Shown: positions 1 through 64,000 of the stretch, piece by piece
How the letters are laid out: the number at the start of each line of letters is the position of its first letter
How positions within the stretch are numbered: the first letter of the stretch is position 1
Assembly (NCBI GenBank): GCA_913052475.1
Contig: CAJXEJ010000002.1
Coordinates: 1 to 64,000, forward strand
Direction of reading: 5' to 3'
DNA length: 64,000 nt
DNA from: an uncultured Dehalococcoidia bacterium
GTDB lineage: Bacteria > Chloroflexota > Dehalococcoidia > Lucifugimonadales > Lucifugimonadaceae
Notes under the pieces: model-generated
What the model saw: only the letters and a program-made list of their open reading frames with translations
Told to the model about the DNA's origin: nothing
The model's database searches: none
Position numbers and translations under genes: made by a program

Positions 1-36
1 GGCGGCACCTTTAGAACCGGCGGCACCTTTAGAACC
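1..36. repeat. 18-bp direct tandem repeat (ggcggcacctttagaacc x2, third partial unit follows)
   Basis: Direct reading; encodes repeated AGSKGA in the lipoprotein linker at the window edge. Confidence 0.85.
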
Positions 37-240
37 GGCGGCACCGGCGACAGCAGGTTTAGCTGTTGCTGCAGGCGCTGCGGTTGCTGCTGGTGCGGCA
101 GTTGCTGCCACGCCACCACCAGCTGATGAGCCGCTGTCTCCGTCATCGCTGTCGCCACCACAGGCGATCGCAGCAACGAGAAGCAAGCTGGCCAGTGCAA
201 AAAACACCGGTGCCCATCGCTTATTCAAACTAAGATACAT
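1..240 (-). CDS. N-terminus of a secreted lipoprotein (likely ABC-transporter substrate-binding protein), truncated by window edge
   Basis: Reverse strand from ATG at 240: MYLSLNKRWAPVFFALASLLLVAAIACGGDSDDGDSGSSAGGGVAATAAPAATAAPAATAKPAVAGAAGSKGAAGSKGA; lipobox (AIAC) followed by low-complexity linker; GGAGG-like RBS just upstream. Missing from the ORF track because it has no stop in the window. Confidence 0.8.
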   Translation of the reverse strand, partial: MYLSLNKRWAPVFFALASLLLVAAIACGGDSDDGDSGSSAGGGVAATAAPAATAAPAATAKPAVAGAAGSKGAAGSKGAA

Positions 241-605
241 TCTATTTCCTCCGAAAGGCCAAATATAGAAAAATCAACCTCGCGAGAAAGTCGATCAATC
301 TCAACATCAGGGTCTACCCGGCGGCGACAGTGAATAGGTAAACTTTCCACTCGTTGCCAACCGTGCCCCGGATTCGTAATTGCCTCACCACAAAGCAGGC
401 CAAGCAGAATAAACCCGCAAGTTCACCTGTTCGTGAGCAACTGCAAAATATACATGCACAAAATTAAATGTCAACGACTATTAGTGCGTGTTTGAACACG
501 GTTCACGGTAACTAGGGTTGGGTGAATTCTCACCACCAACATCGCTGTTTTGGACGTAACATTCCGCAGTCCAACATCACATAGCAGCACCCCCGCCAGG
601 ATCCC

Positions 606-1796
606 ATGCCGACCAACACAAGTTTCACTATCAATTCTGCTGAATCAATTCATCTATCATTCAAGAACACAGCGTCCTACTGGGAGTCGTATCGGGCAAA
701 CGAGGGTGACCGTCAAACTGAACGGTTCGAGTTCAAACAGGGCTGGCAAACCGTCTATGCCCGGTACATCGAAACCCCATTAGTGAAAATCACACTGTCC
801 GATGGAACAGTCGGATGGGGTGAAGCGAATGCAGGGATCGGGCCCGAAGTTGTATACCTGATCGTGAATGAGCTGCTCGCACAGATGATGGAAGGCCAGG
901 AATTCGAAAATCCTGGCGCACTATGGGATTTCCTGTACAACACACAGCGAGGTCGGGGTTATTCGTCAGGCTACTGGCTCGATGCGCTCGCAGCGGTCGA
1001 TATCGCAGTGTGGGACGCTATCGGTAAACGCGAACAGTCGCCTGTGGCCGCACTACTCGATCCAAACCCGAGAAACCAGTTCGATGTCTATCTATCAGGT
1101 GTTCGTCGATCGACCCTCGAAGAACGTGTTGATCACGTCAAATCGTGGATCGACACCGGGCTAAGAGGAGCAAAAATCTTCCTGACTGGCGACGTTGAAG
1201 CGGGAACTACCGAACTCGACGGCCTGATGGCTGGTGTGCCCGATCTTGAGCAGTGGATGGTCGACACACTTTGGATGTGCTCGCATGATTCAGCCGAAGT
1301 TGGAAAACAGGAATACGGTAAACGCAACGTTCGTTTCTTCGAATGCCCGTTACAACCTGAGGACCTTGTCGGTCACCAGGAGCTCGTAGCAAAGCCCGGT
1401 GCGCCTATTGCACTCGGCGAGCACTTCCGGTCGCGCTATCAGATGGAAGCGTGGGTTCAACAGCCGCGTGCTCTCGATGTCTATCAACCCGATATTGGAC
1501 GAACCGGATTCACCGACTACATGGTCCAAATGGAGATCGCTGCCAAAGCGGGGATCAAGACGACTCCGCACATGGGCAGTGGTGTTTCGGTGTTCCAGGC
1601 TGCAACTTTGCAATGTGCTGCAGTTGCCTCGCCAGACTATCTACAGGAATTCCAGGGTGGGCTATCCGATCGCCTTGACAAAGCGTCGGACACCGCATGG
1701 CAGTACGCAGACGGTGGATTCCGACTTCCAGATCGATCCGGTATCGGAGTTGAGATCAACGAAGCTCTACTCGAACCGTTTATCGTGAAGCACTAG
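606..1796 (+). CDS. Enolase superfamily / mandelate racemase-muconate lactonizing enzyme family protein
   Basis: MR/MLE architecture: YWLDALAAVDIAVWDAIGK, RGAKIF, FFECPL, IALGEHF, TPHMGSG. Confidence 0.85.
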   Translation: MPTNTSFTINSAESIHLSFKNTASYWESYRANEGDRQTERFEFKQGWQTVYARYIETPLVKITLSDGTVGWGEANAGIGPEVVYLIVNELLAQMMEGQEFENPGALWDFLYNTQRGRGYSSGYWLDALAAVDIAVWDAIGKREQSPVAALLDPNPRNQFDVYLSGVRRSTLEERVDHVKSWIDTGLRGAKIFLTGDVEAGTTELDGLMAGVPDLEQWMVDTLWMCSHDSAEVGKQEYGKRNVRFFECPLQPEDLVGHQELVAKPGAPIALGEHFRSRYQMEAWVQQPRALDVYQPDIGRTGFTDYMVQMEIAAKAGIKTTPHMGSGVSVFQAATLQCAAVASPDYLQEFQGGLSDRLDKASDTAWQYADGGFRLPDRSGIGVEINEALLEPFIVKH

Positions 1797-2021
1797 CCAA
1801 AACTAGTACCCAGACGACTATTTTCAAAATTCAAGACTAGACTTATTCAGAAGAAAGTCATCGACGACGATTTCAATGGATGCCTCGGCACTCTATATTC
1901 TATTCGTCACGTCATGTCACGTCGCGCTGCGCACGCTCGCGAGGGCATTCGCTAGCTAAAAGCCTCTACTCGATTCGAAATCCTATGCGATCTCTGTAAA
2001 CGATCACTAGAGGAAACCGCT

Positions 2022-3293
2022 ATGACCGAGAAAACAGCCGACACAGTCGAACCGTCGAATACAGATGACAGTCGCTCAAGCGAATCTGACCCGAACGCTC
2101 ACGGATCGTTCGGCATTCTGTCGGTACGCGATTATCGATTGTTGGTTCTGTCGAATTTCGCAACGTTCGCTGGTTATCAGATCAGGAACATGGCTCAGGC
2201 GTGGTTCGTTCTCGAAAGGACCAATTCAGCAACTCTAATGGGGTTGGTCAACGCCATGCCCGGAATAGCGATCATCTCTATCTCTCTGATCGGTGGCGCG
2301 CTTGCCGATCGTACCGAACGCTGGCAACTATTGTGGCGTACGAAGGCCATCATCGCCTCGATGTCGCTTCTCACCGCAGTACTGCTAACTACCGACGTTC
2401 TGGAGTGGTGGCATCTGATTCCAATATCGCTGTTGACCGGCTCGATGTTCGCTCTTCACAACCCAACTAGTCAGGCATTCGCGGTCGATGTGGTCGGAAG
2501 GGAACGCCTCGTTTCAGCATCGAGCCTGAATACCGGTATTTCAATGATCGCCACGATCGCCGGCCCAAGTGTCGGCGGTGCGCTTCTGCTACTCGGATAC
2601 GATACCGCGTTCTATGTTCTCACGGGCCTATACGCATTCTCTGCTTTCATGATCTTCCGTGTGCGAACGCGCCGCGTACCGGTGCCCAGCAGCCGAAATA
2701 TGTTCAATGATATTCGAGAAGGTATCGGCTACGCATACCGCACACCGATTATCAGGGCTTTGCTGATGGTTGGAATGGGTGCGCTCTTCATGGGAATGAA
2801 CCAACCGGCAATTCCGGTGAAAGTTCAGGATGAATTGGGACTCGGCGAAGTTGGCTACGGAATAATGCTCGGCTTGAATGGCGTAGGATCGCTGATCGGT
2901 GCTGTTGTGCTCTTCGCCTTTGCAAAACACGTTCGCAAAGGCTATCTGCTGATATTTGCCTTGCTGGTGTTCAACGGATCGATCGGCATATTCGCAATAG
3001 CGCCTAACGTTCTCATTTCTGGGTTAGCGATGACACTGATGGGTCTGGCGTTCGCTTCGTGGATGATCTCTGTCCCAGTGCTTCTGCAGACCACCGCATC
3101 GGAAAACATGCGTGGTCGAGTGATGAGCCTGTACTTCATGACGGTCCTCACCCACCAACTCGGCTGGCTCATCGGCGGAGCGGGTATCGAGGCATTCGGT
3201 ATTCAGACCACACTATTCATCGGAATCGCCGGTGGGCTGGCGGTCGCAGGCACTTCGATAGTGCTCACACCAGCTCTGGCAAAGGCTCGATAA
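2022..3293 (+). CDS. MFS transporter
   Basis: About 12 hydrophobic segments; MFS-like N-terminal FGILSVRDYRLLVLSNFATFAGYQIRNMAQAWFV. Confidence 0.85.
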   Translation: MTEKTADTVEPSNTDDSRSSESDPNAHGSFGILSVRDYRLLVLSNFATFAGYQIRNMAQAWFVLERTNSATLMGLVNAMPGIAIISISLIGGALADRTERWQLLWRTKAIIASMSLLTAVLLTTDVLEWWHLIPISLLTGSMFALHNPTSQAFAVDVVGRERLVSASSLNTGISMIATIAGPSVGGALLLLGYDTAFYVLTGLYAFSAFMIFRVRTRRVPVPSSRNMFNDIREGIGYAYRTPIIRALLMVGMGALFMGMNQPAIPVKVQDELGLGEVGYGIMLGLNGVGSLIGAVVLFAFAKHVRKGYLLIFALLVFNGSIGIFAIAPNVLISGLAMTLMGLAFASWMISVPVLLQTTASENMRGRVMSLYFMTVLTHQLGWLIGGAGIEAFGIQTTLFIGIAGGLAVAGTSIVLTPALAKAR

Positions 3294-3363
3294 GAGAGGA
3301 TTCCGTTCGGAGTGCCAGACAAAACTCTGGATTAGTAATTTCGAATTAGGCTGCAGCGACAAA

Positions 3364-4275
3364 ATGGCTCGCCCTATTTCGAACTCTGTTCGACAAGCGG
3401 GTAGTTCCAGACTCCGGAGACGAAATAGCTTGAATCTCCCTGATTTTTCACAGCAAACCCCTAGAGCAGTAGCTCTAGATCTCGATGAAACAACATTGAA
3501 CTCGGACGCCAAATTGGATGAACGAACTCGCGCAACCCTCCATGCTGTCCACCAACTTGAGATACCGATGATCATCGCAACATCCCGACCGGAACGTGTA
3601 CTCCCGGCGCTGATCGGCGATGACATCCTCAAAATCACTTCTCTAGTACAGATGAATGGGACAGTCGCGACGGGTCGAGCCAGGCTAACCGGTAAGTTGA
3701 AGCACACTCTCGATAACGACGACGCTCGACACTGTTGGACAATCACCGAAAAGAATGCTCCGTGGGCGAGAATGACTTTAGAAATTGACGGAACGCAGTT
3801 TGCGGTGAATCACGCCGATGACATAAACGAACTATGGGCATTCAACAAGGCAACCCCCACGATGGTTGTGCCGTTCGATGACGCGCTCAAACTCGGTCCG
3901 ACGAAGATTTCGGTCAACGGTATGGATCAAAGTCTGGAAGAACTGGCAACAACGTTGGAAACAGACCTATCAAGCGAGACGGTGATCATACGAGCCGGTC
4001 GAGTGCATTTCTTGAACATCATACCCGCGCAAGCAAGCAAGTCTGGAGCAGTTGCAGAATTGTTGAAATCGGCAGATATATCGCTCTCCGAAGTACTGTC
4101 GTTTGGCGATGATTTCGTCGACATCGATCTCATACGCGACTGCGGCTGGTCGGTCGCGGTCGAAAACGCCATTCCCGAAATCAAGTCGCTGGCGAAATAT
4201 CAAACCTCCTCCAACGACGAATACGGAGTAGCGATCGTGCTTGAACGATTGATCTCAGCCCATAAAAAGGACTGA
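3364..4275 (+). CDS. HAD superfamily (Cof-like) hydrolase
   Basis: DLDETTLNSDAKLDERT motif I, GDDFVDIDLIRDCGWSVAVENA motif IV. Confidence 0.8.
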   Translation: MARPISNSVRQAGSSRLRRRNSLNLPDFSQQTPRAVALDLDETTLNSDAKLDERTRATLHAVHQLEIPMIIATSRPERVLPALIGDDILKITSLVQMNGTVATGRARLTGKLKHTLDNDDARHCWTITEKNAPWARMTLEIDGTQFAVNHADDINELWAFNKATPTMVVPFDDALKLGPTKISVNGMDQSLEELATTLETDLSSETVIIRAGRVHFLNIIPAQASKSGAVAELLKSADISLSEVLSFGDDFVDIDLIRDCGWSVAVENAIPEIKSLAKYQTSSNDEYGVAIVLERLISAHKKD

Positions 4276-4277
4276 CA

Positions 4278-4869
4278 TTGGCTAAACCGATAGTTGTCTT
4301 TATTAGAGAACCATCCAGGGCTAGAAAGACCACTCTCGGTCGCGCATTAGTTTCCAGACTCGACGCTGTTTCGCTAACCACAGACGACCTCACATTAGCA
4401 GCTCGGGCAATCACGACATATGAAACTCATCCTGGTCTGTTCCTGATAGATATCCAAAACATGCCGTCCATTTCACTTTTTGTAGCGTCGAAAAGCTCAT
4501 CGCTGACGCAAATGCACAGCATGAAGCAATGTGGCCCGCTATAGAGCGAATGATTCGGGTACGTTCAAAAGAGCAAACTTCGATCGTCATCTACGGGTGG
4601 TTCATGCGATCTCACTAGGTGGCAGATCTTGAGATCGACAACGTCTTTTTTTTGACTGCACGTGGTCCTAGAGTTTTAGAAGAGCGGGAGCGCGTGCTGA
4701 CAACTCGACTGATCCTGAACAAATACTCCAAAATTTTCTCCGGAAAAGCTAATGGCACAATGAGTTAATCAGTTGACAGACCGAAGATGTGAGATTAGCG
4801 ATCCTGCATCAGGACGGCCCATTAACGGTCGACGAGTTGTTCGAAATCGCGCTGGGACACATCAAGTAA
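4278..4869 (+). pseudogene. Decayed P-loop kinase/ATPase-like gene
   Basis: Related-looking fragments spread over frames: MAKPIVVFIREPSRARKTTLGRALVSRL / KLIADANAQHEAMWPAIERMIRVRSKEQTSIVIYGWFMRSH* / VADLEIDNVFFLTARGPRVLEERERVL / RLAILHQDGPLTVDELFEIALGHIK*. P-loop glycines are lost. Confidence 0.7.
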
Positions 4870-4933
4870 ACCGCTTCGTCCTCAGCCATACTAAGAGTTT
4901 TCAACAATTAGCTACGCGAGCGATTTCTCATTC

Positions 4934-5827
4934 ATGCCAATCCCAACCATCAATCCGATCGTCGTCGCTCCAAGCCCTACGCCGTTCAAAGCTGATGATT
5001 CTGTCGATCACGCAGCCATCGAGCGTAACGTCCAGAAGTGGCTGAAAACCCCGCTTTCCGGCTTTGTACTGAACTCAGAAAACGGGGAAGAAGAGTTCTT
5101 GTCGGTTGCTGAACGACTAGAAATCGTGCGCACGGTAAATAAGGCCCGCAACGGAGAAAAATTCATAGTCGGTGGCGTCGATAGCTCGTCAGTAACGCAG
5201 TCAATCAAGACAGCTGGGGACCTTGTTGAAGCAGGAGCCGAGATGATCCGCATCAGGATTCCTCGGCTCACCGAGAATGTAACCGGGTATTTCGAGCAGG
5301 TAGTCCCACGCGTTCCCGCACCCGTAATGATCATCCACCAAATGGCACCCGGTATGTTCGCCGGTGGAGCCGCCCCCGTCGGTGCACAGCCGGAGGTGAT
5401 AGGCGATATGATCGATCTCGACAATGTATTCGGCTACATCGCATCAGGAAACGTTCGGTTTGAAGCCCGAGTACGCAATTTTGTAACCAGCAAAAAACCG
5501 TTCTGGCTCGGCAATGGCTTACTGCTTCTTGCCATGAGCGCCATCGGAGCAAACGGTGCTTGTCTGATGTTCGGGAATGTCGCACCCGTAGAGTGCCACC
5601 AGATCATCTCGAGCGTGATGAACGGCGATCTCGCTACAGCTCAAGAAGTCCAAACCCGAATCATCGAGGCCGACCAACAGATCCTCGACCGAGGACCCGC
5701 AGGTATCAAGGCAGCTCTCGACCTACTCGGCTACGACGGTGGGTCACCCCGATCACCAAATCTACCCTCTTCAAGTGAAGAACGCGAGATTATTCGAGCA
5801 GCGATGAAGCAAGCAAGGCTGATCTAA
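4934..5827 (+). CDS. Dihydrodipicolinate synthase (DHDPS/NAL) family aldolase
   Basis: N-terminal INPIVVAPSPTPFKADDSVDHAAIERNVQKWL; GFVLNSENGEEEFLSVAER typical of DapA-like TIM barrels. Confidence 0.85.
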   Translation: MPIPTINPIVVAPSPTPFKADDSVDHAAIERNVQKWLKTPLSGFVLNSENGEEEFLSVAERLEIVRTVNKARNGEKFIVGGVDSSSVTQSIKTAGDLVEAGAEMIRIRIPRLTENVTGYFEQVVPRVPAPVMIIHQMAPGMFAGGAAPVGAQPEVIGDMIDLDNVFGYIASGNVRFEARVRNFVTSKKPFWLGNGLLLLAMSAIGANGACLMFGNVAPVECHQIISSVMNGDLATAQEVQTRIIEADQQILDRGPAGIKAALDLLGYDGGSPRSPNLPSSSEEREIIRAAMKQARLI

Positions 5828-5948
5828 CAAAAATCGTGAGTTGCCTTTAACTACTAATGCAATCCTGAGATTGATTGCTGCAGGACCGACTGGCGCGCCT
5901 CTCTCTAATCCGTGTACGACGCCGTCGAGCGGAAAAGGTGCTCGGCAC

Positions 5949-6740
5949 CTACCAAATTGACCAGCCGCCGTCGACCCGGAATTCCTGACCTGTAATCCAG
6001 GTTCCTGCGTCGGAGGCTAAGAGGGCTACTGTCCCTTTCAGGTCCTGTGACACGCCAGTCCGTTGGAGCGGAATCATCTTCCGAAACGTCTCAACCTGAT
6101 CTGCATTAGTCTCGGTGCGAGGAATTTGACCCGGTGAAATGCAGTTCACCGTGATGCCATACTCGCCGAACTCGGCAGCCATCGCACGGGTCAGGTTAAG
6201 CACCCCGCCTTTAGCAGCGATGTAGGGAGGACCCGACCGTTTGAACTCGGAATTGTAGATTCGAGGATCCATCGAGAGCGTCGATGCGATCGAACCAAGC
6301 GTGATTATCGATCCATTTTTTGCCGGAATCATCGCCCGACCAGCCGACTGTGCCGTGATATACGTGCCGGTCAGATTGGCCTCGAGTGTTCGCCGAAATT
6401 CGTCGATATCGGCATCGGGCGGATAGCCTGTCGTAAACGATCCTCCGGCATTACAGACAGCAATATCGAGCCGACCGTTTTCGTTCATTACCCGATCGAC
6501 AAGCGCATCCACCTGAGATTCCTCGGTAACGTCGCAACGCATCGCCAAAACGTCCATCCCACGACCACGCAATCGTTGGGCAACTTCCTGGCAAAGCTCA
6601 GCCCGGCGGGAAGCGATATACACCTTTGCACCAAGGTCGCAGAGGGCTTCCGTAAATGCAGTTCCGAGATGCGTTCCACCACCAGTAACAATGGCAGTTC
6701 GCCCGGTGAGATCAAATAATTCCTGGACTGTTTTGGTCAT
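5949..6740 (-). CDS. SDR family oxidoreductase
   Basis: TGRTAIVTGGGTHLG, NAGG, YIAAKGGVLNLTRAMAAEFGEYGITVNCISPG, C-terminal ITGQEFRVDGGWSIW. Confidence 0.92.
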   Translation of the reverse strand: MTKTVQELFDLTGRTAIVTGGGTHLGTAFTEALCDLGAKVYIASRRAELCQEVAQRLRGRGMDVLAMRCDVTEESQVDALVDRVMNENGRLDIAVCNAGGSFTTGYPPDADIDEFRRTLEANLTGTYITAQSAGRAMIPAKNGSIITLGSIASTLSMDPRIYNSEFKRSGPPYIAAKGGVLNLTRAMAAEFGEYGITVNCISPGQIPRTETNADQVETFRKMIPLQRTGVSQDLKGTVALLASDAGTWITGQEFRVDGGWSIW

Positions 6741-7768
6741 TCGGGAGCCTCGAATTCGTGGCGAAGTTTCAACGTTCTTTCCGATGGTTCATACCAGCCC
6801 TGATCGGCGTACTGGTCGGTATGTAGATAACACTGGACCCGCACCTCGTCTGAGCCTTCAGTAAACGTAAACAGTCGGCTCATCGGAATCGAATTTCGCT
6901 TGCCGTGATAGCGTGTAACCGCCGACACGTTCACGAAATTAACGCCCCACTTCTGTTCGATATGCGTCCGCCCGCCAGTCGTGTCGTCTGGATGGGTGTG
7001 AGTATGAGCACCGAGCCACATATCGATTGCCGGATTATTCGCTTCCAAAAAAGACTCGATACGACCCGAGTCCTTCTGCCCACCCACCCAGTAGATGAAC
7101 GATGACCCTGGCGCACCACCATCGGGCATTCGACCGTGGTATCCCTCGTCGCAACCTTCGTTCAAGCCCGAAGCAGTCGTCGTATCTTTAATCATCAGGT
7201 GGTGAGCCGAAATAACGATTTTGTCTTTATTGTCTGCAACTTTTTGAGTCCACCACTGGAACGTCTCTTCGGAAATTGCTCCCGCTGGATAACCGCCGAA
7301 ATCACCTCGGCCGATTGGCGGTCCGCTATCGTTCCGATCGGCCATCATAAGAAAGACAATATTGCCGACCTCGAACGAATAGTTGTCCCAAGTACCGCTT
7401 GTCGGATACGGGCGTTTTGAATTGTCGACTCTCGAATACTCGGTGCTTTCACCTGTCGGGTCGATCCATTTCTTAAACCACCACTGAGTAGGCTCGTCGA
7501 TACCTGAAGCATCGTGGTTTCCAATCACATCGTAGAAATGCTCCCTGCCGTGTTTTTTTGCAGATGCATATTGTGAAACGACCAGTTCGCCCTCTTCGTC
7601 ATCAGGTGGGAGTTGCGATCCTGAAAAATCACCGAGATTCACGGCGATATCGAAGCCATTCGGGTGGCCGGACCACGTTTCGGCGTGTCGAATCACCTCT
7701 TCCAGCGAACGTCGTCCGAATTTGATATCGGTTCCAACGTGAGCATCTGAAAGCGCCCACAAGCGCAT
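6737..7768 (-). CDS. Metallophosphoesterase (calcineurin-like)
   Basis: MRLWALSDAHVG, NLGDFSG, GNHDASG, SAHH, GAHTHTH metal-binding motifs. ORF extends to 7876; start at 7768 preferred. Overlaps downstream SDR by 4 bp. Confidence 0.85.
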   Translation of the reverse strand: MRLWALSDAHVGTDIKFGRRSLEEVIRHAETWSGHPNGFDIAVNLGDFSGSQLPPDDEEGELVVSQYASAKKHGREHFYDVIGNHDASGIDEPTQWWFKKWIDPTGESTEYSRVDNSKRPYPTSGTWDNYSFEVGNIVFLMMADRNDSGPPIGRGDFGGYPAGAISEETFQWWTQKVADNKDKIVISAHHLMIKDTTTASGLNEGCDEGYHGRMPDGGAPGSSFIYWVGGQKDSGRIESFLEANNPAIDMWLGAHTHTHPDDTTGGRTHIEQKWGVNFVNVSAVTRYHGKRNSIPMSRLFTFTEGSDEVRVQCYLHTDQYADQGWYEPSERTLKLRHEFEAPE

Positions 7769-8003
7769 AGTTCGAGGCACGAGTGCTTCCTTCCAATTTA
7801 TTTCAGCCAGAAAACTGGCACCAATCACAGTGAACCGCATCATAGCTGCAACCGGAAACTGGTGTGTCGGTATCACCAGGTGAATTCAAATGCCAACACG
7901 CGGCCAAAACCGGCGTATACTCCCGCCGCGAACGTTATTTTCGTGTTCCAGACCGCAAAAGCTGTCGGGCACACAAAAGAAACCATCAGGATCCAAGAAC
8001 AAA

Positions 8004-9161
8004 ATGCCAGCAATTACCAACGTTGAGTTCAGGCAATTTTCAGCAAATCACCACAACGCCCAGCGCAACTGGCTGCTGGTAAAGCTAAACACCGACGATC
8101 CGAACATTTATGGCATTGGCGATGCATCACCCATGAAAAACGACGATCTCGTCAAAGATATGGTCAAGGCGATGGTCGAAAAACACCTCGTCGGTAAAGA
8201 CCCCCTCGAATCCGAGGTGCACTGGACGAATCTTTACCAGGATTTTCCGTCTAGAGGCGGCAGGATCGCATCGACTGCGCTCTCCGGTATCGACATCGCC
8301 CTGTGGGACCTAAAAGGTAAGATTCTCGGCCAACCAGTCTGGAAGCTTCTCGGCGGAGCGCACCGCAAAAGCATCCGTGTTTACGCCAATGGCTGGTACA
8401 CGAATCCCGGCACACCCGATCAGAACGCCGAAGAAGCCAAGGTCGTTGCTGGAATGGGCTACACAGCCCTCAAATTCGACCCGTTCGGGCAGCATAATTA
8501 CTACAAGCTCTCCCTCGAAGAAGCCCAGCTTGCCGAAGACCGTGTCGCTGCAGTTCGTGAAGCCGTCGGTCCGTACGTCGATATTCTGGTCGAAGCGCAC
8601 GCAAAATTTAACGTGATGAACGCCATCCAGATCGGCCAACGGCTCGAGGAGTATCGGCCGTTGTTTTACGAAGAGCCGGTTTCACAGGAACGAGTTTCCG
8701 AGCTTCTGGAAGTTCGCAATAAGGTCAATATCCCGATCGCAACTGGGGAGAGACTCTACACAAAATTCCCGTTCGCCGAGATCGTCGACCGTCACGCCGT
8801 TGATGTACTTCAACCCGATATCGCCAACGCCGGTGGAATCACCGAGCTGAAGAAAATTGCGATCATCGCCGAGGCGAAGCACATCACTATGGCTCCGCAC
8901 AACGTGTGTTCACCCGTGGGCGCAATGGCCGAAATGCACCTCGATGCTTCAATCATCAATTTCGAGATCCAGGAATACCACGCTGAGTTCTACACCGAAC
9001 ACTACTTCACGGTTCTCGATGGGTTCATTCGCCAGAAAGACGGTTATGTTGAACTACACGATGCACCGGGACTTGGCCTCGACTTCAACGAAGCAGAGAT
9101 TGCAGCACACCCACCCCTGAAGAGCGTTACTTCGGCAGGAGGCACAGTCCGAGGCATCTAA
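8004..9161 (+). CDS. Enolase superfamily sugar-acid dehydratase (galactonate/gluconate dehydratase-like)
   Basis: ALSGIDIALWDLKGKILGQPVWKLLGG, YTALKFDPFG, LQPDIANAGGITELKKIA, MAPHNVCSPVG. ORF extends to 7890; ATG at 8004 preferred. Confidence 0.88.
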   Translation: MPAITNVEFRQFSANHHNAQRNWLLVKLNTDDPNIYGIGDASPMKNDDLVKDMVKAMVEKHLVGKDPLESEVHWTNLYQDFPSRGGRIASTALSGIDIALWDLKGKILGQPVWKLLGGAHRKSIRVYANGWYTNPGTPDQNAEEAKVVAGMGYTALKFDPFGQHNYYKLSLEEAQLAEDRVAAVREAVGPYVDILVEAHAKFNVMNAIQIGQRLEEYRPLFYEEPVSQERVSELLEVRNKVNIPIATGERLYTKFPFAEIVDRHAVDVLQPDIANAGGITELKKIAIIAEAKHITMAPHNVCSPVGAMAEMHLDASIINFEIQEYHAEFYTEHYFTVLDGFIRQKDGYVELHDAPGLGLDFNEAEIAAHPPLKSVTSAGGTVRGI

Positions 9162-9318
9162 ATGGGTGGTGTTGCCACGTTTTTTTGAGAACGCCATTGG
9201 TGAGGCTCTTGCATCCCACACTGGCGATCAACAAGAATTTCCGAACGATATTTAGGTCAATAAAAGAGCGGGTCTGTATTGAAAAAGTAACCTCAACGAG
9301 GTTTAGGAGTTCTACAGG

Positions 9319-10071
9319 ATGATCAACAACACAATAATCGAAGCCAACAAGGCAGGTAGGAAGGGAACGGTGTTCGCACTGGCACACCCGGCTCTGTACA
9401 TGATCGAAATGGCTGCCCACGTCGGCTTCGATGCCATCACAATCGACGGTGAGCACGGCGGATTCCCGGAAGAAGCGATCGATGACATCTGCCGTACCGC
9501 GAACGGTTACGGTATGTCGGTTATCGCCCGAGTTCCTGACTCAGCGGCGTATCAGATCAATCTTTATCTCGACCGAGGAATCCAGGGTATAACCGGTCCC
9601 CACATCAACTCCGGAGCTGAGGCTCAGGCTTTCGCTGATGCCTGTCTGTTCCCAACCGATGGCAAGCGTTCATGGGGCGGTGGTCGAGGTACCGAATTTA
9701 ACGACCAGGCTATCCTCGACGAAAAGTACGGCGGCAAACTCGGCTTTGCAAAGTGGTCAAACGCAAACATGCTGGTTGTGGCGCAGATTGAAGACAAAAA
9801 GGCTTGGGATAATCTCGACGATATCCTCGCAGTGCCCGGGCTAACCGGCATCACAGGCGGTCCGCACGATTTCGCTCAATCACTCGGTCACCCTGGCGAG
9901 CCGGATCACCCGGATCGGGTTGCAGCTACGCTTGATGCCGAAACCCGAGCTCGAGCCGCAGGCAAGACTGCCGGTGGTGATATCAGCACTGGAATAGGTA
10001 TCGCAGAGTTGATGCTGAGTGAAGCAAGAGCCTTCGTCGCAGCCCACAAGAATGACAAACTCGGTTCGTAG
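9319..10071 (+). CDS. HpcH/HpaI aldolase family protein
   Basis: FDAITIDGEHGGFPEEAIDDICRTANGYGMSVIARVPD, GITGPHINSGAEAQAFADACLFPTDGKRSWGGGRG. Confidence 0.88.
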   Translation: MINNTIIEANKAGRKGTVFALAHPALYMIEMAAHVGFDAITIDGEHGGFPEEAIDDICRTANGYGMSVIARVPDSAAYQINLYLDRGIQGITGPHINSGAEAQAFADACLFPTDGKRSWGGGRGTEFNDQAILDEKYGGKLGFAKWSNANMLVVAQIEDKKAWDNLDDILAVPGLTGITGGPHDFAQSLGHPGEPDHPDRVAATLDAETRARAAGKTAGGDISTGIGIAELMLSEARAFVAAHKNDKLGS

Positions 10072-10360
10072 TTCGCAGCGACCGCCGTAAGCTGCACGCA
10101 TCAAACTGTGCCAACGGCACGTTCCACTGTTCGAGCAGGCAGTCTGGGATTGGACTACTTGGCTCTGAATACTCAGATGCCGACGGTTGTAGGAGATACG
10201 GTGTCGGCATCTGTCGGTAACACATAGAGCGGGTTTCGCTACGGACGAGATAGCGAACGGCCGATCATTGATCAGTCTCTCCGAGAATCCAACCGAAAAT
10301 ACGGAAAATCGAAGAATCCGCTAGTGCCCGAGACAATACTTCACAAGGCGTTGAGAAACG

Positions 10361-10560
10361 GTGGACTGGAACGAACGCTGTTGCGGAGTCGAGACGGTCG
10401 CACCTTATGCAAGCAAGCCCTATGGATCGCTGGGTACAGATTTCACCGACGCCGTAGTCGAACGAGACGACCGTCTAGCTTTCCGAGGTGATACCGAAAT
10501 TCAAGTATGGGAGTCGCACTCGTATGCCCAAGGGGGCTATGCCGACCGCGGGTATAACGG
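10361..10560 (+). pseudogene. Possible remnant of a Gfo/Idh/MocA-like oxidoreductase C-terminus
   Basis: VAPYASKPYGSLGTDFTDAVVERDDRLAFRGDTEIQVWESHSYAQ resembles the GTDFxDAV...A..GDxxxxVWExxxxAQ tail of this family; flanking sequence is non-coding in all frames. Confidence 0.3.
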
Positions 10561-10808
10561 TGTAATGCTGCACGTCGTCGGAGCCGAATCAAATGGTCGA
10601 CCAGCACTGTTAGAGATCAGCAGGGTCTTACCGCGCTGTGTCGACCGATGTTTCGGCGTCGCATCCGGGCGCGACAGCCTCGACTTCCCAGCGTCTAGGA
10701 TCACCGAGAGAAGAGATCAACCAGTAAATCTCTCGAAGACAAACTGTGTGGCAAATATTCGCTTAGCCCGGCATCCAAATCAGCCAATAACACGTTACGA
10801 TTACAGAC

Positions 10809-11360
10809 ATGGCAGTTGAATCTAGCTCAGAGTGCGTTCAGGTCTCTGACTCTTCCACAACGAAGATATCCCCGGCTCAAGAACAAGAAAACGGGTTACT
10901 ACCCGGTGAACGGGTAGTTTCTGCACTCGACTCCCGTAACGAAGGTAGCTTCAGGCTGACACACGCACGCGTCATTTTCAACGGCAGTTCTGATTCCAAC
11001 GCGATCTACGCGTCAGCTCAATTGAAAGACATCACAGCCATCAAGGTCTCACGCCGACCGCGAGCTCGTCGTAGTGCCGCATGGGGGATCGTTGGCTTGT
11101 TCAGCGCCATTGGGGTGTGGCAGATCACTCCCGACTCAACAGTTGGCCTGGTGTCTTCTGTAGCAGTAGCCGCGATCTCACTCCTGCTGATGGCCGACTA
11201 CTGGATTCGACCCGCCGGTGTTCATGTCGAGCTTCACACCATGGGCGGCAACATTATTGGCGCCGAAGTAGGCGAAAACTCCTCGCTGGTGATGCAGTTC
11301 GTCCAAGATGTCGAAGATGCCAAACGTCGACTGATTTCTGGTCGGGTAGGCGCACCGTAG
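10809..11360 (+). CDS. Hypothetical membrane protein with PH-like N-terminal segment
   Basis: ORF of 183 aa; GERVVSALDSRNEGSFRLTHARVIFNG plus two hydrophobic helices. Confidence 0.6.
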   Translation: MAVESSSECVQVSDSSTTKISPAQEQENGLLPGERVVSALDSRNEGSFRLTHARVIFNGSSDSNAIYASAQLKDITAIKVSRRPRARRSAAWGIVGLFSAIGVWQITPDSTVGLVSSVAVAAISLLLMADYWIRPAGVHVELHTMGGNIIGAEVGENSSLVMQFVQDVEDAKRRLISGRVGAP

Positions 11361-11423
11361 CGGAACTACCCTTCCAGTTGATCCCGTTGTTTGCAGTTCA
11401 TCTCGAATCCCACGAGCCGCGGG

Positions 11424-12482
11424 CTACGCCAGCAAGCTGGTTCCGATTCGCAAGCTCGGAATTACGTCGAGGTCCCAACCATCACGACGGCCATTACGAT
11501 AGTTGACCAAACCGCCCATCGCGATCATCGCACCATTGTCCGTACACAGCTTGAACGGAGGAATCGCCACTGGAAGCGGTGATTTGACCACGAGCGTCTC
11601 ACGCAGTGGTCCATTCGCTGCCACTCCACCGACAAGCACGATGCCTGCGCAGTTCTCTCGCTGTGCAGCTCCGATCGTCTTTGTTACAAGCACATCGACT
11701 ACCGAATCCTGAAAAGCCTTTGCTAATCCCGCGACAATCTGAGGATCGACCGTATAGTCAGTTGTTGTTCTCGGATAGATCTCCAGCGTCCTTGCCCGGT
11801 TCAGCACTGCTGTTTTTATTCCACTGAACGAAAAATCGTCAGAACCTCGCATCCACGCCCTCGGCAGTGGCTCCATGTCCGGTGCGCCGTCGGCAACCCG
11901 CTGTATTTCAGGGCCGCCCGGATAGCGCAATCCCAAAATCCTCGCAGCCTTGTCGAACGCCTCGCCGGCAGCATCGTCTCTCGTCTCCCCGACCAAACGA
12001 AACTGCCCGTGGTCTTCGAGAAGGACAAGTTCGGTGTGCCCACCCGATACCACCAGACACATGATCGGCTGTTCACCAACAAGGTCCTGAAACGGCTCAA
12101 GCCCGTGATCTTCGGTGCGCGCCCATGCACCGTAGACGTGCCCATCCATGTGGTTCACGCCCACAAGCGGCACTCCGAGTGCTGTGGCAAGCCCTTTTGA
12201 GAAGTTCAGCCCAACGATCAGAGAACCGGCGAGACCGGGACCATAAGTCGCGGCTACAACGTCGATATCACCCCAATCGACACCCGCGACTTCGATCGCT
12301 TGTTCACAGACCGGTCGGATGTCGAGTACGTGTTGTCGAGATGCCACTTCGGGGACAATTCCACCATAGCGGGCGTGTATGTCAATCTGCGTCGCAATAA
12401 CGTTTGCGCGAACCCGACCTTCACCATCGACGATCCCGACAGAAGTCTCGTCACAACTGGTTTCTATTCCTAATACATACAT
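11424..12482 (-). CDS. tsaD: tRNA N6-adenosine threonylcarbamoyltransferase
   Basis: VLGIETSCDETSVGIVD, GIVPEVASRQH, NHMDGH, VSGGHTELVLL. Confidence 0.96.
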   Translation of the reverse strand: MYVLGIETSCDETSVGIVDGEGRVRANVIATQIDIHARYGGIVPEVASRQHVLDIRPVCEQAIEVAGVDWGDIDVVAATYGPGLAGSLIVGLNFSKGLATALGVPLVGVNHMDGHVYGAWARTEDHGLEPFQDLVGEQPIMCLVVSGGHTELVLLEDHGQFRLVGETRDDAAGEAFDKAARILGLRYPGGPEIQRVADGAPDMEPLPRAWMRGSDDFSFSGIKTAVLNRARTLEIYPRTTTDYTVDPQIVAGLAKAFQDSVVDVLVTKTIGAAQRENCAGIVLVGGVAANGPLRETLVVKSPLPVAIPPFKLCTDNGAMIAMGGLVNYRNGRRDGWDLDVIPSLRIGTSLLA

Positions 12483-12664
12483 ATCAATACATTCAATGTA
12501 ACGCCGAAATCCGTGAAATTACCTATGCCCCGCCAGTACCATTTGGCATGATCGGTAATAGACTCACGGTGTTGTGCACATAGATGAAATTAACACTCTG
12601 ACATTCTTTCGCTATTCGGAGCAGTTCAGTCACCACAGAATGTCCTCTGGAGGAGAGTAAGCAA

Positions 12665-12865
12665 TTGGAATCGAATATTTGGCCAGATTGTATTAGTTGT
12701 GGAGAGGGTCGACTGATCCCCCTCTCGGATTTTGGTGCTCAGGGTGCCGCAGTTCATTACAAGGCGTGGGTTTGCACAAATCCCGACTGTGATTACAACT
12801 TGAAGATCCGAAACGGTGAAATTCACCTTAACGAGCCGATCGTACTGGGCGCTCGCGTCCGATAG
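12665..12865 (+). CDS. Small zinc-ribbon protein
   Basis: 66 aa with CISC...CTNPDC (two CxxC/CxxxxC-like knuckles); TTG start. Confidence 0.5.
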   Translation: MESNIWPDCISCGEGRLIPLSDFGAQGAAVHYKAWVCTNPDCDYNLKIRNGEIHLNEPIVLGARVR

Positions 12866-12881
12866 CATTTAGCCATTCAAC

Positions 12882-12915
12882 CCGGTACGACCCTGTACGT
12901 ACAGGGTCGTACCGG
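12882..12915. repeat. Perfect 34-bp palindrome
   Basis: ccggtacgaccctgtac|gtacagggtcgtaccgg, arms exact reverse complements with no spacer; 12 bp upstream of sortase ATG. Confidence 0.95.
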
Positions 12916-12927
12916 AACAGTTATGGT

Positions 12928-13830
12928 ATGGCTACTTCAAACAACACACCCACCGATAAGCCGAGTGGCACATCGGTGAAAAAATTAAGAGTCACGCTCA
13001 CCACGATCGTCCCCTATACGATGGCGATCGCGGGTATTGCCTTGATCGTAATCACCGGCACGTACATCTATTCGAGATCACAGTCCGGATCGGATTCTGC
13101 TGAATACTCCTACGTTATTCCAGATGAAAAGCTCGACAGCCATCTGGGGCGACAGGTTGCAACAGACCCATCGCCTCCGGTGGAAGGCGAGCCGCCCGTG
13201 CCCCTCAACATAAAAGCACCCGACGTAGCTCAGTTTGCGAATCTCTTTCCCGGCGAACTTCTCAACCCGAAGTACTGGTCGGAGCCCGAGTGGGCCGGAT
13301 CCGATCCCTACGGCGGACCATCGATTCCAGATGAGTTCCTGCCAGTGCTCTCAACCGATCTTTTCCGCGATTTCGATCCGACGTCGAACGCTGTACGTAT
13401 AAAAATCCCCGCGATCAGCGTCGATTCCACAGTGGTAGAACTTGGAATCGTCGACCTCGGTAATCAGCAGGCGTATCAGACACCTGACAACACCGTTGGT
13501 CACATTCCCGAAACAGCCGCACCCGGTCAACAGGGAAGCGGCTGGTTCTTTGCACATCTCGAAAGTTTTGTTGCTAGAGAAGGCAACATCTTCCGCCATC
13601 TGCCAGAAATTGCTGAATTGATAAAGCAAGATCCCGTCGATGTGTACCTCGAAACGCCCGACGCAGAGTTCATTTATCGAGTAGTTGGCACGAGTCAGGT
13701 TCACCAAGACGATCTTCATTTAAGCAATGCTAATGACGCCCAGATAACCCTCGTCACATGCTGGCCACCCAAAATCTACGACCAGCGAATTTTGGTCGAT
13801 GCAACGCTAATCGCCTACCGACTGCTGTAG
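12928..13830 (+). CDS. Sortase family protein (class D/E-like)
   Basis: N-terminal TM, IKIPAISVDSTVVELGI, catalytic His (WFFAHLES), Cys (TLVTCWP), Arg (DQRILVDATL). Confidence 0.88.
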   Translation: MATSNNTPTDKPSGTSVKKLRVTLTTIVPYTMAIAGIALIVITGTYIYSRSQSGSDSAEYSYVIPDEKLDSHLGRQVATDPSPPVEGEPPVPLNIKAPDVAQFANLFPGELLNPKYWSEPEWAGSDPYGGPSIPDEFLPVLSTDLFRDFDPTSNAVRIKIPAISVDSTVVELGIVDLGNQQAYQTPDNTVGHIPETAAPGQQGSGWFFAHLESFVAREGNIFRHLPEIAELIKQDPVDVYLETPDAEFIYRVVGTSQVHQDDLHLSNANDAQITLVTCWPPKIYDQRILVDATLIAYRLL

Positions 13831-14019
13831 GAACGAAGCACCGGCGATCAGAGCACACACCGTAATTCGTTAGTCGAACGAGAGAACAGGTCCCCGAAAC
13901 AGCACCCGATTCACCTAGTTTTGCGCGATCATGGTCGTTGGCTGGCAACAGGGCCTGATCGGGCTGTTGAATGCCGACCTTTCTCGGCTCGTTATCTCTT
14001 AACTCGAAACTGGATAGCA

Positions 14020-15099
14020 ATGGAATCGTCTGACCGCGCCCTGTATGAGAACGCAACGCAAATTCCTATATGGAAAGACAGGCTGCTTATCACTCTGCTT
14101 ACGATTGCTGTAATCGGTGCTGTTCTTCAGATCACACTTGGCGGAGTCGTACGAGTTACAGGTTCTGGAGATGGCTGCCCCGACTGGCCAACTTGTTTCG
14201 GGCAAGCCTTTCCACCGCTAGACCAAGTGACTATCGACCGCCTATACGACGGCCCACGACCGACGACTCCTCGCCCGCACAACGTTCTTCTCGAATACAG
14301 CCATCGAACCGTCGGCACACTGCTTGGGCTCGCCATCGTAGCTACCGTAATTCTCGTGTGGGTACGACATAGATCGAACAGAGTTGTTGCATGGCTCGCC
14401 ACTGCGGAACTTGGAATGATCTTCCTAGTGGGAATGCTCGGTGGCGCAGTCGTACTCAACGATCTCGATCCCGCGATCCGAACCGTACATCTGCTCCTCG
14501 CCGAAATAGTAGCCTTGCTCGGAATACTGGCTCTTGTTGCCGTGGTACATGGTCGACCAGATTCGACCGAAGGTAGTGCGCCATGGATCTGGGGCAGAGT
14601 GAGCGATGAGCATCGGAGCGTACTCAATCTCGCAGCAGCCGCAGGGGTATTCGCATTAGTAGCGCTCCTTTCCGGTTCGTATGCGGTCTGGAAGGAAGCA
14701 GGCGCAGTATGTGCGTCGTGGCCGCTATGTGGTGGCAACGTAATACCGCAATCAACATTTGCTTGGATCCACATGACGCACCGCGTACTGTCGTTCGCAT
14801 CGATCGTGCTGGTACTGCTCGCAGGCCATCGTGTCTGGCAATTGCCGAATATTGCGTATGCGCTACGAGCAGCCGCCATTGTGTCGGCATTCCTGATAGT
14901 TGGTCAGATGCTCATGGGGGCGGCGAACCCATGGACGACGTTTGCTGAATGGGCTCGGGCTGGCCATCTTAGTTTTGCAACACTTGTCTGGGTCGACATG
15001 GTGTTCGTTGTCGCGCTTCTACTTCGCCCGGTACCCGGTCGCGATCTCGCCGAATCTTCTAGCCCTGGCTCGAGCGCGAGTAAGGCTGAGACCAGTTAA
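14020..15099 (+). CDS. ctaA: Heme A synthase (COX15/CtaA family)
   Basis: LQITLGGVVRVTGSGDGCPDWPTCFGQ, EYSHRTVGTLLGLA, WIHMTHRVLSFAS. ORF opens at 13921; ATG 14020 preferred. Confidence 0.93.
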   Translation: MESSDRALYENATQIPIWKDRLLITLLTIAVIGAVLQITLGGVVRVTGSGDGCPDWPTCFGQAFPPLDQVTIDRLYDGPRPTTPRPHNVLLEYSHRTVGTLLGLAIVATVILVWVRHRSNRVVAWLATAELGMIFLVGMLGGAVVLNDLDPAIRTVHLLLAEIVALLGILALVAVVHGRPDSTEGSAPWIWGRVSDEHRSVLNLAAAAGVFALVALLSGSYAVWKEAGAVCASWPLCGGNVIPQSTFAWIHMTHRVLSFASIVLVLLAGHRVWQLPNIAYALRAAAIVSAFLIVGQMLMGAANPWTTFAEWARAGHLSFATLVWVDMVFVVALLLRPVPGRDLAESSSPGSSASKAETS

Positions 15100-15108
15100 C
15101 ATTCTCTG

Positions 15109-16008
15109 ATGGCTACCAATGAGACAGTCGAACGCAATTCGGCACTGACTCTAATGGGTGATTTCATCGCCCTGACGAAGCCGCGCGTCATGTCGTTGCT
15201 GCTGTTGTCGGCCATTGCTGGTTCGTTCCTGGGTGCAGGCTCGATGCCGACCCTCGAAGTGATCATCGCGGTGCTTGTAGGGGGAGCGCTCGCATCCGGT
15301 GGCGCAGCTTCTTTGAACATGGCGTACGAAAGCGAACTCGATCGAAAGATGGGTCGTACAAAGAATCGCCCTGTCGCCGAAGATCGGATATCCCCTATCA
15401 CTGCCGTAATCTTTGGTCTGCTGCTCAACATTGGAGCATTTCTGGTTCTGGTGGTAATGACGAATGTTCTTGCGGCCGCTCTGGCAATTGTGGGAACCGT
15501 GCTCTATTTCGGCATCTACACCGTAATCTTGAAGCGAACAACCACCCAGAACATCGTGCTCGGAGGAGCAGCCGGTGCCGTCCCACCACTTGTCGGCTAT
15601 GCCGCAGCAGCGGGCTCGCTCGATCTCGCTGCGTGGTATCTGTTCATCATCATTTTCTTCTGGACACCGCCCCACTTCTGGGCACTGGCGATCATGATCA
15701 AAGATGACTACGCCCGAGCCGACATACCGATGCTCCCAGTTGTCCGTGGCGTCAAGCACACCAGCATTCAAATAATGCTCTACACCGTGATCCTATCAGC
15801 GGTAACCATCCTGTTCGGCATCGTATCTGACGCTCTCGGATTGATGTATATGATCGGTGTTGCCGTACTTTGCGTTGCGTTCTTCTGGTACGCCTTCAAA
15901 CTCACCAAAGAGCCCGACCGCCCGGCAGCCGTGCGTCTGTACAAATACTCACTATTGTTCTTGGCACTGTTTTTTGTACTCGTCATGGTCGACTCTGTGG
16001 TGGCATAG
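15109..16008 (+). CDS. ctaB: Protoheme IX farnesyltransferase
   Basis: LTKPRVMSLLL, NMAYESELDRKMGRTKNRPV, WTPPHFWALAI. Confidence 0.95.
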   Translation: MATNETVERNSALTLMGDFIALTKPRVMSLLLLSAIAGSFLGAGSMPTLEVIIAVLVGGALASGGAASLNMAYESELDRKMGRTKNRPVAEDRISPITAVIFGLLLNIGAFLVLVVMTNVLAAALAIVGTVLYFGIYTVILKRTTTQNIVLGGAAGAVPPLVGYAAAAGSLDLAAWYLFIIIFFWTPPHFWALAIMIKDDYARADIPMLPVVRGVKHTSIQIMLYTVILSAVTILFGIVSDALGLMYMIGVAVLCVAFFWYAFKLTKEPDRPAAVRLYKYSLLFLALFFVLVMVDSVVA

Positions 16009-16045
16009 TCCCGCCTAACCGCTGATTCGGCGTTAGGATGTTGCC

Positions 16046-17038
16046 ATGGGATTCCTCAGAACAACATTCACATTGCTTGGTCTTGCTGGGGGCAGCTACG
16101 TCGGAGTTTCATCGGCGATGGCAGCTAACTTGACGAAATCGGCACGTGTCCGCCCGGAAGACTCTCCGGAGTCGGTCGGTCTCGACTACCGTGATGTCAG
16201 CTTTACCAGTCGTGGCGGTGATGCCAGGCTTTCTGGGTGGATCATCCCCTCGGAATCGGGTTCCGATTCACCCCAGTCGACCGCGCGTGGCACCTCGTGG
16301 ATCATCATGCTCCACGGTGATAACACGAATCGCAGCGACCCGAAAACCGGAATGCTCAGTATTGCTCGAGCACTCAGCAGGCGTGGGTTCGGAATCTTCA
16401 TGTTCGATCTAAGAGGAAGAGGAGACTCGCCAGCGGCAATGTCCTCGTCCGGCTACTTCGAACGACTCGATCTACAAGGAGCGGCAGACTACCTAGTCAG
16501 CAAAGGCGCCGATCGTCGTCGGATAGGCGTGTTGGGCTTCTCGCTTGGCGCCGCCGTCGCCTTGATGGCCGGATCGAATCCCAACAACTTCGGTGCCGTA
16601 GTTTCGGACAGCTCATTCGCCGATTTCTCGCTGGTCCTGAAAAGTTCGATGACTGGCTCGAGGCGCCCACTCACACTTGCCATTCCCGGGATCGAGTTCA
16701 TGGCGCAAGCGATTTACGGAATCAATATCAAGGACATCTCACCCGCCCGCACCATTGCACGCTCAGACACACCGGTGATGGTAATACACGGCGAAGAAGA
16801 CGCAGTGGTACCCGTCGAACACGCCCGGTTACTAGGCCGTGCGATTGGCGCAAGTTTCGACGAAATGGAAAGCGGCGAAGAGACGGTGTGGATAGTGCCA
16901 GGAGCGGGTCACACCGGTTCATTTCGCACACAACCGAAGGCGTATATAGAAAAGCTGGTTAAATTCTTTGAGGCGCACCTAGGTGCGCCTCAACTATCAC
17001 ATCTGCAACAGCCAGACGCTCCGGAGAGCACCAGCTAG
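16046..17038 (+). CDS. Alpha/beta hydrolase
   Basis: GVLGFSLGAAVALMAG nucleophile elbow, VIHGEEDAVVPVEHA, GAGHTGSF. Confidence 0.85.
   Translation: MGFLRTTFTLLGLAGGSYVGVSSAMAANLTKSARVRPEDSPESVGLDYRDVSFTSRGGDARLSGWIIPSESGSDSPQSTARGTSWIIMLHGDNTNRSDPKTGMLSIARALSRRGFGIFMFDLRGRGDSPAAMSSSGYFERLDLQGAADYLVSKGADRRRIGVLGFSLGAAVALMAGSNPNNFGAVVSDSSFADFSLVLKSSMTGSRRPLTLAIPGIEFMAQAIYGINIKDISPARTIARSDTPVMVIHGEEDAVVPVEHARLLGRAIGASFDEMESGEETVWIVPGAGHTGSFRTQPKAYIEKLVKFFEAHLGAPQLSHLQQPDAPESTS
16968..16993. terminator. 26-bp perfect palindrome inside hydrolase 3' end, possible bidirectional terminator
   Basis: ttgaggcgcacct|aggtgcgcctcaa; lies near the convergent junction with rplT. Confidence 0.45.
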
Positions 17039-17397
17039 CTGGTAGGCAATGCTGCCTGTGCGATCTTCACAACTTCACTGAAGCCCTCTGGCTCGCGAAC
17101 AGCGAGCTCAGCAAGTGACTTTCGGTCGAGTTCGATACCCGCCAGCGAAAGACCGTGAATAAGGCTTGCGTAGTTGATACCGAGCGCACGTGCTGCTGCA
17201 TTGATACGAACGATCTGAAGAGATCTGTTCGTACGCTTCTTCAGACGGCGGTGCGCCGTTGAATACGCCTGTGCGTGAGTCAGAGATTCGCGAGCGACGC
17301 GATAGCGCCTGCTTCGTGATGCTCTGTGGCCTCGCGTGGCTTTTAGTACAGCTTTGTGCCGTCGTCGTGTTGTATTTCCGGCTTTGACCCTGGCCAA
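17035..17397 (-). CDS. rplT: 50S ribosomal protein L20
   Basis: (T)TG-ARVKAGNTTRRRHKAVLKATRGHR...INAAARALGINYASLIHGLSLAGIELDRKSLAELA. ORF opens at 17448; TTG at 17397 with upstream GGAG gives the canonical N-terminus. Confidence 0.93.
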   Translation of the reverse strand: MARVKAGNTTRRRHKAVLKATRGHRASRSRRYRVARESLTHAQAYSTAHRRLKKRTNRSLQIVRINAAARALGINYASLIHGLSLAGIELDRKSLAELAVREPEGFSEVVKIAQAALPTS

Positions 17398-17475
17398 CTT
17401 GCTTCTCCTCGGTCGAACGATTGCCGAACCTCCAATTGAGTTCGGCAATTAGTTCAAATAATTGTGTAGTTGCTT

Positions 17476-17679
17476 CTAGCGGAGTGCGCTAAGCGACTGT
17501 TTGATGGCCTTCGAGAACGTTTTTGAATCGAGAGCGACCTTGCCCCCAAACAGACGCTTGACACGTGATGCCTTGCGTCGGCGGAAGTGGCTCTTGGGAC
17601 CCTTCGTTCGGAGCACCTTGCCAGTTCCAGTGATGTGGAACCGCTTTTTAGCTCCCTTGTGGGTCTTCATCTTCGGCAT
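17476..17679 (-). CDS. rpmI: 50S ribosomal protein L35
   Basis: [24 protein letters not shown]...[10 protein letters not shown]. Confidence 0.96.
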
Positions 17680-17738
17680 ATCAGTTAGTTTCCGTTCTCA
17701 ATTCTCAGTTCTGATATTCAGGCGACAATCGTCTGAAC

Positions 17739-18344
17739 CTACTCTTTTGTTGCAGCTTCACCATCGGCTAGTACACCGTTCGCAGCCGCTACCGGCTGCG
17801 CATCGGGCTGTCGGCCCCGCTCTTTTGTTTGAGGTGACGGTGCAAGTAATATGCTCAACACTCGCCCTTCCATTCCAGGCGGTTTCTCCAGCTTTGCGAC
17901 GCTTGCGAGACCTTCAGCAACTTTCCTCAGCACCTTCATCGCGATTTCAGGGTGGGCACGTTGCCTACCTCGGAACCTCACAAAAACCCTGACTTTGGCA
18001 CCTTCAGCGAGAAGGTTCTTAGTCATGTTGATCTTCGTCTTAATGTCGTTGTCCGACATCACAGGGCTAAGTCGTACGTCTTTTTGTTTGCTTGCGCTCC
18101 GCGAAATCTTTCGAGCTTCGCGTTGCTTCTTCCCTTGAATATATTTAAAACGACCGTAGTCCAGCAGGCGACACACAGGAGGATTTTGGTTCGGCCCAAC
18201 TTCAACAAGATCGAGGCCTTCATCCTCTGCCATCTCCAGCGCGTCACGAATGTGCATCACTGTCGACTCAGACAAATCTTCGCCACGAATGATCCGAACC
18301 TCATCGGCTCGAATTCGGCGATTCACCCTGAATTCTTTTGCTAT
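17739..18344 (-). CDS. infC: Translation initiation factor IF-3, probable ATA start
   Basis: (ATA)AKEFRVNRRIRADEVRIIRGED...DYGRFKYIQGKKQREARK...VRVFVRFRGRQRAHPEIA. ORF track begins at GTG 18326; AGGGAG lies 7 nt before ATA at 18344-18342. Confidence 0.9.
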   Translation of the reverse strand: MAKEFRVNRRIRADEVRIIRGEDLSESTVMHIRDALEMAEDEGLDLVEVGPNQNPPVCRLLDYGRFKYIQGKKQREARKISRSASKQKDVRLSPVMSDNDIKTKINMTKNLLAEGAKVRVFVRFRGRQRAHPEIAMKVLRKVAEGLASVAKLEKPPGMEGRVLSILLAPSPQTKERGRQPDAQPVAAANGVLADGEAATKE

Positions 18345-18729
18345 GTTCGCACTCCCTATGACATCGAGCGGGTGATCCCCACTGAATTACGCCCCCGCAA
18401 CACCTGATCCGGCAAGCAATTCTGGCCGATGTCGAATTGGTCGAACTTCCAATATATCAACCACATGGCCGATACTCAATTGGAAACCCGTACGAATCAT
18501 TACACGGTTTCCGCAGGTATTACAAACTGACTCCAATACGGCTCGAAACCGCCGCTATGCTACGATTACCTCACGCTGGCAACGTAACAATTGTCTGCCA
18601 AAAACTGTCTCGTATCGTCGGTTGTATCGTGGTGACAGGAATCTCATCCAACTAAACGCCGGACAACTAGGCAAACGGATGAATACCGATTAACCCGACT
18701 TAATAGTAGCTATAGGACGGCCAGGACAA

Positions 18730-20667
18730 ATGAGCAACCGCTGGATGCGGAACAGCCTCGTCTACCTCGTGATCATCGTCGCAGTGATCACCATATTCTT
18801 CATGTTCGTCGATCAGCCACTCAGTGGCTCGCAAGAGATTGGCATCAACGAAGTAGTCGAGTTGGCGAAAAACAGTAGCGGATCTTCCAAACTCGATATC
18901 GAGGTAAATGGCGATTCGCTAACGATCACCGATGGTCTGAACACCTTCAAATCTGTCAAAGAAGAAGGCTCAAGCATTGCTCAACTCCTTCAGGACGCCG
19001 GCGTACCGAGTGCCAACTACTCCGTAAAAGTCGATCCGGGAGGCGGCTTCGGAAATATTTTTGGAATCCTTATCGGGTTCTTACCGCTTATCCTTTTCGG
19101 GGGGATACTGCTGTTCATGATGCGTCAGGCTCAAGGCAACAATAATCAGCAGATGGGCTTCGGTCGAAGCAAGGCTCGAATGTTTGTTGGCACGAAGGCG
19201 ACCGTCACGTTCTTCGACGTGGCCGGTGTGCCGGAAGCCAAAGAAGAGCTCGAAGAAGTCGTTGAATTTCTAAAGTACCCGGAACGGTTCCAGGCGCTTG
19301 GCGCAAAAATACCTGCCGGTGTACTGCTGGTAGGCCCTCCCGGTACCGGCAAAACCCTACTCGCACGAGCCGTCGCTGGCGAAGCTGGCGTGCCGTTCTT
19401 CTCCATATCGGGTTCCGAGTTCGTTGAGATGTTCGTCGGTGTTGGTGCATCTCGTGTGCGTGACCTGTTCGAACAGGCTCGACGCCATTCACCATGCATC
19501 ATCTTTGTCGATGAAATCGACGCAGTCGGTCGACACCGCGGAGCCGGTCTTGGCGGTGGTCACGACGAACGTGAGCAGACGCTCAACCAGATTCTTGTTG
19601 AGATGGACGGATTCGATTCTGCGACCAACGTTATCGTTATTGCAGCAACAAACCGTCCCGACATTCTCGACCCAGCACTACTACGCCCGGGCCGGTTCGA
19701 CCGCCGAGTAATTCTCGACAACCCCGACGTCCGTGGACGTACAGCAATTCTTGACGTTCACGCCAAGGGTAAGCCCATCGAAAAGGGTGTCGAGCTCGCA
19801 AACGTCGCAAAGCAAACTCCGGGATTCTCGGGTGCTGATCTTGCGAATTTGATTAACGAAGCCGCACTACTCGCGGCCCGTAATAATCAGAAACTGATCA
19901 ACTACGAGAACCTGACCGAAGCGATTGACCGTGTTTCGATGGGACCAGCTCGTAAGAGTAAGGTCATCAGCGAGAAAGATCGGAAGATCACCGCTTACCA
20001 CGAAGCTGGCCACGCTCTGGTCGCACACCTGATGCCTGGTGGCTCGCCAATCGGTAAGATATCGATCATTGCTCGAGGCCAGGCAGGCGGATTTACAAGA
20101 TGGCAGCAGGAAGACCAGTCCTACCACTCGCAGGAACAACTCGAGGCCCAAATAGCTGCGGCAATGGGCGGTCGAGCCGCTGAAGTGTTGAAAGTCGGCG
20201 ATGTCACAACCGGTGCCTCGAACGACTTCGAACAGGCAACCAGCATCGCTCGTGAAATGGTGATGCGGCTTGGGATGAGCGAAAAACTGTCGCACCGCTC
20301 GTTTGGCAAACGGCAGGGTGGCGCAGTATTCCTTGGTCGCGAAATGTCGGAAGAACGCGACTACTCACTTAAGACCGAAAGCATCATTGACGACGAAATC
20401 AACCGATTGCTTAAAGATGGCGAGAAACGAGCCAATAAATTACTCGGCGATCACGACAAGGAATTGGAAGGAATCGCCGAGTTCCTACTGGAACACGAGA
20501 CGATCGACTCCGATCAGTTTGTTGCAATCATCGAAGGAAGAGACCCGCTGCTCGCAAGCCCGATGGCTACCGACGACCCGACTCTCCCCGATGAGCCGAC
20601 AACGCCAACCGGTGAGTTTGACGAAGAAGTTGGCGATGCTACCAACCCTGAACCACAGGCAACTTAG
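18730..20667 (+). CDS. ftsH: ATP-dependent zinc metalloprotease FtsH
   Basis: [23 protein letters not shown] Walker [26 protein letters not shown]. Confidence 0.97.
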
Positions 20668-20698
20668 CGGTAGATCCACAAAACAAAATAGAATTCCT

Positions 20699-20728
20699 GA
20701 AACGGCGCTTTATGTGCCGTTTCTTTTT
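20699..20728 (+). terminator. Rho-independent terminator after ftsH
   Basis: gaaacggc-gctttatgt-gccgtttc followed by ttttt. Confidence 0.85.
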
Positions 20729-20768
20729 AGACAACAAAACGAGTTAGAACAAAATCGTCAGGCAGCGG

Positions 20769-21437
20769 GTGAGTACCGTCTTCAACGGAAAATATTGGTC
20801 GATTCAGAGATTCATTTCTGGATTCTCAAACAACGCGTTCCTGATCACATGCGCTCGATCAGGCAGTTCGGTCATCATCGACACACCGGCGAATCCCTTC
20901 GAGTTGATTCAGGCTGCAACCAACTCGAACGTCGAGGCCATCCTCATCACACACGGTCACAGGGATCATGTCGAAGGTTTCTACGACGTGAGCGAAAGTT
21001 TCACCGTCCCAACTGGTATCGGCAGTGGCGACCGCAACTCGCTCCCAGCATCAGCTCCAGTGAACATCGATGTATCGACCGATGCGATCATTGTGATCGG
21101 CAACATCTCGCTACAGGCGATGGCAACTCCGGGACACACACGCGGCTCGACCTGTTACCTACTCGAATCCAACGATTCGGAAGCCGCAGGTGAGGAAGCA
21201 CACGTCTTTACAGGGGACACCCTCTTTCCTGGAGGACCCGGAAAATCGTCATCACCCGAAGCACTGAGACAAATCCTAGAATCGCTCGAAAAGCACATTT
21301 TTCCGCTTCCAGAATCGACCGTCGTACTCCCGGGTCATGGAGAGTTCACGACAATCGGCGATTCGCAGAAAGAGTACGCAATGTTTTCTGCGAAACCGCT
21401 CGATCCAAATCTGTACGGCGACGTGACATGGGGCTGA
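20769..21437 (+). CDS. MBL-fold metallohydrolase
   Basis: ILITHGHRDHVEGF, TPGHTRGSTCYLL, FTGDTLFPGGPG, VLPGHGEFTTIG. Confidence 0.9.
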   Translation: MSTVFNGKYWSIQRFISGFSNNAFLITCARSGSSVIIDTPANPFELIQAATNSNVEAILITHGHRDHVEGFYDVSESFTVPTGIGSGDRNSLPASAPVNIDVSTDAIIVIGNISLQAMATPGHTRGSTCYLLESNDSEAAGEEAHVFTGDTLFPGGPGKSSSPEALRQILESLEKHIFPLPESTVVLPGHGEFTTIGDSQKEYAMFSAKPLDPNLYGDVTWG

Positions 21438-21463
21438 ATAGCGATCTGCCCAACGGCTAAATC

Positions 21464-22384
21464 TTGATCCCAACCGAACCACCAACGAGCGACCGATGGA
21501 ACGACATCACAATCCCACAGGTGAAGTGGGGAACGCTCGATGTCGTGGTAGCGGTGACCGTCACGATGCTGGTCGTGATCGCTATCCTCAGCCTTGGTGG
21601 GGCGATCGGTACGGATGCGGGATTCGATTCCACGGTTTCGACTCCCACTGGCTATTACGTGGGACTGCTGGTCACCGTGCTAGCCCTGATTCTCATGCAC
21701 CTGTTTCGATCACCGTTGTGGCCGATACTCGCAACTTTGGCGATCGGTGTTGGCGTGTCAGCAATGAGCTACCAACTGGCGAGCGAGACCGGCAACGGAA
21801 CAGGCGAATTCATCGGAGTACCGGTCACGATTATCACCGCAACCGCGATGTCGGGAGCTTTCGCGGCTGCCGGGTTTGCATTCTCAACAGTGCGTTACCG
21901 AGAGCCGATTTCATCGCTCGGATTCGTGAAGACAAGAGGCATCAAGCCCTACCTGTTCGCGTCACTGATGTGGCTCATCGGTCTGAGTGTTCTGATGTTC
22001 TGGGTCCAGGCTCTCGTCTGGTTCGGTATCGACGTACTTGTGCCACCTGACACTGCGGAAAAAGCACTTGAAAAAGCCGGTGGCAGCATTGTCGTGACGA
22101 TAGTTCTAGCGGGCATTCTGGGGCCAATCGCCGAGGAGATATTCTTCCGGGGCTACGTACTACCCGGACTTATAAAAAGATTCGGTATCGGACGGTCGCT
22201 ACTACTCTCGTCGCTGATGTTTGGGCTGTTCCATATCGATCTCGGTGCGATTGTGCCTACTTTTGTGTTGGGCTTAGCACTCGGCTGGGTGTACCTTAAA
22301 ACTGGTTCGATCTGGCCAGCAATATTCGCTCATGGGCTGCACAATACAGTTGCCGTACTCGTTGTAAAGTACGCCGACATCTAG
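21464..22384 (+). CDS. CPBP family intramembrane glutamic endopeptidase
   Basis: EEIFFRGYVLPGL, LLSSLMFGLFHID, IFAHGLHNTVA. Confidence 0.9.
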   Translation: MIPTEPPTSDRWNDITIPQVKWGTLDVVVAVTVTMLVVIAILSLGGAIGTDAGFDSTVSTPTGYYVGLLVTVLALILMHLFRSPLWPILATLAIGVGVSAMSYQLASETGNGTGEFIGVPVTIITATAMSGAFAAAGFAFSTVRYREPISSLGFVKTRGIKPYLFASLMWLIGLSVLMFWVQALVWFGIDVLVPPDTAEKALEKAGGSIVVTIVLAGILGPIAEEIFFRGYVLPGLIKRFGIGRSLLLSSLMFGLFHIDLGAIVPTFVLGLALGWVYLKTGSIWPAIFAHGLHNTVAVLVVKYADI

Positions 22385-22447
22385 CCAATCACCCCACAAT
22401 TCAACCTCAACTGAATCCACTGATTCAACAAGGAACTCAACCGCTCA

Positions 22448-23266
22448 ATGGCTACCGACAGAATCCGAGAAGCGTTCGAAAAGACAAAGATCGAAGGCCG
22501 AATTGCTCTGGCTCCATACGTAACAATCGGCTTCCCAGAATTGGGACTTACCACCGACATTGTTCGGTCGGTCGTCGATGCGGGTGCCGACGTTGTCGAG
22601 CTGGGCGTTCCATTCAGCGATCCGCTTGGTGACGGTCCCACGATCCAGGCTTCCGTTCATCAAGCGCTTGAGAACGGTGTAACCCCCGAAACCTGCATTG
22701 AAGCTGTAAAAGACATCCGTGCCGACGGAATCGATGTTCCCATCGTATTCATGGGCTACTACAACACCATCTTCAACATGGGGCTCGACGAATACTGCAA
22801 CGCCGTTTCTGAAGCCGGTGTGGATGGGCTGATTGCCGTCGATCTCCCGGCAACCGAAGCTGGGCCACTCCAAGACTCGTGCGACAAAGCAGGGCTGTCG
22901 TTAATCCCACTAGTCGCCCTGACATCGACCGATCACGCAATCGAACACGCATGCCAGCGAGCCAAAGGCTTCGTCTACTGCATTTCTGTACTCGGCGTCA
23001 CCGGAGCAAGAGCGACGGTTTCATCACGGGTGGAGGGCCTGGTAAAAAACGTACGCAAATATACCGATCTGCCAATCGCGATCGGATTCGGTATTTCCAC
23101 TGCCGATCACGTTGCCGAAGTAGCCGGTTATGCCGATGGAGTAGCTATCGGCACCCAGGTGATTAACACACTGGCCGATGGTGATCCGTCAGATGCAGCG
23201 AACCGGGTAAACAGTTATATCAAAACACTGATCCCCGGCACACCACGAAAAGGCGTGGCAAACTAA
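22448..23266 (+). CDS. trpA: Tryptophan synthase alpha subunit
   Basis: ADVVELGVPFSDPLGDGPTIQ, VFMGYYNTIFNMG, GLIAVDLPATEA, YCISVLGVTGAR. Confidence 0.95.
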   Translation: MATDRIREAFEKTKIEGRIALAPYVTIGFPELGLTTDIVRSVVDAGADVVELGVPFSDPLGDGPTIQASVHQALENGVTPETCIEAVKDIRADGIDVPIVFMGYYNTIFNMGLDEYCNAVSEAGVDGLIAVDLPATEAGPLQDSCDKAGLSLIPLVALTSTDHAIEHACQRAKGFVYCISVLGVTGARATVSSRVEGLVKNVRKYTDLPIAIGFGISTADHVAEVAGYADGVAIGTQVINTLADGDPSDAANRVNSYIKTLIPGTPRKGVAN

Positions 23267-23322
23267 GTCGCCTGAATTGCTCATTTCTAGAGTTCAGATC
23301 GAAGATTAGGACGAGAAGAAAA

Positions 23323-23703
23323 TTGGCTACGAAGGTTCGAGGCGTCAAAGGCGCAACAACCACGACCGGAACGACTGCTGAGGACGTACTTGAGGCGACT
23401 GAGCAGTTGCTCAATGCAATGATCGAAGCGAACGACATCGATCAAGATGATGTCGCGGCCGTTCAGTTTACCACCAGCCCCGATCTTGTCGCAGAATTCC
23501 CGGCCGTCGCCGCCCGAGAACGGCTCGGCTGGAACGACGTGCCTCTCATGTGCGGCCATGAAATGGATCGTCCCGGTGCGTTAACGCAGTGCATTCGTAT
23601 ACTTATTCTCTGGAATACCGAAAAGGCTCAGAACGAAGTAATGCACGCATACCTGAACGATGCTGCTACACTTCGCCCGGATCTTTCAACGGCAACCACA
23701 TAA
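23323..23703 (+). CDS. aroH: Monofunctional chorismate mutase (AroH type)
   Basis: KVRGVKGATTTTGTTAEDVLEATEQLLNAMIEANDID, VPLMCGHEMDRPGALTQCIRILILWNT. Confidence 0.92.
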   Translation: MATKVRGVKGATTTTGTTAEDVLEATEQLLNAMIEANDIDQDDVAAVQFTTSPDLVAEFPAVAARERLGWNDVPLMCGHEMDRPGALTQCIRILILWNTEKAQNEVMHAYLNDAATLRPDLSTATT

Positions 23704-23707
23704 AGAC

Positions 23708-23866
23708 ATGACAGAACGCGACCTACAGACGAATTCTTTCTCGACCCAAAGCGACTCCCGCTCGGTTGGCTTCGGCTTTTCGCGTTTTACTTCGTACAGT
23801 GCCGAGTATTTTGGATACACCTATACCGGCGGGCTGTTTACGTACGGACGCTCATATCGCAGCTAG
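23708..23866 (+). promoter_or_regulatory. Candidate Phe/Tyr-rich leader peptide ORF (52 aa) upstream of DAHP synthase
   Basis: MTERDLQTNSFSTQSDSRSVGFGFSRFTSYSAEYFGYTYTGGLFTYGRSYRS*: 6 Phe + 6 Tyr, 11 of them in the last 31 residues; overlaps nested inverted repeats 23831-23891. Confidence 0.5.
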
Positions 23867-24013
23867 TTCTGCCTGACCGTCCGCGCAGCCCACTCTGGAT
23901 TCACGAAGCCTTCCCTCCCACAGCATGCAACTGTGCCGGTCCGACCGAATGAATCACGAACACCAGCCATATCACAAATTCATTTGAAAGTTCAATAGAA
24001 ACCTGATCAGATC

Positions 24014-25048
24014 ATGTCAACGTCAAACATTCGAGTTACCGATCTTAAACCGCTCAGTTCGCCACAATCGTTCATCGACTCACAACCCATCAGTGCCGAA
24101 ATAGCAAAAGTGGTCACTGACACGCGTGCTGCCATCGAAAACATCGAACAACGCAAGGACGACCGAATGGTCATGCTTGTCGGTCCATGCTCGATTCACG
24201 ATGAAAAAGCCGGACTCGAATACGCAAAAAGACTCGCTGCTATTACTGAAGAAGTAAAAGACAAAATCCTCGTTGTGATGCGGGTCTATTTCGAAAAACC
24301 CCGTACGACCGTCGGTTGGAAAGGACTCATCAACGACCCCAACCTCGACGGTACGTTCGACATGCAAACGGGCCTTGAGCGCGCACGTGCGTTCTTGATA
24401 CAGGTATTGAGCCTCGGACTCCCAGCGGGAACTGAATTCCTCGATCCATTCACTCCGCAGTACCTTGCCGATCTCATTTCCTGGGGAGCTATCGGTGCTC
24501 GAACGACAGAAAGCCAGACTCACCGACAGATGGCGAGTGGCCTTTCGATGCCAATTGGTTACAAGAATGGAACCGGTGGGAGTTGCCAAATCGCGGTCGA
24601 CGCGATGGTGGCCGCTCGGTCACCACACGCGTTTCTCGGCATCGACCTTGAAGGTCGCGCTTCCGTGGTCAACACGGCAGGAAACAAAGCACAGCACCTC
24701 ATTCTTCGCGGTGGAGCCTCAGGTCCAAACTATCACGAAGAATCGGTAATTCTGGCATCGAGTCTTCTCGAATCCGCCGGTCTTCGACCAAACGTAGTTA
24801 TCGACTGCTCGCACGCCAACAGCAATAAGGATCACAATCGCCAGCCGATCGTGTTCCGCGATACCATTCGACAGCGTAGTGCAGGCAACGAGGGTGTGAT
24901 CGGACTTATGCTGGAAAGCCATCTGAACGAAGGCAACCAATCTCTGGGCGATCCTGCCGAATTGAAGTACGGTGTCTCCATCACCGATGCATGTATCAAC
25001 TGGGAGACCACCGAAGAATTGCTGCGTGAGGCGCACGCAACCTTGTAG
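24014..25048 (+). CDS. 3-deoxy-7-phosphoheptulonate synthase (class I)
   Basis: MLVGPCSIHDEKAGLEYAKRL, VVMRVYFEKPRTTVGWKGLINDPNLDGT, DCSHANSNKDHNRQPIV. Confidence 0.95.
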   Translation: MSTSNIRVTDLKPLSSPQSFIDSQPISAEIAKVVTDTRAAIENIEQRKDDRMVMLVGPCSIHDEKAGLEYAKRLAAITEEVKDKILVVMRVYFEKPRTTVGWKGLINDPNLDGTFDMQTGLERARAFLIQVLSLGLPAGTEFLDPFTPQYLADLISWGAIGARTTESQTHRQMASGLSMPIGYKNGTGGSCQIAVDAMVAARSPHAFLGIDLEGRASVVNTAGNKAQHLILRGGASGPNYHEESVILASSLLESAGLRPNVVIDCSHANSNKDHNRQPIVFRDTIRQRSAGNEGVIGLMLESHLNEGNQSLGDPAELKYGVSITDACINWETTEELLREAHATL

Positions 25049-25107
25049 GAACCACGGGAGCTGAGGATTCGATTGCATCGGACCTTTGTTTCCAGCTACC
25101 GCCGATC

Positions 25108-26034
25108 ATGTCGATATCCGATCTGTTCGCTTCTATAGACGCCAGGAATGGCCCGACGGTCGCCACCGTCGGCACGTTCGATGGCGTTCATCTCGGGCAT
25201 CAATCGCTCCTGCAGCGAGTGCAAGATGAGGCATCGGCACGCGGCGCAAAATCAGTCGCATTTGTGTTCAAAGAACAACCGCGAGCGTTCATCAAACCGG
25301 GTTCGCGAGTAACTTACCTTAGCGATTTTGAAACCCGGCAAAAAATCCTCAGCGAGATAGGGATCGACTCGATTGTCGAACTCAAATTCGGAGCGGCTAT
25401 CCAACAGCTTACGTCGGCTGAATTCGTGGGCGCGCTTCGCGAACGAATCGGGCTAACGGCTCTTGTTTTGGGCCCCGGAGCAATGATTGGCTCCGATCGT
25501 GCCGACGTTGACCAACTATTGGATAACGCAGGACTCAGCGACATTGATTTCAGAGGCGTACCAGCAGCCGCTGTTGAAGGACAGAAAGTTTCCAGCTCCG
25601 CGATTCGAAAGACGATTACCGCTGGTGATTGCGAACAGGCTGCCAAAATGCTGGGCCGCAACTACTCGATTTCCGGTGTCGTTACCGATGGCGAAAAACG
25701 TGGCCGAGAAATCGGCTTCCCAACCGCCAATATCGATCCTGATTTCCCGGTCACTCTTCCCGAAAACGGCATATATGCAACCGTGGCTGAAGTCGATGGA
25801 ATAAGTTGCAACGCAGCGACCAGCATCGGCGTTCGTCCCACATTCGAAACCGATGGAGGTCGCACAATCGAAGCTTACCTTCTAGACTTCGACGGGGATC
25901 TGTATACGAAACGGCTACGCCTCGAGTTCGTAAAACGACTCCGGGCAGAAGTCGCATTCGATTCGGTCGAACAGTTAGTCGAACAAATGAACAAAGACGT
26001 CGAGCAAACCCGTCAGATTCTGGCATCACGTTAG
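25108..26034 (+). CDS. ribF: Bifunctional riboflavin kinase/FAD synthetase
   Basis: VATVGTFDGVHLGHQSLLQRV, GREIGFPTANID, NGIYATV, FDGDLYTKRLRLEFVKRLR. Confidence 0.95.
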   Translation: MSISDLFASIDARNGPTVATVGTFDGVHLGHQSLLQRVQDEASARGAKSVAFVFKEQPRAFIKPGSRVTYLSDFETRQKILSEIGIDSIVELKFGAAIQQLTSAEFVGALRERIGLTALVLGPGAMIGSDRADVDQLLDNAGLSDIDFRGVPAAAVEGQKVSSSAIRKTITAGDCEQAAKMLGRNYSISGVVTDGEKRGREIGFPTANIDPDFPVTLPENGIYATVAEVDGISCNAATSIGVRPTFETDGGRTIEAYLLDFDGDLYTKRLRLEFVKRLRAEVAFDSVEQLVEQMNKDVEQTRQILASR

Positions 26035-26087
26035 TTCAGCTTAGCGCATATCCCCAAAAAACCGGTGAGCGGGTTTAGGACATTCCG

Positions 26088-27401
26088 ATGACCATAAATA
26101 CAGAATTTCAAAACGTAGCCGAAGACCTCGAATGGCGTGGTGCGCTTTTCGACGCCACACCCGGTGCAGCGCATGCTCTCGCAACCAAAAAAGTAACCTG
26201 CTACAACGGCTTCGATCCCACGGCAAGTAGTCTTCACATCGGTAACCTCGTGCCGGTGATGGGACTCGTTCGTCTCCAGCGATACGGTCACACACCTGTC
26301 GCCCTGGTGGGTGGTGGCACAGGCATGATCGGCGATCCGTCGGGACGTGAAGACGAGCGCACGCTTATGTCTGTCGCAGATATCGACTACAACGTCGAGG
26401 CGATTCGATTTCAGCTTGAGCCGTTCCTGGATTTTGAAACCAGATCGAATCCCGCACAAATGGTCAACAACGCCGATTGGCTGCGGACGATCGATCTTCT
26501 TTCGTTCTTGAGGGATGTTGGTAAGCACTTCACCGTCAATTCGATGATGGGGCGAGAGTCCGTCAAAGGGCGATTCGATCGCGGTAACGGAATATCCTTC
26601 ACCGAATTCAGCTACCAGTTACTTCAGGCGTTCGATTTCCTGACATTGTTCGAACGCGATCATGTTGGTTTCCAGGCTGGTGGGAGCGACCAGTGGGGCA
26701 ACATTCTCGGTGGCGTAGATCTTATTCGCCGAATCCACGGAGCCGATTCCGATGGGCGACCGCGTGCGCACGGAATCGCCTACCCGCTGGTGACCAATGC
26801 CAACGGCGAAAAGTTCGGCAAGTCGATTGGTGGGGCGCCCACGCTTGATCCCAAGCAGACATCATCTTACAAGCTCTACCAGTTCTTCCTGAACGTAGCC
26901 GATGCCGACGCAATTCCATACGTAAAACTGTTCACGTTGCTGAATCAGGTTCAGATCGGCAGTCTTGCAGAATCTGTGACTGAAGAACCCCAGAAGCGTG
27001 CCGCGCAAAAAGCACTCGCCGAAGAAGTAACGCGAACAATCCACGGACAGGGCGGGCTCGATCAGGCCCTGAAAGTAACTCAGGCGTTTTTTGGTGGTGA
27101 TATCTCCGGTTTGTCAGCCGATGAGATGGAAGATGTCCTCGAAGGATCATCAGTAACCGAAGTGAACCGAGACCAGTTATCTGGCGAAGGCATTAGGTTC
27201 TCCGAACTGGCGGTTTCAGCCGGAGCCGGAAAGTCCGGCGGCGACGTTCGACGCACCATCGAACAAGGCGGCATGTACCTAAATGGCGAACAAATCGCCG
27301 ATGCGGGCCGCACAGTGGGGGTCAATGACCTCGTAGAAGGTCGCCTCCTGGTAATCCGTCGCGGCCGTAAAAACTACTCTCTAGTGAAGCTGGTGGATTA
27401 G
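26088..27401 (+). CDS. tyrS: Tyrosyl-tRNA synthetase
   Basis: YNGFDPTASSLHIGNLVPVMGL, QAGGSDQWGNILGGVDLIRR, KFGKSIGG; C-terminal S4 domain. Confidence 0.96.
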   Translation: MTINTEFQNVAEDLEWRGALFDATPGAAHALATKKVTCYNGFDPTASSLHIGNLVPVMGLVRLQRYGHTPVALVGGGTGMIGDPSGREDERTLMSVADIDYNVEAIRFQLEPFLDFETRSNPAQMVNNADWLRTIDLLSFLRDVGKHFTVNSMMGRESVKGRFDRGNGISFTEFSYQLLQAFDFLTLFERDHVGFQAGGSDQWGNILGGVDLIRRIHGADSDGRPRAHGIAYPLVTNANGEKFGKSIGGAPTLDPKQTSSYKLYQFFLNVADADAIPYVKLFTLLNQVQIGSLAESVTEEPQKRAAQKALAEEVTRTIHGQGGLDQALKVTQAFFGGDISGLSADEMEDVLEGSSVTEVNRDQLSGEGIRFSELAVSAGAGKSGGDVRRTIEQGGMYLNGEQIADAGRTVGVNDLVEGRLLVIRRGRKNYSLVKLVD

Positions 27402-27719
27402 GTCAAAACCACCGACACCCATTTACGGAGCGAAGTCCTCGAAGCCAAGGGATCTGGGGCTGGGTCGCTCTTTTGTGCACGCATCTCAGATCTCTCCGCT
27501 CCACTATCGCCGCGGTTGAGACGAGGATTCCGCTTCCTCGAAATGAAGGCGTATTCCCTCACCAAGCCCTCGCGTCCAGACTCAATCTCTCATCAAGTTC
27601 GCGCGCCAAATTTACAGCCGTTTTACAAACCGAGAGTTAGAATTCTTCGTGGTGATTATCACTAGTCATCGCAATATAGAAAAATCCCTAGTCAAAACCC
27701 GAACGAATCGAGCACTCCG

Positions 27720-28820
27720 GTGAGCAGCCAGAACCAGCCAAACCTTCGAATACCAGGTCCCGTACCGCTACCCGACGATGTCCTCGAACTCGCCGGATCG
27801 CAGATGATCAACCACCGTGGACCCCAGTACGCCGACATGCTCGATCGCATGTCCGCAAACCTGAAGACGGTTTTCATGACTAAGAACGATGCGTACTTCA
27901 TCACATCGTCAGGTACCGGCGCTATGGAAACCGCCGTGGTGAACACGATTTCGCCTGGCGACAAGGTCCTGTCGATCATCATTGGTGCGTTCGGTGAACG
28001 ATTCGCCGAAATCGCCGAGGCATACGGCGGAGATGTCACCAAAATCACCTTCGATCTCGGGCGGGCTGCCGACCTCGACAAGGTGCGAGAAACCCTCAAG
28101 GGCGTGTCCGACGTGAAGGCAGTGATCTTCACCCACAACGAAAGCTCAACCGGTGTCTCCAATCCGCTGGAAGACCTCTGTAAGGTCATCCACGAAGAGT
28201 CGGATGCGCTGATCCTCGTCGACGCTGTATCCAGTGCCGGTGGGGTGCCTATCGCAGTCGACGCATGGGGCATCGACGTTGTTGCAACCGCCTCTCAGAA
28301 GAGCTGGATTTCGCCTCCCGGAATCTCGATGGTTACCTTCTCAGAGAAGGCATGGAAGGCGTACGAAACTTCCACCACTCCGAAGTACTACCTCGATGTG
28401 AAGCAATACGAGGACTACCTCAAGATCGGCCAGCCGCCGTTCACCCCGTGTCTCCCAGCAATGTTCACGCTCGAAATTGCCCTGCAGTCGATGGTCGACG
28501 AAGGCATCGAAAACGTCTTTGCACGCCATCACGAGATCGCACAGCACACCCGTGACGGTGCAAAGTCTCTCGGTCTCAATCTTCTTCCAGATCCCCGCTT
28601 CGCCTCGAACACCGTTACCGCCATCCGCCTGCCGGAAGGTCTCGACGGTAAGGCGTTCCTCGGTCAGGTAAGCAAGAACTACAACGTGGTTCTTGGTGGC
28701 GGCCAAAAATCGCTTACCGGAAAAATCTTCCGAGTCGGTCACATGGGTTGGGTCGAAAAGGCTCACATTGACGAGGCCCTAAAGGCCGCTGAAGAAACCC
28801 TGAAGGCGATGACTTCGTAA
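27720..28820 (+). CDS. Class V aminotransferase (alanine-/serine-glyoxylate aminotransferase-like)
   Basis: IPGPVPLPDDVLELAGSQMINHRGPQYADML, VDAVSSAGGVPIAVDAWGIDVVATASQKSWISPPG. Confidence 0.92.
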   Translation: MSSQNQPNLRIPGPVPLPDDVLELAGSQMINHRGPQYADMLDRMSANLKTVFMTKNDAYFITSSGTGAMETAVVNTISPGDKVLSIIIGAFGERFAEIAEAYGGDVTKITFDLGRAADLDKVRETLKGVSDVKAVIFTHNESSTGVSNPLEDLCKVIHEESDALILVDAVSSAGGVPIAVDAWGIDVVATASQKSWISPPGISMVTFSEKAWKAYETSTTPKYYLDVKQYEDYLKIGQPPFTPCLPAMFTLEIALQSMVDEGIENVFARHHEIAQHTRDGAKSLGLNLLPDPRFASNTVTAIRLPEGLDGKAFLGQVSKNYNVVLGGGQKSLTGKIFRVGHMGWVEKAHIDEALKAAEETLKAMTS

Positions 28821-28871
28821 ATTAGCATGTGACCGTTGGACGAGTGGGCGCATCTAATCGTGAGAATTCAG

Positions 28872-28903
28872 GAACGGCGCAGCCGTTATTGGCTGCGCCG
28901 TTC
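28872..28903. terminator. Perfect 13-bp stem hairpin after the aminotransferase gene
   Basis: gaacggcgcagcc-gttatt-ggctgcgccgttc; no clear T-tract. Confidence 0.6.
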
Positions 28904-28950
28904 TACATAGTTGGGTGGCTCCCACTATTTGGTTAGGACAAACGGTACTC

Positions 28951-29307
28951 ATGGGGACGGATCGCCTACGAAATAGTCGAGGATTCATTGCGGTGTCGTT
29001 AATCGCTGCGGTGTTCGTGTTGACTGCAGCTTGTGGTGGTGGTGCCGATCTGCCGACCCGGGTAATCGATATGCGGGACGAGTTAGGCCTCAACTTCCCA
29101 GTGATTGCTGATCCAATCTATGTAGTTGCTAGCGATTGGCTGGTGTTCGATATCGACAACGATGGCAAGTCCAACCCTGCCAGCTTTGTACTCGATGCCC
29201 ACAGCAATCTCATTGCCCGAATGATCGCAGCCGAACCAACTGATCGTCCGTCGGTCTACGAAGTGCTAAACGTCATCGAAGAATCGCTGATAGCCGGAAT
29301 TGCGTAG
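28951..29307 (+). CDS. Short lipoprotein resembling the C-terminal half of a peroxiredoxin/thioredoxin-like fold
   Basis: Lipobox VLTAAC; DELGLNFPVIADPIYVVASDWLVFDIDNDGKSNPASFVLDAHSNLIARMIAAEPTDRPSVYEVLNVI. ORF opens at 28915. Confidence 0.6.
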   Translation: MGTDRLRNSRGFIAVSLIAAVFVLTAACGGGADLPTRVIDMRDELGLNFPVIADPIYVVASDWLVFDIDNDGKSNPASFVLDAHSNLIARMIAAEPTDRPSVYEVLNVIEESLIAGIA

Positions 29308-29316
29308 ACGAACAGC

Positions 29317-33829
<4,513 letters not shown>

Positions 33830-33833
<4 letters not shown>

Positions 33834-34486
33834 ACGTCTCCTCACTCCTAGACAAACTATTTCCTGGCGGCAAAAGCGGCGGACCGGAAGATCCACCGTG
33901 GATCGTGCTCGGGCTAGGAAATCCGGGGGCTGAATACAGAAACACTCGCCACAACGTCGGCTGGTGGTGCATGGGCGAGCTCGTCCGACGCACAAACGCT
34001 GAGCTCAACCGCAAACGAAAAGAATTAAAGTACGCAGAGGTCGAGCTTGGTGGCACTCATACAGTACTCGCCTATCCGCGCACGTTCATGAACCGTTCGG
34101 GTCTGGCACTCAGCTACCTCACTCACCGTTTCAAAACCCCGCCCGAAAACATCCTGATCGTCACCGACGATATAAACCTCAATCCCGGTTCCGTGCGCAT
34201 TAGGAAAAAGGGCGGCCCCGGTGGGCACAACGGTCTCAAGTCGATCATCACGGCTCTCGGCACGAACGAGTTCCCCAGGATACGCATCGGAGTTGGAAAT
34301 CCCGACTCGTCTTCAGAACAGGTCGATCACGTACTGGGTACTTTTGATCACGATACGCGAGATCTGGTCAACGCAGCGTCACTCCGGGCAGCCGACGCTA
34401 TAACGATGATCGTAAACGGTGAATTCGACAACGCTATGAACAAATTCAACGCCAAAAGCAACGGCGAAACCTCGAAGCCAAATTGA
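33830..34486 (+). CDS. pth: Peptidyl-tRNA hydrolase
   Basis: WIVLGLGNPGAEYRNTRHNVGWW, LAYPRTFMNRSG, RKKGGPGGHNGLKSIITALGTNEFPRIRIGVG. Confidence 0.95.
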
Positions 34487-36573
34487 TGCTGCGCCGTAGT
34501 TCTGTGAATCGGTCCCTTTTGGTAGTTGTCGGACCAATGATGTGGATCGTCGTGGCCAGTGTCGCTTTGCTATTGATTGCATGTCAGCAAGACGACACTC
34601 TTCCCGTCGAACTGATCACTTCACCCGCACCCTCATCCAGCTCAGCCCCGACCGCATCTGTGACAACCGAGATCACTACCACTGCAGCCCCGGTCGTTGC
34701 ACCAGAACCGATCCCGGCGTCACAGGCTCAGGAATCTCCATCTGCAACCTCCCTACCGGTGTCGAGTGCGATGACACCACAAGCAGAACCAACTGCAACA
34801 CCACGACCACTTTTCGTCCCGGCTCTCCCTGAGCCTGATATTCCTGCGGCACCCGACCGTGACCTTCAAGAACTTGGCCAGCGTCTTATTGCGGGTTACA
34901 CCGAACCGAAAACCGTCTTGCCATCCAATCTGCTAACCGTCGGACAAAAAATCGATTTCTGGGTTTCACGCGACGGCGGTAGCGTTCTCGTCAGCGGTGA
35001 GGTTTCGCATATTTCCGATCATGTCTACTGGGTGTTCGAAAACGGATTCGAGCCAGACCCCGCCGACATTGAAGAGGTGGCGAACAACTTTGAAACCGAC
35101 GTTTGGCCTGCCGTCACTGATGTGTTCGGGCCACCTCTCTCACCCGGTATCGACGGCGATGATCGAATGGTCGTTTTCAACAGTGTTTTGCGAACAGGGG
35201 TTGCAGGTTATTTCTCGGCAGCCGATTCTTATCCACGCGAAATCCGCCCACACTCGAACCAGCGGGAAGCCCTCTACATGTCGGCCAACCGGGTCGATCT
35301 CACAGCTACTGAATATCTCAGCATTGTCGCCCACGAGCTGCAGCATGCGACTCATTTCGCCACCGATAGCAGCGAAGATTCCTGGGTGAACGAAGGATTG
35401 TCCGAGATTGCCGCTGAGATCGCTGGATTCGCAAGATCAGCGACGTCTTCGTTCGTAAAAGCACCCGAGACATCTCTCACAGCGTGGGCGCAGAACATCT
35501 CGATCTCGGCGGCAAACTACGGTGCCGCCAACCTGTTCTTCGCCTTCCTCGCAACTCACTACGGTGGTAACGACATGTTGGCGGCAGTCGCCCAGAATTC
35601 CAAAGACGGCATCGCTTCAATCGATAGTGCGCTCGCCGAGCAGGGCTTCGAGGCGACCGCCAACGATGTCTTTGCCGACTGGCTAGTAGCCAACTATCTG
35701 AGTACTGATGAAGGACCCTACAGCTACGCTAATCACCACGTCCCACCGGTGAGGAACATCTACAAGCGCGCTCCTAACTCACGTACCGGAACCGTACAGT
35801 CTTACGGCTCCGACTACTTCGTGACTTCGAGCGGGTCGGGCAAAATGACCGTAGAGTTCAGCGGAGAAGCTGAAACCTCACTTCTGAACGCTGCTCCCCA
35901 CTCCGGCGACACCTGCTGGTGGTCGAATCAGGGCGACTCGATCGATTCGACTCTCACCGGTAGAGTCGACTTGCGTTCTTTGGATTCAGGCGACACGCCA
36001 ACACTGAAATACTGGGTCAACTACGAAATCGAGGAGTTCTGGGACTACAGCTATGTAATGGTCTCGAACGATGATGGTGCAAACTGGGACATCCTCGATA
36101 CCGAGCGCGCTATCAACTACAACCCGAACGGAAACGCCTACGGAGCAGGCTTAACTGGCACGAGCTTGGGCTGGGTTCAGGACTCCGTCGATCTCTCGGA
36201 ATACACCGGCCAGAAAGTGTTGTTGAGGATTGAGTACATCACCGACGACGCGGTGTTTTCGAAGGGTGCTTGCTTCGACGATTTCGAAATTGCGGAACTC
36301 GACTGGTACGACAACACCTCCGACCATGGAGATTGGATCGCCAACGGATTCGCCCGCGTCACTGAAACCATTCCAACGCAGTATCTGGTCCAGGTTATCC
36401 ACGAAAAGAAAATCGGCGATCCGGTCGTTTATCGAGTTCCGGTCGACGCAAATGCTGTGGGTTCGCTAACGGTTGAAAATGTGGGAGATGACGATCTGGT
36501 TGTTGTCGTAATCAGCGCGGTCACACGTCACTCAACCCTACCTACGGAATACACTGTGCGTATCATCCTGTAA
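34486..36573 (+). CDS. Secreted lipoprotein zinc metallopeptidase (HELQH) with C-terminal immune-inhibitor-A-like beta domain
   Basis: Lipobox LLLIAC, Ser/Thr/Pro/Ala linker, IVAHELQHATHF...WVNEGLSEIAAE (HExxH + downstream Glu), C-terminal WSNQGDSIDSTLTGRVDL...DGANWDIL domain. Overlaps pth stop. Confidence 0.8.
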   Translation: MLRRSSVNRSLLVVVGPMMWIVVASVALLLIACQQDDTLPVELITSPAPSSSSAPTASVTTEITTTAAPVVAPEPIPASQAQESPSATSLPVSSAMTPQAEPTATPRPLFVPALPEPDIPAAPDRDLQELGQRLIAGYTEPKTVLPSNLLTVGQKIDFWVSRDGGSVLVSGEVSHISDHVYWVFENGFEPDPADIEEVANNFETDVWPAVTDVFGPPLSPGIDGDDRMVVFNSVLRTGVAGYFSAADSYPREIRPHSNQREALYMSANRVDLTATEYLSIVAHELQHATHFATDSSEDSWVNEGLSEIAAEIAGFARSATSSFVKAPETSLTAWAQNISISAANYGAANLFFAFLATHYGGNDMLAAVAQNSKDGIASIDSALAEQGFEATANDVFADWLVANYLSTDEGPYSYANHHVPPVRNIYKRAPNSRTGTVQSYGSDYFVTSSGSGKMTVEFSGEAETSLLNAAPHSGDTCWWSNQGDSIDSTLTGRVDLRSLDSGDTPTLKYWVNYEIEEFWDYSYVMVSNDDGANWDILDTERAINYNPNGNAYGAGLTGTSLGWVQDSVDLSEYTGQKVLLRIEYITDDAVFSKGACFDDFEIAELDWYDNTSDHGDWIANGFARVTETIPTQYLVQVIHEKKIGDPVVYRVPVDANAVGSLTVENVGDDDLVVVVISAVTRHSTLPTEYTVRIIL

Positions 36574-36579
36574 ATTCTA

Positions 36580-37725
36580 ATGGATGCGCCATCAGAGCGG
36601 TCAGATCAAACTGGAGAGATCACGATTAGCAAGTTATTCAGTCCTCTCAAAATTCGAGGTGAGACGCTACCGAACCGCGTCGCTTACTCCCCGATGTGCG
36701 AATACACCTGCGATACCGACGGAGTCGCCACCGATTTCCACAAGGTCCATCTCGGCTCAAAGGCGTTGGGTGGCACTGGGCTGGTGATGGCGGAAGCCAC
36801 TGCCGTTCGACCCGACGGAAGGATTTCGCCTAGCTGTCAGGGTCTGTGGAACGATGCTCAGGTCGACGCCCTTCGGCCGATCACGGCTTTCATTTCAAGC
36901 CAGGGTTCCGTGCCTGCTGTTCAGATTGCGCATGCCGGTCGTAAAGCTTCGCACTCGCAGCCGTGGAACGGCTCTCACTATATCACCGAAGATGAAGGTG
37001 GCTGGAAGGTCGTAGCCCCTAGCGCGATCCCTTACGACGAAAATACCGGTATCCCGCACGAACTTTCGAAGCAAGAGATCGCCGATATCACCCAGGCGTT
37101 TGCAGAAGGTGCGGCACGGGCTGTCGATGCCGGGTATCGAGTTATCGAGCTTCATTTTGCACACGGTTATCTCGCATGCGAATTCATGTCGCCACTCTCG
37201 AATCAACGGACCGACGAATACGGCGGTTCGCTCGAAAATCGTTGTCGATTCGCGCTCGAAACTATCGCTGCAGTCCGTGCTTCTATTCCAGAATCGGTGC
37301 CGCTGCTGGCTCGAATTTCCGCGACCGAATACGTCGAGGGTGGCTGGGATCTTGAACAGTCAATTCAACTTTCGAAATGGATGAAAGACGCAGGCGTCGA
37401 CCTCATCGACACTTCCTCTGGCGGAAACTCGCCTGCACAGGTGCTGAAGCCGGTACCGAACTATCAGGTTTCGTTCTCCGCGGAAATCCGTGAGCAGGTC
37501 GGAATAATGACCGGCGCTGTCGGTCTGATCACTGAAGCGGAACAGGCAGAATCGATTCTCGTCGAAGGTCAGGCAGACACGATCTTCATCGGTCGAGAAT
37601 TGATGCGAAATCCGTTCTGGCCGCTCTACGCCCAGGCCCAACTTGATGGCACCGCAAATTGGACCAAACAGTACATCCGCTCCGCCTTCAACGGCACCTA
37701 CAAAGGGCCGGGCGCGCAGGACTAG
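36580..37725 (+). CDS. NADH:flavin oxidoreductase / old yellow enzyme family (YqjM-like)
   Basis: LFSPLKIRGETLPNRVAYSPMCEYTCDTDGVATDFH, QIAHAGRKASHSQPW, HFAHGYLACEFMSPLSNQRTDEYGGSLENRCRF. Confidence 0.94.
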   Translation: MDAPSERSDQTGEITISKLFSPLKIRGETLPNRVAYSPMCEYTCDTDGVATDFHKVHLGSKALGGTGLVMAEATAVRPDGRISPSCQGLWNDAQVDALRPITAFISSQGSVPAVQIAHAGRKASHSQPWNGSHYITEDEGGWKVVAPSAIPYDENTGIPHELSKQEIADITQAFAEGAARAVDAGYRVIELHFAHGYLACEFMSPLSNQRTDEYGGSLENRCRFALETIAAVRASIPESVPLLARISATEYVEGGWDLEQSIQLSKWMKDAGVDLIDTSSGGNSPAQVLKPVPNYQVSFSAEIREQVGIMTGAVGLITEAEQAESILVEGQADTIFIGRELMRNPFWPLYAQAQLDGTANWTKQYIRSAFNGTYKGPGAQD

Positions 37726-37729
37726 AGTC

Positions 37730-38992
37730 CTACGGCGCTTCAATGCAATCCCAGCCGGTGTAGGGCACGAGCACTTCGGGGATGATGACTGAACCGTCTT
37801 CCTGAAGGCCGTTTTCGATTACGGCTATCCACGTCCGCGACATACCAAGCGCTGATCCATTCAACGTGTGCGGTAGTCGAGTCGATGCGCCAACCTCGGG
37901 GCGGTAACGAGTACCATTCCGGCGAGATTGAAAATCCGTACATGTCGAGATTGAACTGACCTCAAGCCATTCGGCTGAACCCGGTGACCAAACCTCGATA
38001 TCGTAGGTTTTAGCTGACTGGAAACCTATGTCACCTGTGCAAAGTTTCAGCACCCGATAGGTAAAGTCGAGTCGTTCGCATATCGACGTCGCGTGCTCGA
38101 CCATTTCTTCGAGGGATGCTTCTGATTCTTCAGGCTCAACGTAGCGGAACATCTCTACTTTCTCGAACTGGTGAACCCGTTTGATTCCGCGTACATCACG
38201 ACCGGCTGCAGTATGTTCTTTACGGAAGCTCGGAGTTCGCGCCACGTACTTCAATGGCAGCACATCGGGATCGATAATTTGCCCCTGGTGTAGAGCGTTC
38301 AGAGCTACTTCAGCCGTCGGAATTAACCAGAGATCGGTCTCATCGTCGTGGTACAAATTGTCCTTGAATTTCGGCAGGTTCCCCGATCCGAGCATTGTTT
38401 CGGGTTTGACCAGTAGCGGCGGATCGATTTCCGTATAACCGTGTTCTTCAGTCAATACATCCAACATGTAAGCCGAGAGGGCACGTTGCAGTCTGGCACC
38501 TTTGCTCTTCAACACATAGAACCGTGAACCAGACATGCTGGCACTTGCTTCGATATCCAAAATCCCGAGCGCGGGTGCCACGTCCCAATGAGCATTGCCA
38601 TGCGTCTCGGTCAGACCATCCGAGGTACGAACCACCACATTCGATTCTTCATCAAGTCCGTCTGGAACATCGTCCAAAGGCGTGTTCGGAATCGGCAACA
38701 GCGTGGCATTCAATTCCTCAAGTACCGTTGCTAATTCAGCTTCTACCGTCTTGATTCGATCGCCCGTCTCGCGCATCTCAGCGATCTCTTCAGGTGTCGG
38801 CTTTCGCTTCTCGTCGCCGATCGCTTTGCTCACCTTGTTGCGGTTGGCTCGGTCGGCGTCGGCGTCCTGAATAAGCTGCTTCCTGCGAAAGTCGAGTTCA
38901 AGAATCCTGTCGATCGGCGGATCTTCACCACGACGAACCAACGCAGCTCGGAATATCTCGGGGTCTCGGACTATCTGTTCCAGTGAAAGCAT
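37730..38992 (-). CDS. serS: Seryl-tRNA synthetase
   Basis: LIPTAEVALNALHQGQIID, FRKEHTAAGRDVRGIKRVHQFEKVEMF, NGSALGMSRTWIAVIEN. Confidence 0.95.
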   Translation of the reverse strand: MLSLEQIVRDPEIFRAALVRRGEDPPIDRILELDFRRKQLIQDADADRANRNKVSKAIGDEKRKPTPEEIAEMRETGDRIKTVEAELATVLEELNATLLPIPNTPLDDVPDGLDEESNVVVRTSDGLTETHGNAHWDVAPALGILDIEASASMSGSRFYVLKSKGARLQRALSAYMLDVLTEEHGYTEIDPPLLVKPETMLGSGNLPKFKDNLYHDDETDLWLIPTAEVALNALHQGQIIDPDVLPLKYVARTPSFRKEHTAAGRDVRGIKRVHQFEKVEMFRYVEPEESEASLEEMVEHATSICERLDFTYRVLKLCTGDIGFQSAKTYDIEVWSPGSAEWLEVSSISTCTDFQSRRNGTRYRPEVGASTRLPHTLNGSALGMSRTWIAVIENGLQEDGSVIIPEVLVPYTGWDCIEAP

Positions 38993-39042
38993 TTTTTACT
39001 CTAGGTATTTTCAAACCATCGAAGCAGGTGCTGTCGATTAGA

Positions 39043-40611
39043 TCACATGCTGCGCATCGCAGGGAATAGCAAGATTTCTCGGATCGACTCTTCGCCCGCA
39101 ATCAGCATCGCCAACCTATCGATCCCAAGACCGACTCCGCCCGTCGGCGGCATGCCATGTTCGATCGCAACAAGGAAATCTTCGTCCAATCGATCAGCTT
39201 GATCGTCACCGAATTCTAACCGCATCTTTTCCTGCTGCTCGAACCGAGTTCGCTGGTCGACCGGATCGTTCAACTCAGTAAATGCGTTGCAGAGTTCGGT
39301 GCCCATCACAAAGCCCTCGAATCGCTCAACGATTCCGTCGGAATTGAGTTTGTGCTTGGCGAGTGGTGACATCTCGACCGGGTAGTCGACAAGGAAGTGC
39401 GGCTGAATCAGGTTTGGCTCAACCTCTGAAGAAATCACCTTGTCTAGCAAACGCCCCCACGCCGAACCTGCTTCAACATGAATACCTCGGTCTCGCATCG
39501 CATCCGAAAGTAACTCCGCATCCCGAACCTCGACAAAGTCGATCCCAGTTTGCTTCACAATCTCCTCACGAAGATCGAGCCGAGGCCAGGGTGGCGTCAG
39601 GTCAATCTCTGGTCGAACACCCTCAATCGCAGGAAGCACCATCGATCCAGTTGTTTCTTTGGCAATAAAGGAAACCATGTTTTCGACCATCGCCATCACA
39701 TCGTTGTAGTCGGCATAAGCCTGGTAACTCTCGATTGTGGTGAACTCGGGATTGTGGTCGTGGTCGAGTCCTTCGTTGCGGAACAGCCGGCCGATCTCGA
39801 ACACACGCTCGATACCACCAACGATCAGTTTCTTCAGATAGAGCTCGGTGGCGATTCGCAAATACAAGTCACGATCGAGTTGGTTGTGGTGCGTCTCAAA
39901 CGGGGTCGCTTGCGCGCCCGCAGCGACCGGTACGAGGATCGGTGTTTCGACTTCGATAAAACCCTCGCCGTGCATGAAATCCCTCATCGCCTTGACAACA
40001 CTCGACCTAAGCAGAGCGTTCTTCATAGCGTTTTCGTTCGAAATCAGGTCGAGATATCGCTGGCGGAATCGAATTTCCTGATCCTGTAATCCGTGCCACT
40101 TATCGGGAAGGGGTCGCATAGCTTTCGTGAGCACAGTCACCTGCTGGACTTCGACGCTGACCTCACCACGCCGGGTACGAATCACTGAACCTTCAACACC
40201 GATGATGTCGCCGATATCCAACAGATTTACGATCTCGTAGGCGTCATCACCCATCGTGTTTTGACGGGCGAACGCCTGAATCGAACCATGCCCGTCCTTA
40301 AGGTCGATAAACGCGGCCTTGCCCATTCCGCGCCGTGCCATCACCCGACCCGCAATGCGAACCGTCTCGGTGCGGGGATGCTCGACATCGTCACCAACAC
40401 CACTGCTTGCCATTATCTCGGCGTACTCGAACAACTTCGTGGCTTCAACCAAAGTATGAGTTCGGTCGTAACGGGGAGGGTACGGGTCGAGTCCCTTTGC
40501 TCGGATCTGAGCCGTCTTAGCGAGGCGATCCTCGATGAGCTTTTGTTCACCTGCCGCCGACTCCGCTTCGTTGGCGGGATTCGACTGTTCTTGTTGATCT
40601 TGGTTGGTCAT
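39043..40611 (-). CDS. lysS: Lysyl-tRNA synthetase (class II)
   Basis: FRQRYLDLI, EVETPILVPVAAGAQATPFETHHNQLDRDLYLRIATELYLKKLIVGG, GVGLGIDRLAMLI. ORF opens at 40674. Confidence 0.95.
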   Translation of the reverse strand: MTNQDQQEQSNPANEAESAAGEQKLIEDRLAKTAQIRAKGLDPYPPRYDRTHTLVEATKLFEYAEIMASSGVGDDVEHPRTETVRIAGRVMARRGMGKAAFIDLKDGHGSIQAFARQNTMGDDAYEIVNLLDIGDIIGVEGSVIRTRRGEVSVEVQQVTVLTKAMRPLPDKWHGLQDQEIRFRQRYLDLISNENAMKNALLRSSVVKAMRDFMHGEGFIEVETPILVPVAAGAQATPFETHHNQLDRDLYLRIATELYLKKLIVGGIERVFEIGRLFRNEGLDHDHNPEFTTIESYQAYADYNDVMAMVENMVSFIAKETTGSMVLPAIEGVRPEIDLTPPWPRLDLREEIVKQTGIDFVEVRDAELLSDAMRDRGIHVEAGSAWGRLLDKVISSEVEPNLIQPHFLVDYPVEMSPLAKHKLNSDGIVERFEGFVMGTELCNAFTELNDPVDQRTRFEQQEKMRLEFGDDQADRLDEDFLVAIEHGMPPTGGVGLGIDRLAMLIAGEESIREILLFPAMRSM

Positions 40612-40715
40612 ATTTTCCGGCGCAGGCAGAACCTGCGTTAGTCCAATTCGTGCGCTGCCCCATCGACATGGCAATTCATTCTAAGGCAGCGCTCCAGTGA
40701 ATTCAGCAAGTTAAA

Positions 40716-40756
40716 AGTCCTCTCCATAAAGGGAGGGATTTAGGTGAGGGGGAATG
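40716..40756 (+). repeat. Intergenic repeat family A (cctctcc..ggaggatttaggtgaggggg)
   Basis: gtcctctccataaagggagggatttaggtgaggggga; inverted partner at 40804-40844. Confidence 0.65.
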
Positions 40757-40803
40757 AAAGTGCTAGGCGGTGACGAATAATTGTTCCGTGATACGGACCG
40801 CGT

Positions 40804-40844
40804 GCCCCCGCAACCTAACCTCCTCCTCTGGGGGGAAGGAAAGA
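40804..40844 (-). repeat. Intergenic repeat family A, inverted copy
   Basis: tgcccccgcaacctaacctcctcctctggggggaagg; reverse complement matches the family A layout. Confidence 0.55.
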
Positions 40845-40966
40845 AGCACCCGTCTAGACCTTCGAGCAGCACCGCTTCCGTGTAAAACGGTGAAAACCGG
40901 TAACGATTCACGATGGTTAAGAATCCGGCGCGCCGTGAATAATCGGTTCCGTCCCGTAATTTTTTC

Positions 40967-41596
40967 ATGGGAAAATCGGGGGTTCAAGTGCGGATCGAAA
41001 GTGCGATGAGCGACAAACGCAGGGGGGTGTCCGAGACGTCTTTTCGGCGAACTTCCGGTTCTAAAGCGAGCGGAAGCTCTCTTCGTCCGACGACCTCCAA
41101 AGTGAGATCAGCGATTTTCTCGATGCTCGGCCCAGGCGGAGTAAGTGGGCTCCGGGTGCTCGACATCTATGCCGGAACCGGTGCTCTCGGGGTTGAAGCT
41201 CTCCAACGCGGTGCAGAAAACGCCGTGTTCATCGAGCAAAACGGGCGTCGCTGCGACGATTTAAAAAAAGTTCTGGAACGACACAAGTTGGCAATGCAAG
41301 GCTCAGTTCAAAAAGGAAACGCACTCAGCGCAGTTGGAAGACTGAAAGGTGAGTTCGACCTGATTTTCGCAGACCCTCCATACGACCTTGTGGAGTTCGA
41401 AGCGTTATTCGAACGAATAAACAACGCCGGGCTTATTGCACCCGACGCTATCGCATTTCTCGAACACTCGAAGATGACTGAGCTACCTGATTCTCTTCCG
41501 GGGTTCGCGCTATCCACCCACCGGCTCTACGGCGACACGGCAGTTTCGGTCTACAAATCTCAATCTGAATCAACAACACAGACGGGGGGTGAATAG
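40967..41596 (+). CDS. rsmD: 16S rRNA (guanine966-N2)-methyltransferase
   Basis: RPTTSKVRSAIFSML, VLDIYAGTGALGVEALQRGA, LIFADPPY. Confidence 0.93.
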   Translation: MGKSGVQVRIESAMSDKRRGVSETSFRRTSGSKASGSSLRPTTSKVRSAIFSMLGPGGVSGLRVLDIYAGTGALGVEALQRGAENAVFIEQNGRRCDDLKKVLERHKLAMQGSVQKGNALSAVGRLKGEFDLIFADPPYDLVEFEALFERINNAGLIAPDAIAFLEHSKMTELPDSLPGFALSTHRLYGDTAVSVYKSQSESTTQTGGE

Positions 41597-42085
41597 ATGG
41601 CGCGAGCGATTTACCCCGGCACTTTCGATCCGGTAACCAACGGCCACGTAGATATTGTCGAAAGAGCATCACACACCGTCGATCATCTGACGGTTGGAGT
41701 TGTCAAGGATTCGCTGAAACGAACAATGTTCAACGTCGATGAACGAATAATAATGTTCGCCGATGCGGTGGCACATCTCGCCAACGTTGAAGTGAAACCG
41801 TACTCAGGCCTAACGATCAACGCTGCACGTGAATTCGGAGCGACGATGATTGTCCGTGGACTTCGGATCACGAGCGATTTTGAGTACGAAAGTGAAATGG
41901 CACTAATGAACCGCAGGATGGCTGAAGACATCGAAACTATTTGTCTCTTCAGCGCTCTGGAATACCAGATCTTGAGTTCATCAAGAGTGAAGGAAGTGGC
42001 AGCATTTGGCGCTGATGTGTCGGATCTGGTCCCACCAAACGTTTGGAAACCTCTGGTTGAGAGGCTTGCCAAACAGAAAACATAG
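41597..42085 (+). CDS. coaD: Pantetheine-phosphate adenylyltransferase
   Basis: MARAIYPGTFDPVTNGHVDIVERA, MIVRGLRITSDFEYESEMALMNR, YQILSSSRVKEVAAFGADVSDLVP. Confidence 0.96.
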   Translation: MARAIYPGTFDPVTNGHVDIVERASHTVDHLTVGVVKDSLKRTMFNVDERIIMFADAVAHLANVEVKPYSGLTINAAREFGATMIVRGLRITSDFEYESEMALMNRRMAEDIETICLFSALEYQILSSSRVKEVAAFGADVSDLVPPNVWKPLVERLAKQKT

Positions 42086-42130
42086 TAAGCAACAGTTAGC
42101 ACGCGTAAGTCGACACGCAAGGAGGCAGAA

Positions 42131-42724
42131 ATGACACTTATGTCGCAACTCGAAGACCTGAAGGCGATGATCGTCAAAGGTCGAGTACCCGGAACAGCAC
42201 GCTCGCTCGTGAACCTGGAAAAAATTACATCCGCCATCAACGAAATGAAGGAAGAGATGCCGACCCAGATGAACGAAGCAGAAGGCGTTGTTCGCCAGAA
42301 GGACGCAATCATCAAGCAGGCAGAACTCGAAGCACGCCGCATTCGCGCCTACGCCGATGAGGAAGCCACGACGATTCGTCAGTTGGCAGAAGAGCAGTCG
42401 AACACACTGCTCACGACTTCTCAGGAAGAAGCCCAAAAGATGATTCAGGAAACTGAGATCACCCGGATGGCCAACGAACAAGCAACCGAGATCGAAACCG
42501 ACGCACAAACTCTCGCTGGCAAGTTGATAGACGATGCCGAGAGCAAAGTTAACGGAATCTTGAACGAGGCCGAGACTTCAGCCGAGTCACGACGCAAGGG
42601 CGCAGATAACTACGCTCGCGAAGTGCTGTTCACGCTTGAAGAACGAGTCGCCGACACGCTAGGTCAGGTACGAGGCGGAATCGACCTCCTCGACGCTCGC
42701 CCCACAGCCAACGTTGCCGACTAA
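42131..42724 (+). CDS. Coiled-coil protein (DivIVA / ATP synthase B-subunit-like)
   Basis: Long Glu/Ala/Gln-rich helical ORF following coaD. Confidence 0.6.
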   Translation: MTLMSQLEDLKAMIVKGRVPGTARSLVNLEKITSAINEMKEEMPTQMNEAEGVVRQKDAIIKQAELEARRIRAYADEEATTIRQLAEEQSNTLLTTSQEEAQKMIQETEITRMANEQATEIETDAQTLAGKLIDDAESKVNGILNEAETSAESRRKGADNYAREVLFTLEERVADTLGQVRGGIDLLDARPTANVAD

Positions 42725-42760
42725 ATTTTGTTCGTGAATCGCAACAGCCTGAATCCATAA

Positions 42761-42791
42761 ATGTCATCCTAAGCCAGTCGAAGGACGACAG
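42761..42791. repeat. Intergenic repeat family B (catcctgagc..gtcgaagg)
   Basis: atgtcatcctaagccagtcgaaggacgacag. Confidence 0.6.
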
Positions 42792-42972
42792 GTAAGGTGT
42801 GTCTCAAGCGAAGTCGACATCTGACCTTAGAGTTCCCTGCGAAACTCACGTAATACCCAAGTGTAAAAGCACACCCGGTACTAACAAAAGATTCAACAAC
42901 ACAGCCCTGTGCTCCCTCTCAAAAAAGCGACGCAGGGCTGCGCTGTTCCCGAATCTGTGACCGCACCAGCAA

Positions 42973-43029
42973 CATCATCCTGAGCTCCGTCGTAGGGTCA
43001 GCGGGCACACTGATTCAACTTCAGGATGG
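42973..43029. repeat. Intergenic repeat family B with terminal inverted repeat
   Basis: catcatcctgagctccgtcgtaggg ... cttcaggatgg. Confidence 0.6.
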
Positions 43030-43040
43030 CGGTTAGGTAT

Positions 43041-43440
43041 TCACCTCGCCAACTCAAACACGGCGAATTTCTGCAGTCGATCGTTCCCGCCAATCTCGGT
43101 GATATAGAGTGACTCTTCGTCGTCGATGTACACACCGTGCGGCGACTTCGTGAAGTGTCCGGCGCCTTCTCCCCCTTCTCACCCCACCGACCAACATGCC
43201 ATCCAGCGTGCGTGTCTCGATAACTGCGCCAGCTTGATCAAACACCCGTATGTGGCCGGTGGCGGGAGTGATGCCGTTGAACGTTCCATCGGCTTTGGGA
43301 TCCCGCACAACCGAATAAATCCGACCCTGAGAATCGCCAGCAACGTCGGCAGCGACACCGTTTACGGGTTCCTGCGGAAGCTGTTCAATGTGTCCCCAAC
43401 ACCCCATTGCTTCGCCATTGCTGTCACTCTTTCCATGCTC
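43041..43440 (-). pseudogene. NHL-repeat protein remnant, frameshifted
   Basis: PVNGVAADVAGDSQGRIYSVVRDPKADGTFNGITPATGHIRVFDQAGAVIETRTLDGMLVGG then, after a frameshift, GAGHFTKSPHGVYIDDEESLYITEIGGNDRLQKFAVFELAR*. Confidence 0.75.
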
Positions 43441-43553
43441 GGTCGTGAGTCTCTTAATACTGTACGTCGAACTTTCGCTGTCGCGACCGTGCGGCGGCGG
43501 GAGTATAGACCTGCAGGAGATATCTTGAATCCAGTTCGGGATGACACACCTTG

Positions 43554-43595
43554 AAGTCCTCTCCATTGGGGAGAGGATTTAGGCATGTGCTGAGG
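43554..43595 (+). repeat. Intergenic repeat family A
   Basis: gaagtcctctccattggggagaggatttaggcatgtgctgagg. Confidence 0.65.
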
Positions 43596-43657
43596 TATTC
43601 GAAGTGTGAGGGGAATAACGGAGAATAAATAAGGAGAATAAGTCACGGCTTAGGCGC

Positions 43658-44611
43658 CTAAACCAAACCCTCAGCCCAGTCGCCCGAAAGCACCGTTTCG
43701 AACATTTCGGCATGCTGGTCGCTCCAGCCGAATCGGTTGACGAGGTTGAGACGGTATATCAGCTCCAACGTGCTCAATCGAGCCGACAACGCATCATCGC
43801 TCAGATCACTCTGGCACAGATCTACGAACGGTTTCATTAACGCGATATCGAGCGGCTCTTCGTACGTCGCTTCGAGCTGCTCTGGCACGAAATTCCACGG
43901 ATATCGCCAGAAGCGCAACAGCATGTCTAGCTCGTAGTCGGCAGGTGCAAGAGCCATTCGATCGAAGTCAAGAATACCGGTGAGCCCACCATCGTTGTCG
44001 ACCAAAATATTTCCGAACCAGAGATCACCGTGGCACAAAACCCGAGGTCGATCCTCCAGAGCCTCTGCCCACTGCGCAAAAGCACTTTGCGAGGATGTAA
44101 GCACCCTGCCGGGCACGATGGCGTCTACCGCCCGTAGAGCGCGGTTAAATGACTGCCGGATGTGCTGTGACCAGTTTGCTGTTTCAGCGTGCAGCATAGA
44201 TTCATCAGGCTCGAATTTCTGCATGTGCGCGAGCGCAGTTACCAACTGGCTCGTCAGCTTGCTACGGCCTACCTGATCCAGATCCGGCCAGACGTTGTAC
44301 CCACTCGATCCTTCGAGTCGCTTGAGGATCACCCACGCCCGACCCTCGAGCGCACCGGTCTCTAGCACTTTAGGCGTGGCTACGTCGGGTATCTTCATCT
44401 GGCTAACAGCGAGTTCGTGGCTGAAGCGTTCAGAACGCCCAACCTCGGGATCAATCTTGATTACAGTTTCGTTGCCGATAAACACCCACGTGCCATACCC
44501 GAAACCGTAATCGACAGTGCTACCGAGTTTGTTGGCAGCCCATTCACGAACACGACCCAGCGCGGCGTGATCATCTTTCTCGTAATTTCGATCCCATGGA
44601 TTAATCAGCAT
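43658..44611 (-). CDS. Aminoglycoside phosphotransferase-like (APH) family kinase
   Basis: FIGNETVIKIDPEVG, VLCHGDLWFGNILVDNDGGLTGILDFDRMALAP. Confidence 0.88.
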   Translation of the reverse strand: MLINPWDRNYEKDDHAALGRVREWAANKLGSTVDYGFGYGTWVFIGNETVIKIDPEVGRSERFSHELAVSQMKIPDVATPKVLETGALEGRAWVILKRLEGSSGYNVWPDLDQVGRSKLTSQLVTALAHMQKFEPDESMLHAETANWSQHIRQSFNRALRAVDAIVPGRVLTSSQSAFAQWAEALEDRPRVLCHGDLWFGNILVDNDGGLTGILDFDRMALAPADYELDMLLRFWRYPWNFVPEQLEATYEEPLDIALMKPFVDLCQSDLSDDALSARLSTLELIYRLNLVNRFGWSDQHAEMFETVLSGDWAEGLV

Positions 44612-44658
44612 AACGAGCTACAAGTGTAGCCATGCATCGGTGGTTGTGTGGCAGAATC

Positions 44659-44702
44659 GGCCTCCTCTCCCCAAGGAGAGGATTGAGGTGAAGGAGAAGG
44701 AG
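44659..44702 (+). repeat. Intergenic repeat family A
   Basis: gcctcctctccccaaggagaggattgaggtgaaggagaagga. Confidence 0.65.
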
Positions 44703-44715
44703 GAACAACCTCTAT

Positions 44716-45573
44716 CTACGCGGCAGGCTTGCAACCACTAATCGTCAAACCACGAAGCGATGATCGCCACTTCTCATGACCTTCAGGGCCAGGACTCTCG
44801 TTGAGAACTTCTATATCGGTAAACCCAGCCGCTTCGATCGTGGCGAGATAGTCGCCCTTGATCGCAGCACCCCCGACGCACTCAACCCACTGGCCTGTCG
44901 AATCCCGAACAGTGTCTGGAAGCGGGCTCGTGGTCACAACGTCAGAAATAACGAACCGCCCGCCCGGCTTCAGAATTCGATACATCTCCGAAAACACCAT
45001 GTGCTTCCACTCTGAAAGTGCGATAACACCGTTTGAAAGAACAAGATCGACGGTGGTTTCGTCCTGCGGAAGCTGTTCAATGTGTCCTTGCTTGAACACA
45101 ACATTCGTGGTGCCCAGTTTCTTGGCGTTTGTACGTGCCAGAGAAACCATGCGTGGCGTCATATCAACGCCAATCACACGACCCGCAGGGCCAACTTCTC
45201 GGGCAGCAAGGAAGCAGTCGATACCACCACCCGATCCGAGATCGAGAACGGTCTCACCAGGTTTGATGCCAGCGAGTACCACTGGATTTCCGGATCCTGT
45301 CGAAGCACCGCCGGTTTCGTCAGTAATCGCCGAGCGCTGCTCTTCCGTATAGAACCGGTCAGAAGCCTTATTTTCCGATGCTTCAAGACCGCGCTTACCG
45401 GATCGCTCAGCAAGCGCACCATATCGCTGCTTCACGGCATTCGTAATGTCTTTCGCATTGCCAGTGAGAACCACCGCTTCGAAATCGCAGCAGCCAGACC
45501 CGCAACAACCGTTCTCGGTTATCGAACTGCCATAATCAGGCGATATGAATACGAATTTTCGTGCTTCAACCAA
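44716..45573 (-). CDS. arsM: Arsenite methyltransferase
   Basis: NGCCGSGCCDFE N-terminal Cys pairs, VLDLGSGGGIDCFLAAREVGPAGRVIGVDMTPRMVSLAR, LSNGVIALSEWKHMVFSEMYRILKPGGRFVISDVV. Confidence 0.88.
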   Translation of the reverse strand: MVEARKFVFISPDYGSSITENGCCGSGCCDFEAVVLTGNAKDITNAVKQRYGALAERSGKRGLEASENKASDRFYTEEQRSAITDETGGASTGSGNPVVLAGIKPGETVLDLGSGGGIDCFLAAREVGPAGRVIGVDMTPRMVSLARTNAKKLGTTNVVFKQGHIEQLPQDETTVDLVLSNGVIALSEWKHMVFSEMYRILKPGGRFVISDVVTTSPLPDTVRDSTGQWVECVGGAAIKGDYLATIEAAGFTDIEVLNESPGPEGHEKWRSSLRGLTISGCKPAA

Positions 45574-45652
45574 CGCACATCTCCAAATGATTGGAATCAG
45601 TGTCTATCGTACTTCAGATCGAGTGAAAGATGCTCAGAGAGTCAGCTGAGAC

Positions 45653-45681
45653 ATCCCCTCTCCCTATAATGAAGGGGAGTC
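45653..45681. repeat. Intergenic repeat family A (short)
   Basis: catcccctctccctataatgaaggggagt. Confidence 0.45.
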
Positions 45682-45794
45682 AAACAGCCTCCTATCCATC
45701 CTTGCAACGGAAGCTATAATTTGCTCACCGCCTGCTTCGGTGCTGTTTCGACTCACTTTCGAGCCCTCTCATGGGCGAAGTTTTCCGCTAATTC

Positions 45795-48668
45795 ATGACC
45801 ATTTCCAACGCTGAAACTGACGACCAGTTGTTCCTCCTAATCGACGGTCACGCAATCGTGTTTCGAGCGTGGTTCGCAATGCGGGATCACCTGATAACAG
45901 CGTCGGGACAGAACACCACCGGTGCCAGCGGGTTTATGGCGATGTTCCTCAAAACGATCAGGGAACAGAATCCAACTCACATCGCTGTAACTTTCGATAC
46001 GAAAGCTCCGACATTCCGCAAAGAAATGTTCCCGGCATACAAAGCGCAGCGTAAGGAGGTCGATCCCGCCCTTCACGAGCAAATCCCAATCGTAAAAGAG
46101 ATCCTTAAGCCGATGGGTGTGCCCGTTTACGAGTACGACGGATTTGAAGCTGACGATCTCATTGGCACACTCTCGAAACAGGCGGTCGAGCAGGGATACA
46201 AAACCTTAATTCTCACTGGTGATGCCGACCAGTTGCAGTTGGTCGACGAAGACACTTCGCTTTTGATGTACACCGGATTCGGGGAAATGCGCACCTACGA
46301 TCCCGCTGGCGTTGCCGAGAAGTACGACGGTCTGGGGCCCGAATACGTCGCAGAGATTAAAGCGCTCGAAGGCGACTCGTCCGACAACATTCCCGGAGTA
46401 CCTGGCGTTGGCAAGAAATCTGCTCGTACGGTTCTCACCAAACTTGGTCACTTCGATTCTTTGTTCAGTCAGCTCGAAGAGGTCGAAAAGATCGAAGGCC
46501 TGCGCGGCGCAAAGCGCACGATGAACCTGCTTGAGGAGCACCGAGAAACTGCCAAGACGGCTCTTGAGTTGACCACAATCATTCGAGACGCCCCCGTCGA
46601 ATTCAACGCTGACGATTCTAGGTTCGGTGAGTTCGATCGTGAAGCGGTGATCAAGACGCTAATGAACCACGAAATGCGTCTGGTGGCTAATCGCTTGCCG
46701 AAAACAGACGTTACGCCTGAACCTGAAACCGAGACCTCATCCGGATGGGAGACTGCTGCTGCTGTAAACGGCCAAATGGACATGATGGCCAGCGAATTCG
46801 GCGCAGCAACCGGCGAAGCGCTAATCGAACCTGAACCACCAAAGCCACTCGGCGAATACGAAGTAGTGACTGACATGGCAGATCTCAACTCGATGATCGA
46901 TCAGCTTCGCGCAAAAGGCAAGTTCGCTTTCGACACCGAAACCACCGGTCTCAACTCGATGACTTCCGATCTCGTTGGTCTCTCATTCTCGATCAAGTCC
47001 GAACACGCCTGGTATGTCGCTATTGGACACAACGAGGACAATCAGGTGCCGTTCGCCGAAGGACTTGCCGCCTTAAGACCGCTATTTGAAGACGATTTAA
47101 TAAAGAAAATCGCCCACAACGCCAACTTCGACATGATGGTGCTCGCTACCGCCGGTATCGAAGTGAAAAATCTAGCATTCGATACCATGATCGCTGCAGC
47201 GCTGTGCGGCCGTCGCGCGATCGGCCTAAAGCAGCTAGCGCTGGAACTTTTCCAGGCTGAAATGACCGAAATCAAGACGCTGATCGGAGTCGGTAAAAAG
47301 CAGATCACGATGGCTGAAGTGTCGATCGATCAGGCAGGACCTTACGCCGCCGCCGACGCCGATTTCACATGGCGACTTTACGAATATTTCGAACCAGAAA
47401 TCGACAATCATGAAGCTCGTTACGTCAACGAAGATATTGAGCTTCCGTTACTGCCTGTCATCATCGAGATGCAGCGCAACGGCATGATCATCGACAAGAC
47501 GGTGCTCGCTGAGATGTCTGAGCAACTCGGTGCTGATGTCGAACAGATCAAACAGGCGGCAACTGCGGTAATCGGTGGCAGGGAACTTAATCTGGCTTCG
47601 AACCAGCAGGTCGCCACGCTGCTAGTCGACGAACTTGGCGCTCCAAAAACTCGAAAAACCAAAACCGGCTGGTCGATGGACGCCAACGCCCTTGAGAAGA
47701 TCAGCGAGACAGACGGGTTGGACGACCGGGTTTATCAGGTCGCCGACGCAGTGCTAAAATTCCGGGAACTCACCAAGCTCAAATCGACCTATGTTGACGC
47801 CCTCCCGCTGCTGGTGAATCCGCAGACCGGGCGTGTTCACACAAGCTTTAACCAGGTCGGTTCGGCGACAGGTCGGCTTTCGAGCAACGATCCGAACGTC
47901 CAAAACATTCCGGTGCGAACCGAGCTGGGGCGACGCGTCCGCAAGGCTTTCGTTGCCGATGCCGCGAACGGCTGGCAGTTTCTGGCGGCCGACTACTCGC
48001 AGATCGAACTTCGTATCCTCGCTCATCTTTCACAGGAGCCCGGGCTACTTAAAGCGTTCCACAAGGGTGAGGACATTCACGCAGCCACCGCGCGTGCGAT
48101 GTACGGAGTGGATGATGTCTCGGCCGATCAACGACGTATTGCCAAGATTTTGAACTTTGGCGTGATCTACGGACTGGGTCCGATCGGTGTGGCGCGCCAG
48201 ACCGACCTCACTCGCCAGCAGGGACAGGAATTCATCGATCTCTACTTCGGTAAGTACCCCGGCATTCGTGACTACATCGAGCAGGTGAAGCAGTCAGCAC
48301 GAGACACTGGTTACGCCGAGACTATTATAGGCCGAAGGCGCTACTTGCCCGACATCAACGCAGGGCATCCGATGCACAGATCGGCTGCCGAGCGTGTGTC
48401 GGTAAACATGCCAATTCAGGGCACAGCAGCCGACGTTATCAAGATCGCCATGGTCAACATTTCGAACGAGATGAAGACTCAGAAAATGCAATCGAAAATG
48501 TCGATTCAGGTTCACGACGAACTGATTTTCGAAATCGCTCCCGGCGAACTTATGGAAATGCAGATTCTGGTCACAACCATGATGCCCGCCGCTATGGAGC
48601 TCGCCGTCCCCCTCCTCGTAGAAGCCAAAACTGGCCCAACCTGGGGCGACATGGATTCCGTGGATTAG
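45795..48668 (+). CDS. polA: DNA polymerase I (5' nuclease, 3'-5' exonuclease and polymerase domains)
   Basis: LLIDGHAIVFRAWFA, DNIPGVPGVGKKSA, FAFDTETTGLNSM (exo DxE intact), FLAADYSQIELRILAHLS, RRIAKILNFGVIYGLG, QVHDELIFE. Confidence 0.97.
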   Translation: MTISNAETDDQLFLLIDGHAIVFRAWFAMRDHLITASGQNTTGASGFMAMFLKTIREQNPTHIAVTFDTKAPTFRKEMFPAYKAQRKEVDPALHEQIPIVKEILKPMGVPVYEYDGFEADDLIGTLSKQAVEQGYKTLILTGDADQLQLVDEDTSLLMYTGFGEMRTYDPAGVAEKYDGLGPEYVAEIKALEGDSSDNIPGVPGVGKKSARTVLTKLGHFDSLFSQLEEVEKIEGLRGAKRTMNLLEEHRETAKTALELTTIIRDAPVEFNADDSRFGEFDREAVIKTLMNHEMRLVANRLPKTDVTPEPETETSSGWETAAAVNGQMDMMASEFGAATGEALIEPEPPKPLGEYEVVTDMADLNSMIDQLRAKGKFAFDTETTGLNSMTSDLVGLSFSIKSEHAWYVAIGHNEDNQVPFAEGLAALRPLFEDDLIKKIAHNANFDMMVLATAGIEVKNLAFDTMIAAALCGRRAIGLKQLALELFQAEMTEIKTLIGVGKKQITMAEVSIDQAGPYAAADADFTWRLYEYFEPEIDNHEARYVNEDIELPLLPVIIEMQRNGMIIDKTVLAEMSEQLGADVEQIKQAATAVIGGRELNLASNQQVATLLVDELGAPKTRKTKTGWSMDANALEKISETDGLDDRVYQVADAVLKFRELTKLKSTYVDALPLLVNPQTGRVHTSFNQVGSATGRLSSNDPNVQNIPVRTELGRRVRKAFVADAANGWQFLAADYSQIELRILAHLSQEPGLLKAFHKGEDIHAATARAMYGVDDVSADQRRIAKILNFGVIYGLGPIGVARQTDLTRQQGQEFIDLYFGKYPGIRDYIEQVKQSARDTGYAETIIGRRRYLPDINAGHPMHRSAAERVSVNMPIQGTAADVIKIAMVNISNEMKTQKMQSKMSIQVHDELIFEIAPGELMEMQILVTTMMPAAMELAVPLLVEAKTGPTWGDMDSVD

Positions 48669-48728
48669 TGTACGGAGGACTCGCACTCCAGACCTCAGGA
48701 TTATCTATCATCAGTTCAGAATAAAAAT

Positions 48729-48822
48729 GACATCCTGAGCCCCGTCGAAGGGTGCATGTCTGGGAGCAGCCTCAATCGCCCGGATCACGCCAGCCTTTCT
48801 CATTTGAGCGCCTCAGGATGAT
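48729..48822. repeat. Intergenic repeat family B with terminal inverted repeat
   Basis: gacatcctgagccccgtcgaaggg ... cctcaggatgat. Confidence 0.65.
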
Positions 48823-48848
48823 ATTTACGGAACAAATCTGGAGAAAAG

Positions 48849-49661
48849 TTGCCCGAACTGCCTGAAGTTGAATCGCTGCGTCGGTACCTCGTTCGCGAGG
48901 GTATGATCGGTCGCACGTTCGAGTGGGTCGGTATCGAAGATAAGCCGGAAAGTGCGAACGGTACCGGTACTCTCGCTGGTGCACGACTTGTCGTCGACCA
49001 ATCAGTAAAGAGCATCGAGCGACGTGGCAAGCAGCTAGCCGTAGTCCTCGACGAGTTCGTGCTCGGTTTCCACATGGGTATGACTGGGCAGGTGCACATA
49101 CTCGATTCAGACGACACACCGGCAAGATTCATCCGAGCGGTGTTTAACCTTACCGACGATTTTCGAATCGCACTTGTCGATCCCCGCAGGTGGGCGAAAA
49201 TCCAGCACTTCGAGTCACTCGAACACGCCTTCTCAGGACTTGGTCCCGACGCACTCGATCCAGATTTCACCAGCAAGCAATTCGCCACCAACCTCGATGG
49301 CAGAACAGCCCAGATCAAGCCGCTCCTGTTGAATCAGGCGATCATCGCTGGAGTCGGCAATATCTACGCCGACGAAGCACTCCACAGAGTCGAAATCTCA
49401 CCCGCACGACGGGTTAACACAATCTCAAAGAAAAACCTGGGTTCGCTGTTCGACGCAATCCGGATATCGCTCGAACATTCACTCGATTTCATTCTGAAAC
49501 ACCCCGACGAACGAGGTCGACCGTACATCGTCGATGCCTACGGGGATCGGATGCAACTCCACCGCAAGCCCGGCTCGTTCTGTCCACGCTGCGAAATCCC
49601 GCTGGTAACGCTGAAGTTCGGCGGCAGAACGGCGTACTACTGCGGGAATTGCCAGAAGTAA
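48849..49661 (+). CDS. mutM: Formamidopyrimidine-DNA glycosylase
   Basis: (TTG)PELPEVESLRRYL, QAIIAGVGNIYADEALHR, C-terminal CPRCEIP...YYCGNCQK zinc finger. Confidence 0.95.
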   Translation: MPELPEVESLRRYLVREGMIGRTFEWVGIEDKPESANGTGTLAGARLVVDQSVKSIERRGKQLAVVLDEFVLGFHMGMTGQVHILDSDDTPARFIRAVFNLTDDFRIALVDPRRWAKIQHFESLEHAFSGLGPDALDPDFTSKQFATNLDGRTAQIKPLLLNQAIIAGVGNIYADEALHRVEISPARRVNTISKKNLGSLFDAIRISLEHSLDFILKHPDERGRPYIVDAYGDRMQLHRKPGSFCPRCEIPLVTLKFGGRTAYYCGNCQK

Positions 49662-49697
49662 CGATTCAGACGCGTACTTGACCAACGCTACGCAGGC

Positions 49698-49922
49698 TTA
49701 GTTGAACCCAACGTCATCGAGATTCTCGGTCTTTCTAGCGGCTAGTCGATCCCGGAGCGCCACCCAGAACAGCACCACCACGCCTACTCCGACTACTGCG
49801 TAACCGGCAGCGTAGAGAATCCACGAATCCTCAGTGACAATCAGCACGATAAGTCCGGTAATAGCCACGACGATGCCAACAAGCACAATCCACATGCCGG
49901 ACCATTCGAGTAGTTGCTTCAT
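49698..49922 (-). CDS. Small membrane protein
   Basis: MKQLLEWSGMWIVLVGIVVAITGLIVLIVTEDSWILYAAGYAVVGVGVVVLFWVAL; GGAGGT RBS just before ATG at 49922. Confidence 0.6.
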   Translation of the reverse strand: MKQLLEWSGMWIVLVGIVVAITGLIVLIVTEDSWILYAAGYAVVGVGVVVLFWVALRDRLAARKTENLDDVGFN

Positions 49923-50125
49923 GGTACCTCCTTCGAGTTGCTCAAGCCGCCGAATTGCGATCGCAGTGAGTCTTACCCTCTCAATAACCACTATACGGCA
50001 GTCGAAAATCAGGAACTAGAACCGATCACTGAAGAATTCGTAGCGTTTCGCCATTTCAGATAAGCCGAGATTGCTATTAGACTTATCTTCTGTGTGATTT
50101 CATACCTGCACCACGGTGCCCCTGC

Positions 50126-50215
50126 GGAGGGGTGGCAGAGCGGTTGAATGCGCTTGTCTTGAAAACAAGTATGCCCGTGAGGGCATCGCAGGTTCGAATC
50201 CTGTCCCCTCCGCCA
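50126..50215 (+). tRNA. tRNA-Ser (anticodon TGA) with encoded CCA
   Basis: ggagggg...cccctcc acceptor stem, anticodon arm cttgt-cttgaaa-acaag, long variable arm, GGTTCGAATCC T-arm, terminal gCCA. Confidence 0.95.
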
Positions 50216-50348
50216 TATTTAACTTGGCAGATCACCGCGTGCGACGGTACGGTCAGCCCACGGGTTCAGCAAGCGTGCTCCCTTTCAGTTAACATGCCGC
50301 ACGCGGCCGTTTAGTCCGCGTTATCTGATTTCTCATGGAGCGCACTAC

Positions 50349-51074
50349 GTGACCATCAAGACCAACCTCAAGCACCGAATTCGATCTGGTGAAATCACTA
50401 TCGGCGCGGCGATCCCTTCAACCGCGACCAAGAGCCGTATCGAAGACGTCATGAGTTCGAGCGACTATTCGTACCTTTCGGTCGATAGCCAGCACAGTGC
50501 CTACGATGAAAGAACACTTGCGGAACTCTGTGAGAACGCCGATCAAGTCGGCGTACCGGTGGTATTTCGAATAAAACACACGCGCCACTCGTACCTTGTC
50601 GGAAGCATTCTCGATCTCGGTCCAGCAGGAGTCGAAATTCCTCAGACCGAAACCGAAGAAACCGCGCAAGAAGCTCTCGACTATTTCTACTACCCTCAGG
50701 TCGGCAAGCGATCCTGGGGAGGCCCGCCGATATCCTGGCGAGCCAATTACACAGATCGGATCGAATACGCCAATTTCTGGAACGACTACGGCGTTCTGTG
50801 GCTGCAGATCGAATCGCTCAGTGCCATCACCCGGGCTAAAACGTTCGCTCGCCCCGGCGTTGATGTTTTGTCGTGGGGACCTGCCGATCTCACGTTCAAC
50901 CGGGAAGCCAATCCCTACCACCCGTTAAAGACTGATGACGACTGCATCGAACACGTCCTAAAGCTGCTCGGAGAAACCGAGACAAAGCTCTGTATACGTA
51001 GCTATAAGCCAGAACTACGCAACAAGTATCTCGACATGGGTGCAACCGTACTAATCGAAATACCCAGTGTCTGA
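50349..51074 (+). CDS. HpcH/HpaI aldolase family protein (paralog of 9319-10071)
   Basis: YSYLSVDSQHSAYDERTLAELCENADQVGVPVVFRIK; FYYPQVGKRSWGGPP. Confidence 0.85.
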   Translation: MTIKTNLKHRIRSGEITIGAAIPSTATKSRIEDVMSSSDYSYLSVDSQHSAYDERTLAELCENADQVGVPVVFRIKHTRHSYLVGSILDLGPAGVEIPQTETEETAQEALDYFYYPQVGKRSWGGPPISWRANYTDRIEYANFWNDYGVLWLQIESLSAITRAKTFARPGVDVLSWGPADLTFNREANPYHPLKTDDDCIEHVLKLLGETETKLCIRSYKPELRNKYLDMGATVLIEIPSV

Positions 51075-51314
51075 TGTAGTCTGTTGCTGTATTAACCGCA
51101 CAAAATAACTTCGACCATAGAACACACCATTCGACGCTAAAAATTCAACAAGCTCGATCGATTTTATCGACCGTTCCCAAGCAGATCCTCGTTACGTTCA
51201 AGAGCGATCTGGGCACACTAACCGCCAGAATCGGTCTTTCCGAGAACGCTCGGTACGAAGAAAAAGTAGCAGAGCTACACTGGCGATAACGCCAATCGAT
51301 TAATTCGAAATTCT

Positions 51315-51345
51315 AAAACGCACTCGCTTTCGGCGGGTTCGTTTT
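51315..51345 (+). terminator. Probable Rho-independent terminator
   Basis: aaaacgcactcgc-tttcg-gcgggttcgtttt, 12 of 13 positions pair (one wobble). Confidence 0.65.
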
Positions 51346-51518
51346 AATTAAGCCTTCATGCAATCGCCTCCAGACATCCCATGCACACACGGATTTCGTG
51401 GACACTGACCACCACCCTCGGTACGATGATTTGCGGTTCTCATTAATCAGAACCACACGCACGCTAATTTTCGGCAATAATCGCGGGATCGCTAATAATC
51501 AGAAGCGAGTAATCGTTC

Positions 51519-52697
51519 GTGAATATCCACGAGTATCAAGCGAAGGCAATCCTCGACAAATTCGGAGTCCCTACACCGAAAGCAGAGGTGGCATCCACAC
51601 CCGCAGAAGCGAAAGATATCGCTTCACGTATTGGCGGACGAGTGGTCGTAAAAGCACAGGTCCACGCCGGTGGTAGAGGCAAGGTTGGCGGTGTAAAACT
51701 TGTCGACACACCCGAGCAGGCAGAAGAAGTCACCGCTGCACTAATCGGCACCCGGCTCGTTACGAAGCAAACCGGAGCCGCAGGCGTACCCGTCGATAAG
51801 GTGATGATCGCCGAAACGCTAGATATTAAAGACGAGCTTTACCTATCAATCGTGATCGATGGCGATGCCGGTGCCCCGGTTGTAATGGCGAGTACCGAAG
51901 GTGGGATGGAGATCGAGGAAGTCGCAGAATCGACTCCAGAAAAAATCTTCCGAGTAGCCGGTGACCCACTGATCGGACTCACCACCTACCACGCCCGCGA
52001 CATCGCTCTCGCTCTCGAAGTACCACCGACGGCGTTGCGAGCCACGACAAAGCTCATCACCGATCTTTACAACGTGTTCATCGAAAACGACTGCTCGCTC
52101 GTAGAGATCAACCCACTCGTCATCACTAAAGACGACCAAATCATCGCTCTCGATGCGAAGATAAACGTCGAAGATGATGCACTCTTCAGGCATCCAGATC
52201 TCGCCGCACTGCGCGACCCCAACCAGCAAGACCCGCTTGAGCAGCGCGCCGATAAAGCCGATCTCGCCTACGTAAAGCTCGAGGGCGGACGCGTTGGCTG
52301 CATGGTCAACGGTGCTGGGTTGGCGATGGCGACGATGGATATCACTAAAGCTGCCGGAGCCGATCCCGCCAATTTCCTCGACATCGGTGGATCGGCCGAT
52401 CAGGATCGTATCGAAGAGGCGTTCAAAATTATCATCGACGATGACGATGTCGAGATGATTCTCGTAAACCTCTTCGCAGGAATCGCCCGTTCCGACATCG
52501 TCGCCCAGGGCATCGTTGCTGCTGCGAAGGAAACGAACACAACCGTGCCTATGGTTGTTGCCATGCGCGGAACCAACGCCGAAGAGGGAATACAAATTCT
52601 CGCCGATTCAGGATTGAACATTACAGGCGCTCCCGATCTTGCAGGTGCAGCTGACGTGTTGAAAGAAAAATTATTAGAACTGGGAGGATCCAACTAA
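51519..52697 (+). CDS. sucC: ADP-forming succinate-CoA ligase subunit beta
   Basis: [73 protein letters not shown]. Confidence 0.96.
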
Positions 52698-53572
52698 TGG
52701 CCATTCTTGTTGGAGAAAACACAAGACTCCTCGTTCAAGGCCTCGGCCGAGACGGTAGTTTCCAGGCGAACCGAACGCGCGCTTATGGTACGAACATGGT
52801 CGCTGCGGTTCATCCCGATCGAGAAGGTCAAAAATTCGAAGACGAAGTCCCCTACTTCTCAACGGTTGCCAGCGCGGTCGAAAAAACCGGTGCGAATACC
52901 GGAGTGATCTTCGTTCCAGCACCATTCGCAATGGACGCCATCATTGAGCAGGTCGACGCAGGTCTCGAACTCGTCGTTTGCATCACCGAAGGCGTTCCTG
53001 TGCTCGACATGGTCAAGGTTATGTCGTACATCAATGACAAACCCACCCGACTCATCGGCTCAAACTGTCCCGGCGTACTCAGCCCGGCTTCCAAAGCCAA
53101 AGTCGGGATCATTCCTGGCAATATCGTTCAGCCCGGAAACGTCGGTGTCGTATCACGATCTGGCACGCTCACATACGAAGCAATCGCCCAGCTTGTTCAG
53201 CACGGAATGGGTCAGTCGACCTGTGTCGGTATCGGCGGCGATCCAGTTCACGGCACAACGTTCACTGATGTTCTCGAACTATTCCAGGCAGATGACGAAA
53301 CAGAAGCCATCGTGCTTATCGGCGAGATCGGTGGAATCCGAGAGCAGCTCGCTGCTGATTACATCAAGGAAAACGTGACGAAGCCGGTTGCCGCCGCCAT
53401 CGCTGGCTCGTCGGCACCTGCCGGCAAACGCATGGGCCACGCCGGAGCGATCATTACCGGCAAGGCGGCACTTGCTTCTGAGAAGAACAAGGCCCTTGCT
53501 GAAGCAGGTGTCCACGTTGTCGAATCGCCTGCACTTATCGGCGCCAAGATGAAGGAAGTTCTCGGCTTGTAA
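52697..53572 (+). CDS. sucD: Succinate-CoA ligase subunit alpha
   Basis: [59 protein letters not shown]. Confidence 0.96.
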
Positions 53573-53591
53573 ATCCGGGCTGGCGGAATTC

Positions 53592-54425
53592 ATGACGTAT
53601 ACCGAACGCTACGTTCATACGGGCCAAATCGCATTGAACGTTGCGGAGTGGAACGCGCCATTAACCGAATCGGTGGCGCCCACAATAGTGCTCATTCACG
53701 GCTACGGTTCGAACTGGAACACGTGGGGTCTAGTGGTCGACAAGCTTTCGGTTAAATTCAAGTTGTTCGCCATAGATCTACGAGCAATGGGGCGATCCGG
53801 TCGTTACGGCGAAGGATCGTCGCGTCAGATCTGGGCAGATGACGTGGCAGCACTTCTCCCGTTGCTCAGCGACCAACCGGTTTACCTGATCGGACATTCA
53901 TTGGGCGGATGGGTTACTGCAGCAGTCGCTGCCCAACATCCTGAACTAGTTTCGAAGGCGATACTCGTCGAACCATACTCGGGTGCAAATTCGGAAGTTC
54001 GCAAGCAAGCTCGCAAACGCCCGCCCGAACAACGTGGGCGTCGCGCTCAGCAGATTCGAGATGCGACCACGCCAGACGATCTCATCCCTGCGGTTACCGA
54101 GCAATATGCGGGTGCCTCGGACGACAGTATCCGACGCATCGCAAGCATGTGGTTCCAAATGGATCCTGCACTTGAGGGAGGACCAATCAGCCGCACGGAA
54201 GACTCCGAGGCGTTCGATGATATTTTCGGCACGATCCAATGCCCCACTTTGATGATCATCGGTGCCACCAACAAGGGTGGAATTCTCTCCGACGAAGAAG
54301 CCGAACGTATCGTGAACCTAATCCCCGACGCCCAACTTCTCTCCTGGCCGAAAGTCGGACACTCACCCCACATCGCCCGCAACTACGATTTCATACGCGC
54401 AACCAAACGCTTCTGGGCTGAGTAG
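53592..54425 (+). CDS. Alpha/beta hydrolase
   Basis: IVLIHGYGSNWNTWGLVVDKL, VYLIGHSLGGWVTAAVAAQHPELVSKAILVEP. Confidence 0.88.
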   Translation: MTYTERYVHTGQIALNVAEWNAPLTESVAPTIVLIHGYGSNWNTWGLVVDKLSVKFKLFAIDLRAMGRSGRYGEGSSRQIWADDVAALLPLLSDQPVYLIGHSLGGWVTAAVAAQHPELVSKAILVEPYSGANSEVRKQARKRPPEQRGRRAQQIRDATTPDDLIPAVTEQYAGASDDSIRRIASMWFQMDPALEGGPISRTEDSEAFDDIFGTIQCPTLMIIGATNKGGILSDEEAERIVNLIPDAQLLSWPKVGHSPHIARNYDFIRATKRFWAE

Positions 54426-54436
54426 GTGTGTTTCAG

Positions 54437-54479
54437 TTCCCTCTCCTTTCAAGCGAGAGTGTTGGGGTGTAGGTGAAAT
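54437..54479 (+). repeat. Intergenic repeat family A
   Basis: ttccctctcctttcaagcgagagtgttggggtgtaggtgaaa. Confidence 0.5.
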
Positions 54480-54522
54480 CGTCCAACTGCCGACAACTGA
54501 TCCGCAGGCATCCCTCGATTCA

Positions 54523-54554
54523 ACTCACACCCCCTCCCCGCGAGGGAGGGAGGA
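54523..54554 (-). repeat. Intergenic repeat family A, inverted partner
   Basis: actcacaccccctccccgcgagggagggagga. Confidence 0.5.
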
Positions 54555-54601
54555 CATACCTAACACGGTAGTCGGCTGATACCCTGTTACCCTGAGGAGT
54601 C

Positions 54602-55182
54602 ATGACCAACTACCCGGAAAAGAAATTTGCCGCCAGCACGATCTAAGTGACTATGCTGAGAGTCCCGACAATGGGCCTCCAATGGTTCTGATCCACGGTC
54701 TGAGAGGTCGCTAGCCAGCACGGGAATCGGTCATGGATCAGTTCGCAGCTCGGTGGCACGTTTATGCAATCGACTTCCGCGGCCACGGTGAGTCAGGACG
54801 AACCCCCGACAAGTACGAATTCGGCGACTACCCGACCGAAGTAGTCGAATTCCTCCGAGAAGTGGTCAAAAAAACCAGCATACATGTTGGCCACTCACTT
54901 GGCGGTGTGACAGCCGCGGGAGCGAGCACATCTTCGATGGCTGGAATCCTGACGCGGTACTAGCCTCGATCAAAACTCCGACTCTATTGATACAAGCGAA
55001 TCCAGATCTCGGTGGTGCCCTGCAAGACGTTGAGGCGACCCGCACGAACGATCTTCTGGATCGCGGTCGTTACGTGAAGTGGGACGACGACGGTCACGGT
55101 ATGCATGCCGAATAACCGGAACGATTCGTTCAACTGATCAACGCGCTCTTCGGTCAGACACTGCGGAAACGTGGTGGCTAGG
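54602..55182 (+). pseudogene. Alpha/beta hydrolase pseudogene
   Basis: DNGPPMVLIHGLRGR*, MDQFAARWHVYAIDFRGHGESGRTPDKYEFGDYPTEVVEFLREVVKKTSIHVGHSLGG, then in another frame IFDGWNPDAVLASIKTPTLLIQANPDLGGALQDVEATRTNDLLDRGRYVKWDDDGHGMHAE*PERFVQLINALFGQ; in-frame stops plus frameshift. Confidence 0.85.
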
Positions 55183-55224
55183 ACAACCGTCGCCGGCATC
55201 AGACTCTTTTGAAATTAGTCCCTG

Positions 55225-55263
55225 AAGCCCCCTCTTTTAGGGAGAGAGTATGGGTGAGGGGGA
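55225..55263 (+). repeat. Intergenic repeat family A
   Basis: aagccccctcttttagggagagagtatgggtgaggggga. Confidence 0.6.
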
Positions 55264-55316
55264 ATGCCGCAGCGGGAAAGGGCTGAGTCAATAACAATTG
55301 AACGTCACACGAGCTC

Positions 55317-55362
55317 CCTACGCCTTGTTCCTTCTCCTTGGGGAGAAGGAACAAGGCGTAGG
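55317..55362. repeat. Perfect 21-bp-arm inverted repeat with 4-nt loop
   Basis: cctacgccttgttccttctcc-ttgg-ggagaaggaacaaggcgtagg. Confidence 0.95.
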
Positions 55363-55427
55363 AACGAGCCAGTCACATCGGGTGATGACGGGTCGGGCAT
55401 TTTGGGATAGCGAAAGCGGACTCGCAG

Positions 55428-55976
55428 CTAGGCGAAGAACGCCAGCCGCACAGCGTTGAGGATCACCGCACCGATAACTCCGGTTGCAATGTCATCGAAC
55501 ATGATCCCCCACCCGCCGGGCCAAGCCTCGATCTTTCGCACACCGAAAGGTTTCAGGATATCTAGCGCTCGAAACATGAAGAAACCGCCAATCATCCACG
55601 GCCATGTGACCGGCAGAAAAATCACCGTTACCCACACGCCAACCCATTCGTCGATGACACCCCGCTTGGGATCGTGGTCGTCGTCCGAGTCGATGTAACC
55701 AGTCGCCCAGATTCCCACTACCGTAACGACCGCAATCAACCCAAAGAACCACACTGAATCGCCAGAACCGCCAAACACCGAAATATCCAGCAGCCAGTAA
55801 GCCACGAGCGCAGCGAACGTACCAACCGTCGCTGGAGCCACAAACGGCCACCGACCCGAACCAAGGCCTGTGGCAATCATCTCTGCTACGAACGAAACTG
55901 CTGGATTCTTTGGAGATTTGGAGGGTGAACTCGACAATGCTTTATCCGGTGTTTTTGAGTCCAGCGGCAACGCCAT
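55428..55976 (-). CDS. pgpA: Phosphatidylglycerophosphatase A family protein
   Basis: IATGLGSGRWPFVAPATVGTFAALVAYWLL, DPKRGVIDEWVGVWVT, GGFFMFRALDILKPFGVRKIEAWPGGWGIMFDDIATGV. Confidence 0.92.
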   Translation of the reverse strand: MALPLDSKTPDKALSSSPSKSPKNPAVSFVAEMIATGLGSGRWPFVAPATVGTFAALVAYWLLDISVFGGSGDSVWFFGLIAVVTVVGIWATGYIDSDDDHDPKRGVIDEWVGVWVTVIFLPVTWPWMIGGFFMFRALDILKPFGVRKIEAWPGGWGIMFDDIATGVIGAVILNAVRLAFFA

Positions 55977-56940
55977 TGATCGACAGCAGCAATGAGACCT
56001 GAAGATAATTCAAAGGATCGACGTAGTATTCCCGCACCGCAAGTGTCCGTTTTAGCACCAGCTGGTGATCGAGGAGATTTTCCTGTTCGGTAATCCGCAG
56101 TAGCTCATTGATCGTCTTGTTTCGCTCTTCTTTGATGTCTTCGAAGATGTGGATAAGACTCGGATCGACAAGCGTGTCGACATAGCGACCAGCGATCTCC
56201 ATGCTCGACTTCACGAGCGTCATTTCGACATTCGATATAAGCGTATTGAATAATGCCCACTCCCGATTCATCTCGGCAAGAACATCTTCCATGTAGTACA
56301 TGATGTTGCGAGCTTCGGACGCCGGTTCCGGTCGAGTGGGGCGTAGTTCATCGGTCTGCAGAATCTCTTCGATTACTTCCGATAATCGGCGGTTTATTCG
56401 ACGAATTTCCGACTCCCAAAGTCGTGGATTCGAGCGTTCGTTCAACATTTCGCCAACGCGTCGAAGTTTGCTCAGTATCGAAAGACACGCCGCTTCAGTC
56501 GGGTGAGCGGTGTATAGGGTTCGAACTTCGAGACGATCGATGACATTGCCGATCTCCTCTTTCGAAATTTTCGCCTCACGAACTCGAGCAAACACCTCTT
56601 CAAGCCACTCTTGACGAGCACCCGCAGCGCCTTTGAACTCGATTCGGGGGTGTTGCTCGGCGACGTTTGCTATGTGGAAATAACTTGTGAACGCTCCAAC
56701 GGTTCGAATGACCATCCACAGGGAAGACTCATCAAGCTTCTTGATCAATTCTCCGCGCATCTCTGGATTCGGCGATTCACGAAGGGTTCGAGTCGAAACG
56801 CGAACGTACTCGATCAAGTCGTAGATCTCTTCGTTCAAGAGATTGCTGACGGTATCGCCGAACATGTCGACCAATCGCCGAATATTAGCTCGAAGTTCAG
56901 CGTCTTCGCTATCGAACGAAGTTATGTCGTGAGTGCTCAT
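55942..56940 (-). CDS. Internally deleted phosphoenolpyruvate carboxylase-like protein
   Basis: N-terminal half: VRTLYTAHPTEAACLSILSKLRRV...LQTDELRPTRPEPASEARNIMYYMEDVL; C-terminal: REWALFNTLISNVEMTLVKSSMEIAGRYVD...YYVDPLNYLQVSLL..SINGVAAGLKNTG*. Central catalytic region absent. Confidence 0.85.
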   Translation of the reverse strand: MSTHDITSFDSEDAELRANIRRLVDMFGDTVSNLLNEEIYDLIEYVRVSTRTLRESPNPEMRGELIKKLDESSLWMVIRTVGAFTSYFHIANVAEQHPRIEFKGAAGARQEWLEEVFARVREAKISKEEIGNVIDRLEVRTLYTAHPTEAACLSILSKLRRVGEMLNERSNPRLWESEIRRINRRLSEVIEEILQTDELRPTRPEPASEARNIMYYMEDVLAEMNREWALFNTLISNVEMTLVKSSMEIAGRYVDTLVDPSLIHIFEDIKEERNKTINELLRITEQENLLDHQLVLKRTLAVREYYVDPLNYLQVSLLLSINGVAAGLKNTG

Positions 56941-56995
56941 TCAAATATTCTTTCGGTCACCCGCCAAAAGATGATCAGATCCTGCTAATAAGCGG

Positions 56996-57769
56996 CTACA
57001 GCCAGGCCAATGCCCAACCAAGTGTTTGTTCAGTATTTCCAGTTGGACCATATTCGCAACCAACCCAACCCTCGTAGCCGATCTCATCGAGATGCTTGAG
57101 CAGATAATCGTAATTAATTTCACCCGAGCCCGGCTCGTGCCGTCCGGGATTGTCGGCGAGTTGTATGTGCTTGATCGACGGTAGGATTTCTTTCACGGTC
57201 ATAGCAAGGTCCCCCTCCATGATCTGCATGTGGTAGAAGTCGTACAGCAATGCCAAGTTCGAATGGTTCGCCTCCGCGATCGCTTCGAGCCCCTGTGTCG
57301 AGGTGTTGACGAAGAATCCCGGCTGATCACGTGTGTTGATGGGCTCGACCAACGCGACCACACTAACCTTGCCAAGTTCTTCAGCTGCATGCCGAATGTT
57401 GGCGATAAACGTGTCATGCGCTTCGTCTGGATCGACATCATCGATGGGTCCACAGCCGATGTTTACTCCGATGCACCCAAGTCCCGCTGCATACTCAGCA
57501 GCCTGGGCGGTTCGTTCTTTGTACAGATCCATTCGATCTGCCCGAAGGCCGATGTTATTTATTCCGGTATCAGGATCGCTAACAGGCAAATTGATGATGA
57601 CGTGTTTGAGGTTGTTACGATCTAGACGCTCGACGATCCGATCAATCTCTAACGAGTACGGAGCCTGAAGTTCAACACCCTTGAACCCAGCGCGCGCTGC
57701 AGCGTCGTAGCGATCGATCAGATCGTACTCATTAAACATCCACTGCAAATTAGCTTCGAGCTTTGGCAT
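56996..57769 (-). CDS. Hydroxypyruvate isomerase-like TIM barrel protein
   Basis: MPKLEANLQWMFNEYDLIDRYDAAARAGFKGVELQAPYSLE; LLYDFYHMQIMEGDL; HIQLADNPGRHEPGSGEINYDYLLKHLDEIGYEGWVGCEY. Confidence 0.92.
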   Translation of the reverse strand: MPKLEANLQWMFNEYDLIDRYDAAARAGFKGVELQAPYSLEIDRIVERLDRNNLKHVIINLPVSDPDTGINNIGLRADRMDLYKERTAQAAEYAAGLGCIGVNIGCGPIDDVDPDEAHDTFIANIRHAAEELGKVSVVALVEPINTRDQPGFFVNTSTQGLEAIAEANHSNLALLYDFYHMQIMEGDLAMTVKEILPSIKHIQLADNPGRHEPGSGEINYDYLLKHLDEIGYEGWVGCEYGPTGNTEQTLGWALAWL

Positions 57770-57842
57770 TTTTCTCTCTATTTGTGATACCCGACTGTCG
57801 AACATCGTTGGATGTCGATATTGAAACCTGACTTACTACGAA

Positions 57843-58619
57843 CTACAAGTACTTCGCTGCCCAGCCGAGGCCAGCGACAGTGTCGCCAGCAGGTACGTAC
57901 TCGCAACCAATCCACCCGTCGTAGCCTTTGGAATCGATGTATGGCAGCAGAAAATCGTAGTTGATCTCGCCCGTACCAGGTTCGTGTCGACCGGGGTTGT
58001 CGGCAAGCTGGAAGTGGCCGATAACATCGAGGTTGACATCGATAGCGCGGGTTATGTCGCCTTCCATGATTTGCATGTGATAGATGTCGTATTGAACCTT
58101 CACGTTGTCGGCACCAGCCGCTTCGACTGCGGCACGGCTCTGGTTCGTACGGAACACCGAATATCCGGAAATGTCGATTGTGTTGATCGCCTCGAGAAGA
58201 ATTGTGGCGTCAGTTCCAGCAACAGCCCTGGACGCAAACTTCAGATTTTCGATTAATGTCTCGTGCATCGTTATTGCACTCACACCCAAAGTCGCCTTGC
58301 CTGCAAGAACCGTAAGTCGGTCGCAACCCAACACCTTGGCGTACTCAACAGCAGTGCCAACACCATCCTGAAATTCGCCAACCCGATCCGGGAACGAAGC
58401 GCAACCACGGTCTCCAGCGTTCCAGTCACCTGCAGGAAAATCGAATAGCACTTGCGTCAGACCGTTCTCGTCGAGTTTTTCCTTGATCTGCTCAGCAGGA
58501 AAGTCGTATGGAAACAGATATTCCACACCCTTGAAACCGGCCTTCGCTGCCGCCTCAAATCGATCAAGGAACTCGACCTCAGTGAACATCAACGAAAGGT
58601 TGGCAGCAAGTCTGGTCAT
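57843..58619 (-). CDS. Hydroxypyruvate isomerase-like TIM barrel protein (tandem paralog)
   Basis: LAANLSLMFTEVEFLDRFEAAAKAGFKGVEYLFPYDF; YDIYHMQIMEGDITRAI; FQLADNPGRHEPGTGEINYDFLLPYIDSKGYDGWIGCEY. Confidence 0.93.
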   Translation of the reverse strand: MTRLAANLSLMFTEVEFLDRFEAAAKAGFKGVEYLFPYDFPAEQIKEKLDENGLTQVLFDFPAGDWNAGDRGCASFPDRVGEFQDGVGTAVEYAKVLGCDRLTVLAGKATLGVSAITMHETLIENLKFASRAVAGTDATILLEAINTIDISGYSVFRTNQSRAAVEAAGADNVKVQYDIYHMQIMEGDITRAIDVNLDVIGHFQLADNPGRHEPGTGEINYDFLLPYIDSKGYDGWIGCEYVPAGDTVAGLGWAAKYL

Positions 58620-58777
58620 CTGGTGTGGTTCTCCGTGGGATTCTCAAGGGTGAACAGGAGGCTGTTCGATTTATCTTCGGCGCGGTGAACAAATGATGTG
58701 CGCCAGCGACACTCAATCATACTTGCCAGATTTGGAAGTTGCGGAGAAAAGGCGCAGCCAACGTTCGCGATCGTCGA

Positions 58778-59578
58778 TTAGTAGTAGATCGCCGTGCCGA
58801 CTCCGCCACCTGCGGCGATTCCGTCACCGTTAACAGCAATAGACAGCGGAGAGGCCAGCATCGTGACCACGTAAGCGATGTCAGAAGCGTCGATGATCGT
58901 ACGGGACGAATTCCCTTGCGCCATCCTACTTTCGATCTCTTCTTCGCTTACACCCTCCGCTTCGGCACGATCCGCAACCACTCTCTCAGTCGCTTCCGTA
59001 CGAGTCATTCCTGGATGAATCACAGTAACATTGATCCCACTAGGTCCTAGTTCATCCGCAAGGTTTTTCGTCATCGCAGAGACCGCCACGTTTCGCATCG
59101 ATCCAACAACCGTGCCAGTACTTCGCGAAGCTAATCCAGAAATATTGATAATCCGACCACAGTTCTGCTCGGTCATCACTGGTGCCACTTCGCGAGCGCA
59201 TCTCAGGTAACCCATAACTTTGACATTCATATGATCGTTGAACTCTTCTGTGGTCACTTCGGCCAGTGTCGAAACGGTGCTCTGCCCACCAGGTCGTGCG
59301 GCGCAGTTCACGAGTATGTCAATGCCGCCCATGATCGATTTCGCCGCGGCAATAAGGCTGCGAACGCTGTTATCAGATCCGGTATCGGCAACTACTCCGG
59401 TCACAGTGGAACCCGTTTCGTTCGTTAGTTCTTCGGCAGTTGCGTCGAGCGCTTCTTTGCCTCGGGAGGCGATGACGACGATCACACCCTCTTCCGCAAG
59501 CATCCGGGCTATCGCCTTGCCGATTCCACGGCTACCACCGGTAACAATCGCCCGTTTACCAAGAAGTTTTAGATCCAT
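58778..59578 (-). CDS. SDR family oxidoreductase
   Basis: KRAIVTGGSRGIGKAIARMLAEEG, NCAARPGG, NISGLASRSTG, GINVTVIHPGMTRT. Confidence 0.9.
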   Translation of the reverse strand: MDLKLLGKRAIVTGGSRGIGKAIARMLAEEGVIVVIASRGKEALDATAEELTNETGSTVTGVVADTGSDNSVRSLIAAAKSIMGGIDILVNCAARPGGQSTVSTLAEVTTEEFNDHMNVKVMGYLRCAREVAPVMTEQNCGRIINISGLASRSTGTVVGSMRNVAVSAMTKNLADELGPSGINVTVIHPGMTRTEATERVVADRAEAEGVSEEEIESRMAQGNSSRTIIDASDIAYVVTMLASPLSIAVNGDGIAAGGGVGTAIYY

Positions 59579-59599
59579 GCTGTTGTGACTCCTACTAGC

Positions 59600-61090
59600 T
59601 CACCCAACCACATCCGGTCGCTGTTTCCAATAATTCGTCTCGCCTTCAAACGCACTGGCAAGTTGCAAAAGCCCCATCTCGTCACGAGGTCGACCGACCA
59701 ACTGCAACCCAACCGGTAAACCGTCGTTAGTGAAGCCGGCAGGAATCGACATCGCAGGTAACCCGGTCACCGAAATCGTGTAGCACGGCCACATCCAATC
59801 GAGATACGTTTCGAGTTCAATACCATTGATTTCAGTCGGATACTCCTTTTCGATTGAGAACGGTGGAACCGAAGTAACCGGCAATGCGAGGAATTCGTAC
59901 CTGTTGAAGAACACCATCAGCTGCTCCCACAATCGAGTGCGCAGCCGTTCTGCGTGAGCGACGTCTATTGCCGACATTTCAAGACCACGTTCAGCGTTCC
60001 AGATGACGGTTTCTTTCATTTTGTCGCGATGATCCCGAAGGTGAATTTCGTGCTTGATGCCGAAGCCGTACGCCCTGATCGACTGGAATATTTCGTCGGT
60101 AGACGAAAGATCAGGCTCGTCGTTCTCAACAATGCAGCCAAGATCCTCAAAAACGTGCTTTTGCGACTCCGTAACTCGACTGTTTTCGGCGTCGATGGGT
60201 CGTCCACCTAGATCTTTGCTCCAGGCGATCCGAACGTCTTTGAAATCGCGCTCCAACGACCCTGGATATCGTTCGTCAGATTCCTGTATCGACACCGGCG
60301 ACCGCTTATCGTGCCCCGCCATCACGCTTAGCTGAAGCGCAACGTCGTCGACCGTGCGCCCCATCGGGCCATCAGTCGAAAGAGTTGTCCATCCGAGATC
60401 GCTGTTTACAACCGGCACTCGCCCCGGAGTTGGACGAATACCAACCACATTCGACCATGCCGCCGGGTTCCTCAGCGATCCACCCAAATCCGAACCGGTA
60501 GCAATTGAGACCATCCCCGTCGCTAGCGCAACACCTGCACCACCCGAGCTACCACCGCAAGTCATGCGAACGTCGTAGGGATTTTTAGTCGAACCGAACA
60601 CCGAATTGAACGTCTGCGATCCGGCCCCGAATTCCGGAGTGTTCGATTTACCAATAACAATCGCACCAGCCCGTTTCACTCGCTCAACGATAAGCGCATC
60701 ACTAGAAGGTACAAAATCTTTGTAGATCGGAGATCCCTGCGTGGTACGAATCCCGGCAGTGTTCTGTAAATCCTTGATAGCGACTGGAAGCCCAGAAAGC
60801 GGCCCCATTTCCTCACCCGCCAGCCGGGCCCTGTCTGCCTCACACGCCTGATCCAAAGCCGATTCGGCGACCATCGTGACCATTGCGTTCACGGCAGGAT
60901 TTACGTGTTCGATTTGATCCAAATGAGCCTGAACAAGCTCCTCCGCCAAAATCTCGCCATCAGCAATCAACCTTGCTTGTTCTCGGGCTGTTTTGAAAAC
61001 CAACTCTGAACTCAAAGAACTGTCCGACAAATCTACGACTCCAAAACCGTGCCCGAGACACCACGCAAAACGACTCCCAGCAGAATTCAA
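59600..61090 (-). CDS. Amidase signature family protein
   Basis: GLPVAIKDLQNTAGIRTTQGSP, TCGGSSGGAGVALATGMVSIATGSDLGGSLRNPAAWSNVVGIRPTPGRVP (Lys-Ser-Ser triad). Confidence 0.92.
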   Translation of the reverse strand: MNSAGSRFAWCLGHGFGVVDLSDSSLSSELVFKTAREQARLIADGEILAEELVQAHLDQIEHVNPAVNAMVTMVAESALDQACEADRARLAGEEMGPLSGLPVAIKDLQNTAGIRTTQGSPIYKDFVPSSDALIVERVKRAGAIVIGKSNTPEFGAGSQTFNSVFGSTKNPYDVRMTCGGSSGGAGVALATGMVSIATGSDLGGSLRNPAAWSNVVGIRPTPGRVPVVNSDLGWTTLSTDGPMGRTVDDVALQLSVMAGHDKRSPVSIQESDERYPGSLERDFKDVRIAWSKDLGGRPIDAENSRVTESQKHVFEDLGCIVENDEPDLSSTDEIFQSIRAYGFGIKHEIHLRDHRDKMKETVIWNAERGLEMSAIDVAHAERLRTRLWEQLMVFFNRYEFLALPVTSVPPFSIEKEYPTEINGIELETYLDWMWPCYTISVTGLPAMSIPAGFTNDGLPVGLQLVGRPRDEMGLLQLASAFEGETNYWKQRPDVVG

Positions 61091-61141
61091 CTTGGGATCG
61101 TGATAGTAACTCTATTTACGTTTACATGGGCGGTCAGGAAG

Positions 61142-62122
61142 CTACCACCAGGTTTTACCTTCGATTTCCGATTGCTTGAACTTGAAGTCCTCGCCGTAAA
61201 TCCCGGTCGAAAGATACTTCCAGCCGCCATCAGCAAACATCGCAACAATGTTGCCTTCACGCCCCTCCTTCGACCACTTCTGGGCAGTTTTCAGGGCTGT
61301 TGCGAAGGTCGCTCCCGACGATACGCCGACAAAATATCCGGCATCGGTAAGCAATCGTCGTGTCCAGTAGAACGCCTCTTCACCGTCGATGAGAATACGA
61401 CTGTCGAGCTTGTCCAAATCAAGGATCGGCGGGATGAATCCATGTTCGATCGAGCGAAGCCCCTGCACTTTGTCGTCGGGATGCGGTGCAGTAGCAATAA
61501 TCTGCACATCCGGATTGTGCTCACGAAGTGCCTTGCCTACTCCCATCAAAGTTCCACCGGTACCTAGACCGGCCACGAACGCGTCTACGTCTAGTAGATC
61601 TCGTGCGATTTCTGGACCCGTCGTTTTGTAGTGAGCCATCGGATTTGCATTATTACCGTATTGGAACGGCATGTAGTACGACGGATTTTCCTCGCCGATT
61701 TGCTTTGCCATGAGAATCGACTCGTTCGTACCTTTGTCGGCATGCGAGAGAATTGCTTCAGCACCAAACGATTCAAGCAGTTGGACTCGTTCCGGTGGCA
61801 CGCTCGCCGGCATCACAACTTTGACGTTGTAACCCTTGATTCGCCCGATCATCGCCAACCCAAGCCCGGTATTGCCGGAGGTCGGTTCGAGGATGGTATC
61901 CCCCGGTTTGATTAGACCTTCGTCTTCAGCTGTCTGGATCAGAGATCGAGCCGCACGGTCCTTTAGCGATCCTGTCGGATTGACCGATTCAAGCTTGCCG
62001 TAAATCTTGATCTTTGGGTCGGGGCTCAGGATCGACACATCGACCAATGGCGTATTGCCAATGGCTTGGAGTGCATCTTTCTTCACCGCTGTGAACGGCG
62101 CGACAAAGGTTGAGGCCAACAT
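61142..62122 (-). CDS. PLP-dependent cysteine synthase family protein
   Basis: IGNTPLVDVSIL, ESVNPTGSLKDRAARSLI, LEPTSGNTGLGLAMIG, GLGTGGTLMGVGKALRE. Confidence 0.93.
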   Translation of the reverse strand: MLASTFVAPFTAVKKDALQAIGNTPLVDVSILSPDPKIKIYGKLESVNPTGSLKDRAARSLIQTAEDEGLIKPGDTILEPTSGNTGLGLAMIGRIKGYNVKVVMPASVPPERVQLLESFGAEAILSHADKGTNESILMAKQIGEENPSYYMPFQYGNNANPMAHYKTTGPEIARDLLDVDAFVAGLGTGGTLMGVGKALREHNPDVQIIATAPHPDDKVQGLRSIEHGFIPPILDLDKLDSRILIDGEEAFYWTRRLLTDAGYFVGVSSGATFATALKTAQKWSKEGREGNIVAMFADGGWKYLSTGIYGEDFKFKQSEIEGKTWW

Positions 62123-62190
62123 TAATTCTTTCGTATTTAACTTAGACTCGTTAGGTAATGCCTTAGGAAAGGTTGTCTAGTGCCGGTCGA

Positions 62191-63048
62191 TTAATCGGCC
62201 GACACCATCTGCTCTTCTATCGGTGCTGGGGGCAGAATGCCGCAGAAAATCTCGTAATCGATCAGTTCTGTGACTTCCGGGTTGGCTCCGCAAAGTTTGC
62301 AATCTGGGTTCTGACGAATCTTGATCTCTCGGAAATCCATCGTCAGCGCATCGATCAACAGCATTCGGCTCTTCAGAGTCTCACCAACACCCATTGCGAG
62401 CTTGATGACTTCCAAAGCCTGAATCGAACCGACCAGTCCAGGAAGCGCGCCAATAACGCCAGCTTCAGAACAGTTCGGAACTTCACCGGGAGGTGGAGGG
62501 TCGGGGAACATGCAGCGGTAGCAACCACTACCCGGCTGGTACGTTGTAGCCTGACCGTCGAAGACCAGAATGGCCCCATCAACAAGCGGTTTACCAGCGA
62601 GGAACGCTGCATCGTTTACTAGATATCTAGTTGCGAAGTTGTCGGCCCCGTTCACGATAATATCGTAGTTGGGAATGATGTCCATCGCACTGTCGGAATT
62701 GATCGGCTCCTCGTGGAGGATGACGTTCACTTCCGGGTTGTGGGCTTCGATCGTTTCCTTGGCGGAAATAACCTTTGAGCGACCAACATCTGCATCGGTG
62801 TGCAGAATCTGTCGCTGCAGGTTAGAAACGTCCACGGTGTCGAAATCGACGATACCAAGGGTTCCGATTCCGGCTAGTGCAAGATAAAGCGCCACCGGTG
62901 AGCCAAGCCCACCTGCGCCGACGATCAGCACCTTTGAATCGATCAGTTTTCGCTGGCCTACACTGCCGACGCCATCCATGATCAGGTGGCGGCTATAGCG
63001 CTGTACCTGTCCGGGCGTTAGTGGCGTGATGCCGTTGGTCTCTGCCAT
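62191..63048 (-). CDS. moeB: HesA/MoeB/ThiF family adenylyltransferase
   Basis: RYSRHLIMDGVGSVGQRKLIDSKVLIVGAGGLGSPVALYLALAGIGTLGIVDFDTVDVSNLQRQILH; CYRCMFP...CKLC zinc ligands. ORF opens at 63189. Confidence 0.92.
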   Translation of the reverse strand: MAETNGITPLTPGQVQRYSRHLIMDGVGSVGQRKLIDSKVLIVGAGGLGSPVALYLALAGIGTLGIVDFDTVDVSNLQRQILHTDADVGRSKVISAKETIEAHNPEVNVILHEEPINSDSAMDIIPNYDIIVNGADNFATRYLVNDAAFLAGKPLVDGAILVFDGQATTYQPGSGCYRCMFPDPPPPGEVPNCSEAGVIGALPGLVGSIQALEVIKLAMGVGETLKSRMLLIDALTMDFREIKIRQNPDCKLCGANPEVTELIDYEIFCGILPPAPIEEQMVSAD

Positions 63049-63250
63049 GTCCCTTTGTTTTCCTCTTATGAATTCCCGATTGATACCCGCATTTTCGAGT
63101 TCGATCGGATCAGTACCTATAAATTCTACTCCGCAGTTCGACGAATATTGCATTCTTGTGCCGAAATGGCGCGCCACCCGCGGATTCAAGCAACTAATTG
63201 TGCGATTAGATTCAGTGCAGACCGCCTAGATGCAACCATTCGGTTGGACT

Positions 63251-63709
63251 CTAGAAGTTCGTTTGAACTGGCGATACCGATGCCATCGACATCTGCTGGT
63301 TCATTAGTTCACTGATTCTTACTTTGCTTAAGTGCTCCAGCAGCATCGTTTCCACATCACTCCAGAGTTCGCGCTGCGAACAAGCCCCGGAGAGCCTACA
63401 GTCAGCCGGCTCTTCGACACAGTCGATGGGCGCCAGGGAATAATCGACGGAATTCACGACATCACTTACAGATATTTCATCGGCGGTTTTTGCGAGTTTG
63501 TGCCCTCCCTGCGGACCTCTGCGTGATTCGACAAGTCCCGATTTTTGCAATTCGGAGCAAATACGAAGTAAGTACGGTTCAGGGATGTGCTGAGCACGAG
63601 CGATGTCAGATGTAGAGGTGAATTCGGGATGTTCCTGTCCTTCATGATCTTGCTGCGCGAGATAAACCAAGGTTCTAACCCCGTAGTCCACCTTCATCGG
63701 TACCAGCAT
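63251..63709 (-). CDS. Rrf2 family transcriptional regulator with C-terminal Cys motif
   Basis: MKVDYGVRTLVYLAQQ, SDIARAQHIPEPYLLRICSELQKSGLVESRRGPQGGHKLA, CVEEPADCRLSGACSQRELW. Confidence 0.92.
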   Translation of the reverse strand: MLVPMKVDYGVRTLVYLAQQDHEGQEHPEFTSTSDIARAQHIPEPYLLRICSELQKSGLVESRRGPQGGHKLAKTADEISVSDVVNSVDYSLAPIDCVEEPADCRLSGACSQRELWSDVETMLLEHLSKVRISELMNQQMSMASVSPVQTNF

Positions 63710-64000
63710 GATCAGTCCTCTAGAAGCAGAAAGTCAGTCGTTCGAGTGTAAAATGAAGCGCCACACACTCAAAAAGCCTTATCCGAGCCTAGTTCATTTC
63801 GAATTGAACTCAATCGTCTCCCTATGATACCACTCGAACACGTTTCCTGACCCTGTGAGTCGACTATTGTTTTCATCACCAGCCCAGCAATGAATTCGTC
63901 TATTTATAGTTCGATCTAAATCTCCATCTACGTGGTACGATTAACGGCTGTGCAACGGCGTTTTCTCGCTGGAATGCACATATTTATTGTCACGGTTCAC

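Follow-up and report, generated by a model that had tools for sequence, protein, structure and literature searches.

A tyrosine- and phenylalanine-rich leader ORF with a conserved hairpin around its stop codon as a candidate regulator of aroF in SAR202 Chloroflexota

Results

An ORF and two conserved RNA structures lie between aroH and aroF

The DNA analyzed here, a stretch of 64,000 nucleotides that we call the window, comes from a SAR202 Chloroflexota genome that is a congener of Candidatus Lucifugimonas marina JH1073; cultured isolates of the clade exist (PMC10444878). Protein-family models identify the gene run at the locus as trpA-aroH-aroF-ribF-tyrS, in agreement with the naming of aroH, DAHP synthase, ribF and tyrS in the original prediction, and the aroF product is a class I DAHP synthase. 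The order aroF-ribF-tyrS is kept throughout the genus and at most of the family loci examined, and both ribF and tyrS are probably co-transcribed with aroF. The gene content is what one would look for behind an amino-acid attenuator, in that DAHP synthase is the entry enzyme of the pathway and tyrS lies downstream of it. Beyond tyrS there is an aminotransferase gene (27720–28820) whose product resembles the L-aspartate-glyoxylate aminotransferase BhcA, far under the model cut-off (283 versus 650 bits). A scan of the leader region for a sigma-70 promoter found none. The features of the region, with the evidence for each, are:

23323–23703, + strand: aroH-type chorismate mutase gene, directly 5′ of the leader (TIGR01796 and PF07736 above cut-off)
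23708–23866, + strand: Tyr/Phe-rich leader peptide ORF, 52 codons plus TAG (genus-wide conservation, aromatic columns kept)
23807–23824, + strand: Tyr-Phe-Gly-Tyr-Thr-Tyr codon cluster, just 5′ of the hairpin (sequence; two Tyr positions conserved)
23831–23891, + strand: hairpin A, with helices GGGCTG/CAGCCC, CGGACG/CGTCCG and GCAG/CTGC and the leader stop codon in its apical loop (predicted fold, pair conservation)
23867–24013, + strand: C-rich, G-poor untranslated spacer (49 C, 26 G), a candidate Rho-loading stretch (composition, weak)
23898–23955, + strand: three-helix domain, GATTCA/TGAATC enclosing CACAG/CTGTG and CGGT/ACCG (pair conservation)
24014–25048, + strand: aroF-type DAHP synthase gene, the proposed regulated gene (TIGR00034 and NF009395 above cut-off; PF00793)
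25108–26034, + strand: ribF (TIGR00083 above cut-off)
26088–27401, + strand: tyrS (TIGR00234 above cut-off)

The leader ORF keeps its aromatic codons across the genus

The original prediction had described an ORF of 52 codons with 6 Phe and 6 Tyr and no Trp or His, and this reading is exact: 12 codons specify Phe or Tyr, none Trp or His. The locus thus has the short upstream ORF rich in end-product codons that is characteristic of attenuators, and the density of eight Phe or Tyr within 20 residues of the ORF is reached in only about 1 in 1000 dinucleotide shuffles of the spacer. The leader ATG follows the aroH stop codon after 4 nt in the window and lies 2–5 nt past it in 15 of 19 species, although the open frame reaches back to a further ATG at 23660, inside aroH. 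The lack of a strong Shine-Dalgarno sequence had been named as a weak point; it is a lesser obstacle because the ATG spacing is compatible with translational coupling of the leader start to aroH.

All 18 congeners examined have a recognisable counterpart of the leader ORF in the aroH-aroF spacer, and leader peptide lengths across the genus run from 50 to 61. The irregular cases are a divergent leader (L013), two GTG starts (L014 and L015), a leader without the usual stop codon (L017), one with an internal TAG followed shortly by an in-frame ATG, leaving MSGYQSSYFGYTSGLFTYGRSYRS and the stop (L018), and a leader region containing undetermined bases (L019). While the peptide drifts, its aromatic positions are held: columns with an aromatic majority have Tyr or Phe in 84% of cells, versus 69% of cells keeping the consensus at other columns, and three of these columns have Tyr or Phe in 15/15. 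Within the codon cluster at 23807–23824, which is most likely where a ribosome would stall, two Tyr positions are Tyr in 14–15 of 15 species. Synonymous divergence falls to 0.16–0.20 over the last ∼20 leader codons, versus 0.35–0.66 in the rest of the leader and 0.63 in aroF, as expected of a coding stretch that doubles as a hairpin arm.

A frame kept over the whole genus, with pN/pS about 0.6 and below 1 in the N-terminal half too, could also mean that the ORF encodes an ordinary small protein and sits between aroH and aroF by chance, and the conservation of the peptide, which exceeds what codon sensing alone needs, does count against our preferred explanation. However, the peptide has no match among protein-family models, its sequence turns over between genera with the aromatic content alone kept, synonymous divergence is low only along the hairpin arm, and textbook leaders occupy the same place in relatives (see below); we consider an ordinary small protein highly improbable. 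A simple codon-count filter found no similar leaders before trpE, prephenate dehydratase or ilvB in the genus, and the leader device is therefore no general habit of the genus.

Hairpin A pairs the end of the leader with RNA behind its stop codon

The 5′ arm of hairpin A is formed by the last ∼20 leader codons. The nested inverted repeats that had been proposed here lie where they were said to lie, and in the RNA downstream of a stalled ribosome their pairs (23831–23891, 23836–23886, 23845–23883, 23850–23878, 23859–23872 and 23862–23869) are predicted to form with probabilities of 0.81–1.0. The stretch 23815–23900 is predicted to fold at −30.5 kcal/mol (z −2.6), with 1 of 200 shuffles as good, while the fold of the whole stretch 23700–24030 is less remarkable (z −1.8) and hairpin energies in several congeners are just modestly better than those of shuffles. 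Across 18 species, 91.8% of hairpin A pairs are kept versus 27–47% for slid controls, and three pairs show double changes. The predicted hairpin thereby gives the locus a second hallmark of attenuators, a leader end that overlaps an RNA structure which a stalled ribosome would spare and a terminating ribosome would open. Rfam covariance models, T-box and others, matched neither the leader region nor any of 16 related loci.

The downstream spacer carries a conserved domain and no intrinsic terminator was found

Between hairpin A and aroF, the three-helix domain is conserved, with 87.7% of its pairs kept in the genus versus 20–35% for slid controls, double changes in three pairs, and one pair that exchanges A-U, U-A and G-C; counterparts are present in L002–L018. 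A GAATGAAT/ATTCATTC hairpin is in competition with the outer helix of the domain in many, not all, congeners. The proposed check for mutually exclusive folds gave a divided answer: such folds are predicted in the window species, but they are inconsistent between congeners, and we rejected GATTCA/TGAATC versus GAATGAAT/ATTCATTC as a genus-wide refolding switch as it is absent or different in most of them. Pairing of the leader's ACCGGC with a downstream GCCGGT was likewise set aside, since the alignment, judged by eye, shows no compensatory changes that preserve it.

Scanning for an intrinsic (U-tract) terminator after the leader found none in this genus, bearing out what had earlier been judged by eye, and we take the OFF step here to be something other than an intrinsic terminator. 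Because no mutually exclusive antiterminator and U-tract terminator were found in the window genus, we do not assign the element to the classical attenuators and claim instead that it probably works like one. Hairpins followed by a T run number 9 over the whole window (1–64000) versus 4–7 in Markov controls, and from this near-chance count the genus may seldom use intrinsic terminators.

Two other outputs were weighed. The composition of the spacer fits Rho loading, with a C/G ratio of ∼2 behind the leader stop in the genus, though this is unspecific, since the window's spacer before trpA has a larger C excess and scores higher; a rho gene is found in most congeners, the genome of the window included. 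The main rival to a Rho output is a translational one, in which leader translation and hairpin A would alter ribosome access or coupling at the aroF start and leave transcription termination unaffected. The terminator scan speaks for it, as does the precedent of E. coli toiL-topAI, where uORF-driven translational control feeds Rho termination (PMC12121999). Yet we found neither a Shine-Dalgarno sequence nor conserved pairing over the aroF start, and the conserved three-helix domain ends ∼58 nt 5′ of the aroF ATG, and purely translational attenuation seems less likely than not.

Relatives carry textbook attenuators before aroF

Aromatic-rich leaders with unrelated-looking peptides occupy the same place before aroF in seven further GC-rich genera of the family. 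In all 46 leaders examined from the eight GC-rich genera the stop codon is enclosed by a predicted fold, although enclosure alone is a weak test, as folded RNA often encloses a given site. Genera g5, g6 and g9 have short spacers and no leader. When leaders were tested against shuffles genus by genus, g8 was not significant, the AT-rich g7 gave p = 0.08, and g11 gave p = 1 with a leader that starts inside aroH and was cut off. Some features are peculiar to single genera: g10 (L021, L022, L112–L116) has a second conserved motif, GGTTCYTTTATCCAGG, ∼100 nt before aroF that is absent from other genera, and in several of its genomes aroF and ribF are separated by ∼1.2 kb of additional DNA. In L111 (genus g4), the region of the leader stop codon is predicted to be very stably structured (z −5.2), and GCCGGGATTC and GAATCCCGGC pair there around the end of the leader.

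Genus g7 is predicted to have a textbook attenuator, consisting of a leader (for example MNKNYYTYYYFRLTESF or MKKFFYTYYYFRT, each followed by a stop), an antiterminator and a U-tract terminator. The leader end AGAGUCUUU pairs with AAAGGCUCU in 8/8 species (100% of pair cells; control (a) of these counts is uninformative because the g7 sequences vary little), and AAAGGCUCU doubles as the 5′ arm of a hairpin with a T run behind it. While a ribosome waits at the Tyr codons, AGAGUCUUU would stay free; a ribosome at the stop codon would cover it.

The same arrangement extends to other families of the order. A Tyr/Phe-rich ORF followed within 90 nt by a strong intrinsic terminator occurs in 18 of 51 aroF upstream regions versus 0 of 255 shuffled regions, and for 8 of these 18 the tail of the leader is predicted to pair with the 5′ half of the terminator (p 0.05 or better versus shuffles). 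None of the 18 has aroH directly upstream within the stretch fetched, an arrangement that 17 of the 51 regions show. Examples from these families are L215, L237, L246, L258 and L263, whose Tyr/Phe attenuators before aroF have the textbook form, with terminator cores such as CCCCAGCCGGCAGCGGCTGGGG-TTTTT and apparently no Rfam family.

The proposed reading of a leader with an attenuator is upheld by the textbook attenuators that precede aroF in the AT-rich g7 and in other families of the order. That reading had been staked on a Tyr/Phe-rich ORF and structure being present in close relatives and on the ORF being something other than an ordinary small protein, and it survives, as both ORF and structure are conserved in the genus and recur across genera. 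Terminators in g7 and other families, and none found in the window genus, could also mean that an ancestral attenuator has lost its output here, with leader and hairpin persisting functionless. Against such a relic stand the strong RNA-level constraint on the hairpin arm and the retention of Tyr/Phe codons in the face of the synonymous divergence of aroF, and we regard it as quite improbable.

Discussion

A model for Tyr/Phe-responsive control of aroF

Comparing sequences across the order, we put the probability of Tyr/Phe-responsive leader control of aroF in the window genus at roughly 0.8, a figure that excludes the output step. Its sensing half, the proposed stalling of ribosomes at Tyr/Phe codons, is well supported by these comparisons. 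Counting against the control are the modest hairpin energies of several congeners, the genera g5, g6 and g9 that have no leader, the length of the ORF, the negative codon-count result before other genes of the genus, and the failure to find a terminator or a conserved switch. As for the attenuator originally predicted, its sensing and its target are supported, while a refolding that controls expression is less secure in this genus, with no terminator found and a switch that is inconsistent between species.

In the model, the leader peptide, encoded within the trpA-aroH-aroF-ribF-tyrS run, would make expression of aroF, and probably of ribF-tyrS as well, depend on how much charged Tyr- and Phe-tRNA is available. 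After finishing aroH, ribosomes would restart 4 nt further on. Judging from the anatomy of the leader, when Tyr and Phe are sufficient the ribosome would reach the stop codon in the loop and hold hairpin A open, and when they are short it would stall at the 23807–23824 cluster and hairpin A would form. By analogy with g7, where the leader end pairs downstream as an antiterminator, hairpin A would be the ON state. For the OFF step, our tentative preference, at a little under even odds, is termination by Rho, made possible by the C-rich RNA that follows the stop codon and becomes free once hairpin A opens; a somewhat less probable alternative is that the freed RNA lowers translation of aroF.

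An evolutionary scenario that we hold at even odds is that a classical Tyr/Phe attenuator of DAHP synthase is ancestral to SAR202 and that GC-rich genera with aroF behind aroH swapped its terminator for a Rho or translational output, giving a device that is internal to the operon, fed by ribosomes from the upstream gene, and has its stop codon in the loop of the switching hairpin.

Comparison with known systems

Proteobacteria and Actinobacteria are known to control aromatic synthesis by leader-peptide attenuation; for SAR202 or Chloroflexota a limited search of the open literature and Rfam found no description of it. The element proposed here would spread such attenuation over an order of widespread, little-studied ocean bacteria, with textbook and terminator-less forms in close relatives. 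Beside this spread, the main interest is the apparent absence of a terminator in the GC-rich genera. The order would offer a natural series for studying how the output of an attenuator can change when its sensor is retained.

In E. coli, the leaders of the pheL-pheA and trpL-trp attenuators have their codons for the amino acid under control upstream of or within a hairpin, and the stop codon lies near it. The window leader is similarly codon-rich with its stop near a hairpin, and the full antiterminator/terminator pair is predicted in g7 and other SAR202 families; the target gene differs, however, no terminator was found in the window genus, and its ORF is far longer than classical leaders. 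Closer in target is the aroR leader (Phe-Tyr-Phe) of Corynebacterium glutamicum, which acts through ribosome stalling on the operon of aroF, a DAHP synthase gene (PMC11802643, PMC4046766). Both place a Tyr/Phe leader before a DAHP synthase gene with stalling as the proposed control, but aroR is actinobacterial and shorter, whereas the window leader follows aroH within an operon and no intrinsic terminator could be found for it.

On the output side, the nearest precedent is found in the cys operon leaders of Mycobacterium, which have residue runs near the stop codon, no terminator and a pyrimidine-rich spacer, and for which the authors suggested Rho (PMC1262725). The window leader likewise has its regulated residues near the stop, a C-rich spacer and no terminator that we could find; unlike these actinobacterial cysteine leaders, which have no conserved terminator-like hairpin, the window genus conserves a hairpin around the stop codon. 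In E. coli toiL-topAI, stalling at a uORF is coupled with control of translation and with termination by Rho in the gene downstream (PMC12121999), but that system responds to ribosome-targeting antibiotics, whereas the leader described here would sense amino-acid supply.
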